From: Neobacillus mesonae
GTDB lineage: Bacteria > Bacillota > Bacilli > Bacillales > Cytobacillaceae
Direction: 5' to 3'
NCBI RefSeq assembly: GCF_001636315.1
Contig: NZ_KV440949.1
Coordinates: 4,978,084 to 5,042,083, forward strand
DNA: 64,000 nucleotides
Shown here one piece after another: positions 1 to 64,000 of the stretch. Each line of letters begins with the position of its first letter. The stretch's first letter is position 1. A program made the translations under genes and the position numbers. The notes beneath the pieces are model-generated. The model was given only the letters and a program-made list of their open reading frames with translations. It was not told the DNA's origin and did no database searches.

Positions 1-1128
1 GCAACTAAAATATGGTCGATTGAGGACAACAAAATAACTGAGTTTGAGGGGAATTATACATCCTATTTCTCGTATCGAAATGAAAGGCGGCAGGCCCAGC
101 AGCATGCCTATGACATGCAGGAAAAGCGGATTAAACAAGTTGAAAACCAGTTGAAAAACCTATCCTCCTGGTCTGAAAAAGCGCATAACCAATCGACGAA
201 GCAAGAGGGATTTAAGGAATTTTACCGTGTTAAGGCTAAACGAATGGATGCTCAAGTTAAATCGAAACGGAAACGGTTAGAAAATGAGCTTGAGAAAACA
301 AACATAGAACGGGTAACACCTGAATATACCGTTCAATTTTCGCTTCCACCAAATCAGAAGAGAGGAAAACGAGTGCTTGAGGTAAGGGATTTACGAAAAA
401 CCTTCGGCAATGAGCTATTATTTGAAAAAGTAAACCTTACGATTCAATCTGGAGAGAAAATTGCTTTAGCGGGCCCGAATGGCAGTGGTAAAACAACCTT
501 GTTGAATATTTTATTGGGAATAGAAACGGCAGAAGGGACCATTTGGGTATCTCCGGCAGCAAAAATCGGCTATTTGACACAAGAAGTGTTCGATTTACCA
601 TTAGAACTTACTCCGGAACAGTTTTTTTATCAAGAAACGTTCGAAGCACGAGGGAAAGTACAAAATATGATGAAGCATTTAGGCTTTGAGGCAGCCCAAT
701 GGAAGGAACCGATTGGGAAAATGAGCATGGGGGAACGGGTCAAGTGCAAGCTGATGCAATTCATCCTGGAGGAAAAAGATTTATTAATTTTAGATGAACC
801 AACAAACCATCTTGATTTGCCATCGAGGGAACAGTTGGAACAGACGCTCATGGAGTATAATGGCACAGTCCTCGCTGTATCCCATGACCGCTACTTCGTT
901 GAAAAAATAACCAATAAAAAATGGAGGATAGAAAATAAGCAGGTCAGGACTTCTGTTATAAAACGTTCTACGGCAGACGATTTGGCATTACGCCGTCTGC
1001 AGCTAGAAAACGAAAAACAAGAAATACTAGGAAAACTAAGTTTATTGACAAAAAAAGACGAAACCTACACCAAACTCGACAAAAGATTCAACGAAATCAT
1101 AAAAGAGCTCCGGGAAATAAAATCTTAA
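1..1128 (+). CDS. ABC-F family ATPase (ribosomal protection type), 5'-truncated by window edge
   Basis: The reading frame is open from base 1, so the gene starts upstream and only the C-terminal 375 codons are visible. The first residues are the end of the first ABC domain (IWSIEDNKITEFEGNY), then a charged coiled linker, then a second ABC domain with Walker A GPNGSGKTT (about 475-501), an unusual signature KMSMGE, and Walker B LLILDEPTNHLD. There are no membrane segments. Two ABC domains joined by a basic linker define the soluble ABC-F proteins, which bind the ribosomal E site and either aid translation or dislodge antibiotics. The subtype (Vml, Vga, Lsa or housekeeping) cannot be decided without the N-terminal half. 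Confidence 0.9.
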   Translation, partial: ATKIWSIEDNKITEFEGNYTSYFSYRNERRQAQQHAYDMQEKRIKQVENQLKNLSSWSEKAHNQSTKQEGFKEFYRVKAKRMDAQVKSKRKRLENELEKTNIERVTPEYTVQFSLPPNQKRGKRVLEVRDLRKTFGNELLFEKVNLTIQSGEKIALAGPNGSGKTTLLNILLGIETAEGTIWVSPAAKIGYLTQEVFDLPLELTPEQFFYQETFEARGKVQNMMKHLGFEAAQWKEPIGKMSMGERVKCKLMQFILEEKDLLILDEPTNHLDLPSREQLEQTLMEYNGTVLAVSHDRYFVEKITNKKWRIENKQVRTSVIKRSTADDLALRRLQLENEKQEILGKLSLLTKKDETYTKLDKRFNEIIKELREIKS

Positions 1129-1130
1129 AA

Positions 1131-1258
1131 TTTGGTGCCTGACACCATTCGTGGACATTTGTCCATCTGTGGCGGACACTCCGGCCGAAAATAAAAAGTG
1201 TCCGTCCTGGGTGGACAAAATAGCTGATTTGTCTTTTTGTGGTGCCTGACACCATTTT
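1131..1258. repeat. Intergenic repeat bounded by GGTGCCTGACACC
   Basis: Two direct copies of GGTGCCTGACACC (1134-1146 and 1241-1253) enclose about 95 bases with smaller inverted pieces, such as TGGACATTTGTCCA and GGACACT/AGTGTCC. The same 13-mer recurs at 2060, 2808 and 9913. The segment lies between stop and start codons and has no credible gene. It looks like a dispersed palindromic intergenic repeat. Confidence 0.7.
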
Positions 1259-1380
1259 TCTGGGTCTTTTTTCCTGAATATCCATAAGTAGTTTATGGTA
1301 CTTCCTTTTTATGGTATTATCTCTAATGTTATGTCTTGATACAGAGATATAGAATAATGCCAGGGGAGAGGTTTAGTTTG

Positions 1381-2046
1381 ATGAAGAGATTTGTTTTAAA
1401 AGGTTTGGTGCCGGTAATGCTGGTAGCTGGCTTGATTGCTTGTTCCAATCAAGAGGATGTGAAAAAGGACGTCAGCACTAATACGAAAGCTAGTGCCACA
1501 GCGGAAAATAATGACACAGGGAAAAAAGAAGAGAATAGTAGTGTTGTAGAGACTCCTGAAAACAACCTCGAAAAGGATGGGAATAAAGAAACTGAAAGTC
1601 CAAAAACTGAATTGGACATGGCAAACATGAAAAAGGTTGGAACCAAGGAATACGGATACGTGAATGTACCAAAGGAATGGGTAAATTTCAAGGACTTGAA
1701 TCCAAATACCAGTTTTCAGGTAAGCAGTAAGGACGGATCTCAAATTATTTCATTAAATATATTTAAAGATGCAGGTAAAGATGCTGATGTTGAAACGTAT
1801 GCGAATATTGTAGCCACCAACATGGAAACTCAAGGCGCGAAGGATCTCAGAGGGGCAAAAGTCTCCCTCGGAAAATACCAGACACTCCAGGTATATGGAG
1901 CTTACAAAGAGGGGAAGTATTTCGTTGTCGCGTGGATATTCAAAGCTGAAGATGGAAAATATCATTATATCAGTGCAGAAGGTGGAATTGACAGGATAAC
2001 GGACGTCGTTAGTTACATCGAAAAGGGCGGCTGGTCTTTAAACTAA
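1381..2046 (+). CDS. Secreted lipoprotein of unknown function
   Basis: The protein has 221 residues from ATG 1381, which follows a GGGGAGAGG ribosome site by 9 bases; an upstream in-frame ATG at 1336 has none. The N-terminus is a lipoprotein signal (MKRFVLKG, hydrophobic core, lipobox LIAC), so it should be anchored to the outer membrane face. A low-complexity Thr/Glu/Lys/Asn linker of about 60 residues follows, then a compact domain starting near KKVGTKEYGYVNVPKEW. The shape (linker plus a small beta-rich domain with a VNVP.EW motif) resembles PsbP/DcrB-like lipoproteins, but I do not recognise the family with confidence. It stands alone and ends at a repeat-derived terminator. Confidence 0.8.
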   Translation: MKRFVLKGLVPVMLVAGLIACSNQEDVKKDVSTNTKASATAENNDTGKKEENSSVVETPENNLEKDGNKETESPKTELDMANMKKVGTKEYGYVNVPKEWVNFKDLNPNTSFQVSSKDGSQIISLNIFKDAGKDADVETYANIVATNMETQGAKDLRGAKVSLGKYQTLQVYGAYKEGKYFVVAWIFKAEDGKYHYISAEGGIDRITDVVSYIEKGGWSLN

Positions 2047-2059
2047 ATTCTTAAAATTT

Positions 2060-2100
2060 GGTGCCTGACACCCAGGTTGGTGTCAGGCACCATTTATTTT
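2060..2100 (+). terminator. Repeat-derived intrinsic terminator
   Basis: GGTGCCTGACACC (2060-2072) pairs perfectly with GGTGTCAGGCACC (2079-2091) across a short loop. The hairpin is followed by ATTTATTTTTTTT. The intergenic repeat unit here serves as the terminator of the lipoprotein gene. Confidence 0.8.
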
Positions 2101-2162
2101 TTTTACTGCAATCTGTACAATAGGCTTAGAATATGAAAATATTGATGAAAGAGGCATACTGT

Positions 2163-2798
2163 ATGAAAATTGATGTACCTAGGGTTTCTGATGAGTTAGA
2201 TTTAAGGAATTTTCATGATATTTATGATGAAGAGGATTCGGAGCTAGAAGACTGTAAAGTGGTAGATTCTGTTTTTGAAAATCAGACACCGGGCAGGGTT
2301 CGTTTATCCAATATGGTGATTAAGAATTGCCGGTTTACAAATACTGATTTTCAAGCTATCGACATAACTGATGTGATATTTGAAAACTGCGATTTATCCA
2401 ATGCCAATTTAAGTAAGTCATCCATTCATCGGGTTATTTTTAATAACAGCAAATTATTGGGTGTGAATTTTGCTGAATCAAGTTTTGGAAATGTTCAGTT
2501 TGCGAATTGCGTCTTAAATATGTCGGCATTTGGTGAATCAAAGATGGAAAAAGTTAAATTTCATGAATCTGGATTAAAAAGCACGGATTTTTATGACTGC
2601 AAACTAAAGAAAGTTGAATTTCAATCATGCAAGCTTGATGGCGCAAACTTTGACCAAACTCCACTAAAAGGAATTGATATCAGCACCTCCACTTTTGACA
2701 CATTTACAGTTGCGATGAATGATTTAAAAGGCTGCAAAGTCTCATCCTATCAAGCCATTCAATTTGCGGCCCTATTGGGATTAATTATTAAAGATTAA
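2163..2798 (+). CDS. Pentapeptide-repeat protein
   Basis: The start is ATG 2163, 8 bases after AAAGAGG; the in-frame ATG at 2133 has no ribosome site. The 211-residue product is built mostly of A(D/N)LXX-type repeats (CRFTNTDFQ, CDLSNANLS, VNFAESSF, CKLDGANFD). These fold into a right-handed quadrilateral beta helix. The length is close to that of Qnr-type gyrase-protecting proteins, but pentapeptide proteins of this size have many roles, so a quinolone link is only a possibility. No signal peptide is visible. The gene is monocistronic, with a repeat-derived hairpin just downstream. Confidence 0.85.
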   Translation: MKIDVPRVSDELDLRNFHDIYDEEDSELEDCKVVDSVFENQTPGRVRLSNMVIKNCRFTNTDFQAIDITDVIFENCDLSNANLSKSSIHRVIFNNSKLLGVNFAESSFGNVQFANCVLNMSAFGESKMEKVKFHESGLKSTDFYDCKLKKVEFQSCKLDGANFDQTPLKGIDISTSTFDTFTVAMNDLKGCKVSSYQAIQFAALLGLIIKD

Positions 2799-2807
2799 GG
2801 GATTTTT

Positions 2808-2846
2808 GGTGCCTGACACCCAAGTTAGTGTCAGGCACCAATTTTT
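2808..2846 (+). terminator. Repeat-derived intrinsic terminator
   Basis: GGTGCCTGACACC (2808-2820) faces GTGTCAGGCACC (2828-2839) and is followed by AATTTTT. It is nearly the same unit as the one after the lipoprotein gene. Confidence 0.75.
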
Positions 2847-2892
2847 AGACTTTTTGCCAGCAAAGAAAAGAAAATATTTTTTTACCTTAAAA

Positions 2893-2909
2893 TTAGTACC
2901 TAGTGCTAA
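2893..2909 (+). promoter_or_regulatory. FapR operator
   Basis: TTAGTACCTAGTGCTAA is an imperfect palindrome matching the FapR binding site known from Bacillus subtilis (TTAGTACCTRGTACTAA-like). It lies 53 bases upstream of the fabH start, over the likely promoter (TTTACC about 2881, AT-rich -10 about 2907-2920). FapR represses phospholipid and fatty acid genes until malonyl-CoA rises. Confidence 0.88.
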
Positions 2910-2961
2910 TAATAGATGATAAAATAAAGAAAAATAAAATTTTTCACAAGGTGGTTTTTAA

Positions 2962-3948
2962 ATGCATACATCTAAGGCTCGTATCACGGCCATCGGTTCT
3001 TATGTTCCTAAAAGAACGCTAACAAACTATGATTTAGAAAAGTTGGTTGAGACAAATAATGAATGGGTTTTACAACGAACTGGGATTAATGAACGAAGAA
3101 TTGCTCATCAATATGAATATACAAGTGATATAAGCTATCAAGCCGTAAGAAACCTCATGGAACGTTATAATAAATCAATCGACGATGTGGATATGATCAT
3201 CGTCTGCACAATGACACCTGATTTCAAAACGCCAAGTGTAGCCTCATTGCTTCAGGCAAAGCTCGGTATTAAAAATGCTGGAGCAATGGATGTAAACACA
3301 GCTTGCTCTGGGTTTACGTATGGCCTGCATGTTGCTAATGGTCTTATCACCTCCGGCTTGCACAAAAAAATCCTTGTAATTGGAGCAGACACCATGTCGA
3401 AAATTACGAATTTTGAAGACCGTTCGACCTGCATTTTATTTGGCGACGGCGGGGGAGCGGTGCTGGTTGAATACGATGAACAGCAGCCAAGCTTTCTGGC
3501 AGCACATGTTGGTTCCGAAGGGGAAAAAGCAAAGAACCTATATTGTTCAAACCTCGCGTATCGCATGTTTGACGAAGATTTAATGAACAGCGGGAAGCTG
3601 GTACAAAATGGCCGGGAGGTATATAAGTGGGCGGTTACCACGGTGCCAAAAGGAATTCAAAAACTAATGGAAAACGCCCCGATCCCATTCAGCGGAGTAG
3701 ATTGGTTTGTACCACATAGCGCCAATTTGCGAATGATCGAATCCATCTGCGAAAAAACGAACTTTCCAATTGAGAAAACACTGTACAGCCTTGTTGAATA
3801 TGGAAATACCTCAGCAGCTACCATCCCGTTATCACTAGATAAAGGTGTACTCGAAGGAAAAATAAAAAATGGCAACAAGCTTCTGCTTTACGGATTTGGC
3901 GGCGGTTTGGCACATTCCGGCGCATTGATAGATTGGAATATTGGATAA
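2962..3948 (+). CDS. fabHB: 3-oxoacyl-[acyl-carrier-protein] synthase III
   Basis: FabH (KASIII) condenses acyl-CoA primers with malonyl-ACP to start fatty acid synthesis; in Bacillus it prefers branched primers. The protein is full length (328 residues) and has the Cys-His-Asn triad: Cys in VNTACSGFTYG, His in VPHSANLRM and Asn in EYGNTSAATIPL. The ribosome site is AAGGTGG. It stands alone without fabF, behind a FapR operator, as fabHB (yhfB) does in B. subtilis, where fabHA instead sits next to fabF. The paralogue assignment rests on this context and is less certain than the enzyme class. Confidence 0.9.
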   Translation: MHTSKARITAIGSYVPKRTLTNYDLEKLVETNNEWVLQRTGINERRIAHQYEYTSDISYQAVRNLMERYNKSIDDVDMIIVCTMTPDFKTPSVASLLQAKLGIKNAGAMDVNTACSGFTYGLHVANGLITSGLHKKILVIGADTMSKITNFEDRSTCILFGDGGGAVLVEYDEQQPSFLAAHVGSEGEKAKNLYCSNLAYRMFDEDLMNSGKLVQNGREVYKWAVTTVPKGIQKLMENAPIPFSGVDWFVPHSANLRMIESICEKTNFPIEKTLYSLVEYGNTSAATIPLSLDKGVLEGKIKNGNKLLLYGFGGGLAHSGALIDWNIG

Positions 3949-3965
3949 AAAGGTTAACGCTTGAG

Positions 3966-3991
3966 ATGGTCCCTTAGAGGGCCATTTTTTT
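3966..3991 (+). terminator. Intrinsic terminator of fabHB
   Basis: ATGGTCC pairs with GGGCCAT (one G-U) and is followed by seven T. Confidence 0.75.
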
Positions 3992-4067
3992 AAGCTCAAA
4001 AAATGAAAACCAGATGGATAATCATTGGGAAAATTGCTATAATTTTGGTAAAAAGAGGGGGGACTGT

Positions 4068-5660
4068 ATGAATAAATTTTTAAAGGTTGGGCTCATCGGT
4101 GCGATCCTATTTAGTTTAGTGTTGGGTACATTGAAATCAACAACATTTGCAGCAAGTGGAAAGATTTTCATAGGGAAAGAATTTTATCATGGTTTAGTTA
4201 AGTTTAAGCAAAATGGTAAATATGGAATGTTGGATAAGAAAGGCAAAGTTATAGTTAATCCACAATATCAAAACATTGATCAATCAAAGCGAACAAATGT
4301 TATACGTGTTCAAAAGAATAAGAAATACGGTTTTATTAATCAAAAGGGAAAAGTCATTTTCAAACCTCAATATGATTTTGCGGAGCTTGGAAATACAGAT
4401 CCGATCGTCGTTACCAAGAATAAAAAATACGGGTTCATTCATTCAGGCGGTAAAATAATTGTTAAACCAAAGTATCAAGAGATTGGTAAATTTCAAAATG
4501 GAGCGGCTTATTTCAAAAGCAATGGAAAATATGGAATTATTAACACAAAAGGAAGAATCGTTCTTCCTCCAACTTATGATAAAATCACACAAAATACGGA
4601 TGGTGTGTTCACTGTTCGGCAAGACAAGAAGTATGGTCTGATCAATAAGCAGGGGAAAGTGATTGTATCCCCAATCTACCAGTCTATTGGTTCCTTTGAT
4701 AATAGATTGGCGAAATTCAAATATGAGGGAAAATACGGGGTCATTTCAACAGAAGGTACGCTAATAACAGAACCAAAATATGATTGGATCTCAACGTTTT
4801 ATAATGGTTTTGCCCAAACAAGGTTAAATAATAAGTTCGGTTTTATTAACACAAAGGGTAATCTCATTGCTGAACCAGTCTATGACATGGTCTACCTATA
4901 TAGAAATGGTTTAGCTCCCGTTGTAAAAGATGGTAAGCTTGGTTTCTTAGATACAACCGGAAAAATGAAAATACAGCCGCAATATGAGGAAGCCTACGAC
5001 ACAGACGGGAGCGCGCTCTTTGAATTTTGGCAAAATGCCGCAATCATCATGAAAGATGGGAAGTATGGGATTATTAATAAAGAGGGTCAAGTGCTTCTCG
5101 ATTTCAACTATGATTTGATTAATATGTATAGAGGCGGACTTGCTATCATCATCCAAAACAATCAATATGGTGTTGTAAATGAAAAAGGGAAGGTTGTAGT
5201 TGAGCCGTCTTATAAATATTTAAGACCTGCAGTCTACCTAGATGGTGAGTTTACAGGTAATTTTGTTATTTTTAAACAAAATAACAAAGAAGGTGTAATT
5301 AACAGTAAAGGCAAAGTCATAGTAAAAGCGAAATATGACCGAATAGACCCGTTCGGATATAAAGGCTTAATTCAGGTAAAGCAAGGCTCAAAATATGGGG
5401 TATTATCTTCAAGCGGCAAAGCGCTTGTGAAGCCAAAGTATCGGGAAATTGGTCCCTTTTACAAAAGCAATTCTTATTTAGCTGATGTCAACTATAATGG
5501 GAAATATGGGTTTATAAACGACAAGGGGAAAGAGGTCATCGCGCCAAAATATGATCAAGTAGGGTCTTTCAAAGAAGGCGTTGTGTATGTAAGGAAAAAT
5601 GGTAAAGCAGGATTTGTAGATCAAAAAGGAAAAGTCGTATTGAAATTAATTTATTATTAA
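4068..5660 (+). CDS. Secreted WG-repeat protein
   Basis: The start is ATG 4068, preceded by AGAGGGGGGAC. The 530-residue protein begins with a cleavable signal peptide (MNKFLKVGLIGAILFSLV, cut near TFAAS). The rest is about a dozen or more tandem WG-like repeats of 35-45 residues, each with a core such as KYGMLDKKGKVIVNPQY, KYGFINQKGKVIFKPQY or KYGVISTEGTLITEPKY. Here the motif is KYG followed by KG-K-V. WG repeats form beta-rich surface structures whose role is mostly unknown. No LPXTG, SLH or GW anchor is seen, so the protein is probably released or held non-covalently. The gene is monocistronic. Confidence 0.88.
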   Translation: MNKFLKVGLIGAILFSLVLGTLKSTTFAASGKIFIGKEFYHGLVKFKQNGKYGMLDKKGKVIVNPQYQNIDQSKRTNVIRVQKNKKYGFINQKGKVIFKPQYDFAELGNTDPIVVTKNKKYGFIHSGGKIIVKPKYQEIGKFQNGAAYFKSNGKYGIINTKGRIVLPPTYDKITQNTDGVFTVRQDKKYGLINKQGKVIVSPIYQSIGSFDNRLAKFKYEGKYGVISTEGTLITEPKYDWISTFYNGFAQTRLNNKFGFINTKGNLIAEPVYDMVYLYRNGLAPVVKDGKLGFLDTTGKMKIQPQYEEAYDTDGSALFEFWQNAAIIMKDGKYGIINKEGQVLLDFNYDLINMYRGGLAIIIQNNQYGVVNEKGKVVVEPSYKYLRPAVYLDGEFTGNFVIFKQNNKEGVINSKGKVIVKAKYDRIDPFGYKGLIQVKQGSKYGVLSSSGKALVKPKYREIGPFYKSNSYLADVNYNGKYGFINDKGKEVIAPKYDQVGSFKEGVVYVRKNGKAGFVDQKGKVVLKLIYY

Positions 5661-5667
5661 AATGCAG

Positions 5668-5702
5668 AACAGGCTTGAGGCTAACAGCAAGCCTGTTTTT
5701 TT
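5668..5702 (+). terminator. Intrinsic terminator of the WG-repeat gene
   Basis: AACAGGCTTG and CAAGCCTGTT form a perfect 10-bp stem followed by a run of T. It lies between the convergent WG-repeat gene and the germination operon. Confidence 0.88.
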
Positions 5703-5727
5703 CCAAAGAAAAATGTTTATCCCTGTG

Positions 5728-6825
5728 CTAATTCGCCAATTTCCTTCTAATGATGGCAACACATAGCAGTAAAATAGGGATGAGCAGCTGAACCGTTAAG
5801 AAATAAAATGGTACGGTGGTGCTCATCCCTCTAATCATGTCCTGGAACGATGGAACAGTCCAGACGGAAAATAGAATGATTAGAAAACCGATTGGTAATA
5901 CAAATGGTTTATAACTAGGTAATGTCAGCCATTGTGAGGTTCCAAGGACAAGCATATAAAAAAAAGCGGAAAGCTGAACGAAACCGCCTAGTACCCAGAC
6001 GGCAATGACGATGGACTCAACATGTTCAAAAAATGAACCGACGTTAATAAATCTCGCAGCTTCAAATACTGGAAATTGAAGGTTGATAATAATTCCACCA
6101 AATAAAAAAAGGTTCCCAAGGTTAATAAAGACCATCGTCAAGACACTGGCAATGACCGAGAACAATCCCCATTTCATCCCCTTTTGTTGATTTGTTAAAA
6201 ATGGCAGCAGGAACGACATCAATGAAAATTGACTTAACCACGCATGTGGGGCCAGGGACCCTTTAATGGACGGCATCACCCCGTCTTGCATGATAGGAAA
6301 AATATTTTTTACATGCAAGTCGGGAATTAGAAAGAGATAGATTAGGATATAAAGGGCCACAACAACCGGCAGAAAAATCATCGCGCACCGGCCAATCGTT
6401 TCAACGCCCCCATGAACGGCGATCGCGCATGAAAGAGCTATGCTTGCAGTCACTAAAATCATCGGCGTTTTATGTAAAAATGCACTTTCAATGAACTCAC
6501 CATATTCCCTAAAGGCAATCGCTGTATCGTGTAATAGAAAAAATAAATAAAGGAACGCAATGATTTTTCCAAGCGTCCTGCCGAGAATAAGTTCACTATA
6601 TTCAATTAGTGTTTTTCCTGGAAACAGTTTCGCGAGCTTAATAATAATCACGACGATGAGAAAGCCGCTCAAAGAACCCCAGATGGGAGACAGCCATAAA
6701 TCACGCTTGGCATGCTGTGCCGTGACATATGGAATGTATAGAATAGCCGTTGCGACAACGGTGGCATACATAATGAGCGCTAGTTCCACATGTGAGATTC
6801 TGCCTTTTTCAATCACTTTGTTCAT
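5728..6825 (-). CDS. Spore germination receptor B subunit (GerAB/GerKB family)
   Basis: This is the last gene of the germination operon: a roughly 365-residue integral membrane protein with about ten hydrophobic segments, of the APC-like amino acid permease fold. In the GerA family the B subunit binds the germinant in the spore inner membrane. The N-terminus (GRISHVELALIMYATVVATAILY) is typical. I place the start at ATG 6825, just after the preceding stop. AAAAGGA lies too close to it, so GTG 6816 (9 bases downstream of AAAAGGA) may be the true start. A TTG start at 6885 would overlap the previous gene and has no ribosome site. Confidence 0.88.
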   Translation of the reverse strand: MNKVIEKGRISHVELALIMYATVVATAILYIPYVTAQHAKRDLWLSPIWGSLSGFLIVVIIIKLAKLFPGKTLIEYSELILGRTLGKIIAFLYLFFLLHDTAIAFREYGEFIESAFLHKTPMILVTASIALSCAIAVHGGVETIGRCAMIFLPVVVALYILIYLFLIPDLHVKNIFPIMQDGVMPSIKGSLAPHAWLSQFSLMSFLLPFLTNQQKGMKWGLFSVIASVLTMVFINLGNLFLFGGIIINLQFPVFEAARFINVGSFFEHVESIVIAVWVLGGFVQLSAFFYMLVLGTSQWLTLPSYKPFVLPIGFLIILFSVWTVPSFQDMIRGMSTTVPFYFLTVQLLIPILLLCVAIIRRKLAN

Positions 6826-6847
6826 TCCTTTTCTAAAAGGAGTCTCA

Positions 6848-7069
6848 TTACCAAAATAGCTCAAAAGGTTTGTAGATGAAATCAATTATTTGCCCAGGAC
6901 CTGGCATATCGGGAAAGACAACAAGCAAAACAGCAAGGCACCAGTTAAATAGCATCAGCGAAACAAAAGCCAGCTTTACCTTTTTCTCTTGTTTTTTTAG
7001 CTTTGGCCATTGGAGCATAGTGATGAGTACCAGTATAACAGTTACACCTAAGACCCCACCAATGTTCAT
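6848..7069 (-). CDS. Small two-TM germination D-type protein
   Basis: The 73-residue protein has one membrane helix at the N-terminus (MNIGGVLGVTVILVLITML), a basic loop (KLKKQEKKVK) and a second helix. Its start overlaps the gerC stop by 4 bases (ATGA), so translation is coupled. Small two-helix proteins encoded inside or next to gerA-type operons (D subunits) are known in Bacillus and modulate receptor function. The assignment rests on size, topology and position. Confidence 0.75.
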   Translation of the reverse strand: MNIGGVLGVTVILVLITMLQWPKLKKQEKKVKLAFVSLMLFNWCLAVLLVVFPDMPGPGQIIDFIYKPFELFW

Positions 7070-8265
7070 CGTTCGACACCTCGTATACGTTTTTCTTTTG
7101 CCATCCCGGTTCTTTTAATTTTTACCTTCGTATCAAAAGAAACAGCTACGTCCGGGAATATTTCATTCCACTGATTTTTGTTTTGTTTCCATATTTGTGG
7201 ATATTCCCTCTCGAATTCATCCGCGAAGCCGAAAATATCGGCTTTTAACTGATTCTGAACCTCTGAAAAAGCTGACCGCTCTCTTTGTTCAATTTCATAC
7301 TCAATTTTTTGTTGAACTTTTTTTACAACTGTAGGATCAAATAAGTTGAGTTTTGTCGTATTTTGAATAACTTCCAGATCTGCCTTTGTTTTAATATGCA
7401 TACGCCACTTGCCTTTTTTAATGGACGGGACCAATTCAGATTTGCTCCTTAGAAGATTTAAGGAAACGTAGCCTTTTTCGGTTTTAAAAGAAATTGTAAT
7501 GACGCCGTGTTTAATTTCATTTCTTGGCCAAAGAATCCCCCTTGTCTCCTTATCACTTAAGATTCCTGCCAGTTTGCCTTGCTTGAATATAGCAGCTCCG
7601 CTAATGACCGGAACGACCTTTTTTGTAGTATCCATTTGAGAGCGGGACAGGTTGACAACCCATGGCAATACGGCCGCATCGGATGCACCTGATAACATCT
7701 GCGATAAATCCTTCACCGTTACTTTTATTCCAATATGGGTTTTTACGATCTTTCGCAACTGTTTGGAAGCATCTTGTTCCAATTGCGGCATGGCTTTCAA
7801 AACAGTCTTCGCTTCTCCTTTTGAAACAAATACGTCAGCACGGATCCGCGGTTCCGAGTGCCGCATCCAAAAATCAATCTGATCGTTGATTCCCTCCTGG
7901 GCTAATTTCTCGCCAATCAGGAGAACTTCATTTTGCCCCCAAAAAATCTCCCTAGTGAGGGCCTCTTGAAGCCGAGCCATTGCATCTGCAACGGTTTCTC
8001 CTTCAGCAGATCTCACAAATGACTTACCGCTGCTGCTTCCGCTCGAAATCCCAGATTCTTGCCCGCTTTGTTGGGGGCTCGGAATAAAGATGAGAGCTGA
8101 GAGTTCGATATTCTCGTTTTTTCCTTTATCTATACCCGCTGCCAAAATAAGTGCCAAATCATTTACCTCAGCACGATCCCAACATCCTGTCAGAAACGTC
8201 GAGGTCAGACCAAACAGAAGGAATATAGTGAACGCCTTCTTTATTGCTCGAAATTTACATCTCAA
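7066..8265 (-). CDS. Spore germination receptor C subunit (GerAC lipoprotein)
   Basis: The 399-residue protein has a lipoprotein signal with lipobox LTGC followed directly by WDRAEVNDLAL, the WDRxEVN hallmark of GerAC proteins. The C subunit is lipidated and sits on the outer face of the spore inner membrane with A and B. The start overlaps the gerA stop by 4 bases, and the stop overlaps the D gene by 4 bases, so the operon is tightly coupled. Germinant specificity cannot be told from this subunit. Confidence 0.93.
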   Translation of the reverse strand: MRCKFRAIKKAFTIFLLFGLTSTFLTGCWDRAEVNDLALILAAGIDKGKNENIELSALIFIPSPQQSGQESGISSGSSSGKSFVRSAEGETVADAMARLQEALTREIFWGQNEVLLIGEKLAQEGINDQIDFWMRHSEPRIRADVFVSKGEAKTVLKAMPQLEQDASKQLRKIVKTHIGIKVTVKDLSQMLSGASDAAVLPWVVNLSRSQMDTTKKVVPVISGAAIFKQGKLAGILSDKETRGILWPRNEIKHGVITISFKTEKGYVSLNLLRSKSELVPSIKKGKWRMHIKTKADLEVIQNTTKLNLFDPTVVKKVQQKIEYEIEQRERSAFSEVQNQLKADIFGFADEFEREYPQIWKQNKNQWNEIFPDVAVSFDTKVKIKRTGMAKEKRIRGVER

Positions 8266-9842
8266 GTTCCACCGCCACCTTTGCTTGGACCGGGCATTTG
8301 ATTCCCAGACTCACGTCTTAGGTTAGTAGGATTTTTTGAATAAAACTCCGGCCGTGTATCCATCGACCACCACGGGGCGCGAACCAGGACATCCTTTAAA
8401 TTCTGAATCTTAAGCGGAGCTGTTGAATTGAAATAGGGTACACCAAATGATTTGAGCGTACACATATGTGCGACAATCGCGGTAATCCCGAGCATCACGC
8501 CTAATAACCCCAGCATGCCGGATAAAATCATGATCGGAAAGCGGAGAACCCGAATGGAAATGCCGGTCGCATACCTTGGCATTAAAAACGAGGCAACTCC
8601 TGTAATGGCGACCACCATGACCATCGGTGATGAAACAAGTCCGGCCGCCGTCGCTGCTTGCCCGATGACGAGCGCCCCGACAATACTGACAGCCGCCCCG
8701 ACTTGCTTTGGCAGCCTGACTCCGGCTTCCCTTAACGCCTCAAAGGTGATTTCCATTATAAATGCCTCCACTAATGCCGGAAAGGGGATTTTTTCACGAC
8801 TTTCGGCGATCGTTAAAAGCAATGAAGTTGGAACCATTTCCTGATGAAACGTTAAGATCGCCACATAGGCTGATGGTGCAAGTAAAGCGATAAAAAAGAA
8901 GATATATCGCAGCCAACGGATAAAGGTACTGATATAAAATTGATTATAGTAATCTTCAGGTGCTTGCAATAGACTTGCGAACGTACATGGAGCAATCAAC
9001 GTGATCGGGGTGCCGTCAATTAAAATCACAACCCGTCCTTCCAATAGACAGGCTGCAGCGACATCCGGGCGTTCCGTTGTTAGAAGCTGCGGGAAAGGTG
9101 AAAATGGGTAATCTTGAATCATTTCCTCAATATATCCGCTTTCTAAAATGCCATCTATTTTGATTCTCTTTAATCTTTTAGTAACTTCATCAACTAACGT
9201 GCTGTCAGCGATTCCTTCGATATATGCTACGATGACTTGTGTTTCGGTGTAGCCGCCAATATCCATTTGTTTCATTTTTAATAATGGATGCCGAATTTTC
9301 CTGCGTAGCAGGGAGGTGTTCACTCGTAAAGTTTCAATAAAACCTTCTCTAGGACCGCGAATGACGGCTTCCGCGTCTGGTTCCATAATACTGCGTTTTT
9401 CCCACTTCGGCAGGCCAATTGAAATGCCCTTTGTCTGTTCTTTAATCAGAATGACGGGGTTGCCGATTGAAATTTGTTTGAAAATGTCATTGATCGTGGA
9501 GATTTCTTTGAGATCTGAAACCGTTATTTCCTTTTTGGTACTTTCAAATACGGTGGACTCGTGTTCAAGGTTGTTCATCTGGATAAGCGGCATCAGCACA
9601 TGCTGGTCAACCTCTTCGATATTGGACAGGCCGTCGATGTAAAGGAGTACCGCATCGGTCTTGCCACCAATGCTAAATTCGCGAAATACCACATCAGAGC
9701 AATCTTTATAGACTGTTTTAAGTATTTCAATATTTTTATGTAAATCCGGATCAAGCGGAAACTCCGGCAACTGATCCAACGACTCATTCATTTGTTGAAA
9801 CGGAAAATCCCCTCGCTTCTTCCCAAACCCCAAGAACTTCAT
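8262..9842 (-). CDS. Spore germination receptor A subunit (GerAA/GerKA family)
   Basis: First gene of the operon, 526 residues. It has a large soluble N-terminal part, then a membrane region whose conserved stretch reads EAFIMEITFEALREAGVRLP and VSIVGALVIGQAA, which is diagnostic of GerAA. ATG 9842 follows AAGGGGA; a TTG directly before it is also possible. The A-C-D-B order resembles gerK-like operons. Such operons are usually made in the forespore under sigma G; I see TGAATA upstream but no convincing matching -10, so no promoter is called. Confidence 0.93.
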   Translation of the reverse strand: MKFLGFGKKRGDFPFQQMNESLDQLPEFPLDPDLHKNIEILKTVYKDCSDVVFREFSIGGKTDAVLLYIDGLSNIEEVDQHVLMPLIQMNNLEHESTVFESTKKEITVSDLKEISTINDIFKQISIGNPVILIKEQTKGISIGLPKWEKRSIMEPDAEAVIRGPREGFIETLRVNTSLLRRKIRHPLLKMKQMDIGGYTETQVIVAYIEGIADSTLVDEVTKRLKRIKIDGILESGYIEEMIQDYPFSPFPQLLTTERPDVAAACLLEGRVVILIDGTPITLIAPCTFASLLQAPEDYYNQFYISTFIRWLRYIFFFIALLAPSAYVAILTFHQEMVPTSLLLTIAESREKIPFPALVEAFIMEITFEALREAGVRLPKQVGAAVSIVGALVIGQAATAAGLVSSPMVMVVAITGVASFLMPRYATGISIRVLRFPIMILSGMLGLLGVMLGITAIVAHMCTLKSFGVPYFNSTAPLKIQNLKDVLVRAPWWSMDTRPEFYSKNPTNLRRESGNQMPGPSKGGGGT

Positions 9843-9912
9843 CAACTGGTTCCCCTTGCCACATATTTACGACTATTCTTTACATATTCAAGGATGATTA
9901 TGCGGTAACTTT

Positions 9913-9942
9913 GGTGCCTGACACCATCTGTGGACATTTGTC
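9913..9942. repeat. GGTGCCTGACACC intergenic repeat, partial copy
   Basis: GGTGCCTGACACC at 9913-9925 is followed by a TGGACATTTGTC stretch also found after the first copy of the 1131-1258 repeat. It lies between the germination operon and a divergent membrane protein gene. Only one arm is present, so it cannot act as a strong hairpin. Confidence 0.65.
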
Positions 9943-10001
9943 TTTCTAAGTTAGACACAAAAAATATAAGTCATTTGTTTTCATGTCTAAGAGGGAAAAT
10001 A

Positions 10002-10010
10002 TGGTATAAT
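10002..10010 (+). promoter_or_regulatory. Extended -10 promoter
   Basis: TGGTATAAT is a perfect extended -10 element 28 bases upstream of the ATG at 10038. No good -35 is needed for this class and none is seen. Confidence 0.6.
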
Positions 10011-10037
10011 CAAAGAAAAAGGTAAAGGGAGAATTGT

Positions 10038-11096
10038 ATGGTTGTAAAAAGGACTCTACACCGTAATATTTGGCTGTTCTTACTTTTAATGGTTTTGTCG
10101 GCCAATTATTCTTTGTACCATACGCCTTTTGGAAATCAAATATTGCCTGAAGAACCCCATGCTGTTGTCATTGCTTCTATGATTGATTAAGCAGTAGTTG
10201 CTCCAATTTTATTAATGGCGTGGAAACGAAAATTAGAGTGGAAAAATCTAATCATCGGAATTGCGGGAGGTCTCATCTTAGTACGCTTTCTTATTCCGAT
10301 GGAGTATTTAGCTCCGTTTGAAGCGGTAACCTGGATTGGTTTTGCAGTTGAAGGGGGCTTGCTCTTACTAGAATTCTTGCTGATTGTGACAATAGTAAAG
10401 TTTGTACCCAAATTGATCCGCGCGGTTAAAAGCAGCTCACTGCCAGTGACCTTTGCTTTTTCCAAAGCTGTGGATGAACAAATGAAGCCACATCCACTAA
10501 TTCGAATTATTTGTTCCGAAATGCTGATGTTTTATTATGCTTTTGCGACATGGAGAAAGAAAACTCCAACCAGTACCAATGAGTTCACATTGCACCAAAA
10601 ATCAAGCTTGATCGCGATGCAAATCATGCTGATTCATGCCGTCGTCTTGGAAACGGTAGGTTTGCATTGGTTCTTTCATGAAAAATCTATTATTTTATCC
10701 ATCGTATTATTGATCCTTAATCTTTACACCGTGCTTTTCTTTATCGGCGATATTCAAGCTGTTCGCCACAATCCTATAGTTGTATCAGATGAAAAGCTGT
10801 ATCTTTCGCTCGGATTGATGAAGCGGATGGAAATTAAATGGACTGAAATTGAAAATTTGATCGAAAATCCCGAGCAGTTAAAACAGAAGCTTTCAAAAAA
10901 TACGATTGATTTCATAGCACGTGATTTTGATGAAGTTCATCCGGATGTCATCTTGAAATTAAAACAGCCAAGTCCAGTGACCCTTATTATGGGAATGAAA
11001 AAAGAATTTGATCAGGTTGCGATTCGGGTGGATGAACCGTTAGAGTTTAAAGCGTTATTGCGTGAAAAATTAGGTTCTGTCAGCGAGAGAGGGTAA
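10038..11096 (+). pseudogene. Integral membrane protein gene interrupted by an in-frame TAA
   Basis: A good ribosome site (AAAGGGAG) precedes ATG 10038. The frame encodes a membrane N-terminus (MVVKRTLHRNIWLFLLLM) and then meets TAA at 10188-10190. The same frame continues without another stop to 11096, and the sequence across the stop reads as continuous protein (ASMID*AVVAPILLMAWKRK). One base change from TTA (Leu) would explain it. The downstream part (ATG 10215, 293 residues) carries several hydrophobic segments and a soluble C-terminus. I do not recognise the family. It is a nonsense pseudogene, a phase-variable site, a sequencing error, or a gene restarted at 10215. Confidence 0.7.
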
Positions 11097-11130
11097 TTTA
11101 CACCGTTGATAACAAGATAAAAACTTAGAA

Positions 11131-11158
11131 AAGATTCCGCTGTTGGGGTCTTTTTTTT
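11131..11158 (+). terminator. Intrinsic terminator
   Basis: AAGATTCC pairs with GGGGTCTT (two G-U pairs) and is followed by eight T. Confidence 0.75.
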
Positions 11159-11321
11159 ATGTGTGAAATACATCCAAAGTATGAGGCTTTGCACGTTGAT
11201 GTATAGACCAAATATCGAGGGAAAGTTCCACCGTACTTATGATTAAAGTGTTTTCCGATTCTTCTATACTAAAGGCAGTTAATAAGGAACCTTGAAAAAG
11301 GGATTAAAGGGGGAATTGGAA

Positions 11322-11465
11322 ATGACCATTAATATTCTTTTTCTAACCATTACAATTAAAAAACGTGAGATCAGTTTTGAAGAAGCTGTCAGACAAGAGA
11401 CAATTGAACATCTATATGAGCAGCACAAAAGTCGGCAATTTTCGATGTATCGGATGACTATATAA
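11322..11465 (+). CDS. YrzI family small protein
   Basis: The 47-residue ORF follows AAAGGGGG with good spacing to ATG 11322. The sequence (MTINILFLTITIKKREISF, then EEA...Q...E.LYE and a basic C-terminus ending in YRMTI) fits the YrzI family of small Bacillus proteins. These have a hydrophobic N-terminus and a charged tail and are often linked to sporulation. The molecular role is unknown. Recognition is from memory of the family pattern. Confidence 0.75.
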   Translation: MTINILFLTITIKKREISFEEAVRQETIEHLYEQHKSRQFSMYRMTI

Positions 11466-11513
11466 ACATTTGTAGTTCAGCTAGATTTATCCCAAATCCA
11501 GCAAGTGCTATGG

Positions 11514-11606
11514 CTATGGGACAAATAAGCTTTAGAATCGAATAAACCGTCCCATAGAAAGGATCTATGGGACAAATCCATCCCAGAATCCAAGAAACTG
11601 TCCATA
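11514..11606. repeat. Tandem pair of about 44-base palindromic units
   Basis: Unit 1 (11514-11557) starts with CTATGGGACAAAT and ends with GTCCCATAG. Unit 2 (11565-11606) starts with the same 13 bases and ends with GTCCATA. Both share AGAATC-n-AA-nn-AAC in the middle. Each unit can fold into a hairpin. No gene is present here. Confidence 0.7.
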
Positions 11607-11709
11607 ATGCTCACGGGATTCGTATAAGAAAGTCCAGACGTGTAAAGATTAATGAGGATGAATACAGTTCACTTCCAATTCTATTTACTATATAAATAAG
11701 GTGATCAGT

Positions 11710-12480
11710 TTGCCAATGTTGCCAGATGTAGGGAATGGCCTTTACTATAATGTGAAAGGTAAAGGCATACCTCTTGTTTTTATTCATCCTCCATTACTTA
11801 CAAGCGCGAATTTTAAATACCAGGTGGAAGAATTATCTCGAAAATATAAGGTTATTACCTTTGATATCAGAGGCCATGGGCGTAGCGCTTTTTCTCAGGA
11901 GCCAATCACTTATCAGATGATTGCAAATGATATGAAACTGCTTTTAGACCATCTTGAAATCGACAAAGCTTTTATTTGTGGCTATTCAACGGGAGGTTCT
12001 ATCGTATTAGAATTTTTGCTAAATCATAAAGAACGAGCAGTAGGGGGCATTATTATAAGTGGGATGTCCGAGATTAGAGATTTCTATAACGAAAAGAGAC
12101 TGATCATCGCTAGGCTGCTATCAAAAATAAAAGCGAAAAAGCTCCTAGGGCTTGCTATTTCATTTGGAAATGCGAATACCTTTGAAATATTTAAAATGAT
12201 GTACCAAGAATCCCTAAAAGGGGATATGAGGAATATAAAACAGTATTATAACTGTAGTCTGCATTATAATTGTACACATCAATTACTAAGTATTGATCTG
12301 CCGATATTATTAGCCTTTGGCAGTAAGGATAAAGCCTTTCATCGTTATGCAAAAATTCTGCATGAGAAGCTCCCACAAAACGAATTAAGAGTCATTCACG
12401 CCAAGCATCAACTCCCAACAAAAGCAGCAAAAGAATTAAATCAAATGATTCATGACTTTGTGGTGAAAATCCAGCAATAA
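11710..12480 (+). CDS. Alpha/beta hydrolase
   Basis: Single-domain alpha/beta hydrolase of about 256 residues. The nucleophile elbow is GYSTGGS, the oxyanion region LVFIHPPLL, the likely acid Asp is in LAFGSKDKAF, and the catalytic His is in HAKHQLP. TTG 11710 lies about 6 bases after AAGGTGA and is favoured over GTG 11701; ATG 11716 is also possible. No signal peptide. The substrate is unknown. It converges on the PAP2 gene. Confidence 0.85.
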   Translation: MPMLPDVGNGLYYNVKGKGIPLVFIHPPLLTSANFKYQVEELSRKYKVITFDIRGHGRSAFSQEPITYQMIANDMKLLLDHLEIDKAFICGYSTGGSIVLEFLLNHKERAVGGIIISGMSEIRDFYNEKRLIIARLLSKIKAKKLLGLAISFGNANTFEIFKMMYQESLKGDMRNIKQYYNCSLHYNCTHQLLSIDLPILLAFGSKDKAFHRYAKILHEKLPQNELRVIHAKHQLPTKAAKELNQMIHDFVVKIQQ

Positions 12481-12513
12481 AAAAGGGGTCATTCCGAACT
12501 TTGGAATGATCCC
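12481..12513 (-). terminator. Intrinsic terminator (minus strand, possibly bidirectional)
   Basis: GGGGTCATTCC and GGAATGATCCC form an 11-base stem with one G-U. On the minus strand it overlaps the PAP2 stop and is followed by a T-run; it may also stop the plus-strand hydrolase transcript. Confidence 0.8.
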
Positions 12514-13037
12514 TAATTTATAATACGCAAAAATCGGTTTATCGGTTTCAATTGCTTAACCAAGTACGCGGTAACATTCCCAATAATCGCGCTACCAACA
12601 ATATCTGACGGGTAGTGCTGTCCGGTCCAAATTCGTGAAACTCCAACTAGAACGGACAATAGCCACAACAATGAACCAGCTAACCGGTGATAAACAATTA
12701 CTGAAGCAGCCATAGCAAACGCCAGTGTTGTATGTTTACTTGGAAAAGATGAATCCTTTTTTGATGGAAACGGCGGAAGTAAATGAACGCTATGTTTTAC
12801 ATAAGGCCGAGGTTGAAACGAGAAGAGCTTAATTAGAAAGCAAATAATATAGGCCACTCCAACCGATACGCCTGTATATGCTGCCATTTTCCTATAGGCA
12901 TGACGTCGAACACAAAGGATGATAACTACCAACAGATACACATACCGAGCTTTTCCAGAAATAAGTACCATTAAGAAATCTAAGAGCCTTGATGTGCCAG
13001 CATATTGGTTAATGCCCTTAAACATTCTCTCGTTCAT
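12513..13037 (-). CDS. PAP2-family phosphatase, probable undecaprenyl-diphosphatase
   Basis: The 174-residue membrane protein carries the three PAP2 motifs: K-x6-RP (KLFSFQPRP), PSxH (FPSKHT) and SR-x5-H-x3-D (SRIWTGQHYPSD). The active site faces outward. The N-terminus (MFKGINQYAG..LLDFLMVLIS) resembles BcrC, which recycles undecaprenyl pyrophosphate and gives bacitracin resistance. Ribosome site AAGGAGAA. BcrC is about 190 residues, so this is slightly short. The class is sure; the substrate is inferred. Confidence 0.85.
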   Translation of the reverse strand: MNERMFKGINQYAGTSRLLDFLMVLISGKARYVYLLVVIILCVRRHAYRKMAAYTGVSVGVAYIICFLIKLFSFQPRPYVKHSVHLLPPFPSKKDSSFPSKHTTLAFAMAASVIVYHRLAGSLLWLLSVLVGVSRIWTGQHYPSDIVGSAIIGNVTAYLVKQLKPINRFLRIIN

Positions 13038-13120
13038 AGCAAAATTCTCCTTCTCTCTACGTTAAACGAACATTCCTAGTTTTACCGAAAGACTTTAAAA
13101 AATGTAGAATCTACATAAAG

Positions 13121-13168
13121 AAAGCATTGCTAAACAGATACAATACCTGCTAGCAATGCTTTGTTTTT
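13121..13168. terminator. Strong hairpin in a divergent intergenic region
   Basis: AAAGCATTGCTA and TAGCAATGCTTT form a perfect 12-bp stem followed by GTTTTT. It lies within the 370-base gap between two divergently transcribed genes, so it ends neither of them. It may be a leader attenuator, the end of an unannotated short RNA, or a relic of a lost gene. I see nothing else coding in 13038-13407. Confidence 0.6.
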
Positions 13169-13407
13169 AAAAAAGGTAAACAAACTTTTAAAATCTCATC
13201 GCCAAATTTGACTTCAATTTACTATTGGGAATAGTTTTGCTCAGAAAAATGAATCTGGTTAACGTGTGCATTTTTCTTCATAAAGCATGCATACGGTTGT
13301 CTTTAATAGTTCGGGACAAAACACGACCAAGTTGGAAAGTCAATTCGTGAATAAGTTTCAACTTTTCTCATCACCTTAAGAATATACAAAATAGAAGTAG
13401 GTGTACT

Positions 13408-14514
13408 ATGGCGAAAAATTCTTTTCGGACTTTCACCATCATTTCATTAAGCATAGGATTATTCCTAATGACATCCTGTAGTCAGTTCGAAAGTAAAGAG
13501 GATAACAAAAAGAATAAAACTCCTCGTGAAGTATTAGGTTTCTACACTGAACAGGAAGGAACGTATCCAGGGTCTCAACCTACAGTTAACTCGCAATTCG
13601 CCAGTTTAAGCATCATTGCTCCTTTTTGGTATAAACTTGATGAAAAACGTCCAGGCAGTCTTATAGATTCCGTTACTGCAGATCATAAGAGACAGGTTAT
13701 TCAGAGTGCTCATAAAAAGCAGCTTAAGGTATATATGGTGGTACATAATCTGTTTTATGAAACCGTGGAGATGGGCAAGCAGGTAGCGGGAAATGTACTT
13801 GATAACGATAAAAACCGCAATGTTTTCATTCAGAACATACGCAATGAAATAAAGCAGTTTAATTATGACGGTATTAATATAGATATGGAAAATTTGTATT
13901 CGAAAGACCGTAATTCCTTTAGTCTACTGATAAAAAAACTGTCAGATGCACTGCATCGTGATGGAAAGGTAGTTACAGTTTCAGTCCCTGCAAACACAGG
14001 TGATTCACGTGCTAATCCCTGGTCACCATGGTTTGATTACGAAAAGCTTGGCCAATATTCAAGCGGGTTAATGATTATGACATACGATGAACACAACCCA
14101 AGAACAAAACCTGGGTCAACCGCATCCGTCAATTGGACAGAAGCAACCATTCGTTATGCCATGAAACAGAAAGTACCACCATCAAAAATTTTACTGGGTA
14201 TCGCTGGTTATGGATGGGACTGGGATACAACAGCAGACAAAGTCGTGTATAGTTCCTATGCACAGTTAATGGAAAAGAAAACAAAATTTAAATCTAAAGT
14301 TCTATGGGACTCCCGTTCGCAAACCCCTCATTTCAGTTATGTTGATGAAGCACATCATAACCATCAGGTTTGGTATGAGAATAGCGACAGTCTGCGGTTT
14401 AAGCTAAATCTTGTAGAAAAATATAACTTACGAGGAATCGGGATTTGGCGGCTGGGCTTAGAAGACCCAAAGTACTGGAAGACTATAACCGAGAATATTA
14501 AAGTAAAAAAATGA
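13408..14514 (+). CDS. Lipoprotein glycoside hydrolase family 18
   Basis: The 368-residue protein has a lipoprotein signal (lipobox MTSC, Cys24) and then one GH18 TIM-barrel domain (LGFYTEQ to the C-terminus). The catalytic signature DGINIDME (about residues 155-162) supplies the acid Glu. The conserved MTYDEHN and WRLGLEDP segments are also present. This branch is related to YvbX, YaaH and SleL-type enzymes that cut N-acetylglucosamine linkages in peptidoglycan or chitin. No LysM or chitin-binding domain is present. Membrane anchoring suggests a role in wall or cortex remodelling. The ribosome site (AGGTG) is weak. Confidence 0.88.
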   Translation: MAKNSFRTFTIISLSIGLFLMTSCSQFESKEDNKKNKTPREVLGFYTEQEGTYPGSQPTVNSQFASLSIIAPFWYKLDEKRPGSLIDSVTADHKRQVIQSAHKKQLKVYMVVHNLFYETVEMGKQVAGNVLDNDKNRNVFIQNIRNEIKQFNYDGINIDMENLYSKDRNSFSLLIKKLSDALHRDGKVVTVSVPANTGDSRANPWSPWFDYEKLGQYSSGLMIMTYDEHNPRTKPGSTASVNWTEATIRYAMKQKVPPSKILLGIAGYGWDWDTTADKVVYSSYAQLMEKKTKFKSKVLWDSRSQTPHFSYVDEAHHNHQVWYENSDSLRFKLNLVEKYNLRGIGIWRLGLEDPKYWKTITENIKVKK

Positions 14515-14517
14515 TCG

Positions 14518-14559
14518 AAGGGCCCTCCAAATCCTTAACTTTTGGGGCCCCCTTTTTTT
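14518..14559 (+). terminator. Intrinsic terminator of the GH18 gene
   Basis: AAGGGCCCTCCAAA pairs with TTTTGGGGCCCCCT, then a T-run. GC-rich and strong. Confidence 0.88.
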
Positions 14560-14589
14560 GTATGAAGAATGTAATTGGCGGTTTCTAAT

Positions 14590-15942
14590 TTATTGAATGG
14601 CAGTATTTTTGGAGCGCATTGGCCAGAAAAAGCCAATCATCGCACCAACAACTGCTGGTAATATCCATCCAAGACCAATACTGTAAAGTGGCAAATATTC
14701 CATGTACGCAGCTTTAATGGAATCGAATAATGAAATGGTCGCCTCCGGTAAGCTTCCGGCTAACGTACTGTAGCCATCGAAGAAACTTACACAAAAAGTG
14801 AGTAACATTGACGCTGCGTATACACTTTGCTTATGTTTAAAAAATGAAGAGCTGAGCGCCAATATAATCAGAACGATCGCTAAAGGATACAATAGCATTA
14901 ATACTGGAATAGCGTATTGAATAATATTATTTAAGCCGAAGTTAGCGATGATAAATGATGCAAAGCATAGACCAAGTACGAACTTTTTATAGCTTACTTT
15001 TGGAAAAACGCTATTGAAAAATTCACTGCAAGAGGTAATCAGTCCAATGCTAGTTTTTAAACAGGCTAGAACAATAATAATGGCAAGTAGAATGGCACCG
15101 AATGGTCCAAAGTAATGCTGGGCGACCTTAGCAAAGATTAATCCGCCATTATCGAACGTACCAATGGCAGATAAGCTTGATGCCCCCATATAAGTAATAA
15201 GGCCGTAAATCAGCATCATTAGGGCCATGGCAAAAATACCTGATTTCCACGTTGCTTTTGCAATCAACTTCCTATCGGTAATCCCTTGACCTTTTATGGC
15301 ATTAATAACAACAATTCCAAATGCCAATGAAGCAAGAGCATCCATTGTGTTATATCCCTCTTTAAAACCAGTTATAAATGCCAATTGGCTGTAATCACCC
15401 GTTGGCGTACCAAAGTGTCCCATAGGCTTAACAATCGCGATAATAATTAAAAAGAATAAAAATACTAAAAATGCAGGTGTTAGGTATTTTCCTATATAGT
15501 CAATAATTTTTGCAGGATTTAATGAAAAATAATAAACAATGGCGAAAAATACGAAGCTAAAGAGCCCGAGATATAAACTAGTATGGTTTGGACTAATATA
15601 TGGTTCGAACCCGACCACGAATGGTACTGTTGCTGTACGTGGAATCGCAAAAAACGGTCCAATGGTTAAGTAAAGGGCCATGGCGAAGACGATTCCAAAT
15701 TTGGGATGAACCCGTCCTCCTAAGTCACGCAGTCCATTACTACCGGAAAGACCGAATGCTAAAATCCCCATAAATGGCAGCCCGATTGCTGTTACTAAAA
15801 AGCCTATTAAAGCTGGCCAAAAATTCGTACCTGCTATCTGTCCCATTTGAATAGGAAAAATCAAATTTCCTGCTCCAAAGAACATACCAAACAGCATCGT
15901 GCCAATGACTGCGTATGTTGAGAATGATATTTTATTTTGCAT
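14590..15942 (-). CDS. brnQ: Branched-chain amino acid transport system carrier protein
   Basis: The 450-residue protein has about twelve membrane helices and the LIVCS-family N-terminus (MLFGMFFGAGNLIFPIQMGQ). It imports Leu, Ile and Val by Na+ or H+ symport. The C-terminus (VGAMIGFFWP) is also typical. Ribosome site AAGGGA lies before ATG 15942. I looked for a T-box leader upstream and found none. The gene converges on the GH18 gene. Confidence 0.93.
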   Translation of the reverse strand: MQNKISFSTYAVIGTMLFGMFFGAGNLIFPIQMGQIAGTNFWPALIGFLVTAIGLPFMGILAFGLSGSNGLRDLGGRVHPKFGIVFAMALYLTIGPFFAIPRTATVPFVVGFEPYISPNHTSLYLGLFSFVFFAIVYYFSLNPAKIIDYIGKYLTPAFLVFLFFLIIIAIVKPMGHFGTPTGDYSQLAFITGFKEGYNTMDALASLAFGIVVINAIKGQGITDRKLIAKATWKSGIFAMALMMLIYGLITYMGASSLSAIGTFDNGGLIFAKVAQHYFGPFGAILLAIIIVLACLKTSIGLITSCSEFFNSVFPKVSYKKFVLGLCFASFIIANFGLNNIIQYAIPVLMLLYPLAIVLIILALSSSFFKHKQSVYAASMLLTFCVSFFDGYSTLAGSLPEATISLFDSIKAAYMEYLPLYSIGLGWILPAVVGAMIGFFWPMRSKNTAIQ

Positions 15943-16077
15943 ATCTGTTGTCCCTTCTAGATGAATTTCATCAATTTTAACATCTTTTTAAATAGTTTAC
16001 TATACTACAATATCATTTAGGTGAGTTGGATGCTGCTGTTAGCTAGAAATATACTATTGTAAAGGATGAATAAATAA

Positions 16078-16123
16078 AAGTGCCAGGCACCAACCAGAAA
16101 TCTGGAGGGTACCTGGCACTTTA
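16078..16123. repeat. Repeat-type hairpin, possible ywbE terminator
   Basis: AAGTGCCAGGCACC faces GGTACCTGGCACTT across a 17-base loop. The arms are related to the GGTGCCTGACACC repeat elsewhere in the window. On the minus strand a T-rich tract follows, so it may end the ywbE transcript about 150 bases downstream. The remaining 15943-16271 gap holds no gene. Confidence 0.65.
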
Positions 16124-16271
16124 TTATTCATTGACGTGATTATACTATTACTGTTGGTTATGATCAGTTTTTGGCTAATATCGATAGAGTTTAAAAAAAC
16201 ATCAAGCCCTTTTTTTAAAATATAAAGGTGTAGAGCATTTCTGAAGGTGATTAGAATGCTTTACATTTTGT

Positions 16272-16469
16272 TTATTCTGTGTATATTTTTTGAACGCGAC
16301 CGATCTTTCCATCCGTTAGTCTTACCTTGAAGCCATGTGGATGGGTACTTGATTTAGTGAGAATATCTTTCACAACTCCACGCGTAAGTTTTCCTGTTTT
16401 TTGGTCTGCTTTTAAAACAATATCAACCAATATTCCGGGTATTACATCTTTACGAAATTGTCCGTTCAT
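16272..16469 (-). CDS. ywbE: YwbE family protein (DUF2196)
   Basis: The 65-residue protein fits the YwbE family closely: N-terminal RKDVIPGILVDIVLK, then KLTRGVVKDILT, then HPHGFKVRLTDGKIGRV. The fold is a small KOW/SH3-like beta barrel, suggesting nucleic-acid binding, but the role is unknown. Its ATG shares bases with the stop of the preceding gene (TAATG), so it is translationally coupled to it. Confidence 0.92.
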   Translation of the reverse strand: MNGQFRKDVIPGILVDIVLKADQKTGKLTRGVVKDILTKSSTHPHGFKVRLTDGKIGRVQKIYTE

Positions 16470-16663
16470 TACACACCCATTTTTCTGCGGGTATTACTTG
16501 TTTTTTTTGTTTGCTGGCTTTTCATTTTTTTAGTAGAAAGGTCGGTATTTTTCTGCCCGTTACTAGTAGAATTCTGTTTCTTTTTATTTTCTAGCTGCCG
16601 CTTCATGGCCTCTTGCAAGCTGACTTTCTTTTTTGGTTCTCCGGTTTGATTATTTTCATTCAT
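16469..16663 (-). CDS. Small basic hydrophilic protein upstream of ywbE
   Basis: The 64-residue protein starts at ATG 16663 after a strong GGAGGG site; a longer frame to 16687 lacks one. The composition is extreme: Lys, Gln, Asn, Ser and Thr, with no hydrophobic core (KKKVSLQEAMKRQLENKKK). It is likely disordered or nucleic-acid binding. The TAATG junction with ywbE implies a two-gene operon. I do not recognise the family. Confidence 0.75.
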   Translation of the reverse strand: MNENNQTGEPKKKVSLQEAMKRQLENKKKQNSTSNGQKNTDLSTKKMKSQQTKKTSNTRRKMGV

Positions 16664-16932
16664 AGGAATTCCCTCCATAAAATACATCTTAGTTAATCAA
16701 GTATAATCTATTTTAGGGTATTTGGGAAAGCGGGTTTGCAATAGATTACAACTTTTAGGAAGTGTAATTTGTTCAAAGGACGGACTGGCAATGGAAAGTT
16801 GAAACAATAAAGAATCCTTCCCAAGCTTTTGGGATGATCCTTGTAAATTTACTTGCAATTGACCATTCTTTAAAAAGCTTTTCTGGTGATATACTTAAAT
16901 AAATCTGTTTTTGATGAAGGAGACATATAGTT

Positions 16933-17468
16933 TTGGATGCAAAATGTGTTAAATTCCACAAATTTGGACGTCCTCAAGATGTGTTGAAAGTTGAAAATAA
17001 AAATATCGAACCACCGAAAGAAAATGAAATCCTAGTTCGAATGCTGGCTTGGCCGATCAATCCATCAGACCTGCTGCCAATCAGAGGGTCCTATTCACAT
17101 CGAATTTCCTTACCAAATATTCCGGGTTATGAGGGAGTAGGGATTGTAGTGGATGTAGGCTCATCCTTCTCATCATCTGATAGGTAAACGTGTGCTTCCT
17201 TTACGCGGTGAAGGTACCTGGCAGGAATATGTTAAGTCACCAGCACAATTTGCAGTTGTAATTCCTGATAAGATGGATGATTTTACAGCTGCGCAGATGT
17301 AAAAGCCAATATGTTTCATTTGCGGCATTGGAATAAAAATGTCACACCAGAGAAGTGGCAAGCAGCTTTTAATAGTGTAATTGAGCTGATTAATGAAAAT
17401 AAGCTGAGATTGATGTGGTTGAATCTTCTAAAAGAATCAAAGGGAAAGTGTTTTTAACTAGTTATTAG
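16933..17468 (+). pseudogene. Decayed MDR-family (zinc-type) oxidoreductase
   Basis: TTG 16933 follows AAGGAGA and opens a typical medium-chain reductase N-terminus (KFGRPQDVLKVENK, INPSDLLPIRG, GYEGVGIVVDVG). The frame then shifts: the next part (LIGKRVLPLRGEGTWQEYVK) is in another frame from 17177 and ends at TAA 17300. The catalytic and NAD-binding middle is deleted. The C-terminal piece (FHLRHWNKNVTPEKWQAAF) is back in the first frame, and the last residues (DVVESSKRIKGKVF) need one more shift to the stop at 17466. It is a dead gene with at least two shifts and a large deletion, related to quinone/enoyl reductases. Confidence 0.85.
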
Positions 17469-17481
17469 GGGAGTAGGTGAC

Positions 17482-17970
17482 ATGAATCAATTATTCATTA
17501 GAGATATGAACGAGGCCATTGCAACTGAAATTCTAAACTGGAAATATGAAGCACCTTATGATTTTTATGACATTGTATTTACAAGCGATGCTTTAAACGA
17601 AATACTTGAGAACCCTTATTATGCAGTAATCAATCATACCGGCGAACTAGTTGGCTTTTTTTGTATCGGTGAGTCTGCACAAGTACCGATAGGTGTTCAA
17701 TACGGTGCCTATCAAGAAAATTACGTCGATATTGGAATCGGGATGAAGCCTGAATTAACGGGTAAAGGTAAGGGAGCTGCCTTTTTAGCGTTGGTTATTA
17801 ACCATATTAAAGAGCAACACCATACACCGATGCGTTTAACCGTCGCAACATTTAATAAACGAGCGATTCGCCTTTATGAGAAATTTGGGTTTGATAAAGT
17901 ACTGGAATTTAATAGTCGGGGAATAGATTTTACCACGATGGTTAGAGATCATCTAGAGTATGAAGGTTAG
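17482..17970 (+). CDS. GNAT family N-acetyltransferase
   Basis: The 162-residue protein has a single GNAT fold. The acetyl-CoA binding motif A is the region LTGKGKGAAFLALVINH, followed by LTVATFNKRAIRLYEKFGF, typical of RimI/RimJ-like enzymes. Ribosome site GGGGAG..AGGTGAC. The substrate is unknown. It directly follows the decayed oxidoreductase. Confidence 0.88.
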   Translation: MNQLFIRDMNEAIATEILNWKYEAPYDFYDIVFTSDALNEILENPYYAVINHTGELVGFFCIGESAQVPIGVQYGAYQENYVDIGIGMKPELTGKGKGAAFLALVINHIKEQHHTPMRLTVATFNKRAIRLYEKFGFDKVLEFNSRGIDFTTMVRDHLEYEG

Positions 17971-18028
17971 AACTAGGGATTTTAGCACCTTAAAAATCTT
18001 TTTCTATAATCAGCAGCATTCCTTGAAT

Positions 18029-18057
18029 AGCCGGTCTGCCATAGCCGGCTGTTTTTT
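18029..18057 (+). terminator. Intrinsic terminator
   Basis: AGCCGG and CCGGCT flank a 10-base loop, followed by GTTTTTT. Confidence 0.8.
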
Positions 18058-18113
18058 CACAAGAAAAAGGAGACAGGTTCAATATTGGTTTATAGAAAAC
18101 AAAGGAGCGAACT

Positions 18114-18524
18114 ATGGAAACCACGATTAGAAAAATAGATAAGGGACAGGCGTGGGAAATAAGGCATGAAGTCATGTGGTCCGATAAACCCTTTGATTAT
18201 ATAAAATTGGAAGATGATGATTTAGGTATTCATTTTGGTCTTTTTAAAGAAAAAATGCTGATTTCTGTCATATCGTTATTTATCGCCAATGAAGAAGCTC
18301 AATTTAGAAAATTTGCAACTCTTCAAAAAGAACAAGGAAAAGGATATGGAAGTAAATTGTTAGAAGCTGTATTGGAGGAAGCGAAGATTCACGGCGTGAA
18401 AAGAATTTGGTGTAATGCCAGGCAGAATAAGGTGGACTTTTATAAAAAGTTTGGTTTACGAGAAACCAATTCCAGCTTTATAAAAGATGGGAAATCTTAC
18501 GTAATTATGGAGAAAAATTTGTAG
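18114..18524 (+). CDS. GNAT family N-acetyltransferase
   Basis: The 136-residue protein has a compact GNAT domain: FRKFATLQKEQGKGYGSKLL contains the Q/RxxGxG/A acetyl-CoA motif, followed by WCNARQNKVDFYKKFGL. It belongs to the ElaA/YjcF-like small acetyltransferases. Ribosome site AAAGGAGCG. The two neighbouring acetyltransferases are not close copies of each other. Confidence 0.87.
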   Translation: METTIRKIDKGQAWEIRHEVMWSDKPFDYIKLEDDDLGIHFGLFKEKMLISVISLFIANEEAQFRKFATLQKEQGKGYGSKLLEAVLEEAKIHGVKRIWCNARQNKVDFYKKFGLRETNSSFIKDGKSYVIMEKNL

Positions 18525-18587
18525 TGGGAACTACCTGATTGGAAGTATTTGAAAAAAGGAACTTTAGATTTAGAATATTTTTTCCAT

Positions 18588-18623
18588 GGCGCTATCCTGC
18601 AACAGGGAAAAGCGCTATTTTTT
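18588..18623 (+). terminator. Intrinsic terminator
   Basis: GCGCT/AGCGC stem with an inner CCTG/CAGG helix, followed by a T-run. Confidence 0.7.
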
Positions 18624-18771
18624 CATCTTAAGGCTAAATATCCTTTAAGGCTTATTGATTTATAAATTTAAAATTCCGTGTTTTCTGAATTTTCTACCCC
18701 TCGATTTACTTTAACCGTTATAATAACTAGTGGTGAATGTTTACAGAAATCTTATTATAGGGGTTGTTTAT

Positions 18772-19242
18772 ATGGGCAAATTAGTTTTAAAAGATTTCAA
18801 AGCAGTAGTGACAAGAAACAGGGGTTTATTTAAGGATTATGCAAAATTAGTACCACATGCAGCAAGACACTTCTTAGAACGAGCTAAAGATATACCTATT
18901 AACATGGGGATTGAAGTTTCTATTTATGAACCTCCAACAAACCCAAATCAATTAGAGGGTACATTTTACGTAGGTATTTTAGTTAATTCAGAAATAGAAA
19001 ACCTACCAGATGGAATGGAATATAAGCATATTCTACAACATTATGCAGTGATTAAAGGAAAGATAACAGAGATAGCTAATCTATACTCAAGAATAGATCA
19101 ATGGATTGTGGAACAAGGGTATAAGCGTGATACCCCTGAACATTATATTATTGAAGTGTATTACCCTGAGAAAAATGATCAAGAGGAAGTGGAAGTTTAC
19201 ATTCCTATTAAAAATGAAAGATTTTTAAATTTAAGAGTATGA
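18772..19242 (+). CDS. GyrI-like small-molecule-binding domain protein
   Basis: The 156-residue protein starts at ATG 18772, with TAGGGG upstream; the longer frame from 18730 lacks a ribosome site. The sequence (GIEVSIYEPP, GTFYVGILVN, HYAVIKGKI, YIIEVYYP, EVEVYIPIK) has the alternating pattern of the GyrI-like/SOUL effector-binding fold (AraC_E_bind). Stand-alone members bind hydrophobic cations or drugs. No DNA-binding domain is attached. Confidence 0.72.
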   Translation: MGKLVLKDFKAVVTRNRGLFKDYAKLVPHAARHFLERAKDIPINMGIEVSIYEPPTNPNQLEGTFYVGILVNSEIENLPDGMEYKHILQHYAVIKGKITEIANLYSRIDQWIVEQGYKRDTPEHYIIEVYYPEKNDQEEVEVYIPIKNERFLNLRV

Positions 19243-19280
19243 AAATTTAAGTTGTACTTCAATTAGTACAGTGGGAAAAA

Positions 19281-19308
19281 AGGGATTGTTTTTGCAATCC
19301 CTTTCTTT
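19281..19308 (+). terminator. Intrinsic terminator
   Basis: AGGGATTG and CAATCCCT form an 8-bp stem, followed by TTCTTT. Nothing else convincing is seen in the gap to 19586; a 24-codon hydrophobic frame at 19494 was rejected. Confidence 0.8.
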
Positions 19309-19586
19309 AAATCTTAAGAACTCATAGGACAAAACATAAACTGTTATCTTCAATAAGCGGGCCAAATAATGGAGGAGGCTATATTAATTAAAGAAGTTAG
19401 ATAGTTTGAATAAAAGGGGAATTTATCCAAAAATTCAGCGTGCTTACTACTTTGTTGTGGTAAAATATGTAATGAGAAGGATTGGGGGAGGGTGTGGATG
19501 AAAACTTAATTTCAATTATTATTTTTTTGTTAATCTTATTGGGCGTTCAAATGAAAATATTAAATTGAATAGGTGGAGGGATTTCA

Positions 19587-20333
19587 ATGGATTTGTATTA
19601 CGAAGTTAATGGAAATGGTCATCCTATGGTTCTCCTCACTGGTGGTGCGGATGTACGGAATTGGACATTGGTCGCACCTCTTTTAGCCAAACACTACAAA
19701 GTCGTTGCTTTTGACGGACGTGGGACTGGGAAATCACCGTCCCCTTTAGAAGATGTCAACCATGTGGAAGATTTGTTGTCGCTGCTTGATCATCTAGATA
19801 TCAATCAGGCAACACTCATCGGTCACTCAATGGGTGGCCAAATTGCCACTGAATTCGCTCTAAAATATCCTGAAAGGGTTTCAAAACTTGTTTTGCTTGC
19901 GCCTGGATTATCTGGGTTTAGCTATTCAAAGGAATTTGAAGAGAGTATGAAGAAGATTCATGAAGCTGCCCCCGATATCGAAAAGATGATTGAGCTTTTG
20001 CTCTGTGATCCATCGTATCGTGTTGTAACGGTGAGTCCTCACCGAAATTTGATGGTTCAAATGCTACGGCATCATATGAATCGAATGTTTGAATGGCCTG
20101 CTGTTAAATTCATTTGGCCACAGCCACCAGCCATTGAAAGATTGGAAGAATTGACGGCCAAAACATTATTGATAATAGGTAAGGAGGATTCACCCGATAA
20201 CCTTCGTGTTGCCAATTACTTTCGAAAGCACACAAAAGCTCAAATCATAGAAATTCCGGATGCTGACCATATGGTTAATCTCACCCATCCCGAAAAGCTG
20301 TATCGCCAAATTACTGATTTTATACTTATCTAA
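19587..20333 (+). CDS. Alpha/beta hydrolase
   Basis: The 248-residue protein has the nucleophile elbow GHSMGGQ, the strand after it (YPERVSKLVLLAPG), the acid Asp in LIIGKEDSPD and the His in DADHMVNLTHP. This is the common esterase/lactonase/dehalogenase-type subfamily. Ribosome site GGTGGAGGG. No signal peptide. It is not a close copy of the hydrolase at 11.7 kb. Substrate unknown. Confidence 0.88.
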   Translation: MDLYYEVNGNGHPMVLLTGGADVRNWTLVAPLLAKHYKVVAFDGRGTGKSPSPLEDVNHVEDLLSLLDHLDINQATLIGHSMGGQIATEFALKYPERVSKLVLLAPGLSGFSYSKEFEESMKKIHEAAPDIEKMIELLLCDPSYRVVTVSPHRNLMVQMLRHHMNRMFEWPAVKFIWPQPPAIERLEELTAKTLLIIGKEDSPDNLRVANYFRKHTKAQIIEIPDADHMVNLTHPEKLYRQITDFILI

Positions 20334-20838
20334 TTTATAAAACGGGCGACAATATAATTTTACAGTTCAATTAAACCAGCAAATAGTTTATCAATATTTT
20401 CAATAAAAACTTAAAATATTTCATGCTATATTCAATTTATGCATACCAAATAACCTTCCAAAGTTCGGTGAATGGAGAGTTTTAGACTGTTTTGTTGTAT
20501 TTTTAAACTAGGCTAGATCCTGGAAAGCCGATTTGCTTTTTAAAAGTGAATATATCCAATGTAAAAGTTTATTAGCACAATCTGTATTAGTCTACTAGAG
20601 CCTCGTTTAGTAATTCGATTTAACTTAAAGTACCTTTTTATGATGTATTTTATGGTAATCCTATTCGCTTCTTATTAATTAAAAAATGCAACAAAAAACA
20701 CTTATTAAGCTTGGATATAATTCCGATGAATTATTATATTAGAATTACTTTGTAATGGAATTGTAAATTGGCTGTGATACCCCTGTTATACCCTCGTAGT
20801 ATATTGGAATTAACAAATCACACTAGGAGGTAACAAGC
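20334..20838. other. Intergenic region without a recognised gene
   Basis: About 500 AT-rich bases upstream of the NlpC/P60 gene. No frame is convincing. Because c-di-AMP (ydaO) riboswitches often precede such wall hydrolases I looked for that motif and did not find it. Confidence 0.5.
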
Positions 20839-21294
20839 ATGCTAAAGAAATTCATCGTAGCCTTTACCATTTTAGCTTCTTGTGGCTCTTTGTTTGCCGC
20901 CAAGGGTGAAAAAGCTGAAGCAGCAACTTATGATTATCATACAGCAGCGATTTCAATCGCGAAATCTAATATCGGGGTTCCTTACCGATGGGGTGGTATG
21001 GCGCCAAGCGGATTTGACTGTTCAGGACTTGTGAAGTATTCTTACGGAAAAGCAGGAAGAACATTAAATCGCACTGCTGCCCAAATGTTCTATAGAGACG
21101 GATATCGACCATCTAATTTGCAGATAGGTGATTTATTGTTCTATGCTCCATCTAAGGCAAGCAGCCCAACACATGTTGCTATTTATATCGGGTACGGTAA
21201 AATGATTATGGCTTCTTCATCAAAAGGAGTTATCATTACAAGAACAAACAACCCATACTGGCATCCAAGATATATTGGAGCAAAACGAGTGTAA
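20839..21294 (+). CDS. Secreted NlpC/P60 peptidoglycan endopeptidase
   Basis: The 151-residue protein has a signal peptide (MLKKFIVAFTILASCG, cut near AEAAT) and then a bare NlpC/P60 domain. Catalytic Cys lies in FDCSGLV, the His in PTHVAIYIG, and the third polar residue is in the NPYWHPRY region. These enzymes cut stem peptides, usually gamma-D-Glu-meso-DAP. The usual LysM or SH3 wall-binding domains are absent, so the protein is a minimal form. Ribosome site AGGAGGTAAC is nearly ideal. Confidence 0.92.
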   Translation: MLKKFIVAFTILASCGSLFAAKGEKAEAATYDYHTAAISIAKSNIGVPYRWGGMAPSGFDCSGLVKYSYGKAGRTLNRTAAQMFYRDGYRPSNLQIGDLLFYAPSKASSPTHVAIYIGYGKMIMASSSKGVIITRTNNPYWHPRYIGAKRV

Positions 21295-21322
21295 AGATCA
21301 TCGTGAACGGTGGTCTTTTTTT
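21293..21322 (+). terminator. Intrinsic terminator of the NlpC/P60 gene
   Basis: AAAGATCATC pairs with GGTGGTCTTT (G-U pairs allowed), overlapping the stop codon, then a T-run. Confidence 0.8.
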
Positions 21323-21563
21323 ATTTATTAAAAAAAATTTTCTTCTATCCCCTCAAAAAATTTCCCTAAAAAATACTTTATTAAAAGTAATGGAAAATCT
21401 TGATGGTTAAGCGCTTATTCAACAAATTGGCGCTATTCTTAAATAAGTCCTTTTTTAATAAAGCCAAATATTATTCTTCAACTTACTAGCAGTAGTCTTA
21501 ATTTTAACTTAACATTTTTGGTTAAACTAACAGAAAATAACCTTTTGGTTTAGGAGTGATTAC

Positions 21564-21830
21564 ATGTTGCTGACTGGGAACATTATTTCGGGAGAGTTTG
21601 ATGAACTCATGAACGAATTTTCTTTACAGAAAGTAAAACATTTTACTACAGAATCGACTATTAAAGAAAAACAGTTAAAAAATATTAATGATTATTTGAA
21701 AAAGCACCGGAATGATATAGATGGTCAAATCATTACTTTATATGATCAAATGCCTATACGGTTGAGCCAAGAGGAGATTAACCTCTTAATAAGTGATCTT
21801 GAAAAAGTTCAGTTAATGTACCGTCAATGA
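21564..21830 (+). CDS. Small protein of unknown function
   Basis: An 88-residue soluble, mainly helical, charged protein after a TAGGAG site. The C-terminal IRLSQEEINLLISDLEKVQLMY looks like an amphipathic helix pair. No signal or membrane segment. I do not recognise the family. Confidence 0.6.
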   Translation: MLLTGNIISGEFDELMNEFSLQKVKHFTTESTIKEKQLKNINDYLKKHRNDIDGQIITLYDQMPIRLSQEEINLLISDLEKVQLMYRQ

Positions 21831-22035
21831 GATTAAATAAAAATTCAAAAAAAAGTATATTTAGTTACACCCTAAAATATTTACTATTTTAAACTGCAGA
21901 TTCAAATTTAATTAGTTCAATTTGCTAAGTTGTTTTTTTATTGTATTCATTATTTATTGAACGTTTAGAAGACATGCTCATAAAAAGGTAACGAACGTAT
22001 ATTGTTAATAACTACCTTTTTAGGAGAGATGTGTT

Positions 22036-22425
22036 TTGTACAACTATAATAACCCGTATTTGAAACACTTCAATAACGGTTATAACTATGGTAATCAATA
22101 TCTATATCCAATTCCCGGAGGTTCAACAGGGTATATGAAGAATCGTTCTGCAACTAGGGTTAAATCTTTTACCAAAGAGGAAGCAGCAGCAATTGCTTTG
22201 CTTTTAGGCATTAATTTTAATAAAAGCAAGTTTGATTTAGATGAGTTTTGGATGGGAGTAAATACAGAGCTAGAACATGGAAAAATATCCAGTCAAACGA
22301 ATGTTACAAACGACGATCCCATTATTACTGGTAAAATTGCACTGGCTCATCTTAACGAATTTCCTGATTATTATAAAAGATTAAAGGTGCTTGAAGAAGA
22401 AGCAAAAGCCTATTGGAATAAATAA
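22036..22425 (+). CDS. DUF5661 family protein
   Basis: The 129-residue protein starts at TTG 22036, 7 bases after AGGAGAG. The N-terminus is Tyr/Asn-rich (MYNYNNPYLKHFNNGYNYG). The C-terminal domain is well conserved: FTKEEAAAIALLLGINF, LDEFWMGVNTELEHG, VTNDDPIITGKIALAHLNE, FPDYYKRL. This matches DUF5661, whose role is unknown. The N-terminal extension recalls coat-like Bacillus proteins, but that is only suggestive. Confidence 0.82.
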   Translation: MYNYNNPYLKHFNNGYNYGNQYLYPIPGGSTGYMKNRSATRVKSFTKEEAAAIALLLGINFNKSKFDLDEFWMGVNTELEHGKISSQTNVTNDDPIITGKIALAHLNEFPDYYKRLKVLEEEAKAYWNK

Positions 22426-22840
22426 TTTATTGGATACTTAAATGATAAGAATCTGGAGCGAGTTTGTGACTTAGGCTAAAGAATAAGTTAGTGAAATGTA
22501 TCGAGGCTCATTTTGCAATTCTAATGCAATTTTTTCTTCTAGCATCGTGCGCAATCCTAAGGATTATGATTATAGAAGATCTATAAAATCCAGCTAATCA
22601 ATAAAGTTTTTCATACGGGTTCAAGAGCTAAAGACACGGCTGCCATTGTAGGCAGTTTTTCTTATGTCACCAATAGGGAGGATTGTTTAATCATTTATCG
22701 AATATTTATAAATATGCTTAAAGATGTAAATATGTAGGTATAAATAGCAGAACAATTCGATACGATATTTGTGAAGCTGAAAGAGGTGACAAAGATCAAA
22801 TATTTGATGTGTATTACAGTGATAAAGGAGTGATCATTTT
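22426..22840. other. Intergenic region with one small terminator
   Basis: A hairpin CTGCC/GGCAG followed by five T lies at 22638-22662. The rest has no convincing frame; a short in-frame stretch before the DinB gene (about 22745-22850) could be a coding relic but is too short to name. Confidence 0.45.
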
Positions 22841-23356
22841 TTGTCTGATATAAAAGTGATTGAAACATACAAAAACAATTTGCAAAACTATACTATTGAG
22901 CAACTTAGATATATTACAGCTGAAGGAATCTGGTCTATCGGTCAAATGTATGATCACTTAATCGTCGTTGCTCATGAGTACCTTGACAATGTGGAAACTT
23001 GTGCATCGTCAAAAGAAGAGCAATTGCTTGGGAAAACCGAGTTTGGGGAGAATTTATTTAAAAATGGAGGTTTCCCACCAATTAAAATCAAGTTACCAAA
23101 CGAATTAAATAGCCCGCCAAATAATTCGGATAGTATAGAAAACCTTATGAGCAGGCTTGATCAGGTAATACACAGAGTGAGACATTGGGAAACTAAAGTT
23201 GGTACTATAGATCCAAATTACAAAGTAAAACATGGTGGCTTTGGTTGGCTAAACGCGAAGGAGTGGTACGATCTTGTCAGTATGCATTTCGTTCATCACT
23301 TACGACAGAAATGTGAACTTGATCATAAACTTGTTAATGTTCCAAACAACATTTAA
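22841..23356 (+). CDS. DinB-like four-helix protein
   Basis: The 171-residue protein starts at TTG 22841 after AAAGGAGTGATC. It fits the DinB/YfiT superfamily: helix 1 carries WSIGQMYDHLIVVAHEYL with the first His, and the C-terminal helix carries MHFVHHLRQK with the other metal-binding His residues. The family includes thiol-dependent metalloenzymes (bacillithiol transferases), but most members are uncharacterised. A second, different DinB protein is encoded at 32.0 kb. Confidence 0.8.
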   Translation: MSDIKVIETYKNNLQNYTIEQLRYITAEGIWSIGQMYDHLIVVAHEYLDNVETCASSKEEQLLGKTEFGENLFKNGGFPPIKIKLPNELNSPPNNSDSIENLMSRLDQVIHRVRHWETKVGTIDPNYKVKHGGFGWLNAKEWYDLVSMHFVHHLRQKCELDHKLVNVPNNI

Positions 23357-23438
23357 AGAAAGGGTTATACAAATTCAACCAGTTTAATCAGAACATTGAT
23401 CAAAATTGGTGTTTTATTATGGATAAAATAAATGCGCA

Positions 23439-23666
23439 ACACGAATTGGAGATATAGATACAGTCAATCGAAATGTAGAAATAGGTTGGACTTGGATCTC
23501 ACCTACATATTGGAAAGCAAGGATAAACACAGAGTGTAAGTTTTTATTACTTCAATATTGTTTTGAAGAGTTAAAAGTGATTTGTGTCCAATTTTCAGTT
23601 AGTGGACAAAATTAGCGTTCTCAAAAAGCAGTAGAACGGATTGGAGCAGTAATGTCATTTTTGTAA
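23439..23666 (+). pseudogene. Remnant of a RimJ/RimL-type acetyltransferase
   Basis: One frame reads TRIGDIDTVNRNVEIGWTW, then SPTYWKARINTECKFLLL, then YCFEELKVICVQF and SVSGQN, then a stop, then RSQKAVERIGAVMSFL. This is the C-terminal half of a GNAT enzyme with the canonical NxRSQKAxERIGA motif broken by TAG. The N-terminal part and start are gone. It is a dead gene fragment inside the 430-base gap before the VIT gene. Confidence 0.82.
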
Positions 23667-23786
23667 CTTTTTCATATTGAAAATCAATGCCACTTCCTAG
23701 AAATAATACATTTCCTCCATACAAATTGCCCCCCATTAGGCGGGGAAGATTGTATTTTTAGATTTCCACCTACGAAAATTCACCCG

Positions 23787-24485
23787 TTAGGTGAGAATTC
23801 TCGCTAGACCAAACGCAACTGTAGCAGCAATTCCTCCAGTAATCATCGTTTGAAAAGCACTCTTCATCGGAGAAGTTCCTGTGAACCTTCCTTTTATATA
23901 TCCAAATATCAGCAAGGCAATAAGTGTAACAATCACAGAAACCATTAATGCTGTTGAAGGTTTATGGAAAATAAAATAAGGAAACAATGGAATTATCCCT
24001 CCGACAATATAAGAAATAGCAATAGTAATCGCACTTTTTCTCGCTCTGCTCGGCTCAGGCTTCTCTAATCCCAATTCAAATTTCATCATAAAATCCACCC
24101 ATTTTTCAGGGTTCTTTTTCATGGTTTCTGTAATAGATATGATTTGTTCTTCTTCGAGCCCATATTTACGGAAAATTTCGGAGACTTCTTTTTCTTCGAG
24201 CTCCGGAACTTCTCTTACCTCGCGCTGTTCACGGGCAAGTTCAGATTCGAAATGTTCCGTATCTGTCTTCCCTGCCAAGTACCCGCCGAGCCCCATTGCA
24301 ATTGAACCTGCTGCAATTTCAGCACCTCCGGCAGTGAGAATCAATGTTGTTGTATCAACAGCACCGGACAAACCAGCAGCTAATGCAAAAGGTACGGTTA
24401 GTCCGTCTGACATACCAATGACAACATCTCGAATAAAGTCAGATCCTAAAAAATGTTCTTCCACATGATTCAGGTGTTGATCCAT
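23787..24485 (-). CDS. VIT/CCC1 family iron/manganese transporter
   Basis: The 232-residue protein has five predicted membrane helices: two at the N-terminus (FIRDVVIGMSDGLTVPFALAAGL, AGSIAMGLGGYLAG), a cytosolic helical loop rich in Glu (EREQREVREVPELEEKEVSE region, the metal-binding domain), then three C-terminal helices. This is the VIT1/CCC1 architecture, moving Fe2+ or Mn2+ out of the cytosol. Conserved DG-TVP and G-Y-G motifs are present. The stop codon sits in the loop of a hairpin (23774-23800) that may act as terminator. Confidence 0.9.
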   Translation of the reverse strand: MDQHLNHVEEHFLGSDFIRDVVIGMSDGLTVPFALAAGLSGAVDTTTLILTAGGAEIAAGSIAMGLGGYLAGKTDTEHFESELAREQREVREVPELEEKEVSEIFRKYGLEEEQIISITETMKKNPEKWVDFMMKFELGLEKPEPSRARKSAITIAISYIVGGIIPLFPYFIFHKPSTALMVSVIVTLIALLIFGYIKGRFTGTSPMKSAFQTMITGGIAATVAFGLARILT

Positions 24486-24842
24486 TATTTTACCTCCAAT
24501 TTAAAATACTAATAAAGGAATTTTGCACACCATATTAGAAAAAAGAATTATTTATTAAACAAATAACAGGTATGACTAATACTGTCTGTTTGGTTTATTA
24601 TTGCCTTTATTTATTTTCTCAATTATAGTATCCATTTTTTTGAATTGAGAATCCTTATTTATGTGGTAATCGGCCGAATTAGCTTTTTTGTATCAGCGAG
24701 TTATATAAAGTATACCCTTTACTTCTTAACATACTATTCTATTTTGCCACCCCTAAAAAGAACTGGTAGATCAGTAATAATGAAAGAACTTACATACTTG
24801 ATGATGGGAGAATAAAACAAATCCATTTTGTCAAAAATAAGA
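24486..24842. other. Divergent intergenic region
   Basis: About 360 AT-rich bases between the VIT gene and the ArsR promoter. I see no gene, RNA structure or repeat. Confidence 0.4.
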
Positions 24843-24892
24843 TTGACTGGACACCAATTAGTGTCATATAATTAAGACACCAATTGGTGTCT
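24843..24892 (+). promoter_or_regulatory. Promoter with two palindromic operators for the ArsR-family regulator
   Basis: TTGACT (24843-24848) and TATAAT (24867-24872) are 18 bases apart. GACACCAATTAGTGTC (24850-24865, one mismatch) fills the spacer. AGACACCAATTGGTGTCT (24875-24892), a perfect 18-bp palindrome, covers the likely transcription start. The centres are 26 bases apart. This layout predicts repression by the first gene product of the operon. Confidence 0.88.
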
Positions 24893-24913
24893 AATTTATA
24901 AGGAGGGGGGATT

Positions 24914-25237
24914 TTGAACGAGAAAAATCAAGAGCGAGATGTTTATGTAGCTATCGCTGACCCAACAAGACGTAAATTACTTCAATTGTTGGCAGATGCA
25001 GAGGAGTTGCCTCTATACGAATTAACCGGTCAATTTAAAATGGGTCGTACTGCCGTTTCTAAACATTTGACTATCCTAAAAGATGCTGGTCTAGTGGTTG
25101 ACCGAAAAGTTGGTAGAGAAACAAGGTACCGACTAAATGCAGCTCCACTAAAGGAAATCAAAGATTGGGTATCCTTTTACGAGAAATTCTGGAGTGATAA
25201 AGTGGCAATATTAAAAAATTTATTATCGGAGGAATAA
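24914..25237 (+). CDS. ArsR-family winged-helix transcriptional repressor
   Basis: The 107-residue protein is an HTH ArsR-type regulator: IADPTRRKLLQLLADAEELP, then LTGQFKMGRTAVSKHLTILKDAGLV (recognition helix) and RKVGRETRYRLN (wing). No metal-binding CxC motif is present, so it is not an arsenic sensor. It belongs to the group paired with SRPBCC/AHSA1 proteins. The start is TTG 24914 after GGAGGGG. It most likely binds the two palindromes on its own promoter. Confidence 0.92.
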   Translation: MNEKNQERDVYVAIADPTRRKLLQLLADAEELPLYELTGQFKMGRTAVSKHLTILKDAGLVVDRKVGRETRYRLNAAPLKEIKDWVSFYEKFWSDKVAILKNLLSEE

Positions 25238-25240
25238 ATA

Positions 25241-25630
25241 ATGGCAGATGTATTATTAGATTTTCAGTTTCCAAACTCAATCAATAAGGTGTGGAACGCA
25301 TTAACAAATTCGGATACCCTTGCAAAATGGGTCATGGAAAATGATTTTAAGCCAATCGTAGGACATAAATGTCAATTCCGAAATCCGCAGTGGAATTTAA
25401 TTGTAGATTGTGAAGTATTAGTAGTGGAAGAGCCTTATAAGTTATCTTACACATGGGTAGGCGGTCCGATCAATACAATCGTCACATGGACATTGAAGGA
25501 AGAGGATGGAACAACCTACTTACATCTTGAACAAACAGGATTCGAAAAAGAAGATCAAGCGTTCAATGGGGCGAAATATGGTTGGGCTAATATGGGCGAA
25601 CAACTTAAAAATGTGTTAGCGGAAATGTAA
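25241..25630 (+). CDS. SRPBCC (AHSA1-like) domain protein
   Basis: The 129-residue START/Bet v1-like hydrophobic-pocket protein begins 3 bases after the regulator stop. Typical pieces are FPNSINKVWNALTNSDTLAKW, VVEEPYKLSYTW and TIVTWTLKEEDGTTYLHLEQTGF. ArsR-SRPBCC pairs are widespread; the SRPBCC member binds an unknown ligand. It is co-transcribed with the repressor and under the twin-palindrome promoter. Confidence 0.9.
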   Translation: MADVLLDFQFPNSINKVWNALTNSDTLAKWVMENDFKPIVGHKCQFRNPQWNLIVDCEVLVVEEPYKLSYTWVGGPINTIVTWTLKEEDGTTYLHLEQTGFEKEDQAFNGAKYGWANMGEQLKNVLAEM

Positions 25631-25683
25631 GATTTGGTGAAATATGAATTCCTGAAGCTAGGAAATAAAGAGTAAAAGGAGCA

Positions 25684-26154
25684 ATGAAAGTGTCCTATAT
25701 CGTTGATTTTAAAAATGTGTCCACAGTTGGTTTAGAGACTTCACCTGTAGTAGATGCGCTTGCTGGTTTACGTGCTAATGAAGCCCGTTACTTTATGAAC
25801 AAATACAAGCATGAATTTACGGTTGTACCAGCTAGCGAAAGCCAGGATACCCTTGATTTTGTCAACCGAATTTTGAAAGAAGAACGTGATATTGAGTTTG
25901 CGGCCAAACCTTTGGAAACGTCGCGTTTTCAAGTAGAAAATATCAAAATGGCCTACGTTTTTTATGAGGATGGTCTTTCTGTTAACGTCATGTACACGGT
26001 TGATGATCCTAAGAAGCGGGCTGTTGGCTTTAAGCTTTCTGATGGGATGGAAGTACCAAAGGAGTTAGAGGGGAAGTTTAAGTTTGCTAGGCAGAAGTCT
26101 AAACTTGCTGGAACAATTCGGGGTTCGTACTTTGTAATTAAAGGAGAATATTAA
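25684..26154 (+). CDS. Conserved protein of unknown function, third gene of the ArsR-SRPBCC operon
   Basis: About 156 soluble residues with no signal peptide. AAAAGGAG ends only 2 bases before ATG 25684, so GTG 25690 (8-base spacing) may be the true start. Notable segments are DALAGLRANEARYFMNKYKH, VYTVDDPKKRAVGFKLSDG-like C-terminal strands and KLAGTIRGSYFVIKGEY. I do not recognise a named family. It lies 53 bases after the SRPBCC gene with no terminator between, so it is probably co-regulated. Confidence 0.75.
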   Translation: MKVSYIVDFKNVSTVGLETSPVVDALAGLRANEARYFMNKYKHEFTVVPASESQDTLDFVNRILKEERDIEFAAKPLETSRFQVENIKMAYVFYEDGLSVNVMYTVDDPKKRAVGFKLSDGMEVPKELEGKFKFARQKSKLAGTIRGSYFVIKGEY

Positions 26155-26221
26155 AGTAAGCAAAATAGTAAGGAGTAAATCCTGCCATTTTTCAGAATTT
26201 AGTCTTTTTTTCATTGAAATG

Positions 26222-26264
26222 AGTGAAATCTATTTTTCACATTAGGTAAAAAATAGATTTCACT
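26222..26264. terminator. Long AT-rich bidirectional hairpin
   Basis: AGTGAAATCTATTTTT (26222-26237) and AAAAATAGATTTCACT (26249-26264) form a perfect 16-bp stem with an 11-base loop. It lies between convergent genes and probably terminates both directions. Confidence 0.7.
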
Positions 26265-26338
26265 GGCGGGAATCCTATTTTAAAGTGAAAATCCTCTCTG
26301 GTTCCCCACATTTTCCTAATACTTCAACCTTGATGTTT

Positions 26339-27856
26339 TTAATGCCATATCGAACGAACCAACCGAATAATTTCCATGCTTCCCTTCAGTGCCATCAGAA
26401 CAGTCATCATCTTCAACCAAAGGATTACGTCAGGCTGAAAGATTGTTGCCATATGCCATATCGGTACAATTTGAGTCGTACTCAACAACAGGATAATAAA
26501 CAGACCTGCAAAATTCTGAATAATTCTTGTAATAACTTTAATTGATCTTTCAGTATGGCTAGATTTGTCAGGACTCCACGGCCCAAGGCAGCGCTTAGCA
26601 GTTCTAGCGGTCGTATATAATAAACATGCGCTGAGTATGATTATTAATCCATTTATAAGCAGATATTTCTGTGAAATGCTTAGACCGGATGCTTCAATCG
26701 ATTGTTCATTTAGTAAGTTTATTACCCCTGAGGCGATGTGGGTAGTCGTAATGACGTGTGTTTCAGGCCATTCGGCATCGATTGCGTCAAGTACGTTAGA
26801 GAATACGATAACTCCCAGTTGTTGTTCTGGAACCATAAAAGTTTGGGCTTGGAAGCCTAATGAGCCACCCGGCGAACCGATCACCCGTAAACCGTTAATG
26901 TAATTTGACGACCAGCCCATGGCATACGTCCCCGGAACAGGTTCGGTCTGCATTAGACGTATGCTTTCCGAAGTGAGCACGGAATCATCTTCAAATCGGC
27001 CGCCGTTCATCTGGGCAATCAAGTAATGGCTCATGTCCTTCACGCTGGAATACATGTAGCCCGCGGGCGCATCTCCTGCTATATAAACAAAGGGGCCATT
27101 GTAGGCAACGTTGTATCCAAATATCCGACGGTATGGCGTAGCCAGTCCGTGTGCAGATGCTTCATTGAGCGTAACGTAGCTATCATGCATAGACAGGGGA
27201 TCGAAAATATGTTCCTTCACATAGTCGCCATAGGACTGTCCGGTTACTTGTTGCACAATATAGCCAAGAATTACATAATTTGCGTTCGAATAAGTGTAGG
27301 GATGTTCTGTTTGCTTGGTTTGGTTTAAAAACTTTTCCGCATAAGACAATGCGTTTTTCTCTATAGCATCTTGAACTTGATCGTTGACACTTGCCAGCGT
27401 GTTGCTAAAAGTTGAGATTTGGGTGAAACCACTTGTTTGATTAAGCAACTGACGTACAGTAATGAACTCTGCACCTTTATACTTGTTGGGGATATAGCGC
27501 TGTATAGGTACATCTAAATCAATTTTTCCTGATTCGGCAAGTTGCAGAATGGCAATAGCAGTAATCGACTTGCCGATTGATCCTATTCCGAAAGGTGTCT
27601 CAGGTCTTACAGGACGACCTGATGAATCGGCATGACCATATCCCTTAAGATAAAGAATTCGATCACCCTTTACAATCCCTAGAGCCAGCCCCGGGAGACG
27701 TTGTCGTTTCATTTCACGAGCAATATAGGCATCCACCTTTGAAAAGACTGAAGATTCAAATCGTTCTTCTTGCTTGCTTTCATTACTCAGTGCTAAACCG
27801 AATAAGGGAAAGATGAACAGACCACACAGGATTATGGCTATTATTGTCACTTTCAT
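26339..27856 (-). CDS. Serine beta-lactamase-like hydrolase with C-terminal membrane domain
   Basis: About 505 residues: a signal peptide or first helix (MKVTIIAIILCGLFIFPLFG), a beta-lactamase/class C penicillin-binding fold, then three or four C-terminal membrane helices from about residue 400. The SxxK motif is SIGKS in GIGSIGKSITA; the YxN motif is YSNANY; the third motif region is GSPGGSLGF. Such secreted membrane-bound enzymes are typically D,D-peptidases, esterases or D-aminopeptidases acting on the wall or on peptides. ATG 27856 fits GGATGG; ATG 27871 has no spacing. Confidence 0.87.
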   Translation of the reverse strand: MKVTIIAIILCGLFIFPLFGLALSNESKQEERFESSVFSKVDAYIAREMKRQRLPGLALGIVKGDRILYLKGYGHADSSGRPVRPETPFGIGSIGKSITAIAILQLAESGKIDLDVPIQRYIPNKYKGAEFITVRQLLNQTSGFTQISTFSNTLASVNDQVQDAIEKNALSYAEKFLNQTKQTEHPYTYSNANYVILGYIVQQVTGQSYGDYVKEHIFDPLSMHDSYVTLNEASAHGLATPYRRIFGYNVAYNGPFVYIAGDAPAGYMYSSVKDMSHYLIAQMNGGRFEDDSVLTSESIRLMQTEPVPGTYAMGWSSNYINGLRVIGSPGGSLGFQAQTFMVPEQQLGVIVFSNVLDAIDAEWPETHVITTTHIASGVINLLNEQSIEASGLSISQKYLLINGLIIILSACLLYTTARTAKRCLGPWSPDKSSHTERSIKVITRIIQNFAGLFIILLLSTTQIVPIWHMATIFQPDVILWLKMMTVLMALKGSMEIIRLVRSIWH

Positions 27857-27973
27857 TTCATTCCATCCCATCCCTAGTTATTTTCTGTGACTATCCAAAG
27901 TTTGTTCGATCTCTATATCTGACCGGTAGTCCATATTTCATGAATGAATTATTAAATTTATACATTCATAGTT

Positions 27974-28017
27974 AAAAAAGACCAACTTGAATCATTTATG
28001 AGGATTTGTTTGGTCTT
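27974..28017 (-). terminator. Intrinsic terminator (minus strand)
   Basis: Read on the minus strand, AAGACCAA and TTGGTCTT flank a roughly 24-base loop and are followed by TTTT. It ends the small membrane gene at 28070. Confidence 0.7.
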
Positions 28018-28069
28018 GCATTTCAACGTAAAAAAGATTCCTCTGGCTGCTGTTTCACCCGATCCTGTT

Positions 28070-28400
28070 TCACCTGATGTGTGTTACTAGCAACCTTTGA
28101 AGCAGTTTCACGGTTGATAAAGCTGCCACGAAGATCATCGTAAAGAAGCCTACAGTAGCTTCCGCCTCAGCAATGCTTCTGGTATGCCAGACCACTCCCA
28201 TCGCGTCAGTGACAAGCGTATTGCTGCTGTCTGATAGATAGGCCACAACAAATCCCAACCCAGTCACAGCATACATGATGATAGCCTGGGAAGAGTGGAA
28301 ACATTTGATTCGCCAGTTTAACCACTGTATAAAACACAGCTAGAATCCAAAGAACGTAGGTCGATACGTTTCTCGCGGTATAACGAAAGTTTACAGTCAA
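28070..28400 (-). pseudogene. Small membrane protein gene with a frameshift
   Basis: TTG 28400 lies 9 bases after AAAGGAG and opens MTVNFRYTARNVSTYVLW, a membrane helix and NQMFPLFPG. The frame then degenerates, while another frame continues at once with MYAVTGLGFVVAYLSDSS and a second helix to a stop at 28070. The second half has no ribosome site of its own. One single-base shift near 28275-28290 would join them into a protein of about 109 residues with two or three helices. The family is not recognised. Confidence 0.6.
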
Positions 28401-28609
28401 GGGAGGTTCTCCTTTCTGTTTGAGGTATACGTGCATGTTCATGGTTAAATGTTACTGATGTAAAGATGTTTTCCGGACGTTATTCGCAGTCATTTGCTTG
28501 TAGGCTCAAAGAGTTCTGTTCGATAGGATTAACTGCTGGATCATGTCTTGGAATAAAAATAAAGAGAACAAGGGTAAAGGACATTCTATATAGAACATTA
28601 TAAGAAGTG

Positions 28610-29014
28610 TCAGCCGGTGCGGCGGGAGCGGGCCAAAGTTAACCCAGCGAGGACCATGCTAGTCAGCCCAAACACTATAGCAAAGATAGCCCCGATTCGC
28701 CCGTCACCGGTGCCGGGACCTCCAGGGAATATGGTCACATGCACTCCAGCGTAGGCTATGACGACCAACCCCACCACCATGGCCACGATGGCCCCACGTC
28801 GCCCGCTACCTGTACCGAAACGACCGGCGGACCGAGCCAGTGACAGCCCAGCGAGGATTGCGCTGATCAAACCCAACACCGCGTCCATCGTGGCCCAGAG
28901 TCGGCCGGGGGTAAATCCGTATCCGATATTACCGTTGCTCACTTCAGCAAAGGCTATAGTGGGTAAAAGTAGAATTGTACAAAGTATTACGGATGAAACT
29001 AGCTTCATTTTCAT
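28610..29014 (-). CDS. DUF6223-like membrane protein
   Basis: The 134-residue protein has a signal peptide (MKMKLVSSVILCTILLLPTIAFA) and then three hydrophobic segments, two of which form an internal repeat: GLISAILAGLSLARS and GLTSMVLAGLTLARS, each followed by a Gly/Arg-rich loop. This duplicated Gly-rich pattern fits DUF6223. Ribosome site GAGGAG. The gene is visibly more GC-rich than most of the window, which suggests a different origin. Confidence 0.68.
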   Translation of the reverse strand: MKMKLVSSVILCTILLLPTIAFAEVSNGNIGYGFTPGRLWATMDAVLGLISAILAGLSLARSAGRFGTGSGRRGAIVAMVVGLVVIAYAGVHVTIFPGGPGTGDGRIGAIFAIVFGLTSMVLAGLTLARSRRTG

Positions 29015-29129
29015 TTGTTCATTACTCCTCTTTGTTGTTTTTAATTAAAATTTGGGTGGCATATTTTCCTCTCCATCCATGGCGAAGATGTGATCAAAAT
29101 TCAATTCAAACGCTTTGTTCCGCAGATTC

Positions 29130-29582
29130 TTACTTCTTTTCTTTTTTGAGGGCATCAGTCCTCCGTGCGAGGGATACAGTTCCGAAAAACAACATCAGAG
29201 CGAGTACCGGATGAAGAGCAGATAAATATCCAATTTGATGTGGTAATTTGGCGCTGACCGCTATCAAAATGATGATGCCTATTAACCCCGCACTACGTAA
29301 TCGAAAAGAAATCGGCAGCCGTGCAATAAAAGAAATCACGAGAATTAGGATCGAAATAATGATCAGCAATTTGCCAAAGCCTAAATGGCTGGTCCATTGG
29401 GCCGCATCCCAAAACAGAGCAAGACCGGCAAGAAACACTTGGATCAAAATGCAAATCGCAAATATCCTTACCATTGCTTTAAACACCATACGGGCCATGA
29501 TTACGAACGGTGAAAGATTGGTTACTTCCTCCTCGCGACCCCCAACTTCAGGTTCATTGCGGTTTACAGATAGATTGCTCAC
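29130..29582 (-). CDS. DUF6220-like membrane protein
   Basis: The 150-residue protein has a hydrophilic N-terminus (MSNLSVNRNEPEVGGREEE) and four membrane segments. The first carries ICILIQVFLAGLALF followed by WTSHLGFGKLLIIIS, the pattern I associate with DUF6220. The C-terminus is basic (RRTDALKKEKK). Role unknown. It is oriented like its DUF6223 neighbour and divergent from the two-component system. Confidence 0.62.
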   Translation of the reverse strand: MSNLSVNRNEPEVGGREEEVTNLSPFVIMARMVFKAMVRIFAICILIQVFLAGLALFWDAAQWTSHLGFGKLLIIISILILVISFIARLPISFRLRSAGLIGIIILIAVSAKLPHQIGYLSALHPVLALMLFFGTVSLARRTDALKKEKK

Positions 29583-29646
29583 CTATAATCATCCCTTTCG
29601 TTAAAATAAGATCATTCAGGTTTTTAATTTAAGATCGTACAAACGC

Positions 29647-29748
29647 TTACTCGCCTTCGGGCTCTTTGTTGTTAAATAGGCTCTGCAACCTCTCAAGCCA
29701 TTTAGCTAAAGAAACGATCTCGTTGTTTTCAGGTTCACAGTCAGTTTA
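29647..29748 (-). other. Short minus-strand open stretch, possible coding relic
   Basis: Between two in-frame stops one minus-strand frame reads EPENNEIVSLAKWLERLQSL followed by FNNKEPEGE. It looks like a protein C-terminus but has no start codon. The rest of 29583-29800 holds no gene. Confidence 0.25.
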
Positions 29749-29800
29749 AACTATAAATGTCGAGAACTTATGCAGATCTTCCTCTTTTTATATGGATTTT

Positions 29801-29829
29801 TTCATGGACATGTTAAATTACGGTATAAT
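29801..29829 (+). promoter_or_regulatory. Promoter of the two-component system
   Basis: TTCATG (29801-29806), a 17-base spacer and a perfect TATAAT (29824-29829), about 55 bases before the response regulator start. Confidence 0.55.
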
Positions 29830-29885
29830 TTTCAATAAGTGGTGTAATCTCGCACTGGAAGCACACTAAAGAGGATGTGATTGGA

Positions 29886-30572
29886 ATGGAACCGAAATTG
29901 TTACTTGTGGAGGACGAACCGGGCATGCTTGAGGAGATGTACACCTATCTGCAACGTGAAGGCTTTCGAGTATTGACGGCCCGGACTGGCAATGAAGCGC
30001 TCACCATTGCCTGTTCTGAACGACCTGATCTCGTTGTGCTTGATTGGATGCTCCCCGAAAAAAGCGGCATAGACGTATGCCGTGAAATAAGGCAAACATC
30101 GAATTGCGGTATTATTATGGTGACGGCCCGATCGGATGAATCAGATAAAATCGTCGGTCTCGAAATCGGTGCGGACGATTATTTGACGAAGCCATTCAGC
30201 TTGCGCGAACTTGCATCGCGCATCCGTGCTTTACTTCGCCGTATGCGCGGACCTGAAGACAGGCCGATGTTCTTGGAAAGGGACAACCTGATGATTTTCG
30301 AGGCCAAATGTCAGGTATTCAAGGACGGTAAGGAGATCCAACTGACACGAACGGAATTCAAAATACTGTACACGTTGGCTGCGCGTCCTGGAATGGTTTT
30401 CAGCCGTCTGCAATTATTAAAAACTGCGCTTACGGATGAATATATGGGATACGAAAGAACAATGGATTCCCATATCCGGAATCTTCGCCGTAAGCTGGGA
30501 GACGACCCGGCCAATCCTCGTTATATTCAAACTGTATACGGCTTCGGTTACCGATTTGGTGAGCAATCATGA
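29886..30572 (+). CDS. OmpR/PhoB-family response regulator
   Basis: About 228 residues: receiver domain with acidic pocket (EDEP), phospho-acceptor Asp in LVVLDWMLPEKSG, Thr in MVTARSD and Lys in LTKPFSLREL, then a winged-helix output domain (ILYTLAARPGMVFSR, MDSHIRNLRRKLGDDP, VYGFGYRF). GTG 29877 is too close to AAAGAGG, so ATG 29886 is preferred. It overlaps the kinase gene by 4 bases. Likely targets are its own operon or the divergent membrane genes. Confidence 0.92.
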   Translation: MEPKLLLVEDEPGMLEEMYTYLQREGFRVLTARTGNEALTIACSERPDLVVLDWMLPEKSGIDVCREIRQTSNCGIIMVTARSDESDKIVGLEIGADDYLTKPFSLRELASRIRALLRRMRGPEDRPMFLERDNLMIFEAKCQVFKDGKEIQLTRTEFKILYTLAARPGMVFSRLQLLKTALTDEYMGYERTMDSHIRNLRRKLGDDPANPRYIQTVYGFGYRFGEQS

Positions 30573-31687
30573 CGTTGACAGTACGCAAAAAAATATTTGT
30601 CTCCATGGGACTGCTCGTTCTTATTATCGGCGGTGCTCATGCAGTAACTAAACAGGCATACATGGAGTCTTTGTTCGATCAATTTCGTAAGGAAGAAATC
30701 AATGCATCTTATTTAAACGCACTGCCCGGGGAACAAATCGAGATTTTGAAGACTTACGTTTCGGGTAAGATGCAGAAATTTTGGCTTGGAAATTGGGTGT
30801 TTTTCATAGCAACTGGGCTGATATTCAGTTTATGGATTTCGGGGGTACTGACGATCCCGCTTAGAAAGCTAGTTACCGCTATCGAACGCGTTGCTCAGGG
30901 AGATCTGGACGTGAATGTTCCTGTCCAATCAAAAGACGAATATGGTAAAGTAATCCAGACATTCAACGATATGACGCTTCGCCTCCGAGAAGCTGAGGAT
31001 GCCCGCAGGCGGTTAGTAGCTGATGTTGCTCATGAGCTTCGAACTCCGCTGTCCATCATGCAGCTAAAATTAGAAAATGCTCAACAGACAGGTCAATTCA
31101 TCCCTCCGGAAATGCTGCTTAGACTCCATGACGAAGTGATTCGCTTAGGTCTGCTTGTGGAAGATCTTCATGTCTTGTCGTTAGCTGAAGCGGGCCGCTT
31201 GGCATTGGACTGCAAACCGCTCGATCTGTCGGCAAAACTTGAACAAGTCGTTGATGATGTGAAAATGGAGGCAGAAGAGAATGGACTGGAAATACGCTTC
31301 TATTCGAACACGAGGTCGGTAACGGTGATAGCCGACGCGAGACGGATCACCCAGGTGTTCATCAATTTGTTGACTAATGCAATTCGCTATACACCGGAAG
31401 GAGGAGTGATTTCGGTTGTAATGGAAGACAGGGCCCTGGACCGGAATGCAGTCTATACATGTGTCTCAGTAATAGACACCGGAATCGGTATTCCATCCGA
31501 AGAGCTCCCCCACCTATTCGATCGATTTTATCGCGTGGAAAAGGCCCGTTCGCGTCATACAGGCGGAACGGGGCTCGGATTATCGATCGCTCATCATTTA
31601 GTCAGAGCCCACGGCGGATTCATCCAAGTGATGAGTGAGCCTGATCAGGGTACGACATTTACCGTTTATTTGCCTTTGGGTAAATGA
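30569..31687 (+). CDS. Membrane sensor histidine kinase
   Basis: The 372-residue protein has TM1 near the N-terminus, a short extracellular loop of about 45 residues, TM2 (WVFFIATGLIFSLWISG), a HAMP domain, HisKA with phospho-His in ADVAHELRTPLS, and HATPase_c with the N box (NLLTNAIRYTPEGG), G1 (DTGIGIP), F box (FDRFYRVEKA) and G2 (GTGLGLSIA). The very small sensor loop suggests envelope or intramembrane sensing. ATGA overlap with the response regulator. Confidence 0.93.
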   Translation: MTLTVRKKIFVSMGLLVLIIGGAHAVTKQAYMESLFDQFRKEEINASYLNALPGEQIEILKTYVSGKMQKFWLGNWVFFIATGLIFSLWISGVLTIPLRKLVTAIERVAQGDLDVNVPVQSKDEYGKVIQTFNDMTLRLREAEDARRRLVADVAHELRTPLSIMQLKLENAQQTGQFIPPEMLLRLHDEVIRLGLLVEDLHVLSLAEAGRLALDCKPLDLSAKLEQVVDDVKMEAEENGLEIRFYSNTRSVTVIADARRITQVFINLLTNAIRYTPEGGVISVVMEDRALDRNAVYTCVSVIDTGIGIPSEELPHLFDRFYRVEKARSRHTGGTGLGLSIAHHLVRAHGGFIQVMSEPDQGTTFTVYLPLGK

Positions 31688-32028
31688 TATTAACAAAGCT
31701 CATTTCTAAGTTACTTCAAATATGTGTCTTTAAATCAGAATTTTGCATTAATGTGAGCCATTGAGTTGCAAGGATTTTCGGGCATAAAAAGGACTTTCAA
31801 GTGACCAAACCATAAAACATCCAGATTATAAGGTTCTAATTCCTCTATATAATTCAGGCTTCCAAAAGGATGGAGTTTGTTAGTGATTTTATTTCAACTA
31901 ACGAAAGGCAGGTTTAAGAAGGAAAATATTCAAGATTAGTTGAATAAATAATACTAATCTCAATTTTGTTTTATTCTCAAAATCATTTAACATATTTCCT
32001 AAAACTTCGTAAAACGGGAGGGCTTTCA
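31688..32028. other. Intergenic region without a recognised gene
   Basis: About 340 bases between the kinase and the DinB gene. I see no gene or clear terminator. Confidence 0.4.
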
Positions 32029-32514
32029 TTGCAAACATTTTTTCAATATAACTGGATGGTCAGAGAAGAATGGTATCGGTGGTGTGAAGAGTTAAGTGAA
32101 GAGGAACTTTTACAAACTAGAACTGGCGGAGTAGGCTGTATACTACATACACTCTTCCATATTGTTGATGTGGAATGGAGTTGGATACGACTTATACAAG
32201 GTAAACCTGACTTTGTAGGGAGTTTTGATGATTATAAAAGCTTGAATCAGGTTCGAAAATTGGATTCTGAATTTCGTTCGGAGGTGGAAAATTTTGTGAG
32301 CAACTGGGATGATGGTATGGAAAATCGACTATTTTACGATACCCTGCCCGATGGAAGAATTGTAACTGACACTTGGGGCGAGGTAATACGACATGTTATT
32401 GCACACGAAATTCACCATATAGGACAATTATCAATCTGGGCAAGGGAAGTAGGGAAAAAGCCTATATCTGCAAACTTTATTGGACGGGGTCTTATCTCTC
32501 ATTCGAATAAATAA
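32029..32514 (+). CDS. DinB family protein
   Basis: About 161 residues starting at TTG 32029, 6 bases after GGGAGGG; a longer frame from 31966 has no ribosome site. Typical DinB start (QTFFQYNWMVREEWYRWCEE). Metal-binding His residues lie in ILHTLFHIVDVEWSW and in VIAHEIHHIGQLS. Probably a thiol-dependent metalloprotein; substrate unknown. Confidence 0.88.
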   Translation: MQTFFQYNWMVREEWYRWCEELSEEELLQTRTGGVGCILHTLFHIVDVEWSWIRLIQGKPDFVGSFDDYKSLNQVRKLDSEFRSEVENFVSNWDDGMENRLFYDTLPDGRIVTDTWGEVIRHVIAHEIHHIGQLSIWAREVGKKPISANFIGRGLISHSNK

Positions 32515-32573
32515 TATAAAAAGTAATTAATATAGTTTTTATGATAGATGTCATATTTCATGTATTCCACTAA

Positions 32574-32610
32574 AGGGTGCAGTTCAGAGTAAGAATTGTG
32601 CTCTTTTTTT
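32574..32610 (+). terminator. Intrinsic terminator of the DinB gene
   Basis: AGGGTGCAGTTC and GAATTGTGCTCT form a 12-base stem with G-U pairs, then seven T. Confidence 0.75.
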
Positions 32611-32821
32611 ATGTTAAGGGCTAATCTCTATTCTGAATTAGCTGTAATTTCGTTAGAACGAATTAAGGGCTGTGCAGTTATAATAATAATCTTATATTTA
32701 ATTGGGATGTTCTTCCTTGCTGCACTAAACGCTTTATACCCTGGCATAGTGATATTTTAGAATATCGTGAGGAAAAGCCAAAATAACTAGGTTGTGAAGG
32801 TTTCCATTTAAACTCAAGGGT

Positions 32822-32853
32822 GCGTTTCTGAAGAAAAATCAGGAACGCTTTTC
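32822..32853 (+). terminator. Second intrinsic terminator, no gene in front
   Basis: GCGTTTCTGA and TCAGGAACGC form a 10-bp stem (one G-U), then TTTTC. Between it and the DinB terminator (about 32610-32820) I see no gene, so it is a relic or ends a short RNA. Confidence 0.6.
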
Positions 32854-32926
32854 ATTAAAGAGCTATTTAGTAGTATATAAGCTTTGAGAGGGAAGGTAAA
32901 TTAATAGTTTACGGGAGATGTGTTTT

Positions 32927-33547
32927 ATGGAAGGTGAACAATTAAAAATTTTTGATAAGAACAGAAATCAAATAGGCGTTGCTACTCGTGAAGAGGTACA
33001 TAGACTTGGATATTGGCATGAGACATTTCACTGCTGGTTTATTAGCAAAGAAAGTGGAACTCATTATCTTTATCTACAACTCCGTAGTAATACAAAAAAA
33101 GACTATCCAAACCTTTTGGATATTACGGCCGCTGGGCATTTACTTTCAAATGAAACAGTTCCTGAAGGTGTAAGAGAAATTAAGGAAGAGATTGGGATAG
33201 ATATTACATTTCAGGAATTAATACCGTTGGGAATAATTGATTACTGCTTAATAAGAGGAGATTTTAAAGATAGGGAATTAGCAAACGTTTTTTTGTATAA
33301 AAGTAATAAATCCTTTGATGACTTTATTCTTCAAGAAGAAGAAGTCGCAGGTATTGTAAAAGTTGAATTTAACCATTTTGTTGAACTCTGGTTTGGTAAA
33401 AGAGAAACAATTAACATTAAAGGATTTGAAATAAAGAAAGATGGAAAGAAATTTTTAATTGATGAGAATGTAGGAAGGGAGAAATTTGTACCACACCAAA
33501 TCAATTTTTATAAAACAGTTATCGAAAAAATGAAAGAACAGTTTTAA
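32927..33547 (+). CDS. Nudix hydrolase
   Basis: About 206 residues from ATG 32927, 9 bases after GGGAG. It has the N-terminal KIFDKNRNQIGVATREEVH typical of the Idi/YfcD-like Nudix group and a full Nudix box (G-x5-E-x7-RE-x2-EE-x-G) in the stretch starting GHLLSNETVPEG and ending REIKEEIGID. These cleave nucleoside-diphosphate-linked substrates or act as isopentenyl-diphosphate isomerase-like enzymes. Substrate unknown. Confidence 0.9.
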   Translation: MEGEQLKIFDKNRNQIGVATREEVHRLGYWHETFHCWFISKESGTHYLYLQLRSNTKKDYPNLLDITAAGHLLSNETVPEGVREIKEEIGIDITFQELIPLGIIDYCLIRGDFKDRELANVFLYKSNKSFDDFILQEEEVAGIVKVEFNHFVELWFGKRETINIKGFEIKKDGKKFLIDENVGREKFVPHQINFYKTVIEKMKEQF

Positions 33548-33784
33548 TTCAACTTCCTCTTCAACTACCGGTGACAAGAGTTTGGATCAAAGTTATTATT
33601 GAGGCAGCTTATCTTTTTGTGAAGGTGCAGGATACTTCAATTATAAAGTTTGAATCATAAGGGAGGATTAAAAAAATTTGAGGTTTTTATTTGCAATCCC
33701 ACTTATTCTTATAGTTCATTTTGATTGGGTTATCGATTGAAGATATTGGCGATTTGTAACCTAAAATGGGGGGGAATTGTCTTG

Positions 33785-33820
33785 AGGGGACCCTTGGAAT
33801 AAGCCAGGTTCCCCTTTTTT
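33785..33820 (+). terminator. Intrinsic terminator
   Basis: AGGGGACCC and GGTTCCCCT flank a 13-base loop, followed by six T. It lies 240 bases after the Nudix gene. Confidence 0.7.
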
Positions 33821-33834
33821 CCTATTAGATGTTT

Positions 33835-34389
33835 TTAGAAGCCTGTTTGCTGCAGGAAATCTTCAGTCGAAACAACATTGGCATAGATCCCGTTAAGCGC
33901 ACTAATAAAGGCATAGTGAACGTGGTCAGCCGGCACTTTCTTTTCTTGATAAGATAAGTCTCTTGTCGCACATGCATCCTCAATTAGGGTACACTCAAAA
34001 CCAAGATCTTTTGCAGCTCTTACAGTGGCATCAATGCACATATGTGTCATCATACCGCAGATCACGAGCTTGGTTATGCCATTTTCTCTTAATTTGCTTT
34101 CTAATTCCGTTTTGAAAAAACTGTTAGGTCTATGTTTGATAATAATATTTTCATGTTCCAATGGTAAAACAGATTCATTTATTTTTACTCCCTCCGTGTT
34201 TGGAAGGAAAAAGCCTGCTCCTTCTTGAAGCGAGATATGCTGAACATGAAAAATATGACCTTGTTTCTGTCTAAACCATTCAAGTAGTTTCCCAGCATTT
34301 TCTGCCGCTGTTATAGGATTGCTCAATTCCATCTTCCCATTAGGAAAATAGTCATTTTGAATATCAATTAAGATTAAAGCTGTGCTCAT
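33835..34389 (-). CDS. Isochorismatase-family cysteine hydrolase
   Basis: About 184 residues starting at ATG 34389 after GAGGTG; an upstream in-frame start at 34449 lacks a ribosome site. The catalytic triad is visible: Asp in LILIDIQNDYF, Lys in IIKHRPNSFF and Cys in GMMTHMCIDATVR. The family includes nicotinamidases and isochorismatases; this short form is the generic cysteine hydrolase type. It is transcribed away from an Lrp-type regulator 118 bases away, which probably controls it. Confidence 0.9.
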   Translation of the reverse strand: MSTALILIDIQNDYFPNGKMELSNPITAAENAGKLLEWFRQKQGHIFHVQHISLQEGAGFFLPNTEGVKINESVLPLEHENIIIKHRPNSFFKTELESKLRENGITKLVICGMMTHMCIDATVRAAKDLGFECTLIEDACATRDLSYQEKKVPADHVHYAFISALNGIYANVVSTEDFLQQTGF

Positions 34390-34507
34390 TTTTTTCACCT
34401 CATCAATAATAAAATATAATAAAATTATAAATAATCTTTGGTTGATCATCGATACTTTGATGAAACGTTTTTAGATCAAACCATTTCATGGTGAAAGGAA
34501 TTTGTGT

Positions 34508-34954
34508 ATGGAGCTTGATAAGATTGATCTTCAAATTCTCCGCATTTTAACGGGGAATTCGCGTATTCAATGGAAAGACTTAGGGGAACAAATTCATATG
34601 ACCGGGCAGGCAGTCGGGAATCGTATCAAGAAACTGGAGGATAGCGGCATCATTAGAGCCTATACTCTAATAATCGATGAAATGAAATTAGGACTTACCT
34701 ATACCGGTTTTGTCGTTGTTTTTTTGAAAACAGCTAATCATGATCCGTTTATTCGCTTTATTCATGAGAAAAAGGAGGTAGTGGAAGCTCATCGAATAGC
34801 GGGGAAAGGCTGCTACCATTTAAAAATTATAGTGGAAACCCAGGAACAATTGAATTATTTTCTTAATAAACTTCTTGACTATGGGAATTATAGTTTAAAT
34901 CTATCAATTCAAGAGATTAAACAACGCGGCCCTTTGGCTGCCAAATTTCAGTGA
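34508..34954 (+). CDS. Lrp/AsnC family transcriptional regulator
   Basis: About 148 residues from ATG 34508, 9 bases after AAAGGA. The N-terminal HTH is LDKIDLQILRILTGNSRIQW followed by MTGQAVGNRIKKLEDSGII. The C-terminal RAM (ligand-binding) domain contains HRIAGKGCYHLKIIVETQEQ. Such regulators are often divergent from their target, here the isochorismatase-like hydrolase. The effector is probably an amino acid or amide. Confidence 0.92.
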   Translation: MELDKIDLQILRILTGNSRIQWKDLGEQIHMTGQAVGNRIKKLEDSGIIRAYTLIIDEMKLGLTYTGFVVVFLKTANHDPFIRFIHEKKEVVEAHRIAGKGCYHLKIIVETQEQLNYFLNKLLDYGNYSLNLSIQEIKQRGPLAAKFQ

Positions 34955-35039
34955 ATGTTTTTCGCTATGCAAATGGATCAAAATTGGTATTTCATTATTG
35001 GTAAAAAAATATAAAAATTGTTATTAGGAGCGGAATTCA

Positions 35040-35570
35040 ATGAGTCAAAGAAAGGTAGTATTATTTATTGCTCAAAGCTTGGATGGCTATATCGCCACAA
35101 AAGATGACTCTTTAGATTGGTTATTTAATGTTGAAGGAGAAGGAGATAATGGATATTCAGAATTTTTAGCAACGATTGATACCGTCTTCATGGGGAAAAG
35201 AACTTATGATTGGTTAATGGAAGAGGTAAAAGATGACTTTCCTTATAAAGATCAACAATGCTATGTTTTTACTAGAAAACCATTAGAAAATAAAGAATAT
35301 GTAACATTCATCAACGAAGATATTGTCAAATTCACTTCGAAATTAAAGAAAGAACAAGGGAAAAATATATGGATGGTTGGCGGCGGAGATTTATTACATA
35401 CATTTTTAAAAGAGAAACTAGTGGATGAACTGTATTTAACGATTGCACCAACAATCATAGGTGATGGTATTCCTTTATTTAAGGAAGGTGATTATCATTT
35501 AGATCTTACTCTCAAAGGTACAAGAACCTTTAATCAATTTGTTGAATTACATTATGTCGTAAAAATATAA
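35040..35570 (+). CDS. Dihydrofolate reductase-like (RibD C-terminal) protein
   Basis: The 176-residue protein has the RibD_C/DHFR-like fold: FIAQSLDGYIATKDDSLDWL, the MGKRTYDWLM motif, YVFTRKP, and the NADPH-binding IWMVGGGDLLHTFL followed by DELYLTIAPTIIGDGIPLF. It resembles B. subtilis YyaP/YwjB. A reductase with unknown substrate. Ribosome site AGGAGCGG. Confidence 0.9.
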   Translation: MSQRKVVLFIAQSLDGYIATKDDSLDWLFNVEGEGDNGYSEFLATIDTVFMGKRTYDWLMEEVKDDFPYKDQQCYVFTRKPLENKEYVTFINEDIVKFTSKLKKEQGKNIWMVGGGDLLHTFLKEKLVDELYLTIAPTIIGDGIPLFKEGDYHLDLTLKGTRTFNQFVELHYVVKI

Positions 35571-35639
35571 TTAACGGTGTATTGTACGGTAAGACTGTAA
35601 TCTGTTAAAGACTGCTAAGAAAAACAGGTGAACAGGAAA

Positions 35640-35677
35640 ATACTTCAATGTTAAAATCAAATGATATAATGAAGTAT
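35640..35677 (+). promoter_or_regulatory. Promoter of the HesB-like gene inside an inverted repeat
   Basis: TGATATAAT (35662-35670) is an extended -10 element. ATACTTCA (35640-35647) and TGAAGTAT (35670-35677) form an 8-bp inverted repeat around it, at the -35 and start-site positions, as expected for an operator. Confidence 0.5.
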
Positions 35678-35699
35678 ATTTTTCGAAAGGTGTGGACAA

Positions 35700-35978
35700 A
35701 TGTATATCACAGATCAAGCTCGTGATGTCTTGAAGCAAGTGTTTCAAGAAAACGACACAAATAACATCCGTGTTTATTTTGCTGGCTATGGCTGAGGCGG
35801 ACCAAGTGTAGGACTGGCTCTGGAAGGGCCAGATGAAAAGGATAAAGTATTGACTATTAATGAAATATCAGTTTCAATTGAACCAGAAATTGAGCCATTT
35901 ACGGAAGACCTTACTCTCGATTTCAATCAAGAGGCTAATGCCATTGTATTAGTAGGCAATGAAAGCGAATGCTGTTAG
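35700..35978 (+). CDS. IscA/HesB-like protein with an in-frame UGA (candidate selenoprotein)
   Basis: ATG 35700 follows AAAGGTG. The frame reads MYITDQARDVLKQVFQ, then NIRVYFAGYG, then TGA (35793-35795, codon 32), then GGPSVGLALEGPDEKDKV and on to a stop at 35976 (92 codons, C-terminus ESECC). The GxG-C-GGPS-GLAL motif is diagnostic of HesB/IscA-like (adhesin-type) proteins. UGA replaces the motif Cys, the position where Sec is known in HesB-like selenoproteins. The frame after UGA is intact for 60 codons. A promoter, a ribosome site and a perfect terminator are present. Either UGA is read as Sec, or this is a single-codon nonsense pseudogene or error. Confidence 0.75.
35814..35832 (+). promoter_or_regulatory. 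SECIS-like hairpin after the UGA codon
   Basis: CTGGCTC (35814-35820) and GGGCCAG (35826-35832) form a 7-bp stem with one G-U and a five-base loop TGGAA. The loop begins 25 bases after the UGA, and a G is among its first two bases. That fits the published bacterial SECIS model (loop 16-37 bases from UGA, G in the first two loop positions). Confidence 0.5.
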
Positions 35979-35990
35979 CATGGATTAAAA

Positions 35991-36028
35991 AGAGAAGTTG
36001 GCTGCATATGATCAACTTCTCTTTTTTT
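35991..36028. terminator. Perfect bidirectional terminator
   Basis: AGAGAAGTTG (35991-36000) and CAACTTCTCT (36013-36022), then seven T on the plus strand; on the minus strand the hairpin is followed by TTTTT as well. Confidence 0.9.
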
Positions 36029-36029
36029 G

Positions 36030-36179
36030 TATTATGTTTTATCAAAATAATTTTTTTGAAAATCAACGCTTGTCCAATCATCTTTATTCTCTATGCATAT
36101 TTTATTATTGAGAGACAGAGATCTCTCACACCATAGCCTGCACCAGTGTTTCACCTCCTGTAAATAGGGATACCTCCTG
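36030..36179. other. Possible small RNA or tiny-peptide locus between two terminators
   Basis: On the plus strand a transcript ending at the hairpin at 36180 would carry two CCTCC motifs (near 36155 and 36175) and no ORF. On the minus strand an open 40-codon frame (GTG 36154 to 36032; VKHWCRLWCERSLSLNNK at its start) ends just before a bidirectional terminator, but AGGAGG abuts its GTG, so normal initiation is doubtful. No known family is recognised. Confidence 0.35.
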
Positions 36180-36214
36180 AGAAGCGTATCGTTCGGTTGA
36201 TACGCTTCTTTTTA
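36180..36214 (+). terminator. Intrinsic terminator without an upstream gene
   Basis: AGAAGCGTATC and GATACGCTTCT form an 11-bp stem with a GTTCGGTT loop, then TTTTATTT. Confidence 0.75.
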
Positions 36215-36404
36215 TTTCATCAGACACTAAGTAATGGTAGAAGTTTAAAACGAAACCAGATTAGCATAAAGAAATCATGTGCTAGTAAAAAATAATGCAG
36301 AATCCAAAAGGATTTCTGATTTTTTTTACTAAATAATCCTTTAGCTTTAGGGGAGTCTAAAAATGATAAATCATAAATGATGATTATTCAGGAGGTCCGA
36401 AAAA

Positions 36405-36548
36405 ATGAAAACAAAGGAAAATTTTTTAGAGGGAGCCAAGGTAACAAAGGACAATCAAGTTTTTGCACCTGATAGCAAAAGCAAAAACGGAACTGATGAT
36501 TCCCAAAATAATCATGTTGGTAAGAGTAAACTGGAACGTAACCGTTAA
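36405..36548 (+). CDS. Small hydrophilic protein of unknown function
   Basis: A 47-residue ORF with an ideal AGGAGG site 9 bases before ATG 36405. Highly charged and polar (MKTKENFLEGAKVTKDNQ, then DSKSKNGTDDSQNN), no Cys, no hydrophobic segment, so likely disordered. The size and composition recall minor small spore proteins, but no SASP signature is seen. It is 50 bases upstream of the next gene and may share its transcript. Confidence 0.6.
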   Translation: MKTKENFLEGAKVTKDNQVFAPDSKSKNGTDDSQNNHVGKSKLERNR

Positions 36549-36598
36549 TAAACTTAGTCATCGCATTAATAAGGACTTGAAAGAAAGAAGAGTGAAAA

Positions 36599-36886
36599 GT
36601 GGAATTTGAAAAAGAAGGATATCGTTTTTACAAAAATGATGAATCTGGAAAGCTGCTGGCTGAAGTCACTTATGAACCAAACGGAGAAGATAAAGTTAGT
36701 TTAACGCATACCTTTGTCGATGCAAGTTTAAGAGGACAAGGAGTTGCTGAGCAATTGGTGGATCGCTTAGCAGCCGAGATGAAAGAAGAAGGTAAAAAAA
36801 TCGTCCCGGTTTGTTCATATGCAGTTGCACTGTTTAAAAGAAAATCGGATAAATACAAAGATATCATTGCAAAGTGTAGCAAATAA
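36599..36886 (+). CDS. YidJ/YjdJ-type small GNAT N-acetyltransferase
   Basis: The 95-residue protein starts at GTG 36599 after AGAAGAG. It has the compact fold of the short N-acetyltransferase subfamily: a b-strand start (YRFYKNDESGKLLAEVTY), then THTFVDASLRGQGVAEQLVD with the acetyl-CoA binding RGQGVA, and VPVCSYAVALFKRKSDKY. These proteins are about 90-100 residues, so it is full length. Substrate unknown. Confidence 0.88.
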   Translation: MEFEKEGYRFYKNDESGKLLAEVTYEPNGEDKVSLTHTFVDASLRGQGVAEQLVDRLAAEMKEEGKKIVPVCSYAVALFKRKSDKYKDIIAKCSK

Positions 36887-36980
36887 AAAGAATTCCATTT
36901 GATAAGCCGTGGAATCCAAATTCTAGTGATAATAATTTATGAAATGAAGAAAATAGAACTTATGAAAGGAGGGATTGCAA

Positions 36981-37370
36981 ATGTCTGTGAAAAAGTGGTT
37001 AACAGGATTATTCGTTTTGCTTGCGATGCTTGTGGTTGTATCAGCTCCAGGCTGGGTCGCCGTATTTGCCGAATCCGAAGCCGTAAAACAGCCTATAGAG
37101 ACGGTGAAAGCGAATGAAGTCGAGTTAAACGATGATTATTTTAACCCGAATGTCATCACTATTCCTAATGGAAAAACGACAACTTTGATATTGAAAAACA
37201 AAGGTAAGAAAGAGCACACCTTTACGGTGGAAAAGCTCGGAATTGACGCTGAAGTCCAGTCGGGAAAAGAAACAACCATTACCGTAAAACCGAATATGCC
37301 CGGTACATATGAATTGATATGTCGATACCATTTAAACAAAGGAATGGTTGGGAAAGTAATAGTTAAATAA
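36981..37370 (+). CDS. Secreted cupredoxin-domain protein
   Basis: About 129 residues starting at ATG 36981, 8 bases after AAAGGAGGG. Signal peptide MSVKKWLTGLFVLLAMLVVV, cleaved near VFAES. The mature domain (about 90 residues) is a cupredoxin: strand YFNPNVITIPNGKTTTLILK, first Cu ligand His in KKEHTFTV, and the Cys, His and Met ligands in LICRYHLNKGM. It should bind type 1 copper and carry electrons or copper at the cell surface. Confidence 0.9.
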   Translation: MSVKKWLTGLFVLLAMLVVVSAPGWVAVFAESEAVKQPIETVKANEVELNDDYFNPNVITIPNGKTTTLILKNKGKKEHTFTVEKLGIDAEVQSGKETTITVKPNMPGTYELICRYHLNKGMVGKVIVK

Positions 37371-37373
37371 CGA

Positions 37374-37402
37374 GCAGGGCCCAAATCGGGTCTTGCTTTT
37401 TT
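37374..37402 (+). terminator. Intrinsic terminator of the cupredoxin gene
   Basis: GCAGGGCCC and GGGTCTTGC (G-U pairs included), then six T. Confidence 0.75.
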
Positions 37403-37506
37403 AATAGGTGCGGTATTTGGCTTATTGTCAAAACCGCGACAACATTATAACAGATTAAATCCCAGAAAGTGTTTTTTCTGGGATGAAGGCAAGTATATAA
37501 TTTGAA

Positions 37507-38943
37507 TCATAAAACGATTTCAAATACAGACCCTTGATTAAAATCAGTCACTTTCATAGAACCGTAAACTCCCAAAAATAATCTGGTTTGATTAAGATTC
37601 GTTCCCAAACTAACATAATAAGCTGATTGTGACCCAAAATTATAATCGGTTTCAATAACACTAAAATCACTTAGTTTACCATCTGTTCTAACCCTGGTAT
37701 AAGCTAAAACCCCTTTGGCCGGGGATTCACCATCGCGGGCAAGGTCGGTAAACACCACGCCTCCCGTTAAATCGGGGATTCCATTCCCCATATAGGCTTG
37801 CACGCCTGTAAGGGCAGTGCCGCCAAATTTATCCGGACGGGGATCTTTATGAAAATAACTAGTTAGAGGCTGAAGACGACTTACTGAAGTTTTTACTGCT
37901 TCATTGTAATAAGCAATTGTTTTCTCCACCAAAGTCGGATTTTGCGTGCAGCCTCTTATAGTCGAAGTAGGGAAAGCACCTTCCCACCCCCGCCAGCCAA
38001 AGTTTATTAATCCTTCTAGCTCAGGTTCAGTGTTTCTTAAAGAAGCTTGAATAAGCTGAGTAATCGGTATGGGTTTGTAATGAACAAATGAAAATATCGA
38101 CTCTGCCAAATCCTGTCCAACATTTCCAACAAATTTAATAAATTGGTTATAAACCCTTTGAAATTGAATGCCTGGTATATTGCGAACCCCTTTGGCAATT
38201 ACCGTAAGCGTTTCCTGAATCGGGACGGGAAGTTCATTAAAACGTGTGACTACGGGTGGATTATCGAAAAATGTATTCTTATCTACGTCAATTTCAATTA
38301 TTTTACCTGCTATTTCCATATTGTCCTGACTTAAATTAAATGGATCATAGCCTGCTCCACCATCTCCGGTTGTTAAGACAAGTTTTCCGGTTTCGGGTGA
38401 AAAATTTAGGGTATTGACACCATTATGATTGAAAAAAGGTCTTCTTAAGTTGAGTAATGTCCGTCGTTTTTGTGGCTGCCCATTCGATTGTAAAATCCAT
38501 TCTTCAACTGTATCAATATGATCATATTGAGTTTCTCTATTGATCCACCTAAGGTTTAAGGTTCCGGGATCACACGGGTCAGGTTTAAAATGTTCAGAAA
38601 GAGCGCCTGGCCCTTGTGTTCCGGCTACTGAATAATGTAGATAAAACAAACTGTTATAATTAAATTGGGGATGAAATGCCATCCCTAGCAATCCACGCTC
38701 GTCATAACCACGACCAGAAACGCCTGGCTCAGAAGACCCTAGTTTAATGATCCGCGAGCGAATATCTAAAAAGGTCCTTACACTTGAGTTTCCTATGTAA
38801 AAGATCTCTCCTACTTGAGTTGCAATAAATAATCTTTCCATTGAGTCACCCGGAGGTATAGTTGTTTTCAAAACAGTGGGTAAATTGATCTTACTAACAA
38901 CCGGCCGTAATCTAACCTTAACTTTAATCAATTCACTTTCCAC
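37507..38943 (-). CDS. PQQ-dependent sugar dehydrogenase-like beta-propeller
   Basis: The 478-residue protein belongs to the GSDH (soluble glucose/sorbosone dehydrogenase) family: IFYIGNSSVRTFLDI, RGLLGMAFHPQFNYNSLFYL, LTTGDGGAGYDPFNLSQDN, GKIIEIDVDKN, and GFGWRGWEG-like (NFGWRGWEGAFP). No signal peptide is visible, which is odd for a usually secreted enzyme. The start is GTG 38943, very close to AAGGAG; TTG 38931 may be the real one. Cofactor PQQ or calcium binding is expected from the family but not shown here. Confidence 0.8.
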   Translation of the reverse strand: MESELIKVKVRLRPVVSKINLPTVLKTTIPPGDSMERLFIATQVGEIFYIGNSSVRTFLDIRSRIIKLGSSEPGVSGRGYDERGLLGMAFHPQFNYNSLFYLHYSVAGTQGPGALSEHFKPDPCDPGTLNLRWINRETQYDHIDTVEEWILQSNGQPQKRRTLLNLRRPFFNHNGVNTLNFSPETGKLVLTTGDGGAGYDPFNLSQDNMEIAGKIIEIDVDKNTFFDNPPVVTRFNELPVPIQETLTVIAKGVRNIPGIQFQRVYNQFIKFVGNVGQDLAESIFSFVHYKPIPITQLIQASLRNTEPELEGLINFGWRGWEGAFPTSTIRGCTQNPTLVEKTIAYYNEAVKTSVSRLQPLTSYFHKDPRPDKFGGTALTGVQAYMGNGIPDLTGGVVFTDLARDGESPAKGVLAYTRVRTDGKLSDFSVIETDYNFGSQSAYYVSLGTNLNQTRLFLGVYGSMKVTDFNQGSVFEIVL

Positions 38944-39250
38944 TCCTTCTAATCGTTTTTATAAGAATATGATTGGAACTGTTCCATTAGTACCAGGATG
39001 CCATTGCGGATATGGAAGCAAAAAACCGTACATACTATGTTCCTGAAAATAGAAAGTCTTATATAACCTAAGTTTCATAGAGTCATATTACCTGACACGG
39101 AAAAGCTTTAAGCTACTAATCTAGGTTTCGAATTGGCAAAAAACGTCTATATAAGAAATACCAAAGCTTTATCCTTTGTAATGTAGTAATTAATTGTCTT
39201 GAACATTTTATTTTTAAAAATCAAATATTTTAACACAGGAGGTATTTTTT
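38944..39250. other. Intergenic region with a possible coding relic
   Basis: A plus-strand stretch (38991-39071) reads DAIADMEAKNRTYYVPENRK followed by SYIT and a stop, like a protein C-terminus without a start. No promoter or terminator is clear. Confidence 0.3.
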
Positions 39251-40486
39251 ATGGAAGAAGCTTTAGCACGAAACTTTTCAGTATGGGACAAATCCATGGT
39301 CCAACTTCGTCCTTCATTTTCCCTCGAAGATATATATGGTAAGGGGATTATTTATAATCCTAAACTATATGACACAGATTATTCACATTTTTCTCAAGAC
39401 CTTGTATCATTAGAAGTGCTTACTGGAAGAGAATTTTGTGTGATGGGAGAAACACCGATTATATGCCATGCGGCAACAGCTGCACCAGAGACCATATCCC
39501 TGTTAGAAGCAGGGGGAGTAAATGTTCCGCCAATACGATATATTTACTCCAATGATGACGAATATAAAAGGCTGCTAGATAATCTTAAAAAGCAAAATAA
39601 GAAATTAATCTTTCAGTATCCACATCCTTCGAAGGATATCTCAAAAGAGATTTCTTGGATTGAACCTGAACTCCACGCCTATTTGTGTGATAAAAGAAAT
39701 ATTCCTAAACTTGTTCCGGAGGGTCATTTTCCTAAAAGGAGAACGATAAGCCTTGAGCAAATTCTAAATGAAAAACCGGAGCTTCCATTTGTTTTAAAAA
39801 CAGGGGACGGCCGAGCAACATCAGGTGGATTCGGCGTATTGCTTGTGAATGACAAAAAGCAGCTTCAAAAAGTAGATGATACCTTTGGTGACTTATCTCA
39901 ACTCATTATCGAGGAATTCATAGAGTATGATCAAAATATATCTGTTCATTATGTTGCAGATCAGTATGGTGAAATTCATTTTCTAGGCATGTCCGAACAA
40001 ATCGTCAGTAATGAAGGGAATTTTCGAGGAAGCTGGATTTCAACAGATATTGAAGATAAATTTGCTGAAATTGTGTCGGTGGGTTATAAGGTGATGGAAA
40101 ATATAGCAAAGAAAGGTTATGTTGGTTTTGCTGGTTTCGATGTCCTCATAAAGGGTGATCAATTTTATTTTATTGATTTAAATGTTCGTTTTAACGCATC
40201 AACTTGTGGGCTACTATTGATGGAAGATATTCAGAATAAATTAGGAAAAGATGTTGTTCGCCTCTGTAACTTTGAATGGACGAATGACTTTAATGGTCTA
40301 ATTCGAGTGTTAAAAAAATATGTGTCCAATCAACAAATAATCCCATTAAGTCTATTAAATTCCAATCAGTTTCAGCAAGGAAAACTAGTAGAAAAAGCAA
40401 TCGGACTAGTAGCGGGACATTCTATCGATGAAGTTGAAAGCATTCTTTCAGAAATGAGTTCCGAGGGACTTATTGTAAAAGAGTAG
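39251..40486 (+). CDS. Orphan ATP-grasp protein
   Basis: The 411-residue protein has an ATP-grasp fold in its C-terminal two thirds: FVLKTGDGRATSGGFGVLLV (ATP-binding loop), LIIEEFIEYDQNISVHYV, and the Mg-binding FYFIDLNVRFNAST. The first 130 residues are a separate N-terminal domain. ATP-grasp enzymes join a carboxylate to an amine or thiol through an acyl phosphate. It is not close to DdlB, PurK or CarB. No partner enzyme or peptide precursor lies beside it, so the product cannot be named. Ribosome site AGGAGG. Confidence 0.8.
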   Translation: MEEALARNFSVWDKSMVQLRPSFSLEDIYGKGIIYNPKLYDTDYSHFSQDLVSLEVLTGREFCVMGETPIICHAATAAPETISLLEAGGVNVPPIRYIYSNDDEYKRLLDNLKKQNKKLIFQYPHPSKDISKEISWIEPELHAYLCDKRNIPKLVPEGHFPKRRTISLEQILNEKPELPFVLKTGDGRATSGGFGVLLVNDKKQLQKVDDTFGDLSQLIIEEFIEYDQNISVHYVADQYGEIHFLGMSEQIVSNEGNFRGSWISTDIEDKFAEIVSVGYKVMENIAKKGYVGFAGFDVLIKGDQFYFIDLNVRFNASTCGLLLMEDIQNKLGKDVVRLCNFEWTNDFNGLIRVLKKYVSNQQIIPLSLLNSNQFQQGKLVEKAIGLVAGHSIDEVESILSEMSSEGLIVKE

Positions 40487-40558
40487 GGGGTATTTTTCAT
40501 CGAAAGAAGAGTTCCAGCTCAAAGTATGATAAGGACGAAGCTCATTGTAATATTTACT

Positions 40559-40595
40559 TTACCCGTTAGGATAAGAATCCTAACGGGTTATTCTA
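40559..40595 (+). terminator. Intrinsic terminator of the ATP-grasp gene
   Basis: ACCCGTTAGGAT, loop AAGA, ATCCTAACGGGT: a perfect 12-bp stem followed by TATTCT. Confidence 0.75.
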
Positions 40596-40630
40596 ATCTG
40601 TGAAAATATCCGTATAATAAGTTTAATAAA

Positions 40631-40667
40631 AAAATAAAGCCCCTAAAGTAGGAGCTTTATTTTTTAG
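40631..40667 (-). terminator. Intrinsic terminator of the DUF3243 gene
   Basis: Read on the minus strand, AAATAAAGC and GCTTTATTT flank a short loop, followed by T residues. Converges with the ATP-grasp terminator. Confidence 0.75.
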
Positions 40668-40686
40668 AAAAAAGTTTTTCCTAAAT

Positions 40687-40986
40687 CTAAGATTGTTGCA
40701 CTAAGCGGACAAGCATGTGGGCCAGTTTATGCTGCTCTTCCTCAGTCCCTACTTTCCAAAGTTCCTGCAATAAACGCTCTTCAGAATTTTTTGGTGGTTC
40801 CTTCTCCGCAAGGTAAGCTGCTACTTTCTGAGCTGAGTTGGCTAACTGTTCTTCATCCATTCCTAGTTTTCTTCCTAAATTAACTTTTCCACTAAGATAT
40901 TCCCTGAAATCATCAAAACTTGTTAAGGCATCTCCGTGTTTGTTAATCTGGTTTTCTATCTTCTCCTGATCTAACTGATTATCCAT
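40687..40986 (-). CDS. DUF3243 family protein
   Basis: The 99-residue helical protein starts at ATG 40986 after AAAGGAGTG. It fits DUF3243 (YmfJ-like): FREYLSGKVNLGRKLGMDEE, then VAAYLAEKEPPKN, then EERLLQELWKVGTEEEQHKL and AHMLVRLV. Role unknown, common in Bacillaceae. Confidence 0.87.
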   Translation of the reverse strand: MDNQLDQEKIENQINKHGDALTSFDDFREYLSGKVNLGRKLGMDEEQLANSAQKVAAYLAEKEPPKNSEERLLQELWKVGTEEEQHKLAHMLVRLVQQS

Positions 40987-41253
40987 GAATATCACTCCTT
41001 TTTAATGTTAACCAATGGGTTAAATGTGCTTGTCTAATACATTCCCTGTATCTTTCAGAATAAAACCTTATAAGCAATTATTCTTAAAAAGTTAAACCTG
41101 GGTTTGACTGTTTGTCCCAATAATAAAATGAAATGGTTCCTTTTGTTTGGTGATTACTTCCTATAAAAAATAGTATTTCATGACCTTCCTCTTATTTACA
41201 ATTTGTCTGTAGGTTAGTATATTCTAATTATTCCGAAAATAGGGGGGGTTCAA

Positions 41254-42810
41254 ATGAAAAGAGTGTATAACAAATTTTTCGTTTTCTTAACTGTATTAGT
41301 ACTGGTTTCAGGCCTGTATGCAGCTCCAGCAGGCGCTGTTTCTAAATCAGTGAGTCCTGTCGCAGAAAGAGTTTTATCAGTTGAAATTGAGGAATCTACG
41401 ATATTTGAATTGCAGCATGCAATGCAAAGAGGAGGCTTAACCTCTGAGGAATTGGTTCAATTCTATCTAGACCGAATTGAGGAGTATGATGATAGACTTA
41501 ACTCTATCATTACAGTAAACGAGAATGCTTTAGAAGAGGCAAGACAGCTGGATAAAGAGCGCAAAGCAGGAAATGTCCGAAGCTCCTTGCATGGAATTCC
41601 GATTATTTTAAAAGACAACTATGATACATATGATATGCCTACTACTGCAGGTTCACTGTCTCTTGAAGGTTCGATTCCATTAAAGGATGCGTATCAAACG
41701 AAGAGATTGAGAGAGGAAGGTGCCATTATTTTAGGGAAGGCAAACCTGCACGAATTTGCTTTCGGATTCCAAACGATTAGTTCCCTTGGCGGCCAAACCT
41801 ATAATCCATATGATGTAACCAAATACCCTGGTGGTTCAAGCGGGGGTACGGCAGCAGCGGTTGCTTCCAACTTTGCCACTATCGGTTTAGGAACAGACAC
41901 TGGAGGATCGATTCGAATTCCTTCTTCCTTTAATAGCCTTGTTGGACTTCGCCCGACTATGGGACTGGCCAGCCGTGCTGGAATTATACCGCTTGCTCTA
42001 TCACAAGATGTTGGCGGGCCAATGGGACGTACGGTTGAAGATGTTGCTGTGGTGCTCGATGCCATTGCCGGCAATGACTCGGAAGATCCAGCTACTGAAG
42101 CGAGTATCGGAAATGTGCCGAAAACCTATACTCATTATCTTAAGAAAAACGGATTAAAGAACGCGAGGATTGGTGTTATTCGTGCCTTGTTTGGGAATGA
42201 TCCTCAAGTCAATAATGTAATGGATCGAGCAATTGCAGATATGAAAGCGCTTGGAGCGGAAGTGTTCGAGGTAACGGTTCCGAATCTTAATCAAATTCTT
42301 TCTTATCCAAGCTTAAGCGGATATGAATTTAAGTTTCAGTTAAATGAATATTTGACAAGACTAGGGCCGGATGCACCTGTAAGAACGCTAACAGATATAA
42401 TCGAAAGCGGGAAATTCCATCCTAGCTTAGAAAGTGGATTAAAATCCCGAAATGAAATAGAATCACTCGAAAATAATGAGCCATACCAAGAAATAATTAC
42501 GAATCGTCCAAAATTGACAAAGGAAAGCTTAATGGCGGTGTTTAATGAACAAGACCTTGATGCGCTGCTCTACCCAACCTCCAGCGCATTACCTGCACTG
42601 GTGGGTAAAAGCCAGGGTGCCGGCAATGCCAATCGTTTAAGTCCATATTCTGGATTCCCATCGATGTCGGTTCCTGCGGGCTTCAGTGACGACGGGCTCC
42701 CGGTAGGGCTCGAACTATTAGGAAAAGAATTTGACGAGCCCACTTTAATTAAGCTGGCTTACGCATATCAAGAAGGAACGAAGCATCGAAAAGCACCTGA
42801 ACTCGAATAA
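41254..42810 (+). CDS. Secreted amidase-signature family hydrolase
   Basis: The 518-residue protein has a signal peptide (VYNKFFVFLTVLVLVSGLYA, cut near AGAVS) and a full amidase-signature domain. The Ser-cisSer-Lys triad is visible: Lys in ILKDNYDT, cis-Ser in KYPGGSSGGTAAAVAS and the nucleophile Ser in GLGTDTGGSIRIPSS. The family cleaves amide bonds (GatA, indoleacetamide hydrolase, peptide amidase). A secreted form is likely to act on exogenous amides. No partner gatB/gatC. Ribosome site is a run of G before TTCAA. Confidence 0.92.
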   Translation: MKRVYNKFFVFLTVLVLVSGLYAAPAGAVSKSVSPVAERVLSVEIEESTIFELQHAMQRGGLTSEELVQFYLDRIEEYDDRLNSIITVNENALEEARQLDKERKAGNVRSSLHGIPIILKDNYDTYDMPTTAGSLSLEGSIPLKDAYQTKRLREEGAIILGKANLHEFAFGFQTISSLGGQTYNPYDVTKYPGGSSGGTAAAVASNFATIGLGTDTGGSIRIPSSFNSLVGLRPTMGLASRAGIIPLALSQDVGGPMGRTVEDVAVVLDAIAGNDSEDPATEASIGNVPKTYTHYLKKNGLKNARIGVIRALFGNDPQVNNVMDRAIADMKALGAEVFEVTVPNLNQILSYPSLSGYEFKFQLNEYLTRLGPDAPVRTLTDIIESGKFHPSLESGLKSRNEIESLENNEPYQEIITNRPKLTKESLMAVFNEQDLDALLYPTSSALPALVGKSQGAGNANRLSPYSGFPSMSVPAGFSDDGLPVGLELLGKEFDEPTLIKLAYAYQEGTKHRKAPELE

Positions 42811-42858
42811 GAACCTACTTGAAATAATGTTAGTCCAACTGATCTTATAAACCTTAAT

Positions 42859-42898
42859 AACCTACCTACTTCAGAAATTTGAAGCAGGTAGGTTTTTA
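42859..42898 (+). terminator. Intrinsic terminator of the amidase gene
   Basis: AACCTACCTACTTC pairs with GAAGCAGGTAGGTT (small internal mismatch), then TTT. Confidence 0.8.
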
Positions 42899-42932
42899 CG
42901 TGTCATATCGACGAACTAGCTAAAATCCAGCG

Positions 42933-43760
42933 TTAATCTAAATATTGATAATAATCCTGCGCGTGATAACTCCTAAATCCACAAGATTCATAAAGTCTTA
43001 GAGCATGGGCATTTTTGGCTTCGACTTCTAAGAAAATCGGCAGCCCTTTTTGATGTTCCATTTTAACCACTTTTGATAAAGCTCTTCTGCCAATTCCTTT
43101 TCCTTGGAGTTCCGGAAAAACGGCAAAACCGAAAATCCATGCTTCTCCATTCATTTCGGAAACACGCATTTTACCGGCGATGTTCCGATTTGCTTCAATA
43201 ATTAGCCTTTGATCATAGCTGTTCTCCCTAACCATTGCCGCAAAATCCCGAGCTTCTTTTTCAGTAAATCCAAAGCATGCGATGTCAAGCAGGATCTCCG
43301 CTTCATCATCCTCCTTTGTGGCAGTAGGTCTGATTGTAATGGCCTCATCTTCAGTTAATTCCGTTTCATGCCATTTCATTTGATATTCAGCAAACTGAAA
43401 CGTACAGGAGGTATTTTTCGAAAACTCCTTAGCAGATTGGGATGCGGCTGGCGCATTCAACAAAATGGTCCTGACATCCCGTTTTTTCGCTTCTTCTAAT
43501 CCTTTTTCAAGCAGCTTTGAAAAGATCCCTTTACGGCGGTTCTCTGGGTGCACCATACCGCAAAGCTCAACTTTATTGCCAAACCCATAGCTGCCAAGGA
43601 ATCCAACGAGCTTGCCGTCTTCATAATGGAAGAAGTCTTCCTGGTAATTTGCTGTCCGGTTTTCCAGCATATCGAAATTAAGCTTTAATTGAAATCCGGC
43701 ATCTTTTTCGCAAATCTCTTGAAGTGCTTTTATTTCGGATAATTCTTTTTTTGTCAGCAA
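42933..43760 (-). CDS. Tandem-GNAT N-acetyltransferase
   Basis: The 275-residue protein has two GNAT domains: the first with FLGSYGFGNKVELCGMVHPE and NRRKGIFSKLLEKGLEEAKK, the second with VFPELQGKGIGRRALSKVVK and AKNAHALRLYESCGF. Duplicated GNAT enzymes are common in Bacillus and usually of unknown substrate. The start is TTG 43760, 8 bases after AGGAG, directly after the stop of the upstream gene, so the two form an operon. Confidence 0.9.
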   Translation of the reverse strand: MLTKKELSEIKALQEICEKDAGFQLKLNFDMLENRTANYQEDFFHYEDGKLVGFLGSYGFGNKVELCGMVHPENRRKGIFSKLLEKGLEEAKKRDVRTILLNAPAASQSAKEFSKNTSCTFQFAEYQMKWHETELTEDEAITIRPTATKEDDEAEILLDIACFGFTEKEARDFAAMVRENSYDQRLIIEANRNIAGKMRVSEMNGEAWIFGFAVFPELQGKGIGRRALSKVVKMEHQKGLPIFLEVEAKNAHALRLYESCGFRSYHAQDYYQYLD

Positions 43761-44153
43761 TCATTTCACTCCTATCAATTTTCTCTTTAAAATGCCTTTT
43801 TTAACAAGATTCACTAGTATTCCTTTATTTTTATATTTCTGATAGCCGATTAAGCGGTTTAAGTCTTTTAAGGTCAATTCCGCGGGAGCAATTGCGAGTT
43901 CGAATTCCGAGCTTATCTTATCTATTAAAGCCAGGGCGTATTCCATTTGCTTTGCCGTTAATTTAAAATCTTCTTGATTTGCCAGTTGTTTTTCGATTTG
44001 ATCCGCATCTGTTGCAGGATGTATTGCCGCTGCATGCTCTTTCAGTTTGGCTTCAATTAACGCTTCAATTTCGGCAGGGCTTATTTGTTCCGCCTTTGGC
44101 GGGACGGACTGCGGAGTGGGTTTGAATAATTTTTCAAGAATACCCTTTAACAT
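43761..44153 (-). CDS. Protein of unknown function upstream of the tandem GNAT gene
   Basis: About 130 residues if started at ATG 44153; a longer frame reaches 44366 but its N-terminus is not protein-like. N-terminal MLKGILEKLFKPTPQSVPPK, an Ala/Glu-rich helical middle with coiled-coil character (EIEALIEAKLKEHAAAI), and a basic C-terminus (KGILVNLVKKGILKRK). It is adjacent to and probably co-transcribed with the GNAT gene. Family not recognised. Confidence 0.6.
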   Translation of the reverse strand: MLKGILEKLFKPTPQSVPPKAEQISPAEIEALIEAKLKEHAAAIHPATDADQIEKQLANQEDFKLTAKQMEYALALIDKISSEFELAIAPAELTLKDLNRLIGYQKYKNKGILVNLVKKGILKRKLIGVK

Positions 44154-44384
44154 TTTATTCACATCACTTTCTTCAAATTCGCTATTTAGTTTTATAAAAA
44201 GTAGTAAAATTCCCTCAATTCTATTATTAAAATAATTATCTAGAAAACACAATATCTTTTTGGTGCATTTTGTTCTGTTTGGTAGATTAATGTAAAAAAA
44301 TAGGTAGAACGGTGTGGAAATTATAAGGTCTTTTTCCTTATTTGTTGTATAATGGAGAAAAATCAATTTTTTGGAGCGGTTGTT

Positions 44385-46292
44385 ATGGCTATCACAGTAC
44401 CAGAAAATATTCGATCAACGGCGACTGCTGGTGAGCGGTTATTTTTTCGAACCTTAAAAACATTTCTGCCAGATGATTATATTGTATATTTTGAACCGGA
44501 TATTCAAGGAAAGCGTCCTGATTTTGTGATTATTGGACCTGATTTAGGTATTGTTGTATTGGAAGTGAAGGATTATACAAAAAATACCCTGTTTCAAATA
44601 AATCATGATCAATGGCATATCGTCACCACAACTGGCGATCAAGCGGTGATCAAAAGCCCGATGAAGCAGGCAAGGGACAATATGTTTCATGTCGTGGATG
44701 TATTGAAAAAGGATAAAAGCCTCGTTCAATTAGACGGGAAATATAAGTTTCAGCTTAAGTTCCCATTTGGCCACGGTGTTGTTTTTACGAGATTGTATTC
44801 TAAGGACTTTATTCAGGAAGGTCTCTATAGCGTGATTGAACCCCACTTATGTTTCACTAGGGATGAAATTGATCCGGATAAAGAGGAGTTTTCCGAAGAG
44901 GTCCTAATGGAAAAGATTTTGAATATGTTTGTGGTTCCATTTCGATTAAGGGAGCCCCTATCGGCTGAAGATATTAATGCAATCCGTTATCATTTGTTTC
45001 CTGAGGTCCGGATTAGTGCAGAATTCAAACCCCCGGTGCCTTATCAGGATCAACTGCTTTTGTCTTTACATGACATTAAGACGATGGATCTGCATCAGGA
45101 GAATTTAGCAAAGCAAATTGGTGACAAGAACCGGTTAATCCGCGGTGTAGCGGGGAGCGGGAAGACAATTATTCTTGCCAGCCGAGCCAAGATGTTATCG
45201 AAACAAAGCCCTGATTGGAAAATACTAATCTTGTGCTATAACATTTCTTTGGCCAATGCGATCCAGCAAATGATTGTCCATATGTTAAATGAACCGGAGG
45301 ACTTGTTCGATTTTGATGCAGCAGAGAAAGAAGTTCAAAATCAAAACATCATTGTCCGGAACTTCCACTCCTGGCTGAAGAATGATTTGAAAATAAAGGA
45401 ATATCAGCTACCGGAAATTATTGAAAAAATTGAAAAGGGCGAGACGATTCTTCCAACCTATGATGCGGTATTGATTGATGAGGGACAGGACTTTGGAGCA
45501 GATTGGCTGCGATTAGTTAGTTTATTAATTAACGCTAATACTCAATCGCTATTATTGGTTGAGGACCGCGCTCAAACTATTTATAAACGGAAGCGTTCCT
45601 ATTTACAGGATACCGGTTTAAGCTTTCAGGGAAGGTCGAAGGTACTGACAATTAATTATCGGAATACACATCAGATTGTCAAGTTTGCCTGGGATTTTTT
45701 CCGTAAACATTCCGTGTTTAAAAATAAGGTGGTCAGCCGTGATTTGGAAGGCGATATCATTGCTCCGCAAAGTACCAAGCGTAAAGGTCCTGAGCCTGGA
45801 ATCATAAAAGCGGCGAATTTCTTTGAAGAAATGCGGCTGGTGGCGAGACAAATGAAGAAGCTGCATGAGGAGAGGAAGGTTCCTTTAGATGAAATGCTAA
45901 TCCTGTATCGGGTAAAAAGAACACATAAATTCCCGATCGTGGATATCATCCAGCGATCATTGAAGGACTTAGAGCTTCCATATTTCTGGATCACAGAAAA
46001 TGATGTTTCGAAGCGGTCGTTTAAAAAGGAAGATGGCAAGATCAAAATTAGTACCATAGATAGCAGCAAAGGACTAGACTTCCAAGCTGTTTTTATTGTA
46101 AATGTAGACTCAATGCCGTTTCCGCTGGAGGAAGATAAGGAGAGGGAAGTGTCCCTTCTTTATATTGGGATGACAAGGGCTAAGCAGTTTCTTTGTTTAT
46201 CATACTCGGCGGACTCCGAGTTTACACAGTATTTTGCCAGGGTATTGCTGGAGAGGAAACAGGAGAAGAGCGGGTTGGAGAAGATCAATTAA
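44385..46292 (+). CDS. NERD nuclease-helicase (UvrD/REP-like superfamily 1)
   Basis: About 635 residues from ATG 44385, 8 bases after GGAGCGG. N-terminal NERD nuclease-related domain (GERLFFRTL, PDFVIIGPDLGIVVLEVKDY, holding the D..E-x-K nuclease motif). C-terminal SF1 helicase: Walker A GVAGSGKTI, motif II LIDEGQDFG, motif III LLLVEDRAQTIYK, INYRNTHQI, STIDSSKGLDFQAVFI and the last motif LLYIGMTRAK. A DNA nuclease coupled to unwinding is expected. It stands alone, so a role in repair or in phage defence is possible but unproven. Confidence 0.9.
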   Translation: MAITVPENIRSTATAGERLFFRTLKTFLPDDYIVYFEPDIQGKRPDFVIIGPDLGIVVLEVKDYTKNTLFQINHDQWHIVTTTGDQAVIKSPMKQARDNMFHVVDVLKKDKSLVQLDGKYKFQLKFPFGHGVVFTRLYSKDFIQEGLYSVIEPHLCFTRDEIDPDKEEFSEEVLMEKILNMFVVPFRLREPLSAEDINAIRYHLFPEVRISAEFKPPVPYQDQLLLSLHDIKTMDLHQENLAKQIGDKNRLIRGVAGSGKTIILASRAKMLSKQSPDWKILILCYNISLANAIQQMIVHMLNEPEDLFDFDAAEKEVQNQNIIVRNFHSWLKNDLKIKEYQLPEIIEKIEKGETILPTYDAVLIDEGQDFGADWLRLVSLLINANTQSLLLVEDRAQTIYKRKRSYLQDTGLSFQGRSKVLTINYRNTHQIVKFAWDFFRKHSVFKNKVVSRDLEGDIIAPQSTKRKGPEPGIIKAANFFEEMRLVARQMKKLHEERKVPLDEMLILYRVKRTHKFPIVDIIQRSLKDLELPYFWITENDVSKRSFKKEDGKIKISTIDSSKGLDFQAVFIVNVDSMPFPLEEDKEREVSLLYIGMTRAKQFLCLSYSADSEFTQYFARVLLERKQEKSGLEKIN

Positions 46293-46404
46293 CATGGGGG
46301 TGTAAAGAAATATAATAATATGAATAAATGGCCTGCTCCTATATATCACAATAGTTCTATAGTTCACGTCTTTAGGAAATAGATCCGATTGGAGAGAGGA
46401 AAAA

Positions 46405-46860
46405 ATGAACAAAGCAGCACAAATATATTGGGACGAATTTTGGAAGTCCCAAGAACAAGAAAAACCAAAATCAGTTAGTGCGTGGCAATTTGGGGATAAT
46501 CCAGACTATTTGGCACAATTGGTAATAGATGGCGTGAAAACAGCCACTTGTTCTGGTCTTGTTTTTTATGAAATTGAAAATGAGCCACTACCTTCGATTG
46601 AGGATTTTAGCATCGTATTAAATAGTCAAGACGAACCTTTAGCCATTATTAAAACAATAGATGTTCAAATTATGCCCATGAATGAGGTTCCTGAGGAATT
46701 TGCTATTGCGGAAGGGGAAGGAGATAGAACCTATCAATATTGGAAAGAAGCTCATGAAAAATTCTTTACAGAAGAATTAGGTAAAGTAGGACTTGAATTT
46801 TCAGAAGATATGATGATAGTGTGCGAGCGTTTCAAATTAGTAGATGATAAATATAAGTGA
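46405..46860 (+). CDS. ASCH domain protein
   Basis: The 151-residue protein begins with KAAQIYWDEFW and carries the ASCH signature AWQFGDNPDYLAQLVIDGVK followed by TATCSGL. ASCH is a PUA-related beta barrel that binds RNA or modified nucleosides; some members are amidohydrolases of N4-acetylcytidine. C-terminal WKEAHEKFFTEEL is also typical. Ribosome site GGAGAGAGG. Confidence 0.9.
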   Translation: MNKAAQIYWDEFWKSQEQEKPKSVSAWQFGDNPDYLAQLVIDGVKTATCSGLVFYEIENEPLPSIEDFSIVLNSQDEPLAIIKTIDVQIMPMNEVPEEFAIAEGEGDRTYQYWKEAHEKFFTEELGKVGLEFSEDMMIVCERFKLVDDKYK

Positions 46861-46862
46861 AA

Positions 46863-46895
46863 AAACGCTTGGGACCGCCAAGCGTTTCAATATAT
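46863..46895 (-). terminator. Intrinsic terminator (minus strand)
   Basis: AAACGCTTGG and CCAAGCGTTT form a perfect 10-bp stem with a 5-base loop. On the minus strand it overlaps the kinase stop codon and runs into TTTTTT; it may also serve the ASCH gene on the plus strand. Confidence 0.85.
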
Positions 46896-49034
46896 TTTTG
46901 TGGGGCTAGGATTCTTAATAGGTAAAGAAATCGTAACAATGGTTCCTTCATTTATTTTACTCTTCACATCAATGGTCCCACCATGACCCGTAATAATCTT
47001 TTGGACGATACTCATGCCCATCCCGCTGCCAATGATTTCATGCTTTATCCGTTCATCACGATAAAAAGGGTCAAAAATCTGGCTAACATTCTCATTGGAT
47101 ATTCCAATCCCATTATCCTGGAATATAAGGTAACAGTGATCATTTTTCATAAAGATACTACATTGAATAGAAACGTCTCCATTTGGCTTAGCGTATTTAA
47201 CGGCATTAGAAAGAATGTTAGTGAATGCGCGATTCATTTTCTTTGGATCAATAAATAGTAATGGAAGCTCTTCTTCGTAAGTTTTTGTTATATTAATAGA
47301 ATGATCTGAATGTACTTTACACTCCATCTCAATCGCATGATCAACAAGAAAATCAATTGGATACCATTCCTTTTCAAAATGTAAATCGTCAACATGCAAC
47401 GAAGACAACTCAAATAAATCATTGATTAGACCAATAATGTGATTTGTTTGTAATAACACAAGTTCAACATATTCCTTCTGTTTTATTTCTGATAAATCAT
47501 ATTCTTTGATAACCTGCAAGAAGCCTTTTATTTTCGTTAATGGTGTCTTCAGATCATGTGAAACATGCAAAATAAGTTCTGTTCGGGCTTGTTCAGAGTG
47601 TTTTAACCGTTCAAGTGTATGTAATAATTGTTCATTAATGTGAGCTAATTCCTTTGTACGTTCGGAAACTTTTTCCTCTAGCATGTCAGCACGTAATTTT
47701 AATTGTTTTACTAATTGATGAATGGTCGAGCTCATTTCATTGAAAGTCAACGTAAGCTGTCCAATTTCATCATATGAATGAACCTGAATTTGACTTCCAT
47801 GCATTCCACTTGCGTTTTGTTGAATGGCTTTTGTTAATTGTTTAACGGGCCGAATAATTCTTCTAGAAAAAGCGTATGACAAAATAATTAACAGTCCACT
47901 TGTACAAAGAAGAAAAAGAACTAAACGATGAATAAATTGATTTAACTTATTGGAAAGTTGTTGATCAGTTTGAAGTATAATTGGCTGAATCATATCATTT
48001 TTAGGTATGCTGAAATGTAATGTCCATTTCGTATTTGGAATTTCTGCTGAAAGAATATAATACTGTTCACCAGCATCATCGGTCCATATTCGTTGGGTGC
48101 CATTTGATGTTTTTTCGTGATGTGGTAATTTTAAAGGAAATGTAGATTGAAATTGGCTGTTAAATCGATCCTCATTCCCTGCGACAAGGGTTCCGTCTTG
48201 GTCCACGATAAATGCGTAGGCATTCTGAGTATCAAGGGAAAGGCTTTCAATCCTGGTTGTTATTTTATTTATTGGAACGTCTGCGCCAATTACTCCTCGG
48301 AATGTACCGTCAGGCAAATAAACCGGCACAAGAGCAGTAATTACCCTGCCCCATTGAGTGACATCGTTATAATTTTTTGTCCACTTCACTGTTTTTTCTG
48401 GATTATGGGATTTATCAGCCATGTAATAAAACTCATGTTCTTGCACAATGATATCTGGCGGTAATTTATTGATTGCCACTTCATATGGCGCGTCCATTGC
48501 AGGATAAATAATCCATGCAGATTCTGAAAGAATAAAGAAAACCGCCTTTAATGTGGACTCGTTGTCGATTGTTTGTTTAAGCAAGGGTTCTAGTTGTTTT
48601 GTTTTCTGCAAATCTTTATAAATGAGGCCTGTTTTTGCTTTGGCATGAGCACTAATAAAAATATTTGCCCTATCGTTATGGCGGTCTACTGGTTCCCAAT
48701 AAAAACCCAATGGATGATTGACTAAACTAATTTTAGGAAGACTATTTAACTGACCTGGTGCCTGTGAAAATACATATTCTGACTGTTTTTGCAGCAACAA
48801 AAGATTCTTCTCTACTTTTTCAAAATCCTGCTGGATCAAGGTTGCTTCCATTTCAAGGTAAGCAAGATTCTGGTCAAGTGTTTCCTTAGTTGTTTTTTTT
48901 ATTTGTTCATCCGTTAACTGATGATAAATAGATTTTACTTCTATCACATTATAAATCCCAAACACAGCAAAAGAGATGAAGCATAATAAAAGCATAACGA
49001 ATAAAATTTTCAAAAATAGAGATTTTTTTATCAT
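46887..49034 (-). CDS. Sensor histidine kinase with extracellular dCache domain, divergent from the QHNDH operon
   Basis: About 715 residues: TM1 (residues ~8-28), an extracellular dCache/PDC domain of about 330 residues (VITALVPVYLPDGTFRGVIG, AYAFIVDQDGTLVAGNE), TM2 (LVLFLLCTSGLLIILSYAF), HAMP, coiled coil, HisKA (LHVSHDLKTPLTKIKGF) and HATPase_c (NILSNAVKYA, FQDNGIGIS, GSGMGMSIV). ATG 49034 is one base after the response regulator stop; no clear ribosome site, so translation is coupled. The large sensor domain should bind a small ligand outside the cell. The divergent amine dehydrogenase operon suggests an amine, which is inference. Confidence 0.9.
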   Translation of the reverse strand: MIKKSLFLKILFVMLLLCFISFAVFGIYNVIEVKSIYHQLTDEQIKKTTKETLDQNLAYLEMEATLIQQDFEKVEKNLLLLQKQSEYVFSQAPGQLNSLPKISLVNHPLGFYWEPVDRHNDRANIFISAHAKAKTGLIYKDLQKTKQLEPLLKQTIDNESTLKAVFFILSESAWIIYPAMDAPYEVAINKLPPDIIVQEHEFYYMADKSHNPEKTVKWTKNYNDVTQWGRVITALVPVYLPDGTFRGVIGADVPINKITTRIESLSLDTQNAYAFIVDQDGTLVAGNEDRFNSQFQSTFPLKLPHHEKTSNGTQRIWTDDAGEQYYILSAEIPNTKWTLHFSIPKNDMIQPIILQTDQQLSNKLNQFIHRLVLFLLCTSGLLIILSYAFSRRIIRPVKQLTKAIQQNASGMHGSQIQVHSYDEIGQLTLTFNEMSSTIHQLVKQLKLRADMLEEKVSERTKELAHINEQLLHTLERLKHSEQARTELILHVSHDLKTPLTKIKGFLQVIKEYDLSEIKQKEYVELVLLQTNHIIGLINDLFELSSLHVDDLHFEKEWYPIDFLVDHAIEMECKVHSDHSINITKTYEEELPLLFIDPKKMNRAFTNILSNAVKYAKPNGDVSIQCSIFMKNDHCYLIFQDNGIGISNENVSQIFDPFYRDERIKHEIIGSGMGMSIVQKIITGHGGTIDVKSKINEGTIVTISLPIKNPSPTKIY

Positions 49035-49035
49035 T

Positions 49036-49725
49036 CTAATCAAGGACAAATTTATAACCAACCCCTCTTACTGTTATAATATGCCTCGGATTTAATGGAT
49101 CCTCTTCAATCTTTTTCCGTAAACTCGAAATGTGAACGACTACTGTTCTTTTTTCGCTTAATGTATCAAAACCCCAAATTTTTTCTAGCATCTGTTCGGC
49201 GGTAAATACTTGGTCCGGTTGTTTCATAAGAAAAAGTAATAGCTCGAATTCTTTTGAGGTTAAGTGAATTTTTTCGTTATTACGGAAAAGTTCTCTGGCT
49301 TGAATATTGATCCTAAGATTGCCGAAATCAAGGTAACGATTGATCTGTTCTTTTTTCATTAGCAGTCTGTTTCTTCGTAAATGGGCGCGTATCCGGGCAA
49401 TTAAGACCTCAATATTAAACGGCTTTTCTATATAATCATCGGCTCCGATGCTTAATCCAAGTATTTTATCGTTGTCGGTGTTTTTACAACTTAGAAACAA
49501 AATTGGATTATTGGTATACATACGAATCATTTTGCAAAGTTCAAACCCATCCATATCAGGAAGCATAACATCAAGAAGAATAAGGGAGGGTGTGTGTTTT
49601 TTTACCATTTCCAATGCTTCACCGCCATATGAAGCAATCGAAAAAGGCATAGCTTCACGTTCGAAGCAAAACGTCAGCAGATTCTGGATATCAGGATCAT
49701 CCTCAATAATTAAAATTTCTTCCAT
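49036..49725 (-). CDS. OmpR/PhoB-family response regulator, divergent from the QHNDH operon
   Basis: The 229-residue protein has a receiver domain (IIEDDPDI, phospho-Asp in LILLDVMLPDMDG, LSCKNTD, Lys in IEKPFNIEVL) and a winged-helix domain (LTSKEFELLLFLMKQP, VVVHISSLRKKIEEDP, VRGVGYKFVL). It precedes its kinase by one base. The two start codons of the divergent operons are only about 142 bases apart, which suits direct control of the amine dehydrogenase promoter. In Paracoccus the analogous operon is activated by the AraC-type QhpR instead. Confidence 0.92.
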   Translation of the reverse strand: MEEILIIEDDPDIQNLLTFCFEREAMPFSIASYGGEALEMVKKHTPSLILLDVMLPDMDGFELCKMIRMYTNNPILFLSCKNTDNDKILGLSIGADDYIEKPFNIEVLIARIRAHLRRNRLLMKKEQINRYLDFGNLRINIQARELFRNNEKIHLTSKEFELLLFLMKQPDQVFTAEQMLEKIWGFDTLSEKRTVVVHISSLRKKIEEDPLNPRHIITVRGVGYKFVLD

Positions 49726-49867
49726 TATGTAAAACCTCCTTAATTAATGATGTCAAGATCAATTGAATTTGATGAAAACTTTATCTGCTTTTTACAGATT
49801 GTTGACTTGAATTTGAATAAAAATTGTTAAAATTCTGATAAATGAAACGGAAAAGGGGGACCTAAGC

Positions 49868-50188
49868 GTGAAACATTCAAAATCCTTAAATAAAAAAGGA
49901 AAATATTTAGAGTCCATCATACAGCAATCAAAAGAACCAGAAGTAGAAGGGTTAGCATTTTTGCCGATGGGGTGTACAAGTTTATTTGATCCTGGTTGGG
50001 AAACTGATTTCTCTGGAACTGGCCATGATGGATTATGTCAACCACACTACCGAGATATTTATGGCTGCTATGGTGATTGCTGGTGGGCAGCACAAGTTCC
50101 TGATGGATTAACGAATTATGGCTCTTGGGCTGATGAATGCCCGGTCGCTGCAAATGACTGGAAAAAATTAAAATATGTAAATCCATAA
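49868..50188 (+). CDS. qhpC: Quinohemoprotein amine dehydrogenase gamma subunit precursor
   Basis: The 106-residue precursor carries the CTQ cofactor. After a leader of about 29 residues the core matches the Paracoccus gamma subunit. The four Cys partner pairs have the same spacing as there: Cys36-Glu45, Cys57-Asp63, Cys71-Asp79 (thioether bridges) and Cys67-Trp73, which become cysteine tryptophylquinone. Diagnostic segments are CTSLFDPGWE, LCQPHYRDIYGCYGDCWW and WADECP. The leader (MKHSKSLNKKGKYLESIIQQ) is hydrophilic, so it is not a Sec signal; in the known system it is cut by QhpE and the protein leaves through QhpF. GTG 49868 follows AAGGGGG. Confidence 0.95.
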   Translation: MKHSKSLNKKGKYLESIIQQSKEPEVEGLAFLPMGCTSLFDPGWETDFSGTGHDGLCQPHYRDIYGCYGDCWWAAQVPDGLTNYGSWADECPVAANDWKKLKYVNP

Positions 50189-50204
50189 AGAGAGTGGTGA
50201 AATT

Positions 50205-51827
50205 GTGAAAAAGAGCAAATTACTCTTATTTTTTTTACTTTTAATTATAGCAATTATCTTTACAGCTTGCACGACTAAAGAAGTTGAAAATACCGAGAGG
50301 AAACCTCCTGGTAAGGATTACGTCATTAGTGAGCAAGTGGATCAAACATGTATGAGTTGTCATGCGGTGAATGAAGGAAAGCTTGAAAGAATTAGTGATG
50401 TAAGAAAAACTCCGGAAGGATGGCTCGGTACAGTCCAGAGAATGGAAAGGATTCATGGGGTGAAATTAACCGATGAACAGCGTGAACAAATCATTAAAGA
50501 TTTAAGCCGAGTCCAAGGCTTATCACCAGAGGAAGCGGAGCCTGTACAGTATTGGATGGCGAATAAGCCTTCTTATTCTGAAGCGAATACGGAAAACGAC
50601 GCTGTCAATAACAGTTGTATCTCTTGTCATGCCGGTGGAAGATTTGAAGCACAAAGAAGAACAGAACAAGAATGGAAAAATCTTAAAGATTTCCATTTAG
50701 TTATGTTTCCGTCCATTTATTTAAACCACCGTCATATGGATTGGCCAAAAGAAGCAGAAGAAGCGATTGCATATTTGGCAGCACAATATCAATATGACCA
50801 AGAAGAATGGGAGAATTGGAAAGGGAAAGATTACGACCCGTCTGGAAAATGGAAAGTAGTGGGATTCCAGGCCACGAAAGGTTTTTATATTGGTGAAAGT
50901 GAGTTTTCGAAAGAGGGGAATAAATTTAAAGAGACTAAAACCATTCAATTTTTGGATAGCGGTAAAAAAATGACACAGACAGGTCCGGTGGAGATGTATG
51001 GAGGATTTATGCTTCGCACACAATTCACAGATGATCAAGGAAGCAAACAACGTGGAACGTATAATATCTTAAAAAATGGCACCCTTATCAAAGGGGATTG
51101 GTCTCAAGCGAAGGATTTAGGTATAAGTGCTGAAGAGACGTATTTTAAAGTCCAAACAGATGTACCAGAAATTATATATATGGAAGAAAAAGCATTGAAA
51201 ATTGGCTCAACAGCTAAAATCCATATATACGGCATGAATTTAACCAAAGCAAAAAAAGAAGCTATATCCCTCCCTAATGGGGTAACCGTAAAGAGTTTTG
51301 TGACGGAGTCAGATGAAAAAGCTGTACTTACTATTGAAGTAAATAGAGAAATACTGCCAGGGCAATATGAAATCAAAGTCGAGAATAAAGCTGTGCATGA
51401 TCAGTTAACGGTCTATCAAAATATTGATTATCTCAAAATTGACCCTCCATATGGTGTAGCCAGGGTCGGTGACAGGGGGCCAATGCAGAAGGTGAGTACG
51501 CAATTTACAGCGTATGCATACAGCAATGGTAAGGACGGTAAAAAAGGTACTGAAGATGACCTAATGCTTATGCCTGTCAAAGCAGAATGGACTTTAAACG
51601 GATATCCGGACGAAGCGAATGCGGAAAAAGTAAAATTTATCGGAAGCATTGATGAAAATGGTTTATTTACTCCTCTTGGTGAGGGAATTAACGAAAAAAG
51701 AGAGTATACGCAGGAAAATGTCGGAGCTGTCACTGTTCATGCAAAAGTCACTATTAATGGAAAAACGTTGGAAGCAGAATCGCACCATATTTCCACTGTG
51801 CCTGACTATGTAAATAACGTTCATTAA
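50205..51827 (+). CDS. qhpA: Quinohemoprotein amine dehydrogenase alpha subunit, diheme, lipoprotein form
   Basis: The 540-residue protein starts with a lipoprotein signal (LLLIIAIIFTAC, lipidated Cys22). A cytochrome c domain follows, with two heme sites CMSCH (49-53) and CISCH (138-142). The rest (about 200-540) is beta-rich, corresponding to domains 2-4 of the Paracoccus alpha subunit. Hemes pass electrons from CTQ to an outside acceptor. In Gram-negatives the subunit is periplasmic and soluble; lipidation here would tether the complex to the membrane of a Gram-positive cell. GTG start, 16 bases after the gamma stop. Confidence 0.93.
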   Translation: MKKSKLLLFFLLLIIAIIFTACTTKEVENTERKPPGKDYVISEQVDQTCMSCHAVNEGKLERISDVRKTPEGWLGTVQRMERIHGVKLTDEQREQIIKDLSRVQGLSPEEAEPVQYWMANKPSYSEANTENDAVNNSCISCHAGGRFEAQRRTEQEWKNLKDFHLVMFPSIYLNHRHMDWPKEAEEAIAYLAAQYQYDQEEWENWKGKDYDPSGKWKVVGFQATKGFYIGESEFSKEGNKFKETKTIQFLDSGKKMTQTGPVEMYGGFMLRTQFTDDQGSKQRGTYNILKNGTLIKGDWSQAKDLGISAEETYFKVQTDVPEIIYMEEKALKIGSTAKIHIYGMNLTKAKKEAISLPNGVTVKSFVTESDEKAVLTIEVNREILPGQYEIKVENKAVHDQLTVYQNIDYLKIDPPYGVARVGDRGPMQKVSTQFTAYAYSNGKDGKKGTEDDLMLMPVKAEWTLNGYPDEANAEKVKFIGSIDENGLFTPLGEGINEKREYTQENVGAVTVHAKVTINGKTLEAESHHISTVPDYVNNVH

Positions 51828-51844
51828 ACGAATGGAGGAGACCA

Positions 51845-53287
51845 ATGCAACTTTCTAATTATCTTCGTTTTGAAACCGATAATCAACACTATTTATATCA
51901 CGGATTGACGGGTAATATCATTCATATAGATAAGGAAGCGATGGACTTTATCGATTTTTTTGAAACGAACGGCGAGAGAGAAGGTGACTCATACACACTA
52001 TATGATGAAAAGTTGAAAGATCAAGTGTTAGAAAGCTATCAATCTATCGTTACGGAATTTTCAGAGTTAGAAATCCTAACAATTGATCGAAATGAAAACG
52101 TTGGCCGCTTTTCCCAAACACCGGGTGCACCGCTCAATACGGAAAATATGCCGGTAAAGACGCTTGTTTTCCACTTGGTAAATGAATGTAACCTTCGCTG
52201 TACGTACTGTTATGCAGATGGGGGTGAATATGGTGCCCCTCAAAAGTACATGTCACAGCAAACGGCAAAGCAAGCGGTTGATTATTTGCTGGAACATAGC
52301 TACAACGAAAAATCAGTGACAATCGTCTTGTTTGGCGGGGAACCATTTTTGAACTGGGATGTACTGAGATTTATTGTTGAGTACAGTTCAGAGGAGGCTG
52401 AAAAGAGAGGTAAAAAGGTAACGTATTCACTTACTACAAATGGCACATTATTATCCCAGAAAAAAGTTGAGTTTCTAAATAAATATTCAGTTGGGGTTTC
52501 CGTAAGTATGGACGGTTCAGAAGAGTATCATGACAGAAATAGACCATTTGCGGGCGGTCAAGGTTCCTATCAAACGGTAAACAAGAATGTATCCCGTTTG
52601 ATTGAAAGTGAACGCACAGCACCAGTGGGAACACGTGTTACGGTTGCGAAAGGATTTGAAGAGATCGAAGCTTCGTTGAAACATTTATTATCGAAAGGTT
52701 TTTATGAAGTTGGCTTTGCACCGGTTACAGAATCTAACATGAGTCTAGCGCTGAATGACGTTGATCTACAAAAGCTGCTGGATCAATTTGAAGAGATTTC
52801 GGATGTGTATGTTAAACATGCCATCCAAAACGAATACCTAGGATTCTCAAATTTAACCAATCTATTAAGGGAACTTCATAATGGTGAAAATAAAGCTTAC
52901 GGCTGTGGAGCAGGTTTAGGATTTTTTGCTGTTAGCCCAGAAGGCAACCTTTACTTGTGTCATCGCTTTAATGAAGATGACCGTTTTAAAATGGGTGATA
53001 TTTATAAAGGGGTCAATCGTAAAAAGCAAAAGCAAATGCTTGAAGAACTTCATGTGGATAACAAAGTATCTTGTAAAACATGTTCGTTAAAACACATTTG
53101 TTCGGGCGGCTGTTATTACGAGGCGATGGAAAGACAAGGTGATTTCCGCAAGCCTAATGCTCATTACTGCAATTGGATGCATGACTGGATTACGATTGGG
53201 TTAAAGGCATATGTCCGTATAGCGGAGCAAAACCCAGGCTTTTTAGAGGCAATAGCCGGTGACAAAGTGAGGTGCTCAACAAGTTGA
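51845..53287 (+). CDS. qhpD: Radical SAM/SPASM enzyme forming gamma-subunit thioether crosslinks
   Basis: The 480-residue protein has the radical SAM cluster motif C115-x3-C119-x2-C122 (NECNLRCTYCYAD), then GGEPFLNWD, and a C-terminal SPASM domain with auxiliary Fe-S cysteines (YGCGAGLGFFAV, LYLCHRF, CKTCSLKHICSGGCYYE, HYCNWM). QhpD makes the three Cys-to-Asp/Glu thioether bonds in the gamma subunit in the cytoplasm, bound to the leader. N-terminal RiPP-recognition-like region precedes the barrel. The stop overlaps the beta subunit start (TGATG). Confidence 0.95.
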   Translation: MQLSNYLRFETDNQHYLYHGLTGNIIHIDKEAMDFIDFFETNGEREGDSYTLYDEKLKDQVLESYQSIVTEFSELEILTIDRNENVGRFSQTPGAPLNTENMPVKTLVFHLVNECNLRCTYCYADGGEYGAPQKYMSQQTAKQAVDYLLEHSYNEKSVTIVLFGGEPFLNWDVLRFIVEYSSEEAEKRGKKVTYSLTTNGTLLSQKKVEFLNKYSVGVSVSMDGSEEYHDRNRPFAGGQGSYQTVNKNVSRLIESERTAPVGTRVTVAKGFEEIEASLKHLLSKGFYEVGFAPVTESNMSLALNDVDLQKLLDQFEEISDVYVKHAIQNEYLGFSNLTNLLRELHNGENKAYGCGAGLGFFAVSPEGNLYLCHRFNEDDRFKMGDIYKGVNRKKQKQMLEELHVDNKVSCKTCSLKHICSGGCYYEAMERQGDFRKPNAHYCNWMHDWITIGLKAYVRIAEQNPGFLEAIAGDKVRCSTS

Positions 53288-54366
53288 TGAGATACAAAAA
53301 ATTCCCCATCCTATTACTTTCGCTTGCCTTGGTTATATTAATCATTTTTCCGGCACATGCTGAGCAGAAACAAGCCTATACGGAGCGGGTCTTCGTCTCC
53401 GGTTATGGAGAGGTTACTGTTATTGATCCTGCTGTCCCGAAAGTTGTGGCAAGTATAAAAGTCGATGGTCCGGTAAGGGATATGAGTTTTACAAAGGATG
53501 GAAAGATGGCGGTTGTTAATGCGAATGATCGCAAGACATTGTATGTGATTGATACGGTCGAAAACAAGGTAATTGACTCCATTACCTTAACAGGAAGAAC
53601 CGATAAAGGACTGCTTGACAGACGTATTTGGGGTGCCGCGATTTCACCAGATGGTTCAAAGGCTTATGCTTTTGTGACACAGGGTGAAAAACAAAAAAAT
53701 ATTTTCAAGTCGCTGCCCACAAAAATATTGGAAATTGATCTAAAAACGAAGGAAGTAACAAGAGATATTGAGGCGCCATATGGGGTCCATGTTCTCCAAT
53801 TTAAAGAAAATGATCCAAATACCATCTTTGTCTGGGGCTATGACCTCTACACACTTGATTTGAAAAATTGGAAGATTTCTTTAAAGAAGGGAATCAAAAA
53901 TTCTAAAAACCCTGAAAAAGAAGGCGTTGGCGGATTCCTATTGTTATTCCCGCGTGGACATGAAAATGGGTTTAACTCTTTTCCAATTATAAAGTCTTAT
54001 CCTGATGGCAGAGTGACTGAAGGCATAATGTGGATGAACATGAATACTGGAAAAGTGAAAAGTGTTGAATTTGACCAGGAACCTGTCGGCATGTTCTCAG
54101 CAGTGATTGATAAAGCCGAAACAACAGGCTATGTCATATTGAACGACTGGTACAAAGTAGATTTAAAAACAGGAAAGGTGTTAAAAAAATCCAAACCCCC
54201 GACGGGAAGTATCTATGGGATAAATACAAGTACTGATGAGAAAAAATTATACCTTGCAGCTGCAGGAAATCATTTTGTGGTGGCAGATCGGGAATTGAAT
54301 ATTGAAAAAATAATAGAATTACCGACAGATGGTTTTGATTTACGAGTTGTAAGAATCCAGAAGTAA
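53287..54366 (+). CDS. qhpB: Quinohemoprotein amine dehydrogenase beta subunit
   Basis: About 359 residues with a Sec signal peptide (MRYKKFPILLLSLALVILII, cut after PAHA) and a seven-bladed propeller of YVTN/amine dehydrogenase type (VFVSGYGEVTVIDPAVPKVV, AVVNANDRKTLYVIDTVENK). ATG 53287 shares its A with the qhpD TGA stop; GAGGTG lies upstream inside qhpD. The beta propeller holds the gamma subunit against the alpha subunit in the mature enzyme. Confidence 0.9.
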   Translation: MRYKKFPILLLSLALVILIIFPAHAEQKQAYTERVFVSGYGEVTVIDPAVPKVVASIKVDGPVRDMSFTKDGKMAVVNANDRKTLYVIDTVENKVIDSITLTGRTDKGLLDRRIWGAAISPDGSKAYAFVTQGEKQKNIFKSLPTKILEIDLKTKEVTRDIEAPYGVHVLQFKENDPNTIFVWGYDLYTLDLKNWKISLKKGIKNSKNPEKEGVGGFLLLFPRGHENGFNSFPIIKSYPDGRVTEGIMWMNMNTGKVKSVEFDQEPVGMFSAVIDKAETTGYVILNDWYKVDLKTGKVLKKSKPPTGSIYGINTSTDEKKLYLAAAGNHFVVADRELNIEKIIELPTDGFDLRVVRIQK

Positions 54367-54371
54367 ATGGT

Positions 54372-54400
54372 AGGGGAGGAGGCTCCCCTGCTGATTTTTT
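54372..54400 (+). terminator. Hairpin with T-run between qhpB and the maturation genes
   Basis: AGGGGAG and CTCCCCT (extendable to GT...GC) around a GAGG loop, then GCTGATTTTTT. Probably a partial terminator lowering expression of the downstream genes relative to the subunits. Confidence 0.65.
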
Positions 54401-54455
54401 ATCTATTACACATAAAGATTAGAATTAAGCAATTAAATAGAAACGAGGTGTTTAG

Positions 54456-55394
54456 GTGACGGAGTTTGCAATTGCAGTACAATCTATAAATGAAATTATC
54501 AATATTAAAGAGCCCTGGAATAGTTTACCCCAATTAAATCAAGTAGAACAAGAAATGCAGCAATTATTTTTTGAGGAATGGGAAAAGGTTTTTTCTAAAT
54601 ATAAGAAACCAACAAGAATATATTTTGGTTCGGAATTTTGCCAGTATCGTTTAATGCCATTATCAGTCGTTAAAAGAGCACTTGATTATTGTTGGACAAA
54701 TGGTTTTGAATTTACGTTTGCCACCCCTTATGTCCATGGTGCTAAATACGAAAAATTAGTAGAAATTCTTTTCTTTTTAAATAAAACAGCTGAAGAAACC
54801 GGTAAAACGATTGAGGTTGTGGTGAATGACTGGGGCATTTTCCATATTACACAAAAAAAACATCCGCATTTGAAGATAGCGGTTGGCCGCCTATTAAATA
54901 AAAACATACGCGATCCTCGGGTTGCAAATTTTTATAATGACGAAAGAGCACCGGAAAAAGGCAAACAATTTTTTAAACAATCTGGATTATTGTCCCAAAA
55001 TTTTAGTAAGTTTTTAAGTAAGGGCAATCTTGCTTCCATAGAATTTGATGAACTAATTCAAGGGTATGAGTGGCCTGATGAAGTAGAAAACTCGTATACA
55101 ACTACCTTCCATTATCCATTTGGGACGGTTGCCAGCGGCAGCGCCTGTATGGTTGGCTTTATGGATTCTGAAAAAAAAGATAAGTTCCGCGGGGACCCTA
55201 ACTGTACACAGCAATGCCAAAAATATGTCTTTGAGTTGAAAAACAGAATGATTCCTGAAATGGATACCGGAATTTATCAAAAAGGGAATACAGCGTTTTA
55301 TACGTATAAAAAAGAGATGATTCAAAAGGGATTGCAGCAAATTAATGAAATGAAGAATAGCAGGGTTGTTTATAGTTTGCGAATACCTGTTTAA
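54456..55394 (+). CDS. U32-family protein, UbiV-like, in the QHNDH operon
   Basis: The 312-residue protein from GTG 54456 resembles UbiV. Visible parallels are RIYFGSEFCQYR (UbiV has VIYLGEAVCSKR around its first cluster Cys) and the C-terminal Cys pattern Cys231, then Cys250-x3-Cys254 followed by QKY (UbiV has Cys-x12-Cys-x3-Cys-IKY). Cys62 would be the fourth ligand. UbiU/UbiV are U32 proteins with [4Fe-4S] clusters that hydroxylate the ubiquinone ring without O2. No protease catalytic motif is seen. In this operon I infer a hydroxylase partner role in CTQ formation. Confidence 0.85.
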   Translation: MTEFAIAVQSINEIINIKEPWNSLPQLNQVEQEMQQLFFEEWEKVFSKYKKPTRIYFGSEFCQYRLMPLSVVKRALDYCWTNGFEFTFATPYVHGAKYEKLVEILFFLNKTAEETGKTIEVVVNDWGIFHITQKKHPHLKIAVGRLLNKNIRDPRVANFYNDERAPEKGKQFFKQSGLLSQNFSKFLSKGNLASIEFDELIQGYEWPDEVENSYTTTFHYPFGTVASGSACMVGFMDSEKKDKFRGDPNCTQQCQKYVFELKNRMIPEMDTGIYQKGNTAFYTYKKEMIQKGLQQINEMKNSRVVYSLRIPV

Positions 55395-55412
55395 AAGAAA
55401 GGGGAGAGAAAC

Positions 55413-56408
55413 ATGAATATTTTGGCTCCATTGGGTGCTTACAGTGAGGTTGAAATGCTGGCAGAAAACGGGGCGAATGAATTCTACTGCGGAATCACAC
55501 CGACAGAATGGATTGATCGATATTCACCAGGTGTTTGGCTAAACCGCCGCAATCCGTATGCGGGCTTTCCTTCTTTTCAAGAGTTAAAAAAAGCGGTGGA
55601 AGCTTCTCATTCATACGGCATACCTGTATTTGTGACATTAAATGCCCCTTATTATATCGATGATCAATACCCGCTCTTGCTTGACTTGGTGAAATATTGT
55701 TCAAGGGAAATTGGCGTTGATGCTTTCATTATCAGTGATATCGGACTAATGACGGCTGTTAAGGAACAAATTCCTGATGCCAAAATTCATGTCAGCAGTC
55801 TAGCAGCTTCGATGAACGAAGGAAGTATTGAGCTCTATAAAGAAATAGGTGTGGACCGGATTGTATTGCCGCGTTCTGTGCAGCTTGATGAAATAACTGC
55901 CTTAAAAAAAGCAGCGGGTGAGATTGAAATCGAAGTTTTTTTATTAAATGATGGCTGTGTCTATGAAGAAAGCTTTTGTATGACGACCCATAACAGGGTA
56001 AGTGCTTTTTGTTCGCAGATACAATGGGATTATCAATATTTTTCTGCGAATGGAAACAAACAAATAAAAGACCTAGAAAAAGATAAATTAGATGCGCAAA
56101 TCAATGATTATCGGGAATATGTGTGGTTTGTTAATGATTGTGGCGGCAAGGTCGCCAATGATGGCTTACCGTTGGGACCATGCGGCTTGTGTGCTCTTCC
56201 TAAATTAAAGGAAGCGGGTGTGGATTCCCTGAAAATTGTCGGCAGGGAAGGGGCTGCATACCGGAAAATTGCTAGCGTGCAAATGGTAAAGGCTGTGATA
56301 GCTAAGATGGAGTTAACCAAGAATCAGTCTAAGGTGATCGAAGCGTGCAAAGAAATTAGGAATCAGCCGCAATTTTGTGAATCCGGTTTAATGTGCTATT
56401 ACCGATAG
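55413..56408 (+). CDS. U32-family protein, UbiU-like, in the QHNDH operon
   Basis: The 331-residue protein has the U32 core (LAPLGAYSEVEMLAENGANE, VFVTLNAPYYIDD, AFIISDIGLMTAVKE, IHVSSLAASMNEGSIELYKE, VDRIVLPRSVQLDEI). The cluster cysteines are Cys182-x6-Cys189 (UbiU: Cys169-x6-Cys176), Cys200, and Cys257/Cys260, followed by SLKIVGREGAAYRKIASVQM, which parallels UbiU SVKIEGRQRSPAYVSQV. It starts 18 bases after the UbiV-like gene. Together they should form a heterodimer with two [4Fe-4S] clusters. Predicted role: O2-independent hydroxylation of the gamma-subunit Trp, in place of QhpG. Confidence 0.87.
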   Translation: MNILAPLGAYSEVEMLAENGANEFYCGITPTEWIDRYSPGVWLNRRNPYAGFPSFQELKKAVEASHSYGIPVFVTLNAPYYIDDQYPLLLDLVKYCSREIGVDAFIISDIGLMTAVKEQIPDAKIHVSSLAASMNEGSIELYKEIGVDRIVLPRSVQLDEITALKKAAGEIEIEVFLLNDGCVYEESFCMTTHNRVSAFCSQIQWDYQYFSANGNKQIKDLEKDKLDAQINDYREYVWFVNDCGGKVANDGLPLGPCGLCALPKLKEAGVDSLKIVGREGAAYRKIASVQMVKAVIAKMELTKNQSKVIEACKEIRNQPQFCESGLMCYYR

Positions 56409-56416
56409 GTGATTAA

Positions 56417-58093
56417 ATGGAATTAAAACTTGTGAAGTTTATAATACCGTATTGGCGACGTTTGCTGCTCGTTTTGCTATTAAGCATTGTTGGAACTGTT
56501 CTCTTTATCCTTCAGCCGCTTATTGGCAAATTTATTATTGATGAAGTATTTGTGCAGAAGCAATATCCGTTCGAAAGAGCACTTGGAATAGCTGTATTGC
56601 TGCTTTTTTCAACTTATCTTATTTCTGCTATAACTAGATTTATTTATATGAAAACTAGCCTTCAAATGGTTACTCTTATGCGGACTGAATTTTATCATCA
56701 TTTATTAAATTTACCGATACAATTATTTCGAAAAAGAAGAATTGGAGATTTAACTACCCGTCTAAATGAAGATATTAGCGAAATACAGCGTTTATATACA
56801 GATATTATTTTGCAAATTATTAATCTGTGCCTCACTTTATTATTCAGTTTAATTGTATTATTTCTATTTGACTGGATGATGACACTTTTTTGTATGATTT
56901 TGATGCCGATTTTGCTTTGGGGTACTCACAAATTCAGAAATTTATTATTCAAGGAAAACCTAGAAATGAAAGAAATCGGTTCAAGGATTCAAAGCTTTTT
57001 ATTTGAGTCACTATCATCGATGAAATTTATTCGATCAGGAAGCTATAATCCTTGGATGCAAAATAAATATACGAGCCTCCTTGAAAGTGGGAATAAGCAA
57101 TCGATTAAATTAGCCGTTATCAATACATGTGCACAAAGTGTACCGCAATTCATGATTTGGTTTTCGACCATAACTCTTGTGTGGTTTTTAGGGATAAAGG
57201 TATTGGAAGGTTCATTAACACTCGGAGCATTATTAGCATTTACCGCATACCAGGCAAATTTATATAGTTCCGTACAAGGGTTTGCCCAGGTCTACATCCG
57301 TATTCAATCTGGAAAGGCAGCAGTTAATAGAATCAATGAATTTTTTAGCATTCCAAAAGAAACCGATGGAAATGGGGAAATATCTGCCTTTCATTCTATC
57401 ATTGACTTGAAAGGGATCCATTTTTCCTATGATAATTCCAAAAGAATTCTTGAAAACCTATCGTTCTCTATTGAAAAAGGGGAGAAAATAGCCATAATTG
57501 GCGAGAGCGGATCTGGAAAAAGTACTTTAGTCTCTTTATTAGCAAGAATTTATCGTCCTACCCAAGGTACTATTTATTGTGATGGTGTTGATATACAAAT
57601 GGTCAAAAAGGAAAGCTGGCATAAACAAATTTGTTTTGTCTCTCATGATGATCCGATTTGGTTTGGGACAATCGAGGAATTTCTCCAGTCTGGGAAAAAG
57701 AAGTTCTCACTAATGGAAATGGAAAAGGCTCTAATGGATGTAGATTTATGGAATACAATAAAACAACTTCCTGGTATGCTAAAGGCCGAACTCAGTGAAC
57801 GGGGTGTGAATTTGTCGGCAGGTCAAAAGCAAAGGCTGCTTTTAGCTCGGGCCATTTTACTTAACCCTGAAATTCTTGTCCTTGATGAGGCCACATGTCA
57901 TCTTGACTCAGTAGCGGAACAACAAATTTTTAAGATTTTACAAGATAAAATGACTGATAAAACAATTATTGTTATAACGCACCGTCTACAAAATATTGGC
58001 TGGGTAAATCAAGTAGTGCGAATGGATCAAGGACAGATTGTTTATGAGGAGGGAGTCTTTGCAAATGGGAGGCTGGCGAAGATGTCAAACTAA
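56417..58093 (+). CDS. qhpF: ABC exporter of the QHNDH gamma subunit
   Basis: The 558-residue half transporter has six N-terminal membrane helices (ABC type I exporter fold) and a nucleotide-binding domain with Walker A GESGSGKST, Q-loop region FVSHDDP (His rather than Gln), signature LSAGQKQR, Walker B ILVLDEAT and the switch VITHRL. It most resembles peptide/lipid exporters. In Paracoccus, QhpF exports the crosslinked gamma subunit. The start is 9 bases after the UbiU-like stop. Confidence 0.9.
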   Translation: MELKLVKFIIPYWRRLLLVLLLSIVGTVLFILQPLIGKFIIDEVFVQKQYPFERALGIAVLLLFSTYLISAITRFIYMKTSLQMVTLMRTEFYHHLLNLPIQLFRKRRIGDLTTRLNEDISEIQRLYTDIILQIINLCLTLLFSLIVLFLFDWMMTLFCMILMPILLWGTHKFRNLLFKENLEMKEIGSRIQSFLFESLSSMKFIRSGSYNPWMQNKYTSLLESGNKQSIKLAVINTCAQSVPQFMIWFSTITLVWFLGIKVLEGSLTLGALLAFTAYQANLYSSVQGFAQVYIRIQSGKAAVNRINEFFSIPKETDGNGEISAFHSIIDLKGIHFSYDNSKRILENLSFSIEKGEKIAIIGESGSGKSTLVSLLARIYRPTQGTIYCDGVDIQMVKKESWHKQICFVSHDDPIWFGTIEEFLQSGKKKFSLMEMEKALMDVDLWNTIKQLPGMLKAELSERGVNLSAGQKQRLLLARAILLNPEILVLDEATCHLDSVAEQQIFKILQDKMTDKTIIVITHRLQNIGWVNQVVRMDQGQIVYEEGVFANGRLAKMSN

Positions 58094-58796
58094 CAAGGAT
58101 TTAGGAATTGGTAAGGGGATTAAAATTGCTCATGTTGATAGTGGAATTAATCGATGGCATCCCCATATTAACAATGTTGCAGGCGGGATTGCTTTGAAGG
58201 TTACGCGGGAAGGCAAGATTGAACTAAGTAATGACATCACAGATCGTTTAGGGCATGGTACTGCTGTAGCAGGTGTTTTTTCGGAACAGGTTCCTGAAGC
58301 TCAAGTGTGGGCAGTTAAAGTTTTTGATCAAGAACTCTTTACTCATATCGAGGTTTTGTGCGCAGCTATGGAATGGTGTATACAGCAAGAAATGGATATT
58401 ATCAATTTAAGTTTAAGTGTAAAAAAAGATATAAAAGCTTTTCAGGAAATTTGCGAGGAAGTAGAAAAGGCGGGAATTATTATTGTGTCTTCGTGTGATA
58501 AAAGACGTGGATTAAAGTGGCCGGGAAGTTATCAATCGGTATTTGGTGTTGAAACGGGAGAATTAGCCCGACCGGATTTATGTTTTTATAATCCTGATGA
58601 AGAAATTTCATTTCAGGCTTATGGATTGCCACGACAGCTTGAAGGACCAATGCAGAAATATAATTTGAATGGCCATAGTTTTGCAGCTGCCTATGTTTCA
58701 TCTTATATTGCAAAAATAAAGGAGAAATATGAGGTTAAATCAAAGAATGAAATAATGATGAAGTTAAAAGAAATTTGTTTAGAAGAAGTTCTATAA
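58065..58796 (+). CDS. qhpE: Cytosolic subtilisin-like leader protease
   Basis: The 243-residue S8 protease from ATG 58065 (9 bases after GAGGAGGG) overlaps the qhpF 3' end by 29 bases. Catalytic residues: Asp in IAHVDSGINRWHP, His in RLGHGTAVAGVF, Ser in LNGHSFAAAYVSS (GHSFAA replaces the usual GTSxA). No signal peptide or propeptide, as for QhpE, which works in the cytosol and removes the gamma-subunit leader before export. This fits its place as the last gene of the operon, before a strong terminator. Confidence 0.9.
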   Translation: MGGWRRCQTNKDLGIGKGIKIAHVDSGINRWHPHINNVAGGIALKVTREGKIELSNDITDRLGHGTAVAGVFSEQVPEAQVWAVKVFDQELFTHIEVLCAAMEWCIQQEMDIINLSLSVKKDIKAFQEICEEVEKAGIIIVSSCDKRRGLKWPGSYQSVFGVETGELARPDLCFYNPDEEISFQAYGLPRQLEGPMQKYNLNGHSFAAAYVSSYIAKIKEKYEVKSKNEIMMKLKEICLEEVL

Positions 58797-58866
58797 GATA
58801 TAATTGTCTGAAAAGAATGATAACCATTGGGCCTCTGAAGATAAAATTAAATAGGAAAAATCATTC

Positions 58867-58900
58867 AAAAAAAGCATCGAAATGATTCGATGCTTTTTTT
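58867..58900. terminator. Bidirectional terminator after the QHNDH operon
   Basis: AAAAAAAGCATCGAA, loop ATGA, TTCGATGCTTTTTTT: perfect and U-flanked on both strands. Confidence 0.92.
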
Positions 58901-58911
58901 GAATACCATCC

Positions 58912-59301
58912 TTAACCTTCGACCAATACTAAATAATACTTTTCTTCCCCATTGTATTCAACAATTAAAATACCTGGTTTTTCTTTAGCGGAATAAATTT
59001 TTGTCCCAATAGGTAATTTGTTTGCCATACCGTTTTTAAATGATTTAGGATTTCCATTTGTAAAGGGTTCTGTAATCTCTCCAACCAGATCACCCTTGGT
59101 AAGTTCTAACTCATTTACCCAATCAATATTCGTTGTATAAATTAATCCTTCCCATTGAAAAATATTGGCGTTTTTATTGAGACGCAGTACTTCTTCTGCA
59201 TCTGGATTTTTCGAAACTGCGCTTTCGGTGTCGAAACCAACACAACCTACTAAATAGAAGAAAGATCCCATAAGAGTGAGGCTTAACATAAATTTTTTCA
59301 T
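58912..59301 (-). CDS. Small lipoprotein of unknown function
   Basis: About 129 residues starting at ATG 59301, 6 bases after GGAG. Lipoprotein signal with lipobox LVGC. The mature part is a small beta-rich domain (IFQWEGLIYTTNIDW, LTKGDLVGEI, PIGTKIYSA, ILIVEYNGEEKYYLVLV). Family not recognised. It follows the DUF6366 gene closely on the minus strand. Confidence 0.78.
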   Translation of the reverse strand: MKKFMLSLTLMGSFFYLVGCVGFDTESAVSKNPDAEEVLRLNKNANIFQWEGLIYTTNIDWVNELELTKGDLVGEITEPFTNGNPKSFKNGMANKLPIGTKIYSAKEKPGILIVEYNGEEKYYLVLVEG

Positions 59302-59312
59302 TTTGTACTCCA

Positions 59313-59507
59313 TTAATTAGTACATTGCGAAAGCATTAAAATGCCGCAAACAATTATGACTAAGGTTATTATTTTTGTCAAACAGCCGCCTTTAGCTAAT
59401 GCTCCTAAATCCCCAACCATTGAACGGTTAACTGAGTCTGAGAAGTTACTCATTGGATGTTTTTTATGTCCTTCTATCTGTCTTCTATCTTGGTCTTCTT
59501 TAGTCAT
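59313..59507 (-). CDS. DUF6366 family small membrane protein
   Basis: The 64-residue protein starts at ATG 59507 after AGGGGTGAC. Hydrophilic N-terminus, then KHPMSNFSDSVNRSMVGDLG, the conserved block of DUF6366, and one C-terminal membrane helix (TKIITLVIIVCGILMLSQC). Role unknown. It is upstream of the lipoprotein gene and probably in the same transcript. Confidence 0.75.
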   Translation of the reverse strand: MTKEDQDRRQIEGHKKHPMSNFSDSVNRSMVGDLGALAKGGCLTKIITLVIIVCGILMLSQCTN

Positions 59508-59759
59508 AAAGTCACCCCTAAAGTTTTTTCGTTCCTCCATAATTGTGCAAATAACTTCTTAGCTTTATATTTCAACTTATAATAGATTTTTCCTTTGAGC
59601 TGAATGGAAATTATTTTGCCATCAAACAGTAAAAACAGATCTCGCATTATAAGAATTGTGTTACGGTTAGATAAATGCCTTGAGAGGGGAATAGTGGAAA
59701 AAATAATTATGTGTTTCGGTAATCTTAAAGTCATGCGAAATTTTTGGGAGGTAATTTCA

Positions 59760-59876
59760 ATGTATGAACATAAATTTGTAAAAATTAAATTATCTACATT
59801 TAAACTTACTCCTGAGGAAGATTACCATCAAGTTGTTCATGAACACGAAAAAGAGGGTTGGGAGTTAGTAGGATAA
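59760..59876 (+). pseudogene. Truncated DUF4177 protein
   Basis: ATG 59760 follows GGGAGGT. The 38 residues (MYEHKFVKIKLSTFKLTPEE, then DYHQVVHEHEKEGWELVG) match the first two strands and helix of DUF4177, which normally runs to about 60 residues; here a stop follows GWELVG and no continuation is found downstream. Probably a truncated remnant. Confidence 0.6.
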
Positions 59877-60114
59877 ATCAAGATTAAGAAACCAATTAAT
59901 AGCGAACCAAAAATAATATCAAACAATACCAATTCCCCCAAATAAATTTTTGTATCATTTGATAATTTTACCATATGATAATGCTTTTTACCTATATATA
60001 TCCGAGTCAGCAGATTAATTTTTTGGGGGAATGAGTTATTTTGGACTCAAATATAAAATCAAATAGGGAGACGGACTCGCCCCCCTCGTTAAAAATATGC
60101 ACCTATAGTTATTT

Positions 60115-61119
60115 CTAAGATTTATAAAATTCATTTCGATCGATCGGTTGCGGGGGTTTTTCCATCCATCCTCGTTCAACTAAAATTTTTATTCCATCCC
60201 CGCCGAATCCCATAATCTCCGCCATGATAAGAGACCACTGGGCGGCTAAGTCCTTTCTCATTGTGATGGATAATGCATATCCAAGGGTAGAAATAGCAAT
60301 TTGGTTGGAAGAACAAATAAAAAATAGCATTAATTTTTCAGAAAAAGGAGACGTGGTTGAATTGGTCACCTCTAGATTCAATGGAAACCCAATAAAATTG
60401 TCATTTTCTCTTATCAATTTATTAAATGTATGTATTTGTTTTTCAGCAAGTTTTTTTCCTTTTAGGAAGTAATCCTTAATTTCTTTATCCTTCGTTACCT
60501 GTATTAATCCCATCAAAAGGATTAGGCCTATTGCATTTCTTTCAATACAACCATAGACTTCTCCGATTTCTAACGTGTTTAGCGGTCTTTTATCACCTAA
60601 TAAGGTATTAATTAATGATGGAAAATGTGAAACAAACTCCACATTTTCGGGGTAGACCATTTTTGGCGGCCTATCCATTAACCCTTTTGTAAGCATAAGA
60701 TTTAACGCTTCCTTATGCAATTGTGTTTCCCTATGTAAACAACTTTCAAAAAAACTATAAATATCCTGTCGGGAAACTTTTCCAAGAACATTTGCATAAT
60801 AAGGCATGACAACCTGACCACTACGATATACAAAACTTAATGCAAATAAATCGGTATAGAGCGCAGGTGCAGTTAAATCAACATCTTTGTCTGAAAATCC
60901 TACTGGGATTGGGATCTTTTCATTTGAAAAAATTGATTCAATTGTATTTATTTGTTTTTCAATCATATTTAACGTTTCTTCAGTTATCGCTTTGATGTCC
61001 GTATCCTGAAGATATTGATTAAAATGTCTGTAAAAGCACTGTGCTGCGGTCATTTCAATGTATGACGACCAGAGAACTGCTATTTCAGGAGTGGTGAGTT
61101 TAATATTACTTTCATTCAT
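60115..61119 (-). CDS. DUF3231 family protein
   Basis: The 334-residue protein has two copies of the DUF3231 helical domain. The first starts KLTTPEIAVLWSSYIEMTAA and contains GLMDRPPKMVYP; the second starts NLEVTNSTTSPFSEKLMLFF and contains GWMEKPPQPIDR. Each has a LWS/LMLF, H/Q and W/G-M-x-x-PP pattern. DUF3231 proteins resemble DinB/ferritin-like helical bundles and are frequent in Bacillus sporulators; role unknown. Confidence 0.9.
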   Translation of the reverse strand: MNESNIKLTTPEIAVLWSSYIEMTAAQCFYRHFNQYLQDTDIKAITEETLNMIEKQINTIESIFSNEKIPIPVGFSDKDVDLTAPALYTDLFALSFVYRSGQVVMPYYANVLGKVSRQDIYSFFESCLHRETQLHKEALNLMLTKGLMDRPPKMVYPENVEFVSHFPSLINTLLGDKRPLNTLEIGEVYGCIERNAIGLILLMGLIQVTKDKEIKDYFLKGKKLAEKQIHTFNKLIRENDNFIGFPLNLEVTNSTTSPFSEKLMLFFICSSNQIAISTLGYALSITMRKDLAAQWSLIMAEIMGFGGDGIKILVERGWMEKPPQPIDRNEFYKS

Positions 61120-61407
61120 TATTAGAAATTCCCTTTCCGCTTTTTCAATAGGATTGGAAAAAATAGTCGTTATTATTCGAAAGGAAAGAAAAAATCTCTA
61201 TTTTTTAAAGTCTATTTCATTATTTGCCATTCCTTATTTATTGGCTTGGCTTTTCAATATCACCATGAAAAATCAATATAAAAATATTGCTTAAACGGAC
61301 CAGTTTAATATTGAAGAAGGAGGAATATTTAGAGGATTTTGCCTTAATCAAATGCAAGGGAATGTAACTGGAGCAGTCTTTAGAATTAGGAGGGGAGATT
61401 CACCCGC

Positions 61408-61566
61408 CTGCGATCTAATTTTTGGAAAGTTGTTCAATTTCATGTTGAAAGTGATCTTTAAGAATCGGAAAAAATTAACCCTAAAGGACTTGCTGCCGTC
61501 AGCCGATTGGCAGGAAATAATTATGCGAAAATCGGAGAAATCCTTGAAATTGAAAGGCCGAAATAG
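61408..61566 (+). pseudogene. Remnant of a flavin reductase-like protein
   Basis: One frame reads RSNFWKVVQFHVESDL, a TAA stop, then ESEKINPKGLAAVSRLAGNN followed by YAKIGEILEIERPK and a stop at 61564. This is the conserved C-terminus of flavin reductase/flavoredoxin-like proteins with a former Tyr codon turned to TAA. The upstream part is gone. The rest of 61120-61400 is not coding. Confidence 0.72.
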
Positions 61567-61577
61567 TTTCTATAAGA

Positions 61578-61612
61578 ATCACTTGGAATATAATTCAAGC
61601 AAGTGGTTTTTA
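61578..61612 (+). terminator. Terminator of the lost flavin reductase gene
   Basis: ATCACTTG and CAAGTGGT (one T-G) around a 14-base loop, then TTTTATTT. It supports a former gene just upstream. Confidence 0.65.
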
Positions 61613-61664
61613 TTTGCAATCTTTTTCAATGTTTGACGTCTTATTTACAAAAGGGGGCGTTAAA

Positions 61665-62150
61665 ATGAAAGTAAGATTGATGTTAAATCTTTTTATGGTA
61701 TCAATGCTTCTTTGTGCTTGTAGTTTTGGGGAAAATCCGAAGGAACACATGGGTGAAATATATACCATTGCATTGGACTCGATTATGGAAAAAGATAAGG
61801 CTTTAAACAGTGATATGGAATTTATAGCAATTGATATGAGTAATTTTGAGGAGGTAAGTAAAAAGCAGGAAGAGGAAATTTTAAATTTTTTCAAAGCTAA
61901 ATATAAAGTGAATGTAATGGATGCCACGTTCGAGGAACTTAAGGAAAAAGGATATTATAATCCAGACACTTTAGCATTGGATGGTGTACTACTAAGAATT
62001 GAAAAAGTGGATTTTAAATTTAATCATAATGTTTTCTTTGAAGGTTCTAAATATAGGTCGGGGAAAGGTGCCATTGGTGTAGAAATTACGGTCCACTACA
62101 AAGACAGGGAGTGGAAAATCAAAGAATCAAAAAATACGTGGATAAGCTAA
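61665..62150 (+). CDS. Lipoprotein of unknown function
   Basis: About 161 residues from ATG 61665 after AAGGGGG. Lipoprotein signal MKVRLMLNLFMVSMLLCAC with lipobox LCAC. A helical then beta-rich domain follows (EIYTIALDSIMEKDKAL, VLLRIEKVDFKFNHNVFF, AIGVEITVHYKDREWKI). The pattern recalls Bacillus lipoproteins with periplasmic-binding-like small domains, but the family is not recognised. Confidence 0.75.
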   Translation: MKVRLMLNLFMVSMLLCACSFGENPKEHMGEIYTIALDSIMEKDKALNSDMEFIAIDMSNFEEVSKKQEEEILNFFKAKYKVNVMDATFEELKEKGYYNPDTLALDGVLLRIEKVDFKFNHNVFFEGSKYRSGKGAIGVEITVHYKDREWKIKESKNTWIS

Positions 62151-62183
62151 TTTACTTACTAATTGCCTTTCTTATAATCTAGA

Positions 62184-62213
62184 AAAAGAGGTGACGCATT
62201 GCACCTTTTCTGT
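62184..62213 (+). terminator. Probable terminator
   Basis: AAAAGAGGTG and CACCTTTTCT form a stem around ACGCATTG. It lies between convergent genes; the T-run is part of the stem. Confidence 0.55.
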
Positions 62214-62254
62214 GGTTAATTTCCCCTTAGATTTCAAATCGAAGCTGTTTGTTA

Positions 62255-63538
62255 CTAGATTTTGGTGATTTGTTTTTTCAGATTAGAATCAGTTATTGGT
62301 TTTACCATGATCTTGACGCTTTCTTTTAAAAGCATCACTCCAAACAATCCAAACATGGAGAAGATAACAGGAGTGATGAAGCCATAGTAATATCCATCAG
62401 CAATGCTGCTAGAAGCGGACTGAAAATGATCTAATATTTTTCCAAAAATGCCTGGCAGCAAGACGGCACTTAAAAACCCACCGGTATTTGCAAACCCGGA
62501 GACAATGCCGGATTCCATGATCGGAAAAGATTGACGAACAGCGGCAAATGTTAAGGCGTTTGCCCCGTAGGAAAGGCCAATGATAAAAAACAGTATATTG
62601 AGCAATGGCAAAGGCGGATTCCCATGAAATAAAAGAAAGCTAGACCAACATAAAAAAAGAATGATATGAAAAACAATATACAGCCGTTTAATCAAACCCA
62701 ACCGGCTTGAAATCCAACTGATGAGAGGAGAGCCAATAAGCGCCCCGACAAGCCCAATCAAAATTAGCTGGCTCGCATCTGATCGTGTCATTCCATACAC
62801 ATTCATTCCAAAGGGCACGGCCCATGAGCTGATAAATCCTACATACGTGCCGACAATCCCAAAGTGACACAAAAATAAAGCCCATGCCTGCCGATTCGAA
62901 AATATTCTTTTTAATAAAACAAATGTTTTTTCCCGTTGTGACTTGCTTGTTACAAATACTGATTGGTGAGGTTTTTTGATAAGGACCAAATATAGAAGAA
63001 TGCTGCATAAACATAATAGCAGGCCTGTTGAAAAAAATGCTGTCCGCCAGCCAAGTAGGTCAATCCATAAGGAGAAGGGGACTGTCGCTAAAAGGAATCC
63101 AAGGCTGCCAGTCATGGCAGCCACACCAATTAAGCGGGTAAATTCCTTGGCATTAAACCATTGGCTCAAAATTAACACCATATTGACCCAGATTGTAGCA
63201 TCCCCCGTCCCCGTCAGTATTCTGGCGAAAAACAGAACAAATGCATTGGTGCTTAGACTATAAATGACGGTACCTATTCCAGTAAGAATCGCCCCGATAA
63301 TGAGAAAAAAATTTGGCCCATAACGATCGGCCAGCATCCCCATCGGAATTTGCAAACCAGTGTAGACAAAATATTGAATACTTGTTAGCAATCCGATTGT
63401 TGTGGCCGTTACGTGAAAGTCACTCATAAGCTGCTCTGTAATCAATCCCGGAGCAGTTCGCTGACTCGACATGAACAAATACGTAAACAATACTAAAGCA
63501 AAGACAACCCATCTAAAGCTTCTATTTTGTTTGTCCAA
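62255..63538 (-). CDS. Major facilitator superfamily transporter
   Basis: The 427-residue protein has twelve membrane helices and the MFS motif A between helices 2 and 3 (GMLADRYGPNFFLI). N-terminal RWVVFALVLFTYLFMSSQRT is typical of the sugar-phosphate/anion or NarK-like branches. Start TTG 63538, 9 bases after AGGAG. No adjacent enzyme or regulator hints at the substrate. Confidence 0.9.
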   Translation of the reverse strand: MDKQNRSFRWVVFALVLFTYLFMSSQRTAPGLITEQLMSDFHVTATTIGLLTSIQYFVYTGLQIPMGMLADRYGPNFFLIIGAILTGIGTVIYSLSTNAFVLFFARILTGTGDATIWVNMVLILSQWFNAKEFTRLIGVAAMTGSLGFLLATVPFSLWIDLLGWRTAFFSTGLLLCLCSILLYLVLIKKPHQSVFVTSKSQREKTFVLLKRIFSNRQAWALFLCHFGIVGTYVGFISSWAVPFGMNVYGMTRSDASQLILIGLVGALIGSPLISWISSRLGLIKRLYIVFHIILFLCWSSFLLFHGNPPLPLLNILFFIIGLSYGANALTFAAVRQSFPIMESGIVSGFANTGGFLSAVLLPGIFGKILDHFQSASSSIADGYYYGFITPVIFSMFGLFGVMLLKESVKIMVKPITDSNLKKQITKI

Positions 63539-63751
63539 TGGTTTCTACTCCTGTTGGTTTTTATTTATATGTATATGGGGATGGGGTAAGGGGATAAACC
63601 ATTTTTTAAATCTTTACGTTAATATGAAAAGGATTTTTAGATTATTTGGTGAATATATTATAGTAGTCGAAAAATGTTTGGAGGTCACTTTATTGTTACT
63701 TTATTTTTGATAGATAATCATCTCCCCAAAAAGAATTTAGGAGTTGATTGA

Positions 63752-64000
63752 ATGATTATTTATAAAAATTCTCTTGAAGGTATTTCGTCTGATATGTTGA
63801 ATGGATTTTTTGTAGATTGGTTAAATTCGCCAAATCCAGAAACTCATTTAAAACTTTTAAAAAACAGCTATAAAGTAGTAATTGCATTAGATGATAGAGT
63901 AAATCGTGTGGTCGGATTTATTACCGCTATTAGTGATGGAGTTCTTTCTGCATATATTCCACTTCTTGAAGTTTTACCAGAATATAAAAATGCAGGTATA
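63752..64000 (+). CDS. GNAT family N-acetyltransferase, 3'-truncated by window edge
   Basis: ATG 63752 follows TTAGGAG. The 83 visible codons (MIIYKNSLEGISSDMLNGFF, VVIALDDRVNRVVGFITAIS, YIPLLEVLPEYKNAGI) are the N-terminal half of a GNAT enzyme up to the acetyl-CoA binding motif A, which begins at the window edge. Substrate unknown. Confidence 0.85.
   Translation, partial: MIIYKNSLEGISSDMLNGFFVDWLNSPNPETHLKLLKNSYKVVIALDDRVNRVVGFITAISDGVLSAYIPLLEVLPEYKNAGI

Follow-up and report, generated by a model that had tools for sequence, protein, structure and literature searches.

The biogenesis of CTQ, the protein-derived tryptophylquinone of quinohemoprotein amine dehydrogenase (QHNDH, qhp genes), has been described as dependent on QhpG, an enzyme that uses O2 and that, with QhpD present, adds both oxygens to the tryptophan of the gamma subunit (PMC7876137). 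As that report presents it, the reactions of QhpD, QhpG and QhpE are all cytoplasmic and loss of QhpG leads to a quinone-less enzyme in the system studied (PMC7876137). The initial annotation of the DNA analysed here had ascribed this biochemistry to Paracoccus; the work in PMC7876137 used Pseudomonas putida proteins.

The other described systems of relevance are hydroxylases of the U32 family. UbiU-UbiV is a heterodimer in which each subunit carries a 4Fe-4S cluster (PMC6747719), and even in air the ubiquinone that it makes takes up no label from 18O2 (PMC10470549), while the hydroxyl oxygen of anaerobic ubiquinone has been traced to prephenate (PMC11574389). The characterised U32 oxidases, as treated in the latter report, act on ubiquinone and RNA (PMC11574389).

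The qhp operon of Neobacillus mesonae

We analysed a stretch of 64,000 nucleotides of Neobacillus mesonae DNA (the window). Profile searches identified an operon of eight genes at 49868-58796, in the order QhpC-A-D-B, U32V, U32U, QhpF and QhpE, with a two-component system divergent from it:

46887..49725, - strand: dCache histidine kinase and OmpR-type regulator, adjoining qhp in 9 of the 14 Bacillales loci searched
49868..50188, + strand: QhpC, QHNDH gamma subunit with the CTQ cysteine and tryptophan, presumed substrate of the U32 pair (PF08992, 88.9 bits; NF037958, 137.6 bits, cut-off 50; residues kept)
50205..51827, + strand: QhpA, diheme alpha subunit (TIGR03908, 393 bits, cut-off 274)
51845..53287, + strand: QhpD, radical SAM maturase forming the thioethers (TIGR03906, 448.6 bits, slightly below the cut-off of 453)
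53272..54366, + strand: QhpB, beta-propeller beta subunit (TIGR03907, 93.8 bits, cut-off 223.2; position; 55-69% identity in the nearer Bacillales loci)
54456..55394, + strand: U32V, UbiV-like subunit (Cys62/231/250/254)
55413..56408, + strand: U32U, UbiU-like subunit (PF01136, 131 bits, cut-off 22.4; Cys182/189/200 plus 257/260/322/328)
56417..58093, + strand: QhpF, ABC exporter (PF00664 and PF00005; equal position in 13 Bacillota loci)
58038..58796, + strand: QhpE, subtilisin-like leader peptidase (PF00082, 65 bits; NF049966, 143.2 bits, cut-off 165; overlaps QhpF, start approximate)

The alpha, beta and gamma subunits, QhpD, QhpE and QhpF are all encoded in the operon; the QhpD, beta subunit and QhpE models score below cut-off and the gene order is as expected. 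The gamma gene is the only one found in the genome by the PF08992 search. As the initial annotation had it, two adjacent proteins lie between the beta subunit and the exporter, U32V, a putative U32 protein, from 54456 and the U32 protein U32U from 55413 (between QhpB and QhpF), and no QhpG is encoded within 49868-58796. The search for qhpG elsewhere in the genome, which that annotation had proposed as a check, gave the same answer. As protein query we used the QhpG of locus L025 (326.7 bits with NF049967, cut-off 240; best PDB match 7ctq), which had no match in the genome of the window, and the best score with NF049967 itself was 40.5 bits. Such sub-cut-off matches occurred in 14 of the 14 control genomes too, so that scores of about 40 bits indicate a generic flavoprotein only. 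Elsewhere the genome has two stronger PF01136 genes and a weak one; the two strong ones we take to be TrhP-like.

No SCP2 (UbiT-like) domain was found among the eight operon proteins in a domain search. The divergent histidine kinase and OmpR-type regulator are a possible regulatory pair of the qhp operon, a link that we infer. None of the 19 matches to an Fnr-type box in the window falls upstream of the operon between 49733 and 49868, and the 19 are no excess over the 27.5 expected by chance.

Distribution of the U32 pair and QhpG

A first scan with the gamma subunit of the window against GTDB-representative contigs gave 21 loci, including a chance match (L026, 14 residues). In 13 of the 13 Bacillota loci U32V and U32U lie between QhpB and QhpF, and the pair was also found in two Acidobacteriota loci (L022, L023) and in a Telmatospirillum bin (L024); there was none within the fetched stretch of L019, L020, L021 and L025. 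Surveys with PF08992 then gave matches in 7 of 398 Pseudomonadota genomes, 9 of 397 genomes of the order of the window, 21 of 297 Acidobacteriota genomes and, for the order to which the Telmatospirillum bin belongs, 17 of 297 genomes above the cut-off (18 with E<=0.001). NF049967 and U32V alignment A1 were then run on each of the 72 positive handles; A1 matched 39 of them, and neighbourhoods were annotated with HMMs built for this study. The genome-wide profile is based on U32V; wherever a fetched locus has U32V, U32U is next to it. We dropped L026, G1287 (gamma match below cut-off) and six duplicate handles (G011, G013, G012, G004, G005 and G002) and counted 65 genomes.

Among these 65 distinct qhp-positive genomes, 28 have the pair only, 24 QhpG only, five both and five a divergent QhpG-like flavoprotein, while three are unclassed. 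The pair is found in all 16 Bacillales genomes, none of which has QhpG, with U32V starting about 4.5-4.8 kb past the gamma gene in the measured loci; the Pseudomonadota draw is the reverse (QhpG in seven of seven, the pair in none). The order of Telmatospirillum is mixed (n=17), with the pair in eight genomes, QhpG in six (including one fragment at the edge of a contig), the divergent flavoprotein in two and neither in one, G1213, where the contig ends and which is a near-twin of the U32-type G1323. The Acidobacteriota draw (n=21) is mixed as well, with QhpG only in 11, the pair only in three, both in four and the divergent flavoprotein in three; four further Acidobacteriota bins from the first scan have the pair (G017), both (G015) or are unclassed (G014, G016). 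Overall, the two systems show avoidance: 28 genomes have only the pair and 24 only QhpG, against five with both and eight with neither (Fisher p 1.3e-6, not corrected for kinship).

The initial annotation had expected the pair and QhpG to be mutually exclusive across operons. This is largely what we see, since both systems occur in only 5 of the 33 U32-positive genomes, and near one qhp locus only in G015; strict exclusion does not hold, with five of the 65 genomes having both and five the divergent flavoprotein. Two outcomes that the annotation had named as refuting, a QhpG elsewhere in the genome and co-occurrence of the pair with QhpG in the majority of cases, were sought and did not appear. 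Several assignments deserve mention. Only four Acidobacteriota QhpG proteins exceed the curated NF049967 cut-off (in G015, G854, G1066 and G1090), and for the remainder (176-238 bits) acceptance was based on their location inside the qhp locus, except in G1001, where the match is on a different contig from the 6.6 kb qhp contig. G1072, scored as pair only, has a QhpG-like protein of 183 bits away from qhp, which counts against full replacement. In G078, G082 and G166 a distance of 24-33 kb separates QhpG from the gamma gene. For G497 the coordinates, rather than a fetched neighbourhood, put 4.5 kb between the pair and the gamma gene.

Some of the loci stand apart. In four QhpG-containing Acidobacteriota genomes U32 pairs are found off the qhp contig (L164:8442-10444, L165:10015-11900, L166:10035-11995 and L167:8274-10276), possibly as an O2-independent backup. 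G015 has a U32 pair and a second QhpB (L163:9883-12939, with L020) about 14 kb from its QhpG-bearing qhp locus, perhaps a hydroxylase exchange in progress. In G324 (L121, L122) about 29 kb separates two sets of QHNDH genes, and QhpG, QhpE and QhpF are beside one of them only. Five genomes that have neither QhpG proper nor the pair encode a short, divergent QhpG-like flavoprotein in the qhp locus (30-57 bits with our own QhpG model), which is a candidate third hydroxylase:

L141:11293-12309, divergent QhpG-like flavoprotein
L142:6457-7536, divergent QhpG-like flavoprotein
L143:5463-6701, divergent QhpG-like flavoprotein
L144:13878-14915, divergent QhpG-like flavoprotein
L145:13827-14936, divergent QhpG-like flavoprotein

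Association of U32V with qhp in control genomes

The presence of U32V also follows qhp when genomes without qhp are considered. With alignment A1, matches were obtained in seven of 297 Acidobacteriota genomes, all of them qhp-positive (7 of 21 against 0 of 276 qhp-negative genomes, Fisher p 3e-9); in four of the seven (G854, G1066, G929 and G1004) the pair is not at the qhp locus, those of G854 and G1066 being near-twins. In Bacillales all nine qhp-positive genomes matched, against none of 80 qhp-negative genomes sampled from 388 (p 1.6e-12). Among qhp-negative genomes of the (alphaproteobacterial) Telmatospirillum order, one of 66 sampled from 279 had a match, of 130 bits. The Bacillales and Telmatospirillum-order controls are taken as qhp-negative by being in the survey draw and absent from the PF08992 matches, most of them not being listed individually.

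The single qhp-negative match is a divergent U32V/U32U pair of G1173 (L181:9252-18384, - strand), which adjoins a methyltransferase, a carbamoyltransferase and two radical SAM proteins, one a split radical SAM/SPASM protein and the other B12-binding. This locus is perhaps a peptide-modifying cluster that likewise uses a U32 pair.

Target residues and exchange of hydroxylase type

Cys7, Glu16, Cys27, Asp33, Cys37, Cys41, Trp43 and Asp49 are identical in 64 of 64 aligned gamma subunits (26 of U32 type, 25 of QhpG type, 5 of divergent type and 8 without a local hydroxylase), with Trp42, the neighbour of the target Trp43, varying; the numbering of the thioether residues other than Trp42/43 and Asp33 is presumed. 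The gamma subunit of the window, outside these 64, has all eight CTQ and thioether positions in the alignment. As the eight residues are invariant in every type, U32-type gamma subunits retain the complete chemistry of CTQ and the thioethers and require the same oxygens.

On a QhpD tree of 59 rows (26 U32, 23 QhpG, 5 both, 5 divergent), from which we excluded L121, L137, L147 and any locus whose QhpD could not be used, the type switches at least five times when any flavoprotein is set against U32 only, and eight changes are counted with four states. The clearest exchange is that of L131 (U32), sister to L134 (QhpG) with support 99/99 on the QhpD tree, while on the U32U tree the U32U of L131 clusters with other pairs of the Telmatospirillum order (98/99). 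Four independent contrasts, of which two to three went in the expected direction and at most one against, are suggestive and not significant (median p 0.25).

Proposed role of the pair

We conclude that the pair is genuine and conserved and that it is linked to CTQ biogenesis. Its standing in QhpG's place is well supported by the phylogenetic profile, the position in the operon, the exchange of type on the QhpD tree and the unchanged target tryptophan, and we consider it probable that it replaces QhpG as the hydroxylase of the gamma-subunit tryptophan, without O2. Against this reading weigh the genomes with both systems, the U32V match in a qhp-negative genome, the non-significant profile comparison with UbiV, the small number of independent contrasts and the absence of an Fnr-type box upstream of the operon. 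Complex formation, cluster binding, tryptophan as the substrate, its dihydroxylation, O2 independence and the oxygen donor are what we infer, the substrate and O2 independence by analogy with the chemistry of the family. The two U32 proteins would form a heterodimeric Fe-S hydroxylase. QhpD would crosslink QhpC in the cytoplasm, after which the pair would add two hydroxyls to the conserved tryptophan (Trp43 in the Pseudomonas protein) with oxygen taken not from O2 but from another donor, perhaps prephenate. QhpE would then cut off the leader, QhpF would export the protein and the oxidation to CTQ would be completed outside the cell. UbiUV works in air too, so that O2 independence need not imply an anaerobic host.

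The reading that competes best, although it is unlikely, is that the pair modifies the gamma subunit in another way than QhpG, adding one oxygen only or acting on another residue, with the remaining oxygen introduced autocatalytically or via the hemes of the alpha subunit. The number of oxygens that the pair adds is drawn from the analogy with QhpG, which leaves room for a single one, and PMC7876137 mentions autocatalytic mono-hydroxylation as a proposal for other tryptophylquinone proteins (the first hydroxylations in MADH and LodA). However, in the same report QhpG supplies both oxygens and its loss gives the quinone-less enzyme, and the pair avoids QhpG across genomes as a full substitute should. 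We hold it still less probable that the pair is an accessory factor of the maturation complex (an Fe-S or electron carrier, a chaperone or a leader peptidase) and that an unrelated O2-dependent oxygenase encoded elsewhere hydroxylates the tryptophan. PF01136 is named as a peptidase family and the genome of the window does encode generic flavoproteins (up to 40.5 bits with NF049967), but the characterised four-cysteine U32 relatives are hydroxylation proteins (PMC6747719, PMC10470549 and PMC11574389). Moreover, the leader peptidase QhpE and the exporter are still in the operon, and a generic oxygenase leaves unexplained why the pair replaces QhpG in three groups. Service in ubiquinone synthesis or RNA hydroxylation, with a place in the operon by chance, is suggested by the family resemblance to UbiU/UbiV and TrhP/RlhA and is highly improbable, as the position is constant in 16 of 16 Bacillales genomes and presence tracks qhp, scores lie far below the UbiU and TrhP cut-offs and the tree separates the family from the E. 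coli proteins, the genome has two other strong U32 genes, and the quinone of Bacillales is menaquinone, not ubiquinone.

Returning to the replacement of QhpG by the pair, we favour, with less assurance, the fuller statement that the pair, as an O2-independent dihydroxylase of peptidyl tryptophan, would be the first U32 enzyme to hydroxylate a protein side chain; it would probably use prephenate oxygen and would have changed places with QhpG on several occasions, with both kept in a few Acidobacteriota, much as E. coli keeps both O2-dependent and O2-independent ubiquinone hydroxylases. If true, the replacement would explain enzyme production by Bacillales and other qhp bacteria without QhpG, and protein side chains would join the quinone and RNA substrates that PMC11574389 gives for U32 oxidases. 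QhpC would then also provide this hydroxylase family with a substrate that is small, soluble and genetically encoded. Searches of open-access papers, subscription papers and preprints being outside their scope, gave none that links tryptophylquinone, quinohemoprotein or amine dehydrogenase to U32 proteins, UbiU or oxygen independence, and in a search for U32 proteins in RiPP clusters 'U32 family peptidase' was absent from the 12 papers listed of 203.

Comparison with known hydroxylases

QhpG (peptidyl tryptophan dihydroxylase; NF049967, PDB 7ctq) is found in the same operons as the pair, would act at the same step on the same tryptophan, and each replaces the other across genomes; however, it is an FAD monooxygenase that uses O2 and is unrelated to the pair in sequence. 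LodB, GoxB and MauG likewise complete protein-derived tryptophylquinones, but are described as flavin or heme enzymes acting on a tryptophan that has already been hydroxylated once (PMC7876137).

The initial annotation had likened the cysteine patterns of the two proteins to those of UbiV and UbiU. The likeness stands for U32V Cys62, 250 and 254, which fall on UbiV Cys39, 193 and 197, and for U32U Cys182, 189 and 200, which together with Cys243 align with UbiU Cys169, 176, 193 and 232; it fails for U32V Cys231, three positions off UbiV Cys180, and for U32U Cys257 and 260, which lie beyond the UbiU ligands. In our alignments four cysteines are invariant in U32V (90 of 90) and seven in U32U (80 of 80), while only 44 of 80 U32U sequences retain Cys243. 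Unlike UbiU, U32U has four additional invariant cysteines (Cys257, 260, 322 and 328), to judge from the alignment a possible extra metal site, through which U32U may bind an additional cluster that contacts QhpD or exchanges electrons with it.

Membership in UbiU/UbiV, which had also been proposed, did not hold. U32U scores 95.1 bits with the UbiU model NF047963 (cut-off 440), and U32V has no match to either the UbiU or the UbiV model (NF047963, NF047965), while a profile comparison of U32V with UbiV was not significant (HHalign probability 2.5%), so that U32V resembles UbiV chiefly through its four cysteines. PDB sequence searches with both families gave nothing at a useful E-value, nor did a Foldseek search with U32V give a match at E<=0.001. 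U32U aligns with TrhP and RlhA, which hydroxylate tRNA and rRNA, over 282 and 200 columns (HHalign 99.4% and 98.4%), but scores only 85.7 bits with the TrhP model NF011996 (cut-off 534), and on the U32U tree the family is split from E. coli UbiU, TrhP and RlhA with support 100/99. With UbiU/UbiV the qhp proteins share the arrangement as an adjacent pair of two unlike proteins, U32V being a putative member of the U32 family; they differ in their presumed substrate, a protein tryptophan.
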